Shown here: positions 1 through 36,561 of the stretch, piece after piece | Position numbering within the stretch: position 1 is the stretch's first letter | How the letters are laid out: each line of letters opens with the position of its first letter | Assembly: GCA_944385545.1 (NCBI GenBank) | Contig: CALWXQ010000013.1 | Coordinates: 1-36,561, forward strand | Direction of reading: 5' to 3' | Length of the DNA: 36,561 nucleotides | DNA from: an uncultured Oscillospiraceae bacterium | GTDB taxonomy: Bacteria > Bacillota > Clostridia > Oscillospirales > Oscillospiraceae | Notes under the pieces: generated by a model | Told to the model about the DNA's origin: nothing | What the model saw: only the letters and a program-made list of their open reading frames with translations | Database searches by the model: none | Program-made: the position numbers and the translations under genes

Positions 1-510
1 GGGAACTATATTCTACCATAAAAGGAACCACTATGGATTCTTTTTTCAGTTGTCCAACTTCATTTTACAATCGGCCACTTAAAACTTAATGAGAATTCAA
101 CAATATTCAAGAAAATCAGAACAAATCCAGCTGAATTCTTAAGAGAGTATGGGATAATTTTCTATACAGCTTTAAGATGAATAAATTATTAACAATGTTT
201 CGATATACTGGACCATAAATAGAAAGTTGCGTTTTCTATAGGAACAATGTTTGAAAAATGCAGATTTATCCTGGATTTCAGCAGAATTCAGGATCCTAGG
301 CTCCGGCACTGCCGGTATGGTGCGGCACAGCGGCCGGCGTCTTTTGCGGGATCTTCATATTGTTTTTCCCCGGATAAAATGATATACTGGATAACAGTAT
401 TGAGAATGGATCCTTTCGTTATGGAACCGTCTTAGATATTCCGGTCTCATATGAAACGGAAACGGTGAACCTTACGATCCCCGATTTCCCGGTTTAAGGA
501 GGCAAAGCAT
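1..510. other. AT-rich leader region without a supported gene
   Basis: The first 250 bases are much richer in A/T than the rest of the window and hold only short open frames. One frame is open from base 3 to a stop at 87-89 (28 residues, ending in NRPLKT) and could be the tail of a gene lying upstream, but I do not recognise it. A 62-residue frame at 247-435 has no ribosome site and no recognisable content. Bases 360-388 carry a likely promoter for the following gene. Confidence 0.5.
360..388 (+). promoter_or_regulatory. Probable sigma-A promoter for the UbiA-HAD pair
   Basis: TTGTTT at 360-365 and TATACT at 383-388 with a 17-bp spacer, about 120 bp ahead of the UbiA-family gene. The match and spacing are good, but no second line of evidence exists. 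Confidence 0.5.
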
Positions 511-1374
511 ATGAAGCATTATCTGAAATTGATGCGTGTGCACCACTATATTAAGAATCTGCTCGTTTTTGCCGCATTGGCTTGCGGCGGCCAGCTGTTC
601 CATTTGGAAAAGCTGGCAATGGGCTTTTCCGCGTTTATCGCGTTCTGCATGGTGTCCTCGGCGGTTTATATCATCAACGACATCCGCGATAAAGAGAAGG
701 ATCGCAAGCATCCGAAGAAATGCAGGCGCCCCATTGCGGCGGGGATCATTTCCGTCAGACGCGCGTCCGTACTGGCTGTGCTTCTGCTCCTGGTCGCCGC
801 CATTTGTAATGCCCTGGTATTCCGCGCGGCGTCTACTTTGCTGCTGGTACTCTATTTTATTTTGAATCTGGCATACAGTTTTGGCTTAAAGAATATGCCC
901 ATTGTTGACGTCACCATCCTGGTTGCCGGTTTCCTGCTCCGCATTCTTTACGGCGCGATCGTTACGGAGATCACCATTTCCAACTGGCTCTATTTGACCG
1001 TCGTCGCCTTTGCCTTTTATTTTGCCTTCGGCAAACGCCGGAATGAATTGATGCAGACCGGCAACGGAGAAACACGCCAGGTGCTGAGCGTCTATTCCGT
1101 CAATTTCCTGGACAAAAACATGGGGATGTGTTTGACGCTGGCAAATGTTTTCTATGCGCTGTGGAGCACAGATGAAAAAACCATGGCGTTTTACAGCAAT
1201 AACTATCTGATCTTCACAGTGCCCATGGTGCTTCTGATCACCATGAAGTACAGTCTGGTGATTGAAGGGGAATCCGACGGAGATCCTGTGGAAGTGCTCC
1301 TTCATGACAAAGTTCTGCTTGCCCTGTGCGTGGTGTACTTGGCGGTTATGTTTGTTCTTCTGTACTTATTATGA
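511..1374 (+). CDS. UbiA-family prenyltransferase, decaprenyl-phosphate phosphoribosyltransferase-like
   Basis: A 287-residue polytopic membrane protein of the UbiA superfamily. The first Asp-rich motif is NDIRDKEKD (residues 56-64), followed by RRPIAAG; the second conserved region is the stretch YSFGLKN...VDVTILVAGFLLR, and a later GKRRNEL resembles the KRxxEL of DPPR synthases. Members of this subgroup move a phosphoribosyl group from PRPP onto a polyprenyl phosphate at the cytoplasmic face of the membrane. The start is fixed by AAGGAGG a few bases upstream. The next gene, 13 bp downstream, is a HAD phosphatase, and UbiA and HAD domains are often paired or fused, which supports a lipid-linked pentose role rather than quinone synthesis. 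The exact substrate is inference. Confidence 0.85.
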   Translation: MKHYLKLMRVHHYIKNLLVFAALACGGQLFHLEKLAMGFSAFIAFCMVSSAVYIINDIRDKEKDRKHPKKCRRPIAAGIISVRRASVLAVLLLLVAAICNALVFRAASTLLLVLYFILNLAYSFGLKNMPIVDVTILVAGFLLRILYGAIVTEITISNWLYLTVVAFAFYFAFGKRRNELMQTGNGETRQVLSVYSVNFLDKNMGMCLTLANVFYALWSTDEKTMAFYSNNYLIFTVPMVLLITMKYSLVIEGESDGDPVEVLLHDKVLLALCVVYLAVMFVLLYLL

Positions 1375-1387
1375 AAGTGTGCTTGCT

Positions 1388-1951
1388 ATGAACGTTTACG
1401 ATTTTGACGGAACGATTTACAATGGGGACAGTACCGTTGATTTTTTCTTGTACGCCCTGGGGCGAAAACCGGCGCTGATTCGCTACGTCCCAAAGCAGCT
1501 TTGGGGTTTCGCTCTGTATGGAGCCAAACGGATCGGTAAAACGGAGTTGAAGGAATATTTCTTCTGCTTTTTGTCCGGGATCAATGCCGTAGAATTGGCG
1601 GAGCTTTTCTGGGATCAAAACCAGGATCGGATCTATCGCTGGTATTTACGGCAGCGGCAGCCTGACGACATCATCATTTCCGCGTCTGCGGAGTTCCTTT
1701 TGGCGCCGATCTGCCAACGGCTGGGGATCCGCCGGCTGATTGCCTCCAAGGTCAATCCCAAAACCGGAGCGTTTTCCGGCGAAAACTGTCGCGGCGGGGA
1801 AAAGGTGCGCCGACTGAAGGACGAATATCAGATTACCCATATCCATGGCTTTTACTCAGATTCCCGTTCCGATTTGCCGCTGGCAAGCATTGCCCACCGG
1901 GCGTATTTGGTGGAAAAGGGAAGGCTCCGGGAATGGAAGCCCCAGGAATGA
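1388..1951 (+). CDS. HAD-superfamily phosphatase (HAD-IB/SerB-like)
   Basis: 187 residues. The N-terminus has the HAD nucleophile motif DFDGT (Asp5 and Asp7), with the acidic motif IV DSRSD near residue 160; this is the layout of HAD-IB phosphoserine-phosphatase-like enzymes. The frame is open further upstream to 1262, inside the UbiA gene, but the HAD motif begins directly at the ATG at 1388, so that start was chosen; the ribosome site is weak, suggesting translational coupling. Lying 13 bp after the UbiA-family gene, it probably removes the phosphate from a polyprenyl-phosphate-5-phosphoribose intermediate. That role is inferred from the pairing, not shown by the sequence. Confidence 0.8.
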   Translation: MNVYDFDGTIYNGDSTVDFFLYALGRKPALIRYVPKQLWGFALYGAKRIGKTELKEYFFCFLSGINAVELAELFWDQNQDRIYRWYLRQRQPDDIIISASAEFLLAPICQRLGIRRLIASKVNPKTGAFSGENCRGGEKVRRLKDEYQITHIHGFYSDSRSDLPLASIAHRAYLVEKGRLREWKPQE

Positions 1952-2022
1952 TCCTGCCTGGGATCCGGCTTTGGCCGGAGGTCTGGCAGCTTTGGCGGGT
2001 TCCGTCGCCCGCAGATGAACGT

Positions 2023-2070
2023 ACCCCGTGGAGCGATGCCTGCTTTGCCGGTGACATCGCTCCACGGGGT
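2023..2070. terminator. Perfect 16-bp inverted repeat between convergent genes
   Basis: ACCCCGTGGAGCGATG (2023-2038) pairs perfectly with 2055-2070 around a 16-base loop. It lies between the convergent HAD and membrane-protein genes and is probably a bidirectional terminator, although neither side has a strong U-run. Confidence 0.6.
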
Positions 2071-2119
2071 TCCCTAATACGTACTGGCCGCGAACAGGAT
2101 CCGGGCCTTCACTTCTTCC

Positions 2120-3784
2120 TTATTTCAGATAATACGTCTGGGCAAACGCAAGCAAAGACTGAAATTCCGGCACATTGACCGTCAGCATCACCGCCGCGGC
2201 GATCACCGTAAACACCGGCAGGAGCCAGGGCTTGCGCCATTTTTCCGCCGCCCAGTTTACCAGTTGGAACAGCAGCGCCAAATATGCCCAGCCAAAATAC
2301 AGGCCGTACAGCATTAAGCCGTTTTCGGCGGTGCCCCAGCCCAGGAGCACAAGCACCGCCGCGGAAAAGCCTACCCAGTAGCCGCACAGGATGCTGCCCT
2401 TGTGCCTGCGATTCAGCCACAGACCCGCCAGCACGAAGACCAACAGGAGAACCCCGGCAAGACTTACACCTGTCACCGGCGCCTGAGATCTGACCATCCA
2501 CTGGACAGTTTCATCGCTTCCCAGTCTGTCCACATAGGTGATTGTATCCGGCGCCAGCAGGCAGTTGCGAACAAATGCCAGAAATTGCAGAACCTTATCC
2601 CCAAAGGTCAGCTCTTTTCCTGTAAATGTGCTCAGCATCTTCGCTCTGGCCGGCAGCTTGAGAATAACGTCCAAGCGGCAGAAAGCGAAGATCAACACCA
2701 CATAGGCAAGCCCCTGCTTCACGCAGCCCCGGAACCAGCTCCAAAAATCCCTTCGGGGATCCTGGTTTTGGGCAAGGGGAATTACAGCCAGGCTGGTGAT
2801 CAGCGTCCCCCCCGCAGCCATCACAGCAAGGGGCCGGGGCCTGCCCCGGGAAATCAGGTACAGGCAAACTGTCAGCCAGAAAAAGGCCACCGCATACTGC
2901 TCCATCATGACGATAAACAGCAGATAGATGTGGCTGCAGCAGAACAGCAGCATAAAGCAGACCCGTTTTCCCGGGGTCAGCTCCAGAGTTTTTGCCAGCA
3001 GGAATCCCCCGCAGAAAATCAGCAGCATTTGTGAGCAGCCCAGCAGCAGCATTTGCAGCGTCGGCCACCGGTATACCCATGCTCCCAGAAAATAAGCCAT
3101 GCCTGTCAGCGGCGCGGCAAACACCGCGAATAGGGGCTGGCGGATATCATTTTCGCTATGGAACAAGCTCACATACGCGGATGTGGGCACGATCAGGTTA
3201 CTGTCACCGGTATAGATCGCAGCGCCGGGGATATCGTAGCCATAAAACGCTTTGGATGTGGAAAATGCCGCAAGGATTGCCAGGGCCGAAAGCATCACCA
3301 GCAGTCCGTAAGCCGCCCACTCCCAAAGCCGGATCCCCTGAAGCAGGCCGGTATCCCGGAGAATTTTCCGCATTTCGTCAAACAGCATCGCGACACAGAC
3401 AAAGGCAAAGACCCAGGCTGCGGCAGTGGCAAGATCGCCGAAAAGTCCGGGAAGATAGGATCCTGCCACCAGGCTGTTCAGATATTCCGATTCCGTGGAA
3501 AAGCTGACCCCGCCCACGGGAACCACGGCCGGATCCCAGAAGATCCCCAGAGCGGTCATTGCCGCAAGGGCCTTCACCTGCCAGCACATGGCGGATACCC
3601 GGGAGGCAATGGAAGAATGGGCCGCAGCGAAAATTCCGCACAGAAGAACAGCCAACCCCAACCCCGCGGGAATCATGCTGCCCACAGAATACCACTGCAC
3701 CATCGCGCAGAAAAACGCCGCCGCGCATACCGGAAAATACCAGTTATGCGCCAGATTTCCGGCATACCTTTTTACCTTGTTCAT
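2120..3784 (-). CDS. Polytopic membrane protein of unknown function (possible GT-C-like)
   Basis: 554 residues with about a dozen or more hydrophobic membrane segments spread over the whole length and loops rich in aromatic residues, for example the segment around YDIPGAAIYTGDSNLI near residues 185-200. I do not recognise a named family. Size and topology are compatible with a lipid-linked-sugar glycosyltransferase of the GT-C fold, and the neighbouring UbiA-HAD pair could make such a lipid-linked sugar, but no clear catalytic motif was seen. It is read toward those genes from its own promoter (TTAACA at 3895-3890, 17 bp, TATACT at 3872-3867) and has a GGAGG ribosome site 9 bases before the ATG. 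Confidence 0.75.
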   Translation of the reverse strand: MNKVKRYAGNLAHNWYFPVCAAAFFCAMVQWYSVGSMIPAGLGLAVLLCGIFAAAHSSIASRVSAMCWQVKALAAMTALGIFWDPAVVPVGGVSFSTESEYLNSLVAGSYLPGLFGDLATAAAWVFAFVCVAMLFDEMRKILRDTGLLQGIRLWEWAAYGLLVMLSALAILAAFSTSKAFYGYDIPGAAIYTGDSNLIVPTSAYVSLFHSENDIRQPLFAVFAAPLTGMAYFLGAWVYRWPTLQMLLLGCSQMLLIFCGGFLLAKTLELTPGKRVCFMLLFCCSHIYLLFIVMMEQYAVAFFWLTVCLYLISRGRPRPLAVMAAGGTLITSLAVIPLAQNQDPRRDFWSWFRGCVKQGLAYVVLIFAFCRLDVILKLPARAKMLSTFTGKELTFGDKVLQFLAFVRNCLLAPDTITYVDRLGSDETVQWMVRSQAPVTGVSLAGVLLLVFVLAGLWLNRRHKGSILCGYWVGFSAAVLVLLGWGTAENGLMLYGLYFGWAYLALLFQLVNWAAEKWRKPWLLPVFTVIAAAVMLTVNVPEFQSLLAFAQTYYLK

Positions 3785-3866
3785 AAGAAAAAGCCTCCAA
3801 ATCCTCGAGCCTGTTCACGGATCCGTGAAAACCGGCAGCATCCCCGCTCCACGGATCCCCAAAGGC

Positions 3867-3895
3867 AGTATACCATAAGAATCTCAACTTGTTAA
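3867..3895 (-). promoter_or_regulatory. Probable promoter of the membrane-protein gene
   Basis: On the minus strand TTAACA (3895-3890), a 17-bp spacer and TATACT (3872-3867). The leader between it and the gene contains the palindrome CACGGATCCGTG at 3816-3827. Confidence 0.55.
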
Positions 3896-3944
3896 GGGTT
3901 TTGTTTCCGCGGCGGCCATTTCCTCGGGAAACGCAAAACGGCAG

Positions 3945-3981
3945 ACCGGTGCGGGCCAGTATTTCCTTGGCCCGCACCGGT
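3945..3981 (-). terminator. Probable terminator of the nrd operon
   Basis: ACCGGTGCGGGCCA (3945-3958) pairs perfectly with 3968-3981; on the minus strand a short U-run (CGTTTTG) follows about 8 bases later. It sits just past the nrdG stop codon. Confidence 0.65.
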
Positions 3982-3985
3982 AGTT

Positions 3986-4498
3986 TCAGTATTCTCCCAG
4001 CCAGCGGCCGGAGGTTTCCGCCACCGCTTCCCCGGCGGCCAGGCTTTTGGGGACGTTCAACACCCGCTGGTTTCGGCTGCCCCGGAAGTTCAGCTCCAGG
4101 CTCTTTTCCGCCAGCACAAACGGCCCGTCGATGAGCACGTCCAGGGTTTGCAGCAGCTGCCGCTGCTCCGGCGTTCCGGCCAGGAGCTGTTCAAAGGTGT
4201 AGCCGGAGTAGGAGGCCACCTCGTAGCCCGCTTCCTTCAGCAGCCGCCCCAACTCCGCGAAACCCGCCGCCTGGGCGAAGGGCTCGCCGCCGGAGAAGGT
4301 GACGCCTTTGGAAAGCGGGTTGGACATGGCGATGTTTGCCAGCCGCGCCTCCTCCATGGGGGTGCCGCCCTCCAAGGGCCAGGTCTCCGGATTGTGGCAG
4401 CCCGGACAGTGGTGGGGACAGCCCTGGGCATAGAAGGTGGTGCGGATCCCCGGGCCGTCTACGATGCTGTCCTCGGTGATACCCGCCAGATACAGCAT
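3986..4498 (-). CDS. nrdG: Anaerobic ribonucleotide reductase activating protein
   Basis: 170-residue radical-SAM activase. The 4Fe-4S cysteines are visible as CPHHCPGC (Cys27, Cys31, Cys34, the CX3CX2C spacing), followed by HNPETW and the TFSGGEP SAM-binding motif. It uses S-adenosylmethionine to abstract a hydrogen from the glycine of class III ribonucleotide reductase. It is the last gene of the nrd operon and begins one base after the stop codon of the small glycyl-radical gene, so the two are almost certainly translated together. Confidence 0.97.
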   Translation of the reverse strand: MLYLAGITEDSIVDGPGIRTTFYAQGCPHHCPGCHNPETWPLEGGTPMEEARLANIAMSNPLSKGVTFSGGEPFAQAAGFAELGRLLKEAGYEVASYSGYTFEQLLAGTPEQRQLLQTLDVLIDGPFVLAEKSLELNFRGSRNQRVLNVPKSLAAGEAVAETSGRWLGEY

Positions 4499-4499
4499 G

Positions 4500-4652
4500 T
4501 TACTTCAGTCCGTGCTTCACACGGTCCCGCTCCTCCGCCCGTTTGGCGTCGTTCCACTTGTCCATGGTGCCCACCAAATAGCCGGTGATCCGGCGGATCC
4601 GCTCAAAGCCCACGCCCTGGCCCAGCTTTTCGTTTGCCTGTTTCATAGTCAT
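4500..4652 (-). CDS. Separate glycyl-radical domain of class III ribonucleotide reductase
   Basis: A 50-residue protein. Its second half, FERIRRITGYLVGTMDKWND followed by AKRAEERDRVKH, matches what I recall of the C-terminal end of classical NrdD proteins (an RRTCGY...WN...RV.H pattern in E. coli), where the glycine of the GY pair carries the stable radical; here that is Gly24. The large NrdD upstream stops after its zinc-finger cysteines and lacks this segment. The gene has its own AAGGAG 7 bases before the ATG at 4652, so this is an independent gene rather than a frameshift. A slightly longer start at 4658 would overlap the ribosome site. It lies between nrdD and nrdG. Confidence 0.88.
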   Translation of the reverse strand: MTMKQANEKLGQGVGFERIRRITGYLVGTMDKWNDAKRAEERDRVKHGLK

Positions 4653-4683
4653 ATGCATTCTCCTTTTCGTTGGTACTGTGTTG

Positions 4684-6966
4684 TTATTGGATACCCTGGA
4701 AGGCAGGCATTTCCGGATACAGTTTCCTCAGCTCGTCGATCCGATCCGCGGGGATCCGATCTCCCTCCCGCCGGCCGCACCGGGGGCAAACGTCGCCGAT
4801 GACGCCCACATAGCCGCACACCGGATCCCGGTCAACGGGGTGGTTGATGCTGCCGTAGCCCACCCCCGCGTCGTGCATCCACCGCACCACAGCCTCGAAG
4901 GCCTCCACGTTTTTGGCGGTATCGCCGTCCAGCTCCACATAGCTGATGTGCCCGGCGTTGCACAGGGCGTGATAGGGGGCCTCCAGACGGATTTTGTCAT
5001 AGGCGGAAATGGGGTACCACACAGGAATGTGGAAGCTGTTGGTGTAGTATTCCCGGTCGGTGATGCCGGGCATCTTGCCGTAGCGCTTCTGATCCATGCG
5101 GATGAACCGGCCGGCAAGACCCTCGGCGGGAGTGGCCAGAAGGGTGAAGTTCATTTTGTGGGCCTGGGAGATCTGGTCGCAGAACTTGCGCATGAAGGAA
5201 ACGATGGCCAGACCCTTTTCCTGCATGGCGGCGCTTTCCCCGTGGTGGGCGCCGTAGAGGGCGGTGAGGGTTTCCGCCAGGCCGATGAAGCCGATGGACA
5301 GCGTTCCGTGCTTCAGCACTTCCCGCAGATCGTCTTGAACCGTCAGCTTGTCCGCGTCCAGCCATACGTTCTGGCCCATGAGGAAGGGGAAGTTGTAAAC
5401 ATGCTTGCCCGCCTGGATCTCGAACCGGTCCAGCAGCTGCTGGGCCACCAGATTGAGCATGTTCTCCAGCTTTTCATAGAAGACCTTCTCGTCTCCTTGG
5501 GACTCCAAGGCCAGCCGGGGCAGGTTGATGGAGGTGAAGGACAGGTTGCCCCGGGAGTAGGCGATCTGCCGGGTGGGGTCGTAAACGTTACCCATGACCC
5601 GGGTGCGGCAGCCCATGGTGGCCACCTCCGTCTCCGGACGGCCGGGGACGTAGTATTGCAGATTGTACGGGGCGTCCAGGAACACATAGTTGGGGAACAG
5701 CCGCCGGGCGCTGACCTTGCAGCTTAAGCGGAACAGGTCGTAGTTGGGATCCTCCGCGTTATAGTTGACCCCTTCCTTGACCTTGAAAATGTGGATGGGG
5801 AAGATGCAGGTTTCTCCGTGGCCCAGGCCGGCGTCCAGGGCCAGCAGGATGTTCCGGATCACCATCCGTCCTTCGGCAGAGGCGTCGGTGCCGTAGTTGA
5901 TGGAGGAGAACGGGGTCTGGGCTCCGGCCCGGGAGTGCATGGTGTTCAGATTGTGGACGAAGCCCTCCATGGCCTGGAAGGTGTCCGCTTCGGTGATCCG
6001 CCAGGCCCGGCGTCTGGCCCTGGCAATGAGCCGGGCGGCGTCGGACTCCGTCAGGCAAAGGGCCCGGCAGAGGTTGGCGTTCATAGCGGGGTCGAACTGG
6101 GTGTAGTTTTCCAGCTTGGGGCCTTCTCCGGCCTCGGTTTCTGCCTGAACCACAATCTTGCGCACCCGCTCGGCCAGATCCTCCTGATCCAGGAAGTCCT
6201 CCACCGCGTTGGCCAGGGTTCGGGCGAAGGCCTTGCGGTAGGTTTTTGCCACGCCCTCGGCCATGGCGTAATCAAAATTGGGGATGGATTGGCCGCCGTG
6301 CTGGTCGTTTTGGTTGGACTGGATGGCGATGGCCGCCAGAGCGGCATAGCTCTGAATGGACTTCGGCTCCCTGAGATACCCGTGGCCGGTGGAGAAGCCG
6401 CCGTGGAACAGCTTGAGAATGTCGATCTGGCAGCAGGTGGTGGTCAGGGAATAGAAGTCGAAGTCGTGGATGTGGATGTCGCCCTCCCGATAGGCCTGGG
6501 CGTGCTCCGGCCGCAGCAGGTACATCTCGTTATAGGCCTTCGCCCCGGCGGAGCCGATCTGAAGCATGGAGCCCATGGCGGTGTTGCCGTCGATGTTGGC
6601 GTTGTCCCGCTTCATATCGCTGGCCCGGGCGTCAATGTTGGTAATCTCGTCGATGGTTTTCATCAGGCTGGTGTTGGCCTCTCTGGCCCGGGTACGGTTG
6701 GCCCGGTAGAGGATGTAGGCCTTGGCGGCATTGTTAAAGCCGTGGTTCATCAGCTGCTTCTCCACCTGATCCTGGATATCCTCAATGTTGGGAGGGGTTT
6801 CCCGGAACTGGGCCTGGAGGGCGCTTTGCACTGCGTTGGCCACCCGGGCGGCGTCGGCGGCATCCCCCTCGGACGCGGCCTCCAGGGCCCGGAGGATGGC
6901 GGCGGCAATTTTATTCTGGTCATACAGAACGATCCGGCCGTCTCGTTTGATAATACTGTGGATCAT
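4684..6966 (-). CDS. nrdD: Anaerobic ribonucleoside-triphosphate reductase, large part lacking the glycyl-radical tail
   Basis: About 760 residues. An ATP-cone domain (IIKRDGRIVLYDQNKIAAAI) opens the protein and would carry allosteric control of overall activity; the catalytic barrel contains the HGGQSIPNFDYAMAEG and MGCRTRVMGN segments typical of NrdD. The C-terminus has the zinc-site cysteines (DPVCGY and CPRCGR) and then ends about 25 residues later, without the RRxxGY glycyl-radical segment, which is encoded separately in the next gene. The enzyme makes dNTPs without oxygen, with NrdG installing the radical. The ATG at 6966 is preferred over that at 6972 because AGAGAGG is then 8 bases upstream. 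NrdR-like boxes lie upstream. Confidence 0.95.
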   Translation of the reverse strand: MIHSIIKRDGRIVLYDQNKIAAAILRALEAASEGDAADAARVANAVQSALQAQFRETPPNIEDIQDQVEKQLMNHGFNNAAKAYILYRANRTRAREANTSLMKTIDEITNIDARASDMKRDNANIDGNTAMGSMLQIGSAGAKAYNEMYLLRPEHAQAYREGDIHIHDFDFYSLTTTCCQIDILKLFHGGFSTGHGYLREPKSIQSYAALAAIAIQSNQNDQHGGQSIPNFDYAMAEGVAKTYRKAFARTLANAVEDFLDQEDLAERVRKIVVQAETEAGEGPKLENYTQFDPAMNANLCRALCLTESDAARLIARARRRAWRITEADTFQAMEGFVHNLNTMHSRAGAQTPFSSINYGTDASAEGRMVIRNILLALDAGLGHGETCIFPIHIFKVKEGVNYNAEDPNYDLFRLSCKVSARRLFPNYVFLDAPYNLQYYVPGRPETEVATMGCRTRVMGNVYDPTRQIAYSRGNLSFTSINLPRLALESQGDEKVFYEKLENMLNLVAQQLLDRFEIQAGKHVYNFPFLMGQNVWLDADKLTVQDDLREVLKHGTLSIGFIGLAETLTALYGAHHGESAAMQEKGLAIVSFMRKFCDQISQAHKMNFTLLATPAEGLAGRFIRMDQKRYGKMPGITDREYYTNSFHIPVWYPISAYDKIRLEAPYHALCNAGHISYVELDGDTAKNVEAFEAVVRWMHDAGVGYGSINHPVDRDPVCGYVGVIGDVCPRCGRREGDRIPADRIDELRKLYPEMPAFQGIQ

Positions 6967-7017
6967 AAGCATTTCCTCTCTTTAGCTGTAAGGATATCAC
7001 CATGGCAGCGGGAAGAA

Positions 7018-7065
7018 ACACAACATATTGTGGCTTCATTTTTCAGCTGCCACAATATTTTGACA
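7018..7065 (-). promoter_or_regulatory. Tandem NrdR-box-like operator of the nrd operon
   Basis: ACACAACATATTGTGG at 7018-7033 and CCACAATATTTTGACA at 7050-7065 both resemble the NrdR consensus (ACACwATATwTTGTGT-like). Their centres are 32 bp apart, three helical turns, which is the usual arrangement for the zinc-finger/ATP-cone repressor NrdR. They lie 50-100 bp upstream of nrdD, so the promoter is probably between or within them. Confidence 0.8.
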
Positions 7066-7351
7066 CACATTGCTCTTTTTGTCAAGAGGCAAACGCAGCC
7101 GCCGGCGCTTCCGGCCGCCGACGCGTTTCCGGAAAATCCCAAAAAACGCCGCTGCCCGGATGCGGCAGCGGCGCAATTCCCCCCGGTTGGGGGAAAACAG
7201 ACAACTTCTTACCCTGGAGAGGAATTTGAACGGGAAGGGGCAAATTCCGCTTTTCATACAGCGGTAGGAGCGATCCCGGCCCAAGGATGGCGCTGACAGC
7301 GCTGTATAATTCTGCCATTCCGGGGGATGCTAGGGCCAGGGAGGTGACGGT
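7066..7351. other. Intergenic region between nrd and DUF421 genes
   Basis: Holds a strong GC hairpin read as a terminator on the minus strand (listed separately), a CCCCC-GGTT-GGGGG hairpin near 7180-7195, an inverted repeat GGAATTTG/CAAATTCC around 7224-7250, and a TATAAT at 7305-7310 that may be the -10 of the DUF421 gene although no good -35 is seen. A 78-residue frame on the minus strand (7082-7318) lacks a ribosome site. No gene is supported. Confidence 0.45.
7141..7173 (-). terminator. Intrinsic terminator on the minus strand upstream of nrdD
   Basis: CGCCGCTGCC (7147-7156) pairs with 7164-7173; on the minus strand the hairpin is followed by six U. It faces the nrd operon from upstream, so it would stop antisense or read-through transcription coming from the DUF421 side, or mark the end of a small minus-strand RNA. 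Confidence 0.6.
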
Positions 7352-8029
7352 GTGATCTTATCCTATTTGCGCACCGTGGGGCTGTATCTGGTGCTGATCT
7401 TCTCTGTGCGGCTTATGGGCAAGCGGCAGATCGGCCAGATGGAGCCGGCGGAATTTGTGGTGACCATGCTTCTGGCAAATCTGGCGTCCATCCCCATGCA
7501 GGATGGGGGCATCCCGCTGTACACAGGGCTTTTGCCCATTGTGACGGTGCTGGGTATGGAGCTGAGCCTGTCGGGACTGATCCTGCACAGCGTGCTGTTT
7601 CGGCGGTTTTTATGCGGCAAGCCGGTGATCCTCATTGACAACGGCAAGATCCGTCAGGAAAATCTCCGCCGCACCCGGGTGACCCTGGACGAACTGACCG
7701 GCCATTTGCGGGAGAAGGATGTGCTGGATATTTCGGCGGTGCAGTACGCCATTTTGGAGACGGACGGAAACCTGTCGGTGTTCCCCTTTCCCAAGGAACG
7801 GCCTGCCAGCGCCAAGGACGCGGGGATCCGTGCCAAGGGACAATACCTGCCCATCACCATCATCGAAGACGGCTATGTGTCCAGGGAGAATCTGAAGCAG
7901 GCGGGGAAGGACAGCCTCTGGCTGGAGAAGGTGCTCCGGGAGCGGGGGAGCGAGGCGGCGGATACCTTCCTGCTCACCGTGGACGCCTCTGACCGGGTGG
8001 TCTGGCTGGGAAAGGAGGGCCGCTCATGA
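7352..8029 (+). CDS. DUF421 (YetF-like) membrane protein
   Basis: 225 residues. Three N-terminal membrane segments (about residues 5-80), including the conserved RLMGKRQIGQMEPAEFVVTM, are followed by the cytosolic DUF421 domain with GKPVILIDNGKI and the later LSVFPFPKE segment. Function of the family is not settled; members are often found in spore formers. It begins with GTG at 7352 behind GGGAGG and ends with a 4-base overlap (ATGA) with the DUF4363 gene, a common pairing. Confidence 0.92.
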   Translation: MILSYLRTVGLYLVLIFSVRLMGKRQIGQMEPAEFVVTMLLANLASIPMQDGGIPLYTGLLPIVTVLGMELSLSGLILHSVLFRRFLCGKPVILIDNGKIRQENLRRTRVTLDELTGHLREKDVLDISAVQYAILETDGNLSVFPFPKERPASAKDAGIRAKGQYLPITIIEDGYVSRENLKQAGKDSLWLEKVLRERGSEAADTFLLTVDASDRVVWLGKEGRS

Positions 8030-8406
8030 AGCGAAGCTGGCTGGGCGCTGCCCTGCTGTTGCTGCTGCTGGGGGCGTCCCTGCTCTCCAGCTGGGCCATG
8101 GTCAGAACCCAGGCCCCCATTTCCCAGGATCTGGATCAGGCGGCGGCGTGGACGCTGGAGGAAGACTGGATTCAGGCTGTGGATCAGGCCCAGGAGGCCA
8201 GAAGCCAATGGGATCGCTGGCTCTGGCTTTACAGCTGCTTTGCCGATCACGCCCCCTTGGAGGCGGTGGAGGCCGGTTTTTCTCAGCTGGAGGTCTTCGC
8301 CGCCGCCGGGGAGAAAACCGCCTTCGCCGCCCTGTGCGCCCAGCTGGCCCGGCAGGTGGAGGCGGTGGGCCAGGCCCATGCCCTTACCTGGCGCAATCTA
8401 GTCTGA
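8026..8406 (+). CDS. DUF4363-family protein
   Basis: 126 residues with a single N-terminal membrane anchor or signal segment (residues 6-25) followed by a helical, Ala/Gln/Glu-rich domain with several Trp residues. This is the pattern of DUF4363 proteins that follow DUF421 genes. It starts inside the last codon of the DUF421 gene, so translation is coupled. Its stop codon overlaps the end of the convergent spoIIP gene by 9 bases. No biochemical role can be assigned from the sequence. Confidence 0.8.
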   Translation: MKRSWLGAALLLLLLGASLLSSWAMVRTQAPISQDLDQAAAWTLEEDWIQAVDQAQEARSQWDRWLWLYSCFADHAPLEAVEAGFSQLEVFAAAGEKTAFAALCAQLARQVEAVGQAHALTWRNLV

Positions 8407-9372
8407 GGCGGTACCCTCTGCCAGGGCGATGATAGCCAGGGCCAGCTGCCGGGCGGCCAGCAGGGCCTCCTGGTGGGTGTTCCCCGCCGCGCCGACCTCC
8501 ACCAACAGAGCGCCGGGGAACAGATCCTGGTTGAACCGGGCGGCCCGGAGCTGCAGAGGGCGCATGATCCCGGGGCTTTGGGCCTCCAGCTGGGCGTGGA
8601 GCTTCAGGGCAAGGCTCAGGTTGTCCTCATAGGCCTCGTGCTTGGCCCCCAGCACCAGCATCAGCTGGGCGCAGGTCTCCCCGTTCGCCTGGGCCAGAGT
8701 GCGCAGCTGACCCTGGGTGCCGCCGGAGGCGTCCCGGTGCAGATCCAGCACCAGCCGGATGGAGGGGTATTCCTCCAGATAGGTCTGTATGGTTTCCCGG
8801 GCGCGGCTGTAGGAGCCGTTGTAGGAAGGGTAGTCGTTCAGCTCCCGATCCTGGATAACGCCGATCCCCGCCTCCTGGAGCAGCCTGGCCACCTCCTGGC
8901 CGATGGAGAGCATGTTGTATTGCGGATCCAGGGTGCGCCAGGAGGCGCTTTCCTGGTAATCCTCCCCGTTTTTGGTGTAGCTTTCTGTGGTGTGGGTGTG
9001 AAGGATCAAAACGGTGGGATCCTCTCCCCGCAGCTGCCAGGTCAGCGGCCGGGCCAGCAATTCCTCTACATCCGGCTCCACCGCAAGGGCATAGTACAGT
9101 TGTACCGCGGCGGCGTCGGAAAAGGAGGGTAACGTCTCCGTGGGGGCGGGAACCGCCGGGGGAGATTCCACGAAATCCGGCGAGAACGCCTCCAAAGACG
9201 GCGAAAACCGGACGTCACGTCCGGTTTCTAAATATGTCAGGAAGGCGGCGGTATTCGGTTCGGTGAGCCGCCGGAACAGCGCTTGAGGCAGACCCGCTGC
9301 CCACAGCCGGAATACCAGGGCGCACAAAATGGCGCATACGCCCACACGTCGGGCGCGACGTCTTTGGTTCAA
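8398..9372 (-). CDS. spoIIP: Stage II sporulation protein P
   Basis: About 324 residues: an N-terminal membrane anchor after a basic stretch, a linker, then the amidase_3-like SpoIIP domain with LILHTHTTESY, VLDLHRDA and the C-terminal LLVEVGAAGN segment, which supply the zinc-binding His/Glu residues. With SpoIID and SpoIIM it degrades septal peptidoglycan during engulfment of the forespore. In-frame ATGs exist at 9390 and 9378, but GGGGAGG is best placed (7 bases) for the TTG at 9372; the choice is uncertain by six residues. Its 3' end overlaps the convergent DUF4363 gene. A CCCCGGC/GCCGGGG hairpin at 9395-9414 separates it from tadA. Confidence 0.93.
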   Translation of the reverse strand: MNQRRRARRVGVCAILCALVFRLWAAGLPQALFRRLTEPNTAAFLTYLETGRDVRFSPSLEAFSPDFVESPPAVPAPTETLPSFSDAAAVQLYYALAVEPDVEELLARPLTWQLRGEDPTVLILHTHTTESYTKNGEDYQESASWRTLDPQYNMLSIGQEVARLLQEAGIGVIQDRELNDYPSYNGSYSRARETIQTYLEEYPSIRLVLDLHRDASGGTQGQLRTLAQANGETCAQLMLVLGAKHEAYEDNLSLALKLHAQLEAQSPGIMRPLQLRAARFNQDLFPGALLVEVGAAGNTHQEALLAARQLALAIIALAEGTASD

Positions 9373-9423
9373 TGCCATGCCTCCCCACATCCTGCCCCGG
9401 CTTCATCGCCGGGGACGCAACGA

Positions 9424-9909
9424 TCACGGCTCCTGGGGCCGCCACTTGGGCCGGTCGCGCAGCTGGAGCCGCAGCCGGGCGAAAAAGGCCCGGAGCAATT
9501 CGGCGCAGTCCTCCTCCAAGATCCCCCGCTCCACCTGAGGGCGGTGGTTAAAGGCTATGTCGAACATGCGGCATACCGAATCCACCGCTCCGGCCTTTTG
9601 ATCTGCCGCGCCGTAGACCACCCGCCGGATTCGGGCGTTGACAATGGCCCCGGCGCACATAGGGCAAGGCTCCAGAGTCACGTACAGGGTGCACTCCCAC
9701 AACCGCCAGCCGCCTAGGGCGCGGCAGGCCTGATCGATGGCCTCCAGCTCCGCGTGGGCCAGGGCGGATTTGTCTGTCTCCCGCCGGTTGCGCCCCCGGC
9801 CGACGATCTCGTCCCTGCGGACGATGACGCAGCCCACAGGCACCTCCCCGGCGTCAAAGGCCTCCCTGGCCAGGGCCAGAGCCTGTTCCATATAATACCG
9901 GTCGTCCAT
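9424..9909 (-). CDS. tadA: tRNA-specific adenosine deaminase
   Basis: 161 residues of the cytidine/deoxycytidylate deaminase fold. The zinc site is HAE (His52, catalytic Glu54) and PCPMC (Cys82, Cys85). It converts the wobble adenosine of tRNA-Arg(ACG) to inosine. The start ATG at 9909 has AAAGGAGG 8 bases before it. It is followed after about 50 bases by spoIIP on the same strand, so the two may be cotranscribed. Confidence 0.96.
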   Translation of the reverse strand: MDDRYYMEQALALAREAFDAGEVPVGCVIVRRDEIVGRGRNRRETDKSALAHAELEAIDQACRALGGWRLWECTLYVTLEPCPMCAGAIVNARIRRVVYGAADQKAGAVDSVCRMFDIAFNHRPQVERGILEEDCAELLRAFFARLRLQLRDRPKWRPQEP

Positions 9910-10109
9910 GTACCATGCCTCCTTTCCTACATCATACCGGAAAACCGGAAAAATGGAAAGGATTTTTTCACGCCCTGTGAGTATACCACAGCCGGGGAGA
10001 AAATGCTGTCAAAGGGTGACCTGCCCTCCGGCTCCGGGGAGGAGAAGGGGATGGAAGCGCCGCGTCCGTTTCCTTAATAATTTATTTACGGATTTTTCAA
10101 TTTTCCCTC
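9910..10109. other. Intergenic region between tadA and groES
   Basis: Divergent control region. The minus-strand half holds the tadA ribosome site and possible weak -10 sequences; the middle (10000-10060) is GC-rich and featureless; the groES promoter begins at 10110. I saw no RNA gene here. Confidence 0.4.
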
Positions 10110-10138
10110 TTGCTTTTTTTCGGAGAGTGGAGTATTAT
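10110..10138 (+). promoter_or_regulatory. groESL promoter
   Basis: TTGCTT at 10110-10115, 17-bp spacer, TATTAT at 10133-10138, immediately upstream of the CIRCE operator, which therefore covers the likely transcription start. Confidence 0.8.
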
Positions 10139-10141
10139 GTA

Positions 10142-10168
10142 TTAGCACTCAGGTATCAAGAGTGCTAA
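10142..10168 (+). promoter_or_regulatory. CIRCE operator (HrcA binding site)
   Basis: TTAGCACTC at 10142-10150, nine bases, GAGTGCTAA at 10160-10168: an exact match to the CIRCE inverted repeat. HrcA bound here represses groESL until heat or misfolded protein titrates GroEL. Confidence 0.98.
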
Positions 10169-10227
10169 AAACGTAGATATTTGCGGCTTTGCCGCAGTCT
10201 AAATACCTTTGTATGGAGGAATCATCA

Positions 10228-10503
10228 ATGAAACTGAAACCAATGGCAGACAATGTCCTGCTCAAGGCCTATGAGGCCCAGCAGACCACCGCTTCCGGCA
10301 TCATCCTGGCGACCACCAGCAAGGAAAAGCCCGCCATCTACCAGGTGGTATCCGTGGGCCCCGGCACCAAGGACGTGACCATGACCGTCAAGACCGGCGA
10401 TAAGGTTGTGGTGGGCAAGTTCGTGGGCACCGACGTGACCCTGGACAAGGAAGAATACAAGTTTGTCAAGCAGGATGATATCCTGGCTGTGGTAACCGAC
10501 TAA
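10228..10503 (+). CDS. groES: Co-chaperonin GroES
   Basis: 91 residues, the normal length. Starts with MKLKPMADNVLLKAYEAQQ and keeps the SGIILATTSKEKP mobile-loop region and the ending DDILAVVTD. It caps the GroEL ring during ATP-driven folding. The frame is open to 10189, but GGAGGA lies 7 bases before the ATG at 10228. groEL follows after 14 bases; CIRCE controls both. Confidence 0.98.
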   Translation: MKLKPMADNVLLKAYEAQQTTASGIILATTSKEKPAIYQVVSVGPGTKDVTMTVKTGDKVVVGKFVGTDVTLDKEEYKFVKQDDILAVVTD

Positions 10504-10514
10504 GGAGGAATTGA

Positions 10515-12152
<1,638 letters not shown>

Positions 12153-12170
12153 GATCGATTTCCAACCGCC

Positions 12171-12484
12171 GTTCCGGGGGATCCAATGGATCCCCCGGAT
12201 CTCAGGCTGTTGAAAACCCCTTCGGGCTTTTCAACAAAGGAGTTGCAGTCTGCTGCGCGCACTCCTTGTGCGCCTACGGCGCACAACTCGCACAAAAAGC
12301 AGCCTGAGATGTATTTTCTGCCAGGTACAGAAGGTGAATTGCCCCGAAGGGGCAAGAGAGACCACCCTGGGGTGCGCCCCGGCAGAAAATGATTAAAACT
12401 TTTTTTGCCGCTGCGGCGGCAAATTCTGCGAAGCTTTTTCGACACTCTGCGATCCGGGGGATCCATTGGATCCCCCGGATCTTT
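12171..12484. mobile_element. Non-coding inverted-repeat element (MITE-like)
   Basis: The two ends are imperfect inverted copies of about 50 bp. Each contains the palindrome with core GGATCCAATGGATCC inside C/G flanks (12174-12201 left; 12454-12481 right, as its reverse complement), then (C)AG..TGT.GAAAA and TTCG in the same order. The interior holds nested complementary arms: ATCTCAGGCTG near 12199-12210 with CAGCCTGAGAT near 12300-12310, a UUCG-loop hairpin at 12209-12235, GTGCGCC/GGCGCAC, and TTTTCTGCC near 12315 with GGCAGAAAA near 12380. There is no coding frame of substance and no target duplication that I could find. Confidence 0.65.
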
Positions 12485-12513
12485 TTTGGCGGCCGGGGCG
12501 CGCCCCGAAGCTG

Positions 12514-12550
12514 AAAAATCGGCAAGCCCGACTTGGGCTTGCCGATTTTT
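12514..12550. terminator. Bidirectional terminator after argD
   Basis: AAAAATCGGCAAGCCC (12514-12529) pairs perfectly with 12535-12550 around a 5-base loop; A-run on one side, T-run on the other, so it works for argD on the minus strand and for plus-strand transcription from groEL. Confidence 0.9.
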
Positions 12551-12554
12551 TTGC

Positions 12555-13724
12555 CTATGTCATCCGACAGGCCTCCCGGATAACCTCCAAGGCCTGCTCC
12601 AGCAGAGGCTCGGGGATGCTCAGCGGCGGAAGCAGCCGCAGCTTGTCCTTGGCGGACAGGCACAGCACGCCCTGCTCCCGGCAGCGGGCAATGACCTGCG
12701 CCACAGGCTTGGTGGTCTTCACGCCCACCATCAGGCCGAGGCCGGTGACGGCCTCCACGCCCTCCGCTTGTTCCAGAACCTCCCGGATCCGCCGCCCCTT
12801 TGCCGCCACCTGCTCCAGGAAGGCGTCGTCCAGACGGCTCAGGATGTTCACGGCCCCGGCGCAGCAGACCGGATTGCCACCGAAGGTGGAGCCGTGATCT
12901 CCCCGGCCCAGAGTGTGCTCCACTTTTTCTCCCAGCAGGGTAGCCCCCAAAGGCAGACCGCCTCCCAGGCCCTTGGCGGTGGATACGATGTCCGGCTGAA
13001 CGCCGTAGTGCATGTAGGAATAGAGCTTGCCGGTGCGGCCGTTGCCGGTCTGCACTTCGTCGATCATCAACAGGATATCCTCCTGCCGGCACAGCGCCGC
13101 CGTCCGGCGGAGGAAGTCCGGATCCAGGGCCATGACGCCCCCCTCGCCCTGAACGCATTCCAGCAGGATGCCTGCCACCTGATGTTCCTTCACCAGCTGC
13201 TCCAGCGCGGCGAAGTCTCCTGCCGGGGTGTGGAGGAAGCCGGGGGTCAGAGGCTGGAAGTGCCGGTGGTAAGCGTCCTGGCCGGTGGCGGCCAGGGCGG
13301 TGATGGTGCGGCCGTGGAAGCTGTTGACCAGGGTAATGATGGTCTGGCAGTCCGGCCCCTTTTTCTCCGCGGCCCACTTTCTGGCGGTTTTGATGGCGCA
13401 CTCGTTGGCCTCGGCGCCGGAGTTGGAGAAGAACACCTTTTTCATCCCGGTGCGCTGGCAGAGCATCTGCGCCAGCTGGGCGCAGGGCTGGGTATAATAC
13501 AGGTTGGAGGCGTGCTGGAGCAGCTCCAGCTGGGCTTTCACCGCGTCAGTCCATTCCCGGTCGCGGTAGCCGAAGGCGGTGACGCCGATGCCGCTGCCCA
13601 TATCGATGTAGGCCTTGCCGGTGTCGTCATAGGCCACAGCCCCCTCGCCTCGGGTCAGGGTCAGGGGAAACCGGGCGTAGGTGTTGGCCACATAGGTCTG
13701 GTCTTGTTCCATCAGATCAATCAT
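12555..13724 (-). CDS. argD: Acetylornithine aminotransferase
   Basis: About 389 residues, class III PLP aminotransferase. Landmarks are FFSNSGAEANECAIK, NSFHGRTITALAATG, the IDEVQTGNGRTG aspartate that binds the PLP nitrogen, and the Schiff-base lysine in STAKGLGGGLPLGA. It makes N-acetylornithine from the semialdehyde produced by ArgC. The ATG at 13724 was preferred to 13733 because CAGGAG is then about 9 bases upstream. It overlaps the end of argB by 8 bases and is the last gene of the argCJBD operon. Confidence 0.96.
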   Translation of the reverse strand: MIDLMEQDQTYVANTYARFPLTLTRGEGAVAYDDTGKAYIDMGSGIGVTAFGYRDREWTDAVKAQLELLQHASNLYYTQPCAQLAQMLCQRTGMKKVFFSNSGAEANECAIKTARKWAAEKKGPDCQTIITLVNSFHGRTITALAATGQDAYHRHFQPLTPGFLHTPAGDFAALEQLVKEHQVAGILLECVQGEGGVMALDPDFLRRTAALCRQEDILLMIDEVQTGNGRTGKLYSYMHYGVQPDIVSTAKGLGGGLPLGATLLGEKVEHTLGRGDHGSTFGGNPVCCAGAVNILSRLDDAFLEQVAAKGRRIREVLEQAEGVEAVTGLGLMVGVKTTKPVAQVIARCREQGVLCLSAKDKLRLLPPLSIPEPLLEQALEVIREACRMT

Positions 13725-14595
13725 GTGCTTCATCTCCTGTTACCATGGTACCGGCGCCTTCGTCGGTGAGGATCTCCATCAAAATGGCATGGGGCACCCG
13801 GCCGTCCAGAATGGTCACGCTGCCAACGCCCCGGCGGATGGCCTCCACGCAGCAGTCCACCTTGGGGATCATGCCGCCGGAGATCACATGCTGGTCAAAC
13901 AGCTCCCTGGCCTGGGACAGCGTCAGGTGCGGGATCAGGGTGGACGGATCGTCCTTGTCCCGGAGGATTCCGGCGATGTCCGTCATCATGCACAGCCGGT
14001 GGGCGCCCAAGGCCCCGGCAATGAAGGCGGCGGCGGTGTCGCCGTTGATATTATAGACGTTGCCGTCTTCGTCACAGCCTACGGTGGAGATCACCGGGAT
14101 GTACCCCTTCTCCAAAAGATCCATGACCGGCTGGATATTGACCTGGGTGATCCGGCCCACATAGCCCAGCCGGGGATCCTTGGGTACGGCCCGGATCAGG
14201 CCGCCGTCCACGCCGGAGATCCCCATGGCCTGGCCGCCGTGGCGCTCCAGAAGGCTGACAAGGGTTTTGTTGATCTTCCCGGCCAGAACCATCTGGACGA
14301 TGTCCATGGTCTGCTGATCGGTGACCCGCAGGCCGTCTACGAATTCCGGCTTCTTCCCCAGCCGATCCATGAGCTGGGAGATCTCCGGGCCGCCGCCGTG
14401 AACCAGCACCACCTTCACGCCCACCAGCCACAGCAGAACCACGTCCTCCATCACTTGGCGCTTCAGATCCTCGCAGACCATGGCGTTGCCGCCGTATTTC
14501 ACCACCACGATTTTTCCGTTATACTGCTGGATATAGGGCAGGGCCTGGGTGAGCACCTGAGCCCGCTGGGCATTGGAAAATTCACGTTCTTTCAT
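13717..14595 (-). CDS. argB: Acetylglutamate kinase
   Basis: 292 residues of the amino-acid kinase family. Visible motifs are IVVKYGGNAM at the N-terminus (nucleotide/phosphate site), VHGGGPEI, and the C-terminal SGGMIPKVDCCVEAI. It phosphorylates N-acetylglutamate in the second step of ornithine synthesis. Its ATG overlaps the argJ stop (ATGA) and its own end overlaps argD, so translation of the operon is tightly coupled. The 15 N-terminal residues before ALPYIQQYNG are typical of the arginine-sensitive, hexameric form, which would allow feedback inhibition (inference). Confidence 0.97.
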   Translation of the reverse strand: MKEREFSNAQRAQVLTQALPYIQQYNGKIVVVKYGGNAMVCEDLKRQVMEDVVLLWLVGVKVVLVHGGGPEISQLMDRLGKKPEFVDGLRVTDQQTMDIVQMVLAGKINKTLVSLLERHGGQAMGISGVDGGLIRAVPKDPRLGYVGRITQVNIQPVMDLLEKGYIPVISTVGCDEDGNVYNINGDTAAAFIAGALGAHRLCMMTDIAGILRDKDDPSTLIPHLTLSQARELFDQHVISGGMIPKVDCCVEAIRRGVGSVTILDGRVPHAILMEILTDEGAGTMVTGDEAHD

Positions 14596-15806
14596 GTGCG
14601 GTAATCTCCGTTGATCTTCACGTAGTCATAAGTAAGGTCGCAGCCCCAGGCTGTGGCGGCGGCTTCCCCGCTGCCCAGATCCACCAGGATCTCGATCTCC
14701 TTTTCCAGAAGGATCTGCTTGGCCAGCTCCTCGGAGAAGGGGATCCCCGCCCCGTTTTCACATACGGGGATGACGCCCGCCGCGGAGCGGAAGGACACGG
14801 AGATCCTGTCCACGTCCACAGCCGCCCCGCTGTAGCCGATGGCGCAGAGCACCCGGCCCCAGTTGGCGTCGGCGCCGAACATGGCGGCCTTGGTCAGGCT
14901 GGAGCAGATGACGCTTTTGGCCACGGTTTTTGCCGTTGCCGGGTCCGCCGCGCCGGTGACGGCGCACTCGAGCAGCTTGGTGGCTCCCTCGCCGTCCCCT
15001 GCCAGCGAGCGGCACAGGTGGACGTTGACGGTGTTCAGGGCCTTCATAAAGGCGGTAAAGTCCTCCCCCTCTTGGGTGATCTCCGGGTTGCCGGCCATGC
15101 CGTTGGCCAGGAGCACCGCCATATCGTTGGTGGAGGTGTCCCCGTCCACACTGAGCATGTTGAAGGTATTCTGAATATCCCCGGACAGGGCTTTCTGGAG
15201 CATAGCCGTTGAGATGGCCACGTCGGTGGTGAGGAAGACCAGCATGGTAGCCATGTTGGGGTGGATCATGCCGCTGCCCTTGGCAATGCCGCCGATGTGG
15301 CAGGTTTTGCCGCCCAGGGAGAACGCCAGCGCGAACTCCTTGGGATAGGTGTCCGTGGTCATAATGGCCTCGCAGGCGGCGGTGCTGCCGGCGGGGGACA
15401 GCTGCTCCGCCAGGGCACCGATGCTTTGCGCGATGGGCTCCGGGGACAGGGGCAGGCCGATGACGCCGGTGGAGGCCACCACCACATCCTGGGGAGAGAT
15501 GTTCAGCGCCTGGGCTGCCAGGGCGCACATTTCCCGGGCCACGGCAACGCCGTCGGCGTTGCAGGTGTTGGCGTTGCCGCTGTTGCAGATCACCGCCTGG
15601 GCCTTGCCGTCGGAAAGATTGGCCTTGGTCACCCCCAGAGGCGCGCCTTTGACCAGGTTGGTGGTGTACACCGCCGCGGCGTTGGCGGGACACTGGCTGT
15701 AGATCAGGGCCAGGTCCTTCTTGCTTTTGTTCTTCCGGATGCCGCAGTGCATCCCCGCGGCCAGAAAGCCCTTGGCGGCGCATACGCCGCCGGAAACGAT
15801 TTTCAT
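14592..15806 (-). CDS. argJ: Bifunctional ornithine acetyltransferase / N-acetylglutamate synthase
   Basis: 404 residues. The autocleavage site is seen in KGSGMIHPNMATMLVFLTTD, with the nucleophilic Thr187 following Ala186, so the precursor is expected to split into alpha and beta chains. It transfers the acetyl group from acetylornithine back to glutamate, making the pathway cyclic. The ATG at 15806 has GGGAGG upstream. Whether it also uses acetyl-CoA (bifunctional) cannot be read from the sequence, but no argA is seen nearby. Confidence 0.97.
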   Translation of the reverse strand: MKIVSGGVCAAKGFLAAGMHCGIRKNKSKKDLALIYSQCPANAAAVYTTNLVKGAPLGVTKANLSDGKAQAVICNSGNANTCNADGVAVAREMCALAAQALNISPQDVVVASTGVIGLPLSPEPIAQSIGALAEQLSPAGSTAACEAIMTTDTYPKEFALAFSLGGKTCHIGGIAKGSGMIHPNMATMLVFLTTDVAISTAMLQKALSGDIQNTFNMLSVDGDTSTNDMAVLLANGMAGNPEITQEGEDFTAFMKALNTVNVHLCRSLAGDGEGATKLLECAVTGAADPATAKTVAKSVICSSLTKAAMFGADANWGRVLCAIGYSGAAVDVDRISVSFRSAAGVIPVCENGAGIPFSEELAKQILLEKEIEILVDLGSGEAAATAWGCDLTYDYVKINGDYRT

Positions 15807-15824
15807 GTCTGTTTTCCTCCCGTG

Positions 15825-16745
15825 TTATCCATGCAGTCCCCGGGTATCCTCCACCCCCAGGACGATGTTCATATTTTCAATGGCCGCGCCGGAAGCCCCT
15901 TTGCCTAGGTTGTCGAAGCAGGCGGTGAGCAGGATTCGATCTTCGTTTCCGGATACGCTGACGATCATATCGTCCCGGCCTGCCATGGCGTTGGCAGAGA
16001 GCATGCCGTCCTCCGCCGGGGCCGGCGCGAAGCGCACCAGGCCGGTGCGGTAGCAATGGGCATAGACCCGGGTCACGTCCTCCGCACTGCCCCGCAGATC
16101 CCGGGCAAACACCGGAACCGTTACCTCCATGCCGCTGTAGAAATCGGCCACGATGGGACAGAATATGGGAGAATGCTCCAGGCCGCAGATCACGGCCATT
16201 TCCCGCAAATGCTTGTGCCGCTGCTCCAGGCCGTACTGCCGGGGGGCCAGGAGGGCCGCGGGCCGGGTCGGAGCTTCATACTGGGCGATCATTTTTTTGC
16301 CGCCGCCGGAATACCCCGTCAGGGAGAAGCAGCTCAGGGAAACGTCCTTATCCAGCAGCCCCGCCCGGATCAACGGCTCCACCAGCGCAATGAAGCCGCT
16401 GGCGTGACAGCCGGGGTTGGCAATCCGCCGGGATCCGGCGATCCGCTGCCGCCGTCCCGCCAGCTCCGGAAAGCCGTATTCCCACCCCGGGGCGGTGCGG
16501 TGGGCGGTGGAGGTGTCGATGATCACGGTGCTGCCGTGAACCAGCTCCACCGCCTCCCGGGCTGCCGAATCCGGCAGGCACAAAAAGGCGATATCGGCGC
16601 TGTTCAGGGCCTCCTCTCTGGCCTTGGGATCCTTGCGCAGTTCCTCCGGCAATCGGATCAGGGAAATGTCCTGCCGCTGCTCCAGCCGCTCATAGATCCG
16701 CAGGCCGGTGGTGCCGGCGCTTCCGTCAATAAATACCTGGGTCAT
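15825..16745 (-). CDS. argC: N-acetyl-gamma-glutamyl-phosphate reductase, short (type 2) form
   Basis: 306 residues. An N-terminal NAD(P)-binding segment (FIDGSAGTTGLRI) leads to the catalytic cysteine in IANPGCHASGF (Cys113) and a HRTAPGWEYGFPEL segment. At this length and with these motifs it belongs to the shorter ArgC subfamily. It is the first gene of the argCJBD operon, with a consensus promoter about 80 bases upstream; argJ follows after 18 bases. Confidence 0.95.
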   Translation of the reverse strand: MTQVFIDGSAGTTGLRIYERLEQRQDISLIRLPEELRKDPKAREEALNSADIAFLCLPDSAAREAVELVHGSTVIIDTSTAHRTAPGWEYGFPELAGRRQRIAGSRRIANPGCHASGFIALVEPLIRAGLLDKDVSLSCFSLTGYSGGGKKMIAQYEAPTRPAALLAPRQYGLEQRHKHLREMAVICGLEHSPIFCPIVADFYSGMEVTVPVFARDLRGSAEDVTRVYAHCYRTGLVRFAPAPAEDGMLSANAMAGRDDMIVSVSGNEDRILLTACFDNLGKGASGAAIENMNIVLGVEDTRGLHG

Positions 16746-16821
16746 AGCCTTTCCCGCGCCCGTCCCAAGCCGGGAGGACGCCTCCTTCCTTGTGTGGTTG
16801 ACACTTGTCTTTTATGGGGTG

Positions 16822-16850
16822 ATTATACTCCCGCCGCCCCGTTCTGTCAA
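16822..16850 (-). promoter_or_regulatory. Consensus sigma-A promoter of the arg operon
   Basis: On the minus strand TTGACA (16850-16845), exactly 17 bp, TATAAT (16827-16822). The DNA just upstream (16850-16905) is A/T-rich with a GTATATATAC palindrome near 16880, a possible ArgR or UP-element region, but I could not confirm an arginine box. Confidence 0.9.
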
Positions 16851-16946
16851 CAGATAATTGGATATATATTCGCTCAAATTTGTATATATACGCATATTCC
16901 ACAAAAGCGCCGGCCCGTCTGCCGCCGGTTCTGTAGGTTAGTATAA

Positions 16947-16979
16947 CGGCGGGCTGCCACAGAACATGGCAGCCCGCCG
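16947..16979 (-). terminator. Probable terminator of the GH1 gene
   Basis: CGGCGGGCTGCCA (16947-16959) pairs perfectly with 16967-16979 around a 7-base loop, just past the beta-glucosidase stop codon. The following minus-strand sequence (TTATACTAA) is only a weak U-run. Confidence 0.65.
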
Positions 16980-16992
16980 CGAATGAGGCCTA

Positions 16993-18443
<1,451 letters not shown>

Positions 18444-18598
18444 GGGGGATTTGGATTTCCGGCGCTTCCGCTGCCGCTGGCGATCCAAAGCGGCGCAGTG
18501 GAGAGAAATTGGTTGTTTTATACAATTATTACTCCAGGAATTTTATAAAATGCACAAAGATCTTGGAAGCAACGGAAAAAGTTTGGCGGGTATTGCCC

Positions 18599-18627
18599 TT
18601 GCGGCGCCTTGGGCAGAATGGTATCAT
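18599..18627 (+). promoter_or_regulatory. Probable promoter of the antiporter gene
   Basis: TTGCGG at 18599-18604, 17 bp, TATCAT at 18622-18627, about 40 bases before the start codon. Confidence 0.5.
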
Positions 18628-18666
18628 AACCATCGGAAATATTGAGTAGAGGGAAGCGAATATTCT

Positions 18667-19947
18667 ATGGAACTGTATTTGATCAGCCTGGCGGCCGCCC
18701 TGGTAGGCGGATTGCTCATGTCCCGGGTCACCAAGCTGCTGAATCTGCCCGCCGTGACTGCCTACCTGGTGGCGGGACTGCTCCTGGGCCCCTTCGGACT
18801 GGGGGCGCTGAAGGTTCCCGGTCTGGGCTTTAACTCCCTGGAGCAGGTGGAGCTGATGAGCATCATCACCCAGACGGCCCTGGGCTTCATCGCCTTCACC
18901 ATCGGCAATGAGTTCCGGCTGAGCCAGCTGAAGGCCACCGGCGCCAAGGCCATCACCATCGGCATCCTGCAGGCGGTGATCACCACCGTGCTGGTGGACA
19001 TTGTACTAATCTGCTTGCATTTCTGCATGCCCAATGTGATCTCCGTCTCCAGCGCCATCACCCTGGGCGCCATTGCCTCCGCCACTGCCCCTGCCGCCAC
19101 GCTGATGGTGGTGCGTCAATACAAGGCCGACGGCCCTTTGACCCGGCTGCTGATGCTGGTGGTGGCCATTGACGATGCCGTGGGCCTGGTGCTGTTTTCC
19201 GCTTCCTTCGGCATTGCCACCGCCCTGTCCAGCGGCCAGGTGAACGTTACTGCCGTGGTGGTGGAGCCGATTGTGGAGATCCTGGGTTCTCTGGCCCTGG
19301 GCGCGGCCATTGGCTGGCTGCTGAACCTGGTGGAGCAGTTCTTCCACTCCCGGAGCAAGCGTCTGACCATCTCCGTAGCTTTTGTACTGCTGGCTACCGG
19401 CCTGTCCATGCTGGAGTTTGACATAGGCGGCGTCCACTGCTCCTTCTCGCTGCTGCTGGTATGCATGATGACCGGCACCATTTTCTGCAACTTCTGCTCC
19501 ACGTCGGAGGAACTGATGGATCGGGTGGATGGCTGGGTCATGCCCCTGAACGTGCTGTTCTTCGTGCTTTCCGGCGCGGAGCTGGATCTGAACGTGCTGT
19601 CCCAGCCGGTAACGCTGCTGGTGGGGGTAATCTATATTCTCTCCCGGTCCGCGGGTAAGTATTTCGGCGCCTACGGCAGCTGCCGCCTGACCCGTCAGGA
19701 CAAGAAGATCACCGACCATCTGGGCATCACCCTGCTGCCCCAGGCAGGCGTGGCTTTGGGCATGGCCCTGACTGCCGCTTCTCTGCCCGACGGGGAGCTG
19801 GTTCGCAATGTGGTGCTGTTCTCGGTGCTGGTGTATGAGCTGGTAGGCCCCAACCTGACCAAGCGTTCCCTGCTGGCTGCCGGAGAGATCCGCCCCGAAG
19901 GCCGGGTCAGCTCCAGAAAGGAAAACAAACCCGCCAAAAACAATTGA
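18667..19947 (+). CDS. CPA2-family cation:proton antiporter (Kef-like membrane domain)
   Basis: 426 residues with about twelve membrane segments and no cytosolic TrkA/RCK domain. Conserved landmarks are LPAVTAYLVAGLLLGPFGLG in the second segment, and VVAIDDAVGLVLFS, whose paired aspartates are the cation-binding site of CPA2 exchangers. The basic tail (SSRKENKPAKNN) lies in the cytoplasm. It probably exchanges Na+ or K+ for protons; ion choice cannot be read. The ribosome site is weak (AGAGGG, rather far from the ATG). A 7-bp GC hairpin at 19953-19978 follows the stop. Confidence 0.88.
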   Translation: MELYLISLAAALVGGLLMSRVTKLLNLPAVTAYLVAGLLLGPFGLGALKVPGLGFNSLEQVELMSIITQTALGFIAFTIGNEFRLSQLKATGAKAITIGILQAVITTVLVDIVLICLHFCMPNVISVSSAITLGAIASATAPAATLMVVRQYKADGPLTRLLMLVVAIDDAVGLVLFSASFGIATALSSGQVNVTAVVVEPIVEILGSLALGAAIGWLLNLVEQFFHSRSKRLTISVAFVLLATGLSMLEFDIGGVHCSFSLLLVCMMTGTIFCNFCSTSEELMDRVDGWVMPLNVLFFVLSGAELDLNVLSQPVTLLVGVIYILSRSAGKYFGAYGSCRLTRQDKKITDHLGITLLPQAGVALGMALTAASLPDGELVRNVVLFSVLVYELVGPNLTKRSLLAAGEIRPEGRVSSRKENKPAKNN

Positions 19948-19952
19948 GTTTA

Positions 19953-19984
19953 CCCGGGGCCGCCTGGGCGTCCCCGGGAATTTT
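19953..19984 (+). terminator. Possible terminator of the antiporter gene
   Basis: CCCGGGG (19953-19959) pairs with CCCCGGG (19972-19978), followed by AATTTTCT. Weak, but it separates the antiporter from the riboswitch promoter. Confidence 0.45.
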
Positions 19985-19988
19985 CTGG

Positions 19989-20017
19989 TTGACAAATCCC
20001 CGGAATTTTCTTACAAT
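19989..20017 (+). promoter_or_regulatory. Promoter of the riboswitch-controlled transcript
   Basis: TTGACA at 19989-19994, exactly 17 bp, TACAAT at 20012-20017. Transcription would begin near 20024, at the first base pairs of the aptamer. Confidence 0.9.
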
Positions 20018-20026
20018 AGAACTATC

Positions 20027-20100
20027 CTCCTGCATGACTGACGGATGATCGAGGGTTCCCTCGGGGGAGTGCGGGAGCTGTAATGCCGACCGTCTGGGCA
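20027..20100 (+). promoter_or_regulatory. ZTP (pfl motif) riboswitch aptamer
   Basis: P1 is CTCCTGCA (20027-20034) with TGCGGGAG (20070-20077, one G-U). The conserved joining sequence TGACTGACGG follows (20035-20044), then the CGAGG/CCTCG hairpin and GGGGAG. After a short linker comes the conserved 3' half, GCCGACCGTCTGGGCA (20085-20100). GACGG (20040-20044) pairs with CCGTC (20090-20094) to form the pseudoknot. This matches the pfl RNA, which senses ZTP/ZMP, the purine intermediate that accumulates when 10-formyl-tetrahydrofolate is short. Ligand binding would favour expression of the DUF1576 gene. Confidence 0.92.
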
Positions 20101-20131
20101 ATTCAGCTTATGGGCTGGATTGCCCTTTTTT
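20096..20131 (+). terminator. Riboswitch expression-platform terminator
   Basis: GGGCAATTCAGC (20096-20107) pairs with 20114-20125 (12 bp, one G-U) and is followed by six T. The left arm uses the GGGCA of the aptamer, so folding of the ligand-bound aptamer and of the terminator are mutually exclusive, as expected of an ON switch. Confidence 0.92.
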
Positions 20132-20161
20132 CGCCGGCACAGCAATTAAGGGGGCGGATTT

Positions 20162-21487
20162 ATGAAGAAGATCAGACAATTATCAGAGGGCAGCTTTTTG
20201 AAGCTGGTATTCGGGCTGTTTGCCCTGGCCTTCCTGGCGGCGGCGGTGTGTATGCCCGACCGGGCCGATATGTTCAGCGGCCTGTGGCGGATCCTCAGCC
20301 AGCCTGGCAAGATCTCCACCAACTACTTTGCCCTGGGGGGCTATGCCGCTACGCTGCTGAATATGGGGCTGGTGTGCGCCATCTGTCTGGGGCTGTTCCT
20401 GGTGTTCCGGGGAACCCCCAGCAACGTCTCTACCCTGGCTGTACTGCTGACCACGGGCTTCGCCTCCTGGGGCATCCATGTGCTGAACATCTGGCCTACC
20501 ATTCTGGGTGTGTTGCTGTACGCGCTGGTGAAGAAGGAAAAGCCCGGCTCCCTTGTCAATGCCATGCTGTTCTCCACCGGCATCGCCCCTTTGATCACCG
20601 ATCTGATGGTGCGCTACCCCAATGCGGAGACCGTGGGCTTCAATCTGCCCGGGGTGCTGCTGGCCCTGGCGGTAGGCCTGGCCATCGGCTTCTTCCTGCC
20701 TGCGGGGCTGGCCTTCTCGCCTAAGGTACATAAGGGCTTCGACCTGTACAGCGCCGCCCTGCCCATCGGCATGACCGCATTCTTCTTAAACGCGGTATTA
20801 TACAAGACCCTGGGCGTGGCCCTCCCGGCAGCCCCGGGGGCGGAGACGCTGGCGGTGGCCTCCCGGATGACCACCAATGTGTTCTGCTGCGTCCTGTTCG
20901 GAGTGTGTATCTTGCTGGCCCTGGTCTTGGGCTGCCGCCCCAGGGACTATTGGCGGCTGCTGACGGATCCGGCCCTGGTGACCAACTTCTCCTCCACCTA
21001 CGGCAACGCTGTGTTCCTGATGAACCTGGGCGTATTCGGCCTGTTCATCCTGGGATACTATAACCTCATCGGCGCCACCTTCAACGGCGTGACCTTCGGT
21101 ATCCTGTTCTGTATGCTGGCCACCTGCAATTCCGGCTCCCATCCGGGGAACGTCTGGCCCATTATGGCGGGATACTATCTGGCCTCGGTGGTCTGCGCAT
21201 GGCTGTCCGGCCTGGTGGGGGGCAGCTTTGCCGGCGCCATCAACGCCCAGGCCATCTGCGTGGGGCTTTGCTATGCCAACGGCTTAAGCCCCATCTGCGA
21301 TAAGTACGGATGGCCCTTCGGCATACTGGCGGGCGTCATGCATTATCTGCTGGTGACCTCGGTGCCCAACCTCCACGGCGGCTTCTGCCTGTACAACGGC
21401 GGCTTCACCGCGGCCCTGATCTGCCTGATCCTGGTGCCCCAGCTGGAGCGCTTCGCCCACGAGAAACGACTGACCTCCAAGACCTGA
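20162..21487 (+). CDS. DUF1576 polytopic membrane protein under ZTP riboswitch control
   Basis: 441 residues with about ten to twelve membrane segments and short loops. The conserved stretch GATFNGVTFGILF, then CNSGSHPGNVWPIMAGYY, and LHGGFCLYNGGFTAAL near the end fit my memory of DUF1576 proteins, whose function is unknown. No ATP-binding or catalytic motif is seen, so a secondary transporter or channel is most likely. The AAGGGGG ribosome site lies just past the riboswitch terminator. Since ZTP riboswitches normally control purine and one-carbon (folate) genes, a role in moving a purine, a folate or a one-carbon compound across the membrane is a reasonable hypothesis. A GC hairpin follows the stop. 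Confidence 0.82.
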   Translation: MKKIRQLSEGSFLKLVFGLFALAFLAAAVCMPDRADMFSGLWRILSQPGKISTNYFALGGYAATLLNMGLVCAICLGLFLVFRGTPSNVSTLAVLLTTGFASWGIHVLNIWPTILGVLLYALVKKEKPGSLVNAMLFSTGIAPLITDLMVRYPNAETVGFNLPGVLLALAVGLAIGFFLPAGLAFSPKVHKGFDLYSAALPIGMTAFFLNAVLYKTLGVALPAAPGAETLAVASRMTTNVFCCVLFGVCILLALVLGCRPRDYWRLLTDPALVTNFSSTYGNAVFLMNLGVFGLFILGYYNLIGATFNGVTFGILFCMLATCNSGSHPGNVWPIMAGYYLASVVCAWLSGLVGGSFAGAINAQAICVGLCYANGLSPICDKYGWPFGILAGVMHYLLVTSVPNLHGGFCLYNGGFTAALICLILVPQLERFAHEKRLTSKT

Positions 21488-21523
21488 GATGACAAGAGTT
21501 TGGTGAAATACAGGTAAACAGAT

Positions 21524-21573
21524 AGGGATCCGCTGATACAATCGGCAAGCGCTGATTGCGTCAGCGGATCCCT
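21524..21573 (+). terminator. Hairpin after the DUF1576 gene
   Basis: AGGGATCCGCTGA (21524-21536) pairs perfectly with 21561-21573, with an inner CAATC/GATTG pair. No U-run, so it may be a processing or stabilising hairpin or a weak terminator. Confidence 0.55.
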
Positions 21574-21656
21574 TGGCTTTGGGCTGTCAGGACTGGGCGT
21601 TGCGGATCCTGTTTTCCATATGGCCGGAGTGGATCACCGGGGGCTTGGGATCCGCC

Positions 21657-21681
21657 GCCTCCCAGACGGGTGGCTTTTTTT
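21657..21681 (+). terminator. Intrinsic terminator upstream of marR
   Basis: GCCTCCC (21657-21663) pairs with GGGTGGC (21668-21674, one mismatch) and is followed by seven T and further T-rich sequence. Confidence 0.7.
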
Positions 21682-21775
21682 CTTCTTTTTTCAACGGTTC
21701 TCACCTCGGCAGTAGTATATGCCGGTTGGTTGGCGGCCATTCAGAGAAGACAATTGTAAATTCTTTGTGAAACTG

Positions 21776-21804
21776 TTGCATATTGGATTAGGATATGGTA
21801 TTTT
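21776..21804 (+). promoter_or_regulatory. Promoter of the marR-ABC exporter operon
   Basis: TTGCAT at 21776-21781, 17 bp, TATTTT at 21799-21804. Confidence 0.6.
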
Positions 21805-21809
21805 ATTGA

Positions 21810-21821
21810 GTAGCGTGCTAC
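21810..21821 (+). promoter_or_regulatory. Probable MarR operator at the transcription start
   Basis: The palindrome GTAGC-GT-GCTAC lies 5 bp after the -10 box and 11 bp before the regulator gene. TAGC/GCTA sites of this kind are typical targets of MarR repressors that control adjacent ABC exporters; autoregulation is therefore likely. Confidence 0.65.
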
Positions 21822-21831
21822 CGAATAGGAG

Positions 21832-22296
21832 GTGTTTGCTCTGCAAAAGCATTACGGCCCGCTGATCCGCTGCCTGCATGCCAGCACCAGTCAGGCCATT
21901 TCCATCGCTCTGGAAGAATGGGGGCTGACCGCTTCCCAGGGCCATACCCTGGGGTATCTGTCCCAGTGTCCGCGGCCGCCCTGTCCCCGGGATATTGAGG
22001 AGGCCTTCCACCTGAGCCACCCCACGGTGTCCGGGATCCTGACCCGCTTGGAGAAGAAGGGGTTCCTGCGGCTGGATGCCGATCGTCAGGATCGCCGGTG
22101 TAAGCGGGTATATCTGCTGCCCAAGGGCCAACAGGTTCACCAGCGGATGCAGCAAACCATAGATGAAACAGAAGCCCGCCTGGTGGCGGGTTTTTCCGGG
22201 GAAGAACAGGCGCGGTTCCTGGACTTCCTGGAACGGGCCATCCAAAATATGGCCCGGGAATCCCAGACAATTCCAAAGGAGGAACAATCGGAATGA
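21832..22296 (+). CDS. MarR-family transcriptional regulator
   Basis: About 151-154 residues. A winged-helix DNA-binding domain is evident: SQCPRPPCPRDIEEAF, then the recognition helix SHPTVSGILTRLEKKGFL and the wing RQDRRCKRVYLLPKG. The start is unusual: GTG at 21832 overlaps the ribosome site AGGAGG, whereas CTG at 21841 has that site 8 bases upstream and may be the real start. The stop overlaps the next gene (ATGA), so it is coupled to the ABC exporter, which it most likely represses. The inducing compound is unknown. Confidence 0.92.
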   Translation: MFALQKHYGPLIRCLHASTSQAISIALEEWGLTASQGHTLGYLSQCPRPPCPRDIEEAFHLSHPTVSGILTRLEKKGFLRLDADRQDRRCKRVYLLPKGQQVHQRMQQTIDETEARLVAGFSGEEQARFLDFLERAIQNMARESQTIPKEEQSE

Positions 22297-24038
22297 TCGC
22301 AAGACTTGCCCGGTGTATCCGGGAGTACAAATGGGCCGCCATTTTAAGCCCCGTCTGCATGATCGGCGAGGTTTATATGGAGACCCTGATCCCCCTGGTG
22401 CTGTCCAATGTGGTGGACAAGGGCGTTCAGGCGGGAGATATGGGAGCGGTAGTGAAATACGGCCTGATCCTGGCGCTGTATGCCATGATTTCTCTGGTCT
22501 TCGGCGTAGCCTCGGCGTTTTTCGCCTCCTATGCCGCCACCGGCTTTTCCCGGAATCTGCGCCACGACATGTATTATAAGGTACAGACCTTCGATTTCGG
22601 CAACATTGATAAGTTCTCCACCTCCAGCATTGTTACCCGGCTGACCTCGGATGTGGCTACCATCCAGATGGCCTTCCAGATCATGATCCGCATGGCCATC
22701 CGCTGCCCCATGATGCTGATTTTGGCCACGGTGAACGCTTACTCCATCAGCCCGGAGCTGTGCGGGATCTACTGCATTGTGCTGCCGCTGCTGTTTATGG
22801 GGCTGATGATCCTTATGCGCAGCGTCCACCCCATTTTCGACCGGGTATTCAAGACCTACGACAAGCTGAACAATGTGGTGCAGGAGAACGTTCACGGCAT
22901 CCGGGTGGTGAAGTCCTTCGTCCGGGAGCAGAGGGAGAATGAGAAGTTCTCCGCCGTCTCCGACGAGATCTACCGGGATTTCTGCAAGGCGGAGCGGATT
23001 ATTTCCTTCAACAACCCCCTGATGCAGCTGGCGGTATACACCTGCATCATCGTCATTTCCTATATGGGCGCTGCCATGGTGGTGGCCTCGGGCAACGACG
23101 CCGCCGCGGGTCTGACCACCGGCCAGCTGACCTCCATGTTCACCTACACCACCCAGATTCTCACTTCCCTGATGATGCTGTCCATGGTGTTTGTCATGGT
23201 CACCATGACCCGGGCCCCTGTCCGGCGCACCACGGAGATCCTGGCGGAGCAGCCCCACCTGACCAACCCCGCCGTGCCGGTGACGGAAGTTCCCGACGGC
23301 TCCATTGACTTTGAGGGCGTCAGCTTCCGCTACTCCCAGAAGGCCGACCGCAACGCCCTGGAGCATATCGACCTGCACATCCGCTCCGGTATGACCGTGG
23401 GCATTCTGGGCGGCACCGGCTCCAGCAAATCTACCCTGGTGCAGCTGATCCCCCGGCTCTACGACGCCACCGAAGGCACCGTCCGGGTGGGCGGCATCGA
23501 CGTCCGGGACTACGACGTGGAGACTCTGCGCAACCAGGTGTCCATGGTGCTGCAAAAGAACGTGTTGTTCTCCGGCACCATTCGCGAAAATCTGCGCTGG
23601 GGCGACCCCGACGCCACCGATCAGGAGCTGATCCACGCCTGCGAGCTTGCCTGTGCCGACGAGTTTATCCGCAGCTTCCCGGATGGGTATGATACCTATA
23701 TCGAGCAGGGCGGCACCAACGTCTCCGGCGGTCAGAAGCAGCGGCTGTGCATCGCCCGGGCCCTGCTGAAAAAGCCCAGGATCCTGATCCTGGACGACTC
23801 CACCTCCGCGGTGGACACCCACACCGACGCCATGATCCGCAAGGCCTTCCGGGAGGAAATCCCCGGCACCACCAAGATCATCATTGCCCAGCGGGTGTCT
23901 TCCGTGGAAGACGCGGATCTGATCTTGGTGTTGGACGGCGGCCGGATCGTGGGGCAGGGCACCCATGGGCAGCTGCTGGAAAGCTGTCCCATCTATCAGG
24001 AGGTCTATCAGTCTCAGGTGAAAGGAGGGGAAGAATAA
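22293..24038 (+). CDS. ABC exporter, subunit with degenerate ATP site
   Basis: 581 residues: six membrane helices (about 1-320) fused to an ATPase domain. Walker A reads LGGTGSSKST (Ser in place of the usual Gly before Lys), the signature is VSGGQKQRLCIARALL, Walker B ends in LILDDSTSAVD with Asp where the catalytic Glu should be, and the switch histidine is replaced (IIIAQRVSSV). This is the pattern of the catalytically weak half of heterodimeric exporters such as BmrC/BmrD and TM287/288. The partner gene starts within its stop codon (TAATG). Likely a drug or peptide/lipid exporter controlled by the MarR protein before it. Confidence 0.95.
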   Translation: MIARLARCIREYKWAAILSPVCMIGEVYMETLIPLVLSNVVDKGVQAGDMGAVVKYGLILALYAMISLVFGVASAFFASYAATGFSRNLRHDMYYKVQTFDFGNIDKFSTSSIVTRLTSDVATIQMAFQIMIRMAIRCPMMLILATVNAYSISPELCGIYCIVLPLLFMGLMILMRSVHPIFDRVFKTYDKLNNVVQENVHGIRVVKSFVREQRENEKFSAVSDEIYRDFCKAERIISFNNPLMQLAVYTCIIVISYMGAAMVVASGNDAAAGLTTGQLTSMFTYTTQILTSLMMLSMVFVMVTMTRAPVRRTTEILAEQPHLTNPAVPVTEVPDGSIDFEGVSFRYSQKADRNALEHIDLHIRSGMTVGILGGTGSSKSTLVQLIPRLYDATEGTVRVGGIDVRDYDVETLRNQVSMVLQKNVLFSGTIRENLRWGDPDATDQELIHACELACADEFIRSFPDGYDTYIEQGGTNVSGGQKQRLCIARALLKKPRILILDDSTSAVDTHTDAMIRKAFREEIPGTTKIIIAQRVSSVEDADLILVLDGGRIVGQGTHGQLLESCPIYQEVYQSQVKGGEE

Positions 24039-25930
24039 TGCCCCCGGTATCTAAGAAAGGCCAAAAGGCCCAAAATCCCAAAAAGACCATTTCCCGGCTG
24101 CTGTCCTACGTGGCCCGGTATAAGCTGACCATGGTGGTGGTGGCGATCTGCATCGTTCTCAGCGCCATTGCCCAGGCTGTCAGTTCTTCCTCTCTGGGAA
24201 CTCTGGTGGATGACTATATCACCCCTATGCTGGCTCAGGCGGAGCCGGACTTCGGCCCCCTGGTGCGGTTCCTGATGATGCTGGTCTGCATCTATCTGGT
24301 GGGTATGGTATCCTCCTTCCTATACAACTTCCTCATGGTGCGGGTGGGGCAGGGCACCCAGAAGGCCATCCGCGATGACATGTTCACCCATATGCAGACC
24401 CTGCCCATCCGCTATTTCGACACCCATCCCGCCGGGGATATTATGAGCCGCTATACCAGCGACATCGATACCCTGCGGCAGATGCTGTCCCAGTCTGTGC
24501 CGCAGTGCATTTCCTCCGCGGCCATCCTGATTGTGGTGTTCATCACCATGGTGATTACTTCTCCTATCCTCACTGTGGTGCTGCTGCTGACGGTGACGGC
24601 CATCCTCTTTGTCACCAAAGTGGTTGCCGGCCGCTCCGCCCGGTACTTCATAGGCCAGCAGAAGACCCTGGGCGTGGTGAACGGCTATGTGGAGGAAATG
24701 ATCAGCGGTCAGCGGGTGGTCAAGGTTTTCTGCCGGGAGGACGTCTGCAAGGCCGAGTTTGACCAGATCAATGAAGATCTGCGAAAAAATGCCTTCCAGG
24801 CCGGGGCCTATGCCAACGTCATGGGGCCGGTGAACAACAACCTGGGCTATATTCAGTATGCAATTTTGGCCATTGTGGGCGGTCTGCTGGCCATCTCCTC
24901 CGACGGCCAGCTGCTGACCCTGGGCAAGCTGATCTCCTTCCTGATCCTGTCGAGAACCTTCAACCAGCCCATCTCCCAGCTGAGCAACCAGATCAACTCC
25001 ATCGTCATGGCTCTGGCAGGCGCGGAGCGGATCTTTGAGCTGCTGGACGAGGAGCCGGAGGAAGACCACGGCTATGTGAGGCTGGTCAATGCCGAGATCG
25101 ACGAGAACGGAAACATTACCGAGTCTGACCATCGCACCGGTCGCTGGGCCTGGAAGCACCCCCACAAGGCCCAGGGCACCGTCACCTACACCGAGCTGAA
25201 GGGCGACATTACCATGTTCAACGTGGATTTCGGCTATGTACCGGAGAAGACGGTGCTCCACGACGTGACCCTCTACGCCAAACCCGGCCAGAAGATCGCC
25301 TTCGTCGGCGCTACCGGCGCGGGCAAGACCACCATCACCAACCTGATCAACCGGTTCTACGACATTGCCGACGGCAAGATCCGCTACGACAACATCAACA
25401 TCAACAAGATTTGCAAGCCCGATCTGCGCCGCTCCCTGGGGATGGTACTTCAGGACACCAATTTGTTTACCGGCACGGTGATGGACAACATTCGCTACGG
25501 CAAGCTGGACGCCACCGATGAAGAATGCATCCACGCCGCCAAGCTGGCCAACGCCCACGACTTTATCACCCGCCTGCCCCAGGGCTACAACACCGTGCTC
25601 ACCGGCAACGGCGGCAGGCTCTCCCAGGGCCAGAGGCAGCTGATCGCCATTGCCCGGGCGGCGGTGGCGGATCCTCCGGTCATGATCCTGGACGAGGCCA
25701 CCTCCTCCATCGACACCCGTACGGAGAAGCTGGTTCAGGACGGCATGGACGCGCTGATGAAGGGCCGGACGGTGTTCGTCATCGCCCACCGCTTAAGCAC
25801 CGTGCGCAATTCCAACTGCATCATGGTTCTGGATCACGGGCGGATCATCGAGCGGGGAACCCACGACGATCTCATCGCCCAGAAGGGAACCTACTATCAG
25901 CTCTATACAGGCGCCTTCGAACTGGAATGA
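24038..25930 (+). CDS. ABC exporter, catalytically competent partner subunit
   Basis: 630 residues: a basic N-terminal extension, six membrane helices, an insert (about residues 345-395) before the ATPase domain, then Walker A GATGAGKTT, signature LSQGQRQLIAIARA, Walker B VMILDEATSSID with the catalytic Glu, and the switch His in IAHRLSTV. All elements missing in the previous subunit are intact here, so the two form one heterodimeric pump. The frame is open far upstream, but the ATG at 24038 has AAAGGAGGGG upstream and overlaps the previous stop. A 14-bp perfect hairpin follows the stop. Confidence 0.95.
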   Translation: MPPVSKKGQKAQNPKKTISRLLSYVARYKLTMVVVAICIVLSAIAQAVSSSSLGTLVDDYITPMLAQAEPDFGPLVRFLMMLVCIYLVGMVSSFLYNFLMVRVGQGTQKAIRDDMFTHMQTLPIRYFDTHPAGDIMSRYTSDIDTLRQMLSQSVPQCISSAAILIVVFITMVITSPILTVVLLLTVTAILFVTKVVAGRSARYFIGQQKTLGVVNGYVEEMISGQRVVKVFCREDVCKAEFDQINEDLRKNAFQAGAYANVMGPVNNNLGYIQYAILAIVGGLLAISSDGQLLTLGKLISFLILSRTFNQPISQLSNQINSIVMALAGAERIFELLDEEPEEDHGYVRLVNAEIDENGNITESDHRTGRWAWKHPHKAQGTVTYTELKGDITMFNVDFGYVPEKTVLHDVTLYAKPGQKIAFVGATGAGKTTITNLINRFYDIADGKIRYDNININKICKPDLRRSLGMVLQDTNLFTGTVMDNIRYGKLDATDEECIHAAKLANAHDFITRLPQGYNTVLTGNGGRLSQGQRQLIAIARAAVADPPVMILDEATSSIDTRTEKLVQDGMDALMKGRTVFVIAHRLSTVRNSNCIMVLDHGRIIERGTHDDLIAQKGTYYQLYTGAFELE

Positions 25931-25934
25931 CCCC

Positions 25935-25964
25935 AAGGGCCGCGGAAAGCTTTCCGCGGCCCTT
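25935..25964. terminator. Palindromic hairpin after the ABC operon
   Basis: AAGGGCCGCGGAAA (25935-25948) pairs perfectly with 25951-25964 around two bases. The flank (AAATTG) lacks a good U-run, but its position fits a terminator. Confidence 0.65.
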
Positions 25965-26036
25965 AAATTGTGGAAGTCCCTGAGGCATAGGACTTCCGGG
26001 GCAGGCATAGACTGTTTCATGCAAGGAGGGATGGAC

Positions 26037-26312
26037 ATGGGTATGGAAGCGGAGGAGCGGCTGCCCCATAAGCTGCAAATGGAGCAGCGCAGGAAGCTGA
26101 CCATGAACGGCGTGACGGAGGTGGTCAGCTTCGAGGAGACGGCGGTGGTACTGCAAACCTCCCTGGGAACCTTGATCGTCCAGGGCCGGGAATTGCAGCT
26201 GAAGAACCTGTCCTTAGAGGGGGGCAATGTGGCGGTGGAGGGGAGCATCAGCGCCTTGATCTACGAGGAGCCCCGGCAGACCGGTTCCTGGCGGCGGCGG
26301 TTGTTCGGATGA
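26037..26312 (+). CDS. yabP: Sporulation protein YabP
   Basis: 91 residues. The EERLPHKLQMEQRRKLTMNG opening, the VVSFEETAVVLQTSLGTLIVQG middle and the LSLEGGNVAVEGSISALIY end are those of YabP, a small beta-rich protein required for spore coat/cortex formation in the mother cell. AAGGAGG lies 7 bases before the ATG at 26037 (an in-frame ATG at 26031 is too close). A possible sigma-E-like -10 (CATAGACT at 26006-26013) is seen upstream. It overlaps yabQ by 4 bases. Confidence 0.93.
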   Translation: MGMEAEERLPHKLQMEQRRKLTMNGVTEVVSFEETAVVLQTSLGTLIVQGRELQLKNLSLEGGNVAVEGSISALIYEEPRQTGSWRRRLFG

Positions 26313-27025
26313 GCCCCGGCGTGGCTGCCTACCGGCTATTGTGCGCCGGAGCGCTGGGGGCGGCGGTGGGACTGTGCTACGGCTTTTTGGGGCCTGTCCG
26401 CCGCCGGGCCTGCGCCTGGGCGGACGGGATCTTCCTCCTGGGTGCCGCCTGGGCGGTGGTGTATCTGGGCTTCGGCGTCTGCGGCGGAGATCTGCGGACG
26501 GGGTATCTGGCGGCGCTGATCGCCGGAGCCGTGGCCTGGCACAGGAGCTTTGGAAGGCTGCTGGAGCCGGTTTTTTTCTGGTTTTGGGGAAAATTGGAAA
26601 TTACCACCCGGTTCCTGGGGCTGCCCGCAAAAAAAATTTGCCTTTTTACAAAAATTTTGTTTGCATCTGGGGAAAAATGGGTTACAATAAGATGGAATCA
26701 ACATAGGCAAAAACACCGAGGTATCGTTCATGGAAAACAATCGACCGAAACGGACTGTGAAGGTGGTGCTGCGCTCCGGGCCTCTGGCTCTGAAGATTGT
26801 GGTGAGCCTTCTTATCGTATTCTTTATCATGGCCCTGGTGGCTCTGCGGTGGGTTCACTGCGGCATTCAGGCCCAGACCAGGGATCTGCTGGATCAGGCC
26901 GCGGCGCTGGAGTACGCCAACAGCCAGCTGGAGGAAAAGCAGAAAAAAGTCGGCTCCGTCCAGGGCATTCAGGACATCGCCCAGGAGGAGCTGGGGCTGG
27001 TAGATCCCAACATGGTGCTCATTGA
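26309..27025 (+). CDS. yabQ: Spore cortex protein YabQ with an anomalous C-terminal extension
   Basis: The first 130 or so residues are a YabQ domain: three membrane segments (about 5-25, 35-58, 62-85) and then a basic, aromatic stretch (FWFWGKLEITTRFLG...KKICLFTKILF). YabQ is needed for the spore cortex. After about residue 138 the frame runs on through the entire divIC gene in another reading frame, giving low-complexity Gly/Ser/Arg sequence typical of a shadow frame. The true end is probably near 26700; an A8 run (26629-26636) is a possible slip or error site. The gene order yabP-yabQ-divIC-S1 protein supports the assignment. Confidence 0.75.
   Translation: MSPGVAAYRLLCAGALGAAVGLCYGFLGPVRRRACAWADGIFLLGAAWAVVYLGFGVCGGDLRTGYLAALIAGAVAWHRSFGRLLEPVFFWFWGKLEITTRFLGLPAKKICLFTKILFASGEKWVTIRWNQHRQKHRGIVHGKQSTETDCEGGAALRASGSEDCGEPSYRILYHGPGGSAVGSLRHSGPDQGSAGSGRGAGVRQQPAGGKAEKSRLRPGHSGHRPGGAGAGRSQHGAH
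26659..26687 (+). promoter_or_regulatory. Possible internal promoter of divIC
   Basis: TTGCAT (about 26659-26664) and TACAAT (about 26681-26686), spacer about 16, lie inside the 3' part of yabQ, which would let the vegetative divIC gene be expressed outside sporulation. Confidence 0.45.
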
Positions 27026-27035
27026 TCCGGGCTGA
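26730..27035 (+). CDS. divIC: Cell-division protein DivIC/FtsB family
   Basis: 101 residues with the bitopic DivIC layout: a basic cytosolic N-terminus, one membrane segment (about residues 21-43, LKIVVSLLIVFFIMALVAL), a coiled-coil (QAQTRDLLDQAAALEYANSQLEEKQKK) and the C-terminal IAQEELGLVDPNMVLIDPG. It joins FtsL and DivIB/FtsQ at the septum. Its place between yabQ and an S1-domain gene is the Bacillus arrangement. The whole gene lies inside the extended yabQ frame. The ribosome site is weak (GAGG). Confidence 0.92.
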   Translation: MENNRPKRTVKVVLRSGPLALKIVVSLLIVFFIMALVALRWVHCGIQAQTRDLLDQAAALEYANSQLEEKQKKVGSVQGIQDIAQEELGLVDPNMVLIDPG

Positions 27036-27154
27036 GGAATTTCTGAGCAAATCGTCCGCGGCGGAGGCGGGCGTTTGCCTATGGCTTCAGAGCTTCCCAA
27101 CATTGTCATTCCGGCAATCCCATTGCCAAAAAATATGGAGGAAACAAAGCATAT

Positions 27155-27640
27155 ATGGAGTTAACCGTAGGAACCGTCCTGGAGGGCAAGGTAAAGTCGA
27201 TCACCAATTTCGGCGCGTTCATCTCCCTGCCGGAGAACAAGACCGGCATGGTACATATTTCTGAGGTAGCCAACGCCTACGTCAGCGATATCCGCCAGCA
27301 CCTGACGGAAGGCCAGGATGTAAAGGTTATGGTCATCGGCACGGACAACGGCAAGATCAACCTTTCCATGAAGCGTCTGGAGCCAAGACCCCAGCGGGAC
27401 AACAAAGCCGGAAGACCCGCTCCCCGCACCGGTGCGCCTCAGCGCCGGGAAGGCAGCTTTCAGGGGAAGGATCAGAGCCAGCCCAGAGCGCCCCGCGCGC
27501 CCGTGCCTCCCGCGGCTCCCAAAACCGCCGACCAGCTGTTTGAGGAAAAGCTGAAAGCCTTCATGACCGAGTCAGACAGCAAGCTTTCCTCTCTTAAGGC
27601 CTATTCCGAGCACCGCGGCAGAAGCAGAAGACGGGGATAA
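27155..27640 (+). CDS. S1 domain RNA-binding protein (YabR-like)
   Basis: 161 residues. An S1 domain fills residues 1-75 (VGTVLEGKVKSITNFGAFISL, then GMVHISEVANAYV and VKVMVIGTDNGKINLSMKR). The rest is a Pro/Arg/Ala-rich disordered linker and a short C-terminal helix with a basic tail (HRGRSRRRG). It is the counterpart of the polyribonucleotide-phosphorylase-like S1 protein YabR next to divIC in Bacillus. GGAGG is about 13 bases before the ATG, rather far. The molecular target is unknown. Confidence 0.9.
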   Translation: MELTVGTVLEGKVKSITNFGAFISLPENKTGMVHISEVANAYVSDIRQHLTEGQDVKVMVIGTDNGKINLSMKRLEPRPQRDNKAGRPAPRTGAPQRREGSFQGKDQSQPRAPRAPVPPAAPKTADQLFEEKLKAFMTESDSKLSSLKAYSEHRGRSRRRG

Positions 27641-27665
27641 GCCGGAACTGCCGGAGGAACAATTT

Positions 27666-28364
27666 ATGCAAACGGTGGTGATCACCGGTGGCTCCCGGGG
27701 CATCGGCGCGGCAGCGGTGCGGCTGTTCGCGGCCCGGGGCGATCGGGTGCATTTCTTATACGAAAAGAACCACGCCGCCGCCGGAGCCGTGGCGGCGGAA
27801 ACCGGCGCCACGGCCATTTGCTGCGATGTGGCTGATGCGGAGGCGGTGAAGGCAGCCTTCGCCCGGATAGCGGAGGTGGACGTGCTGGTGTGCGGCGCCG
27901 GGATTGCCCACTACGGTCTGATGTCGTCGGTGGAGGAGGACACCTGGGATCGGATTTTTGCCGTGAACGTCAAGGGCGTCTACCACTGCGTCAACGCCGC
28001 CATGCCCGCCTTCCTGCGCAGCCACCGGGGCAGCATCGTCACCGTCTCCAGCATGTGGGGGCAGGTGGGGGCCTCCTGCGAGGCGGCCTACTCCGCGGCC
28101 AAGGGGGCGGTGATCGCCTTGACCAAAGCCCTGGCCAAGGAGCTTGGCCCCAGCGGCATCCGGGTCAACTGTGTGGCTCCCGGGGTGATCCTGACGGATA
28201 TGTGCGCCGGAGTGGATCCGGCGGTGCTGGAGGCGCTGGCCCAGGAGTCGCCCCTGTGCCGCAACGGCAGTCCGGAGGACGTGGCTCAGGCCATCGCCTA
28301 TCTGGCAGAGGCGGAATTCATCACCGGTCAAGTGCTGCCGGTCAACGGCGGCCTGGTGATATAA
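27666..28364 (+). CDS. Short-chain dehydrogenase/reductase (FabG-like)
   Basis: 232 residues with a Rossmann fold: TGGSRGIG (residues 7-14) for NAD(P), CGAGIAHYG corresponding to the NNAG motif, catalytic Ser near 128 and YxxxK (Tyr142, Lys146), and the C-terminal ITGQVLPVNGG. This is the FabG pattern, a 3-oxoacyl reductase or a related alcohol dehydrogenase. No fatty-acid genes lie nearby, so the substrate is open. It starts 26 bases after the S1 gene with GGAGG upstream and is followed by rpiB, all in one direction. Confidence 0.92.
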   Translation: MQTVVITGGSRGIGAAAVRLFAARGDRVHFLYEKNHAAAGAVAAETGATAICCDVADAEAVKAAFARIAEVDVLVCGAGIAHYGLMSSVEEDTWDRIFAVNVKGVYHCVNAAMPAFLRSHRGSIVTVSSMWGQVGASCEAAYSAAKGAVIALTKALAKELGPSGIRVNCVAPGVILTDMCAGVDPAVLEALAQESPLCRNGSPEDVAQAIAYLAEAEFITGQVLPVNGGLVI

Positions 28365-28380
28365 AATAAAGGAGAAGCTT

Positions 28381-28824
28381 ATGAAGATCGCCATTGGCTG
28401 CGACCACGGAGCGCTGGCTCTGAAGGCTGCTTTGATCGAGCATCTGAGAAAAAAGGGGTATGAGACCGTGGACTTCGGCACCTATACCCCGGACAGCTGC
28501 GATTATCCCGACTATGCTGCCGCGGCGGCCCGGGCGGTTGCCGCCGGGGAGTGCCAGCGGGGCATTGTGCTGTGCACCACCGGCATTGGCGTGTCCATTG
28601 CCGCCAATAAGATCCCCGGTATCCGCTGCGCCCTGCTCAGCGACCCCTGGTCGGCGGAGATGACCCGGTTGCACAACGACACCAACATGATGGCCCTGGG
28701 GGCCAATGTGGTGGGCGAGGGACTGGCTCTGCGCATTGCAGACGTGTGGCTGGAGACGGAATTCTCCGGCGGTGAACGGCACCGCCGCCGGCTGGAAAAG
28801 CTCGCCGCCCTGGAGCGAACGTAA
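28381..28824 (+). CDS. rpiB: Ribose-5-phosphate isomerase B
   Basis: 147 residues. IAIGCDHGALALK opens the protein; the active-site cysteine is Cys65 in LCTTGIGVSIAANK (usual form CGTGIG), and the substrate region DPWSAEMTRLHNDTNMMALGA follows. It interconverts ribose 5-phosphate and ribulose 5-phosphate. AAAGGAG precedes the ATG. It follows the SDR gene after 16 bases. A 13-bp hairpin ends the unit. Confidence 0.95.
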   Translation: MKIAIGCDHGALALKAALIEHLRKKGYETVDFGTYTPDSCDYPDYAAAAARAVAAGECQRGIVLCTTGIGVSIAANKIPGIRCALLSDPWSAEMTRLHNDTNMMALGANVVGEGLALRIADVWLETEFSGGERHRRRLEKLAALERT

Positions 28825-28836
28825 ATCAGAATGCGC

Positions 28837-28866
28837 ATCCGCCGCCTCCGAGAGGAGGCGGCGGAT
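28837..28866. terminator. Bidirectional hairpin between rpiB and the M14 peptidase
   Basis: ATCCGCCGCCTCC (28837-28849) pairs perfectly with 28854-28866 around GAGA. It lies between convergent genes; U-runs are weak. Confidence 0.7.
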
Positions 28867-28870
28867 ATTG

Positions 28871-29791
28871 CTATTCCGGCAGGCCTAAGGCGGCGGTGAC
28901 CAGGATCCCCAGATTGTCCCCATAGATCTGGTCGAACTGACTTAAGGGCAGGGGATTGGTTCCCAGGCCTGCCTCAATGGTGTAGCCCGGCCGGAGGAAG
29001 CTCTGGATAAACCAGTCCTTATACCCGGCCAGGCTGGAGGCGTAAGCGGGCTGCTCCAGGGCGTAGCCGCTGAGCCGGGCAAACTCCTGGGCCAATTCCA
29101 GGGCGCCGGGGACTTCGTAGTCCCGGAACTGCCAGTAGATCACCTGGCCCTGGGTGTGATAGGCCAGCACCAGGGCCGGATCCACCGCCTGGGTGAAGCT
29201 GGACAGGGCAATGGATTCCCGCTGGTTCCGGGGCGCCCGGCCCACATAATCCCTGGGGCCGGGGTGGGTAAAGCCCTGGGAGAATTTGATCTCCCGGGCC
29301 TCCAGCCATCCGGCCGGGTATTGCAGATTCAGATCCACCCCCAGCAGATTGGCCTTCCAGCCGTCTGGAAAGGGGATCTGAGGATAGTTGTCCGCCAGAC
29401 GCCGGGCGGCCTCGTATTCCAGGGTGCCCAGTTCCACGGCCCCGGTGACCAAATCCACTCCGTCGGGATTCACCATGGGCACCAGATAAATGGTGGCGGC
29501 GTTCAGGATGTTCCGGGCCGGAACCCCGTACAGCGCTCCCTCCTGCTGGTAGGCCTGGGCCAAATCCTGGACAAATTGCAGCAGCAGCGTGGTGGTGATC
29601 CATTCGTTGGCGTGGTGTGCGGCAGAGTAGAGAACCCGCCGCTCCCCCTGGCCCAACCGCAGGGACAGCACCGGACGGCCGTAGGCGGTGGTGGTGATGG
29701 CCTGAACCTCCAGAAAGGGATAGGTCCCGGCCAGTTCCCGGATGGTATTTTCGCACAGCGCCGAAGTCATCGGCAGATCGGTAGGCACCAT
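28871..29791 (-). CDS. M14-family zinc carboxypeptidase (gamma-D-glutamyl-diamino-acid peptidase-like)
   Basis: 306 residues. The zinc ligands are HANE (His60, Glu63) and a later His in LAYHTQGQ; the catalytic Glu is in GYTIEAGLG near the C-terminus. VNPDGVDLVTG and GVDLNLQYPAGW are characteristic of the bacterial group related to Bacillus gamma-D-glutamyl-L-diamino acid endopeptidase, which cleaves peptidoglycan stem peptides. No LysM repeats and no clear signal peptide are present, so it may act on muropeptides inside the cell or in the forespore. Start supported by GAGGTG upstream. Confidence 0.9.
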   Translation of the reverse strand: MVPTDLPMTSALCENTIRELAGTYPFLEVQAITTTAYGRPVLSLRLGQGERRVLYSAAHHANEWITTTLLLQFVQDLAQAYQQEGALYGVPARNILNAATIYLVPMVNPDGVDLVTGAVELGTLEYEAARRLADNYPQIPFPDGWKANLLGVDLNLQYPAGWLEAREIKFSQGFTHPGPRDYVGRAPRNQRESIALSSFTQAVDPALVLAYHTQGQVIYWQFRDYEVPGALELAQEFARLSGYALEQPAYASSLAGYKDWFIQSFLRPGYTIEAGLGTNPLPLSQFDQIYGDNLGILVTAALGLPE

Positions 29792-29885
29792 ACAATCACC
29801 TCGTCACAGCCTATGCCCCGGCGGGAGGATCCAGACCGCCGGGATTGTTACGAAAGGGTAAATTTTTTCCAGGAGGGAAAAAACG

Positions 29886-29915
29886 GCTTGCGGATATGCC
29901 GCAAGCTGGTATAAT
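29886..29915 (+). promoter_or_regulatory. dgk promoter overlapped by a palindrome
   Basis: TTGCGG at 29888-29893, 16 bp, TATAAT at 29910-29915. The -35 region is part of the inverted repeat GCTTGCGG-ATATG-CCGCAAGC (29886-29906). Read on the minus strand this hairpin is followed by CG and six T, so it is also an intrinsic terminator facing the M14 gene. Confidence 0.6.
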
Positions 29916-30000
29916 AAATGGATACTGGTATGTAATATCCGCAGTACACCCGGGGCCGGGAAGAAGACCTGAACCCGGAGCGTCAGGAGGAACTTGGACT

Positions 30001-30900
30001 GTGAAAAAGGTACTCTTTATTATGAATCCCTACGCCGGACAGCGGCGGGCCAACCGACGTTTGGCAGATATTTTGCTGGAGTTCTCCCAGGCAGGCTGCC
30101 AGGTGCAGACCCATATGACCACAGGAACCGGGGACGCCGCCGAGGCGGTGAAGCGCTGGGGCGGACAGGCGGAGCTGGTGGTCTGCTGCGGCGGTGACGG
30201 AACCCTGAACGAAACCATTACCGGCCTGCTGTCCTCCGGCCTGGATATTCCCGTGGGCTATATCCCGGCGGGAACCACCAATGATTTCGCCGCCAGCTTG
30301 AATCTGTCCGGCAACGTGATCCAGGCAACCCGGGATATTTTGCAGGGAGAGCCGGTGCCCTATGACGTGGGCCGGTTCGGCAGCCGGTATTTTTCCTATG
30401 TGGCCTCCTTCGGGGCCTTTACCAAGTCCAGCTACGTGGTGCCCCAGAATGTCAAAAACGCCCTGGGCCATACGGCCTACGTCCTGGGGGGTATTTCCGA
30501 GATCTCCCAGATCCGCAAGGAGCATATCCGCATGGAGATCGACGGCCAGCCGGTGGAGGACGATTTCCTGTTCGGCGCCATCTGCAATTCCACCTCCATC
30601 GGCGGCATCCTGAGCCTGGATCCTAAGCAGGTGGATATGGGGGACGGCCTGTTCGAGATTCTGCTGGTGCGCTCCCCCCGGAGCTTGGCGGAGCTGAGCG
30701 AATGCGTCCAGGCGGTGCAGAGCCAGAAGTACAGCTGTGAAATGATCACCTTCCGCAGCGGCCGGCGCATTCGCATCCAGGCGGATCCCAACATGCCCTG
30801 GACCCTGGACGGAGAACGGGAGGACGGCCACGCCGAGGTGGAGGTGGAGAACCTGTACCGGGCCGTCCGGCTGATGCAGAGGAGGCAGGATCGTGCTTAA
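30001..30900 (+). CDS. Diacylglycerol/sphingosine kinase-family lipid kinase (YegS/DgkB-like)
   Basis: 299 residues. The nucleotide-binding motif GGDGT is at residues 64-68, followed by PAGTTNDFAASL and the SVGDIV-like VPYDVGRFGSRYFSYVASFG; MNPYAGQRRANRR at the N-terminus is also conserved. The family phosphorylates diacylglycerol or other lipids at the membrane face. It begins with GTG at 30001 behind AGGAGG; the frame is open further upstream but without the family motif. It overlaps the Nudix gene by 8 bases. Confidence 0.92.
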   Translation: MKKVLFIMNPYAGQRRANRRLADILLEFSQAGCQVQTHMTTGTGDAAEAVKRWGGQAELVVCCGGDGTLNETITGLLSSGLDIPVGYIPAGTTNDFAASLNLSGNVIQATRDILQGEPVPYDVGRFGSRYFSYVASFGAFTKSSYVVPQNVKNALGHTAYVLGGISEISQIRKEHIRMEIDGQPVEDDFLFGAICNSTSIGGILSLDPKQVDMGDGLFEILLVRSPRSLAELSECVQAVQSQKYSCEMITFRSGRRIRIQADPNMPWTLDGEREDGHAEVEVENLYRAVRLMQRRQDRA

Positions 30901-31360
30901 TACCACCCTGTGCTATATCACCCGGGGAGATCAGGTGCTGATGCTCCATCGGGTCAAGAAGAAAAACGACCTCAACCAAGGCAAATGGGTGGGCGTAGGC
31001 GGCAAATTCCTGCCGGAGGAAAGCCCGGATCAGTGCCTGCTGCGGGAGGTGCGGGAGGAGACGGGGCTGACCCTCACCGCCTGGCGCTGCTGCGGGGTGG
31101 TGACCTTCCTCAGCGACCGGTGGGAGGGGGAGTACATGTACCTGTTCACCGCCGACGGCTTTACAGGCCAGGTGAAGGACTGCGACGAGGGAACCCTGGA
31201 ATGGGTCAGCCGGGACTTTTTGGACAGCCTGCCCAAGTGGGAAGGCGACCGGATCTTTCTGGAGCTGATGTGGCGGCAGGCGCCCTTTTTCCTGCTGACC
31301 CTGCGCTATGAAGGGGAGCGCCTGGCGGAAGCGGTGCTGGACGGACGGAAGATCCGCTGA
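30893..31360 (+). CDS. Nudix hydrolase (8-oxo-dGTP diphosphatase-like)
   Basis: 155 residues. The Nudix box runs from Gly37 to Leu59 (GKFLPEE...REVREETGL) and fits GX5EX7REUXEEXGU exactly. The N-terminus TTLCYITRGDQVLMLHR resembles MutT/8-oxo-dGTPase members of Firmicutes, which clean the nucleotide pool, but Nudix substrates are hard to predict. It begins with GTG inside the end of the lipid kinase gene, with AGAGGAGG upstream, so the two are cotranslated. Confidence 0.93.
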   Translation: MLNTTLCYITRGDQVLMLHRVKKKNDLNQGKWVGVGGKFLPEESPDQCLLREVREETGLTLTAWRCCGVVTFLSDRWEGEYMYLFTADGFTGQVKDCDEGTLEWVSRDFLDSLPKWEGDRIFLELMWRQAPFFLLTLRYEGERLAEAVLDGRKIR

Positions 31361-31598
31361 AAGGGAATTCATAAATTTGTCGTATTTTGTTTTCAATTCC
31401 GTTATTCGATGTTCAAAACCGGAAAGTATCTTAATAACAGAAAGGTTGCGGAAGCCGTGAGCCGCCTCCTTTCGAACTCCGTAGATCCTCTTTTCTACCT
31501 CTCTTCTTTCCAAACTCTTTCGCGGGAAACCCGGTATCTGGTGACAGATACCGGGTTTTTCCGTGGCGTGTCATTTTCCGGGAAACCCGGCCCGTCCC
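31361..31598. other. Intergenic region after the Nudix gene
   Basis: The first 130 bases are A/T-rich with no motif recognised; a strong terminator lies at 31528-31560. No gene supported. Confidence 0.5.
31528..31560 (+). terminator. Terminator of the dgk-Nudix operon
   Basis: AACCCGGTATCTG (31528-31540) pairs perfectly with 31545-31557 around GTGA; T-run 31556-31560. Confidence 0.88.
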
Positions 31599-31626
31599 TT
31601 GACATTCTCCGGCGGCAGAGTATAAT
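31599..31626 (+). promoter_or_regulatory. Promoter of the phosphoribosyltransferase gene
   Basis: TTGACA at 31599-31604, 16 bp, TATAAT at 31621-31626. Confidence 0.85.
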
Positions 31627-31659
31627 AACGATATATCAACCATGAAGGAGAGAGTCCCC

Positions 31660-32214
31660 ATGTACTATACCATGAAGGTTGCCGGTCTTCAGCGGGATCT
31701 GCCCATTTGTCCGGTGAACGACACGCTGTATATTGCCGGCTTTGTGATCTTCGGAGATCCGGAGCTGACTGTGGCCTGCGCCCGGGAGCTGCTGGCCAAA
31801 GCGCCGGAATACGACTACATCATCACTGCCGAAGCCAAGGGCATCCCCCTGGCCCACGAAATGGCCCGCCAGGCCGGGAACGGCAGGTATATCCTGGCCC
31901 GGAAGGCTCCTAAGCTGTACATGAAGGATGTGTTCAGCGTTACCGTCCGCTCCATCACCACCGCCAAGGAGCAGACCCTGTACTTAGACGGGGCCGACGC
32001 GGAGCTGATGCGGGGCAAGCGGATCCTGGTGGTGGACGACGTGATCTCCACCGGCGAGAGCCTGAAGGCCCTAGAGGCGCTGGTAGAAAAGGCCGGCGGC
32101 GTCATCTGCGGCCGGATGGCCATCCTGGCCGAGGGCGACGCCCAGGAGCGGGAGGATCTGATTTACCTGGAAAAGCTGCCCCTGTTCCACCCCGACGGAA
32201 CGATTATGGAATGA
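31660..32214 (+). CDS. Purine-type phosphoribosyltransferase (Apt/Xpt-like)
   Basis: 184 residues. The PRPP-binding loop is RILVVDDVISTGES (residues 121-134); ITAEAKGIPLAHEMA upstream is the region that holds the pyrophosphate loop in adenine phosphoribosyltransferases, and ARKAPKLYM matches the flexible segment. A salvage or PRPP-sensing role with purine bases is likely; it may not be a classical Apt because several purine-binding residues cannot be matched by eye. The ATG at 31660 is chosen because AAGGAGAG (which contains an upstream in-frame ATG at 31642) serves as its ribosome site. Confidence 0.85.
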   Translation: MYYTMKVAGLQRDLPICPVNDTLYIAGFVIFGDPELTVACARELLAKAPEYDYIITAEAKGIPLAHEMARQAGNGRYILARKAPKLYMKDVFSVTVRSITTAKEQTLYLDGADAELMRGKRILVVDDVISTGESLKALEALVEKAGGVICGRMAILAEGDAQEREDLIYLEKLPLFHPDGTIME

Positions 32215-32220
32215 CCGCGC

Positions 32221-32253
32221 AAAAACCCCGATGTCTTCAGACACCGGGGTTTT
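32221..32253. terminator. Bidirectional terminator between prt and htrA
   Basis: AAAACCCCG (32222-32230) with CGGGGTTTT (32245-32253), plus inner TGTC/GACA. A-run and T-run flank it, suiting both convergent genes. Confidence 0.88.
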
Positions 32254-32268
32254 GTTATGGGGAAAGGG

Positions 32269-33576
32269 TCAGGGCCTGCCGCCGAAGCCCCAAGGATAGA
32301 ATTGCTGGCTGCTCTGCTGGGCCTGGGATTCTTCCTCCGGCAGGGCGGACTGGGTTTGCTCCTCGATCACCACCGTCAGCTCCAGAGTCTGACCCTGGCG
32401 GTAGACGCTGAGCGTCACATTGTCTCCCGCGCTCAGATCTCCCACGAACTGCACCAGGTCATTGCCGCAGGTGATATCGGTATCGTTTGCTTTGGTGACA
32501 ATGTCTCCGGATTCCAGACCGGCCTTGTCCGCGGGGCCGCCCTCGGTGACCTCCCGGATGGAAGCGCCCTGGGGAAGACCGTACAACTGGGCCTCAGAGC
32601 CCACGTCGGTCACGGTAACGCCCATGTAAGGCTTGGAGATGTAGCCCGTTTCAATGATGCTCTGCACAATGGAGCGGATGGAGTTGATGGGAATGGCAAA
32701 GCCGATGTTGTCAATGGATGCCTCCCCGGAGGAGGAGCTGGAGTACTTGGCGTTGGTCACGCCCACCACTTCTCCGTACATGTTGAACAGGGCGCCGCCG
32801 GAGTTGCCGGAGTTGATGGCCGCGTCGGTCTGAATCAGGTTCATGGTCACGTTGTCAGAGAAGGTGACCTGACGGTCCTTGGCGCTGACCAGACCGGCGG
32901 TGAGGGAGAAGGTCAGTTCCCCCAGGGGATTGCCGATGGCAACGACGCTGTCGCCTACGTTCAGGGTGTCGGAGTCCCCCAGAACCACCGGGGACAGATT
33001 CTCCGCCTCGATCTTCAGCACGGCAATGTCGTTGTTCTTGTCATAGCCGATGAGAGCTGCGTCATAGGTGCTACCGTCGTACATGGATACGGTGATGGCA
33101 TCAGAATCCTCAATCACATGGTAGTTGGTCAGGATATAGCCGTCAGTGGTGATGATGAATCCGGAGCCGGAGGCGGCAGAGGTGGTCTGGAAGCCGAAGA
33201 AGTTGGTGGTGATGGAGGTGGTGATGCCCACGGTAGACTGGACATTGGCGGCGTAGACCTGGGCGGGGGTCATTTCCTCATTCCCGTCCACCTGGACGAT
33301 CTCCAGCTGGGCGTTTTCCCGGGCGCTTTCCACCAGAATGGACAGGGATTCCTGAGAGGCAGGCTCCTCCCGGTCTTGCAGCAGCAGCGCGCCGCCGGCG
33401 CCCAGAATGCCGCCGGCAAAGGAGCAGCACAGGGCCAGGGCCACCAGCTTACCGGCCCGGCCGTTTTTCTTGCGCTGGTGCTGCGGATGGTATTCCGGGA
33501 ATCCACTTCCCGGCTCCTGGGGTTGACTGTCCTGGTTGTATGGGGTGTAGTGGTTGTATTCGCTGTATTCGCTCAT
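32269..33576 (-). CDS. HtrA/DegP-like membrane-anchored serine protease with PDZ domain
   Basis: 435 residues. A cytosolic Gln/Tyr/Pro-rich tail (1-40) is followed by one membrane anchor (about 43-66), a trypsin-like domain with the triad His153 (TNYHV), Asp183 (NNDIAVL) and Ser259 (GNSGGAL), and a PDZ domain from about 325 (PYMGVTVTDV, then GPADKAGLESGDIV). The tail ends in Gln/Ser-rich sequence. It degrades misfolded proteins outside the membrane. The ATG at 33576 has GAGGAGG upstream. Tandem direct repeats in the upstream DNA suggest control by a two-component response regulator. Confidence 0.96.
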   Translation of the reverse strand: MSEYSEYNHYTPYNQDSQPQEPGSGFPEYHPQHQRKKNGRAGKLVALALCCSFAGGILGAGGALLLQDREEPASQESLSILVESARENAQLEIVQVDGNEEMTPAQVYAANVQSTVGITTSITTNFFGFQTTSAASGSGFIITTDGYILTNYHVIEDSDAITVSMYDGSTYDAALIGYDKNNDIAVLKIEAENLSPVVLGDSDTLNVGDSVVAIGNPLGELTFSLTAGLVSAKDRQVTFSDNVTMNLIQTDAAINSGNSGGALFNMYGEVVGVTNAKYSSSSSGEASIDNIGFAIPINSIRSIVQSIIETGYISKPYMGVTVTDVGSEAQLYGLPQGASIREVTEGGPADKAGLESGDIVTKANDTDITCGNDLVQFVGDLSAGDNVTLSVYRQGQTLELTVVIEEQTQSALPEEESQAQQSSQQFYPWGFGGRP

Positions 33577-33646
33577 AATCAAGATCCTCCTCATGTACGG
33601 TGCTTTTCACCGCGATATCGTTTGTAATAAAACCATACCACGTTTC

Positions 33647-33697
33647 TCTGAAAAGAGTCTGAAAAACAGGAGGATCCGCTGTAAACGAAATGTAAAC
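33647..33697 (-). promoter_or_regulatory. Tandem direct repeats upstream of htrA
   Basis: Minus strand: TTTTCAGA twice (33665-33658 and 33654-33647) and GTTTACA twice (33697-33691 and 33686-33680), each pair with an 11-bp period. This resembles the tandem octamers in front of Bacillus htrA genes bound by CssR, and the TTTACA-N5-TTTACA pair also resembles a Pho box. The assignment to either regulator is inference. Confidence 0.5.
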
Positions 33698-33711
33698 AAT
33701 TTCCGGCGGAT

Positions 33712-35367
33712 TTATGACAAATCCCAGCCATAGACCCGGCATTCCCAGGGCCGGAGAATTTCCGGGGCGCCTGCGGTGTAGTTGCCCAGAAGCAGCCGGG
33801 CGGTCTTGCGGTCAAAGCCCCGGGGGAAGGGGCAGGCCATGGGCCGGGAGGAGAAGGAGCACAGCACCAGGATCCGCTCCTTCTGACCGGTCATGGAATA
33901 GGCGTAGAGCCTGCCGCTGAGGCGGAAATGCTCCCGGTAGACGCCGTGGCGGACGCAGGAAAGGCGCTTTCGCAGCGCTACCGCCTTGCGGTAGAAATTC
34001 AAAATGGAGTCCGGGTCGGCTTCCTGGGCGGCTACGTTAATCCGCCGGAAGCTGTCATTGACAGAAAACCAAGGCTTGCCGGTGGTGAATCCGGCGTTTT
34101 CCGTGCCGTCCCACTGCATAGGCGTCCGGGCGGAGTCCCGGGAGGATCGCCACAGCCGTTCCAACCGCTTTTGGGCCGGTTCCTTTGTGTGGCTGTGGGT
34201 ATAGTTGTACCGGGTCTGGACGTCCTCATACAGCTCGGGGCTTTCCGGCCGCCAGTTGATCATGCCGATCTCCTGGCCCTGGTAGATGAAGGGGGTGCCC
34301 TGCTGGAACAGATAGGCTGCCGCCAGGGTTTTGGCGCTTTCGGCCCAGTATTCCTCGCTTCCGTACCGGGAGACGATCCGGGGATGGTCGTGATTTTCCA
34401 GATACAGGGCGTTCCAGGCTTTTCCCCGGAGCCTGTTCTGCCAGGAGGAGTAGGCCCGCTTGAGCTTGCGCAGGGAGAATTTTGTGGGCAAATAGTCGGT
34501 GAACAGGCAGTCGGCGCACTGACACTGGAACTGGATCATCATGTCGATCTGGCCGCCCTCCTCCCGGATGTAGCGAAGGGCCTGCCGCGGCCATACCAGA
34601 GGCGCTTCCGCCACGGTGAAGCAGTCGTAGTGATCCAGCACCTCCTGCTTGAACTCCGCCAGATACTGGTGCACCCGGGGGCCGTGGTTATAGTGGCGCA
34701 TACCCTTGTAAATGGGGAAAATATGGTCGTTGGGCAGGCCGTCCTTTTTGGAGATGTAGGTAATCACATCCTCCCGGAAGCCGTCCACCCCCAGATCCAG
34801 CCAGAAGCGCAGGATCTTCTTTACTTCCTCCCGAACCAGGGGATTGTCCATATTCAGATCCGGCTGCTTCACGGCAAACAGGTGCAGGTAGTATTCCCCC
34901 CGCACCGGGTCGAAGGTCCAGGCCTTGCCCTCAAAGTTGCTGTCCCAGTTGTTTGGCAGCTTTCCGCCAGGCCCCGCCGGGCGCCAGATGTAGTAATCGG
35001 TGTATGGTTCGATCCGGCGCCGGCTTTTGCGGAACCATTCATGCTCGTCGCTGGTGTGGTTCACCACCAAATCCATAACGATCTTCATATTCCGGCTGTG
35101 CGCGGCGTCCAGCAAGGCTCGGAAGGCATCCATCCCGCCAAACTCCGGGGCGATGTCCAGATAGTCCGAGATGTCGTAGCCGCAGTCCGCTCCCGGGGAG
35201 GGGTAAATGGGCGAAAACCAAATGCCGTCACAGCCCAGGCTTTGAATGTGATCCAGCTTCTCCAAAACGCCCCAAAGGTCACCCATGCCGTCCCCGTTCC
35301 CGTCTTTAAACGACCGGGGCCATACCTGGTAAAATACCATATCCTTATACCAACGCCTCCGCTCCAT
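33712..35367 (-). CDS. GH13 alpha-glucosidase (oligo-1,6-glucosidase type)
   Basis: 551 residues, typical of the GH13 exo-alpha-glucosidase group. Conserved region I is DLVVNHTS, region II GVDGFREDVI with the nucleophile Asp200, region III TVAEA with the acid/base Glu254, region IV LENHDHPR with Asp327; RTPMQWDG is also typical. The motif GFREDV differs slightly from the usual GFRMDV. There is no signal peptide, so it splits short alpha-glucosides such as isomaltose inside the cell. GGAGG precedes the ATG; a TACAAT -10 lies near 35400. It stands alone after htrA. Confidence 0.95.
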   Translation of the reverse strand: MERRRWYKDMVFYQVWPRSFKDGNGDGMGDLWGVLEKLDHIQSLGCDGIWFSPIYPSPGADCGYDISDYLDIAPEFGGMDAFRALLDAAHSRNMKIVMDLVVNHTSDEHEWFRKSRRRIEPYTDYYIWRPAGPGGKLPNNWDSNFEGKAWTFDPVRGEYYLHLFAVKQPDLNMDNPLVREEVKKILRFWLDLGVDGFREDVITYISKKDGLPNDHIFPIYKGMRHYNHGPRVHQYLAEFKQEVLDHYDCFTVAEAPLVWPRQALRYIREEGGQIDMMIQFQCQCADCLFTDYLPTKFSLRKLKRAYSSWQNRLRGKAWNALYLENHDHPRIVSRYGSEEYWAESAKTLAAAYLFQQGTPFIYQGQEIGMINWRPESPELYEDVQTRYNYTHSHTKEPAQKRLERLWRSSRDSARTPMQWDGTENAGFTTGKPWFSVNDSFRRINVAAQEADPDSILNFYRKAVALRKRLSCVRHGVYREHFRLSGRLYAYSMTGQKERILVLCSFSSRPMACPFPRGFDRKTARLLLGNYTAGAPEILRPWECRVYGWDLS

Positions 35368-35456
35368 GTGCGCCGCCTCCTTGTGTGCTGTCAGATATCA
35401 CCATTGTAGCATAAAAACCCTTGCCCGTCACCTGTTTGACCCGGGAAAATTAATGC

Positions 35457-35485
35457 TTGCTTTTTGGGAAAAAGTATACTATACT
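35457..35485 (+). promoter_or_regulatory. Promoter of the tRNA-Leu region
   Basis: TTGCTT at 35457-35462, 17 bp, TATACT at 35480-35485, ending 11 bp before the partial tRNA copy. Confidence 0.75.
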
Positions 35486-35496
35486 AAATGAACTAC

Positions 35497-35536
35497 GCCG
35501 GTGTGATGGAATGGTAGACGTAGTGGACTCAAAATC
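35497..35536 (+). pseudogene. 5' half of a duplicated tRNA-Leu
   Basis: These 40 bases are identical to the first 40 bases of the intact tRNA-Leu(CAA) 190 bp downstream, from the acceptor strand to just after the anticodon loop (CTCAAAA), then sequence diverges completely. It cannot fold as a tRNA. It is placed where the promoter would normally feed the real gene, so the original gene was probably split by an insertion or a recombination. Confidence 0.9.
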
Positions 35537-35686
35537 TAGTTCGTCACTCTCGGCGGCTGTAAGCGAAAGTGATTGCATCGCAACACTTTTCTGGAATTGA
35601 ATATCAAGCAGTTTTTTGATGGACCTCCGGGATGGACCTCCGATTTCTCAGCGTCCCTCTTTTGGATGACCATTGGAAATATAACT
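35537..35686. other. 150-bp insert between tRNA-Leu copies
   Basis: No open frame of note. Contains CACTCTCG/CGAAAGTG complementary arms (about 35546-35573) and a tandem GGATGGACCTCC repeat (near 35618-35642). It is bounded by the 40-bp direct repeat and may be the remnant of an integrated element. Confidence 0.5.
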
Positions 35687-35772
35687 GCCGGTGTGATGGA
35701 ATGGTAGACGTAGTGGACTCAAAATCCACCGCTGGCGACAGCGTACCGGTTCGAGTCCGGTCACCGGCACCA
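35687..35772 (+). tRNA. tRNA-Leu (anticodon CAA)
   Basis: Complete class II tRNA: acceptor GCCGGTG/CACCGGC with A73 and encoded CCA, anticodon stem GTGGA/TCCAC with loop CTCAAAA (CAA at 34-36), a long variable arm (CGCTG GCGA CAGCG), and T arm ACCGG TTCGAGT CCGGT. Reads UUG codons. Its 3' end faces a tyrosine integrase gene, the usual arrangement at an attachment site. Confidence 0.97.
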
Positions 35773-35779
35773 ATTTTCA

Positions 35780-35823
35780 GAACTCGCAAATGTAGGTTTT
35801 CCTATATTTGCGGGTTCTTTTTT
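35780..35823. terminator. Terminator between tRNA-Leu and integrase
   Basis: 17-bp stem, 35780-35796 with 35801-35817 (two G-U pairs), loop TTTT, followed by six T. It ends the tRNA transcript and, read in reverse, the integrase. Confidence 0.93.
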
Positions 35824-35827
35824 GATT

Positions 35828-36485
35828 TTATGCAGACTTTCTTTTTCTCTTTTTTGCTGCACTTTCGTCAGAATGGTCCTCCTCCACAGGGACATCATCG
35901 GAGGGACATTTTCTCTCGCCCGGGAAAATACCGATAATGGCATTTGCAGAAGCAACCTTGGAATCTACATCAAGATGCGTGTAGATGTTCATGGTGGTGG
36001 AAATATCGCTGTGTCCTAGCCACACTTGGATATCCTTCATGCTGACACCGTTTGCATGGAGTAGACTGGCACAACTATGCCGAAGGTCATGAAAGCGTAT
36101 CTTGCGCAATCCATGCTTTTCCAACACCAACGGGAAATGCTGAGTAAGGTATCCTGGCTTGACCAGTTCGCCCATTTGATCCACATAGATATATTCGGAA
36201 TACTTGTTATTGTAGCTTTTACCGCAGAGTTTGCGGTTTTGGATCTGCTGTTCCTTCAGTCGGAGCAGAAGTTCTTCAAATGGTTCCACCAGCGGCAGGG
36301 TTCGATAACTGGACTTCGTTTTTGTTCGGTCCTTTTGGATTACTGTACTTTTTCCGTCCAGACACATCTGTGTAACCGTATGGCGGATAGTCACCGTCTT
36401 TTTCACAAAGTCGATGGCATCCCATTTCAGTCCCACAACTTCGCTTCTTCGCAGACCGTAAAATGCTGCCACAATAACACCTAAG
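35828..36485 (-). pseudogene. Tyrosine-family integrase, 5'-truncated
   Basis: The C-terminal catalytic domain (about 217 residues) of a phage/ICE integrase: the first catalytic Arg is in YGLRRSEVVGLKW, then HDLRH (His128, Arg131 counted from the GTG at 36472), LGHSDISTT (His154) and the nucleophile Tyr164 in MNIYTHL. A basic tail KKRKRKSA ends it. The core-binding and arm-binding domains are missing: the frame stays open only to 36485, where a GGAACCTCT inverted-repeat sequence starts, and a stop comes shortly after. Base composition is lower in GC than the host genes, in keeping with mobile origin. Confidence 0.9.
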
Positions 36486-36561
36486 GAACCTCTGATTTAA
36501 TTCGCACTACCATAGAGGTTCCAGATATGGTATAATAACACCATCAAAGCAATGGTGGTGC
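36486..36561. mobile_element. Probable end of an insertion sequence interrupting the integrase
   Basis: GGAACCTCT (36486-36494) recurs inverted as AGAGGTTCC (36515-36523), followed by a TATAAT at 36532-36537 and a CACCAT/ATGGTG repeat. This is where the integrase frame breaks. The transposase, if present, lies beyond the window. Confidence 0.5.

Follow-up and report, generated by a model that had tools for sequence, protein, structure and literature searches.

The window analysed here, a stretch of 36,561 nucleotides from an uncultured Oscillospiraceae bacterium, contains a gene for a DUF1576 membrane protein that is probably a formate transporter with no detected sequence relation to FocA, switched on by its own riboswitch when 10-formyl-tetrahydrofolate (10-formyl-THF) is short; this reading is given a rough probability of 0.7. 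As a riboswitch the element is ordinary and belongs to an established class, RF01750; the new part is the assignment of the transporter. The initial annotation had proposed a one-carbon or purine transporter that comes on when 10-formyl-THF runs short, and as to pathway that proposal is strongly supported, since the riboswitch recurs and relatives of the gene lie in an fhs-fchA-folD operon; its choice of substrates narrows considerably.

The elements preceding the gene follow one another on the + strand. A sigma-70-type promoter, TTGACA-17-TACAAT, occupies 19989..20017 (11/12 consensus letters; the pattern occurs once in 19900-20200, against a mean of 0.2 in shuffles). The ZTP/ZMP riboswitch aptamer lies at 20024..20106: Rfam cmscan over the whole window returned, at gathering thresholds, one tRNA and this one riboswitch, a ZMP-ZTP (RF01750) match of 56.7 bits (E 8.6e-07; gathering score 39) that covers the full model, 1-86 of 86. 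With the arms taken from the cmscan alignment, P1 pairs 20026-20035 with 20069-20078, and P3 pairs about 20083-20087 with 20097-20101; the pseudoknot halves GACGG (20040-20044) and CCGTC (20090-20094) are present in the sequence. An intrinsic terminator at 20096..20131 (a hairpin at 20096-20125, then T6) constitutes the expression platform. The terminator-like hairpin has 13 pairs at -22.4 kcal/mol (z -4.4 against 200 shuffles), and because its 5' arm begins in the GGGCA of the aptamer, aptamer and terminator should compete. A purine-rich, ribosome-binding-like stretch, located by direct reading of the sequence at 20148..20157, precedes the ATG at 20162. The aptamer, the promoter, P1, the pseudoknot, the GGGCA shared with the terminator and the polytopic DUF1576 protein directly downstream had all been proposed beforehand; running the covariance model and locating the parts one by one bore these claims out.

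Over 54 aptamer matches, not all of them 5' of DUF1576 genes, a model-fitted alignment has two-sided changes in 7 of the 8 P1 pairs and a P1 covariation score that exceeds all 500 shuffles; the columns of the pseudoknotted second half are conserved. Among 42 cases (the window and the 41 loci described below) a strict terminator pattern lies 3' of the aptamer in 37; in the other five GTCC stands ahead of the T-run, and a G-U pair preserves the pairing. Score, P1 covariation with the conserved second half, and an expression platform that overlaps the aptamer all place the window's element in RF01750, with which it shares the aptamer and its conserved halves, the pseudoknot, a terminator that overlaps the aptamer, the logic of an on-switch and the one-carbon context. 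It differs in what it controls: a lone DUF1576 membrane protein (PF07613). The window genome has one further ZTP aptamer, 5' of purE.

The circuit that we propose would work as follows. A shortage of 10-formyl-THF would let ZMP, an intermediate of purine synthesis, accumulate together with ZTP; ZMP or ZTP would bind the aptamer, hold the pseudoknot and keep GGGCA from the terminator; with the terminator blocked, transcription would continue into the transporter gene; formate would then enter and be converted by Fhs (formate-THF ligase) to 10-formyl-THF, and ZMP would be consumed.

The gene product (20162..21487, + strand) is a hydrophobic protein of 441 residues that matches PF07613 in two stretches (E 4.7e-71; 238.5 bits against a gathering score of 25). 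This is its sole match in Pfam, which is to say that it gives no match to PF01226, the family of FocA and the other FNT (formate/nitrite-type) transporters. The two halves of the protein align to each other (hhalign probability 90, E 1.5e-6), which indicates an internal two-fold repeat. The AlphaFold2 model has a pLDDT of 93 and a pTM of 0.92, and the N-terminal repeat modelled alone has a pLDDT of 84. Neither the full model nor the N-terminal repeat gave a Foldseek hit in the PDB with E <=0.001, a profile search of PDB sequences with DUF1576 found no match, and the 50 structures listed by Foldseek for the predicted fold include no FNT. The highest probabilities among the 50 matches listed for each fold search belong to urea transporters (up to 0.60 for the full length, 0.44 for the half); these matches are a lead and fall short of significance (best E 0.37, TM-scores no higher than 0.40), so that the model has no significant structural similarity to the urea transporter fold. 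Urea transporters are themselves built as a two-fold repeat, a feature that the DUF1576 protein has in common with them.

What company does the gene keep? In a sample of 300 genomes of the bacterial family, DUF1576 is above cut-off in 97 and a ZTP aptamer is present in 126. The window type of DUF1576 was defined by a set of 29 genomes, 28 of them (the window's included) with a protein at >=45% identity to that of the window, and one (G085, 33%) assigned by its operon slot. A same-strand folD gene lies upstream in 27 of these 29, usually after fhs-fchA, at a distance of 9-248 nt in 26 genomes and of 700 nt in G195; the two without folD just upstream are G161 and the window genome. By Pfam and NCBIfam, representative neighbours are formate-THF ligase (FTHFS), an FchA/FTCD_C-family protein, FolD and 5-formyl-THF cyclo-ligase. 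The aptamer stands directly upstream of DUF1576 in three of the 29 (G000, G279 and G062), and in G279 and G062 it sits between folD and DUF1576. (Motifs shared upstream of other DUF1576 genes were considered as a second riboswitch and ruled out: they fall in the folD coding sequence. Two other RNA elements occur at such loci: a THF riboswitch in L072, about 1.6 kb before fhs, and an FTHFS RNA motif, RF02981, at L063 9685-9784 (-), where a series of fhs, fchA and folD genes begins that ends in DUF1576.)

The window genome, an assembly of 106 contigs that total about 2.03 Mb and are 85% complete, carries fhs-fchA-folD on a different contig from DUF1576. There, folD is followed by neither a DUF1576 nor a FocA match, the next open reading frame being one of 692 aa. 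The DUF1576 gene is thus detached from the operon and has a switch of its own, as purE does.

The initial annotation called for a survey of DUF1576 genes behind ZTP riboswitches. Related loci in named genomes number 232, and the 80 best of these, near-copies included and not thinned, were searched with a covariance model trained on 28 aptamers of the family, the window's among them; the nearest named relatives are metagenome-assembled genomes (MAGs), several labelled Faecousia and many Oscillospiraceae. A same-strand aptamer lies just upstream, 40-425 nt 5' of the DUF1576 start, in 41 of these 80 nearest loci, and in 12 of the 41 the end of folD also lies <600 nt upstream. Among the other 39, folD is <600 nt upstream in 27, with no aptamer between. 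The last 12 of the 80 are mixed: folD is elsewhere in the locus in five (L123, L151, L162, L165, L174), fhs is directly upstream in one (L157), three (L143, L171, L190) have no aptamer, folD or fhs feature, and three (L132, L145, L154) have <600 nt of upstream sequence, L154 with a piece of fhs directly upstream. In L141, L146, L177 and L189 the aptamer stands at the head of a longer series, in which a trigger-factor-like gene (by eye) comes first and fhs, fchA, folD and DUF1576 follow, and L146 has a second aptamer ahead of DUF1576; a trigger-factor-like gene lies between a ZTP aptamer and fhs in L167 also. Tandem DUF1576 copies, each about 60-74% identical to the window protein, occur in six of the 80 loci (L144, L154, L175, L176, L179, L180) and in L280, whose identities equal those of L154 and which may be the same locus.

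A cation/proton antiporter (18667..19947, + strand; PF00999, 8.6e-33) is a conserved neighbour. Homologues of this CPA2-like protein end <600 nt 5' of DUF1576 in 14 of the 80 loci and lie just 3' of it in two; besides the window, antiporter loci are L113-L120, L122, L138, L142, L150, L163, L167, L190 and L191. Both L120 and L167 are arranged as fhs-fchA-folD-antiporter-ZTP-DUF1576, and in L167 this aptamer is the second of the locus. The antiporter is a possible partner, and may energise or buffer formate uptake.

The evidence that bears most directly on the substrate comes from the place after folD and from what else occupies it. In the FocA comparison (DISPLACEMENT), PF01226 was found in 153 of the 300 family genomes. 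Seven loci were chosen first, all in genera where the operon with DUF1576 occurs too, and in six of them the order is fhs-fchA-folD-FocA: FocA stands where DUF1576 stands in sister species. G273 and G234, of one genus, both have 5-formyl-THF cyclo-ligase and differ in the transporter that lies between folD and the cyclo-ligase gene. The FocA of this slot is FocA-like, at 173 bits under the FocA equivalog cut-off of 290. Slot occupancy was counted over 66 loci with PF01226, these being the stronger-scoring matches and the genus matches and not all 153 (71 loci were entered, five of them without a FocA match): 11 lie in the fhs-fchA-folD slot and 55, mostly more distant FocA types, outside it. 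The two families thus replace one another in the same slot and differ in build, DUF1576 having 441 aa, two repeats and PF07613 only, against about 270 aa for FocA/FNT. PF01226 also appears inside ZTP-headed operons of the same bacterial family: ZTP-fhs-fchA-folD-FNT (L230), and ZTP-purE-purC-purF-purM-FNT-purN (L231, G224 C35; the pur names except purE assigned by eye from translations).

Replacement is accompanied by near mutual exclusion. PF01226 occurs in 0 of the 29 window-type genomes and in 153 of the other 271 (Fisher 2e-10, kinship ignored). When the calculation is stratified by genus and confined to genera that have both families, an overlap of zero has a probability between 2.7e-4 and 8e-4, according to whether genus g96 is counted as three genomes, as five (two unlisted genomes may belong to it) or left out. 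Genus g1 contributes to the sample five genomes with DUF1576 and without PF01226, and one, G135, with the reverse. No FocA match was found in any of the 80 near loci or in the 28 family loci with the window type, and there is no PF01226 in the window genome sequence, at 85% completeness. In the window's genus (121 genomes, any PF07613 match being taken as DUF1576 whatever its type) 105 have DUF1576 only, three PF01226 only, one both and 12 neither (P 0.006). All 12 genomes with neither gene are <90% complete. The three with PF01226 only have it in the slot (G135, G341) or outside it (G401). G338, alone in the genus sample in having both families, has 6% contamination; its FNT gene adjoins DUF1576 (L300; C92, 3937-6231) and is a PF01226 member of a different type, 34% identical to the slot type. 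Genome completeness and kinship weaken these exclusion statistics.

The history of the slot can be read on a tree of FolD+FchA from 38 operons, 26 with DUF1576 and 12 with FNT. The occupant changes eight times along this tree, and at least six of the changes are forced by well-supported branches; clustering of the labels is weak (25 of 500 shuffles are as low), and long branches leave L080, L207, L230, L275, L286 and L290 unsure. Two operons, L198 and L200, lie apart from the others of their genus, which suggests that whole operons may have moved between species.

That FocA-type channels alternate with DUF1576 beside a formate-consuming enzyme points to formate as the substrate. Of the substrates named in the initial annotation, formate gains from the shared slot and the near-exclusion, which argue by the same token against purines, folates, glycine and AICAR riboside. 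A reading that accepts the riboswitch link as real and has the protein carry something else from one-carbon, purine or folate metabolism (5-formyl-THF, folate, glycine or serine, hypoxanthine, AICA riboside) is unlikely, and it has its own circumstantial evidence: in 5 of 28 family loci the gene directly after DUF1576, and on its strand, encodes 5-formyl-THF cyclo-ligase (L066, L068, L072, L079, L201), a divergent purE with its own aptamer lies just upstream in six near loci (L131, L133, L136, L137, L139, L184), and the ZTP regulon spans purine and folate genes (excerpts of PMC2864571). Against it, the slot alternates with a transporter of the formate/nitrite family, and the cyclo-ligase gene follows the FocA version as well (in G273). 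FNT proteins are small-anion channels, which can carry anions besides formate and are not known to carry folates or purines.

If the protein carries formate, in which direction? FNT channels carry both ways and Fhs can run towards formate; FchA, moreover, belongs to the formiminotransferase-cyclodeaminase family, and 39 of the 80 near copies have no aptamer directly upstream. One can accordingly construct an export scheme, in which Fhs, FchA and FolD work catabolically and release formate from the carbon of serine, glycine or histidine. We consider it quite improbable: a ZTP on-switch acts when 10-formyl-THF is short, and losing formate at that moment would be counterproductive; in this bacterial family the same switch also heads fhs, purE and (by eye) pflB operons, for example ZTP-fhs-fchA-folD (L228) and ZTP-pflB-pflA (L229, by eye). 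An on-switch placed before an importer closes the loop, and placed before an exporter would not. From displacement and context, then, we infer both the import direction and formate in preference to another small anion. That the DUF1576 gene is a bystander, hitch-hiking behind folD or a moved riboswitch, would suit the varied neighbours of DUF1576 at large and is very improbable: on the operon tree FocA and DUF1576 replace each other in one position at least six times, DUF1576 and FNT nearly exclude each other, and an aptamer lies just before the gene in about half of the nearest loci.

Formate import would answer a need that the gene content of the genus suggests. Fhs is over cut-off in 56 of 61 genus genomes examined, and 59 have some match. 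PFL-like enzymes (PFL, pyruvate formate-lyase) occur in 17 of the 61, and in 2 of 18 good genomes; scores of PFL strength (E<1e-200) occur in five of the 61, a sixth, in G338, being cut by a contig end. With Fhs common and PFL rare, many of these bacteria seem to need outside formate or another route to it, such as CO2 reduction. The window genome has two PFL-like loci: one, when scanned, reached 180 bits where the cut-off is 678, and the other is on C47; with this second locus, and with the assembly 85% complete, absence of PFL and FNT from the window genome is not proven.

How far does the assignment reach? DUF1576 proteins at 24-36% identity share PF07613, are not in one-carbon operons where examined, have other neighbours and can co-occur with FocA, and the formate assignment is for these reasons limited to the window's subfamily. 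A function for DUF1576 as a whole, which the initial annotation had envisaged, is not upheld. Of 15 loci with distant DUF1576 genes, at least three have a ribF-like gene immediately before DUF1576 (L220, L225, L227 and related; by eye), some of these ribF-linked genes having a truB-like gene (by eye) nearby, and in L069 DUF1576 follows a CoA-transferase-like gene (by eye). At 29 DUF1576 loci from genomes of the class there is no folD, fhs, fchA or FocA match within about 1.5 kb on either side; one of them, L306, has a purE-like match. A small conserved gene with an EEYYW-like motif (by eye) often follows the distant class DUF1576 (L304, L305, L311, L313, L319 and others). The window type itself was not found in 290 other genomes sampled across the class, where the best E is 2.7e-73 and the window protein has 5.9e-211. 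A role in one-carbon metabolism for all of DUF1576 was considered and ruled out, on the other neighbours of the distant members and on that best class score.

In the open-licence PMC papers covered, neither DUF1576 nor PF07613 occurs, and no paper brings ZTP, riboswitch and formate transporter together. The main text of a 2017 survey of the FNT family (PMC5525234) names formate, nitrite and hydrosulphide as substrates, and in that main text purine, folate, tetrahydrofolate and riboswitch are absent.

The broader picture is somewhat less secure than the assignment to formate and still, we think, probable: that this DUF1576 subfamily consists of two-repeat formate transporters outside the FNT family, which in the Oscillospiraceae have exchanged with FocA behind fhs-fchA-folD on six or more occasions, have repeatedly come under ZTP control, are perhaps aided by an antiporter, and serve on-demand import of formate for purine synthesis in gut bacteria that have no pyruvate formate-lyase. 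Among the products on which gut bacteria cross-feed, formate is a major one. If the picture is true, a subfamily of unnamed membrane proteins acquires a specific and cheaply testable substrate, a non-FNT kind of formate transporter is added, and the ZTP regulon extends to formate uptake. Since most of these bacteria seem to be without pyruvate formate-lyase, an importer under such a switch would, in that case, suggest that they rely on their neighbours for making purines.
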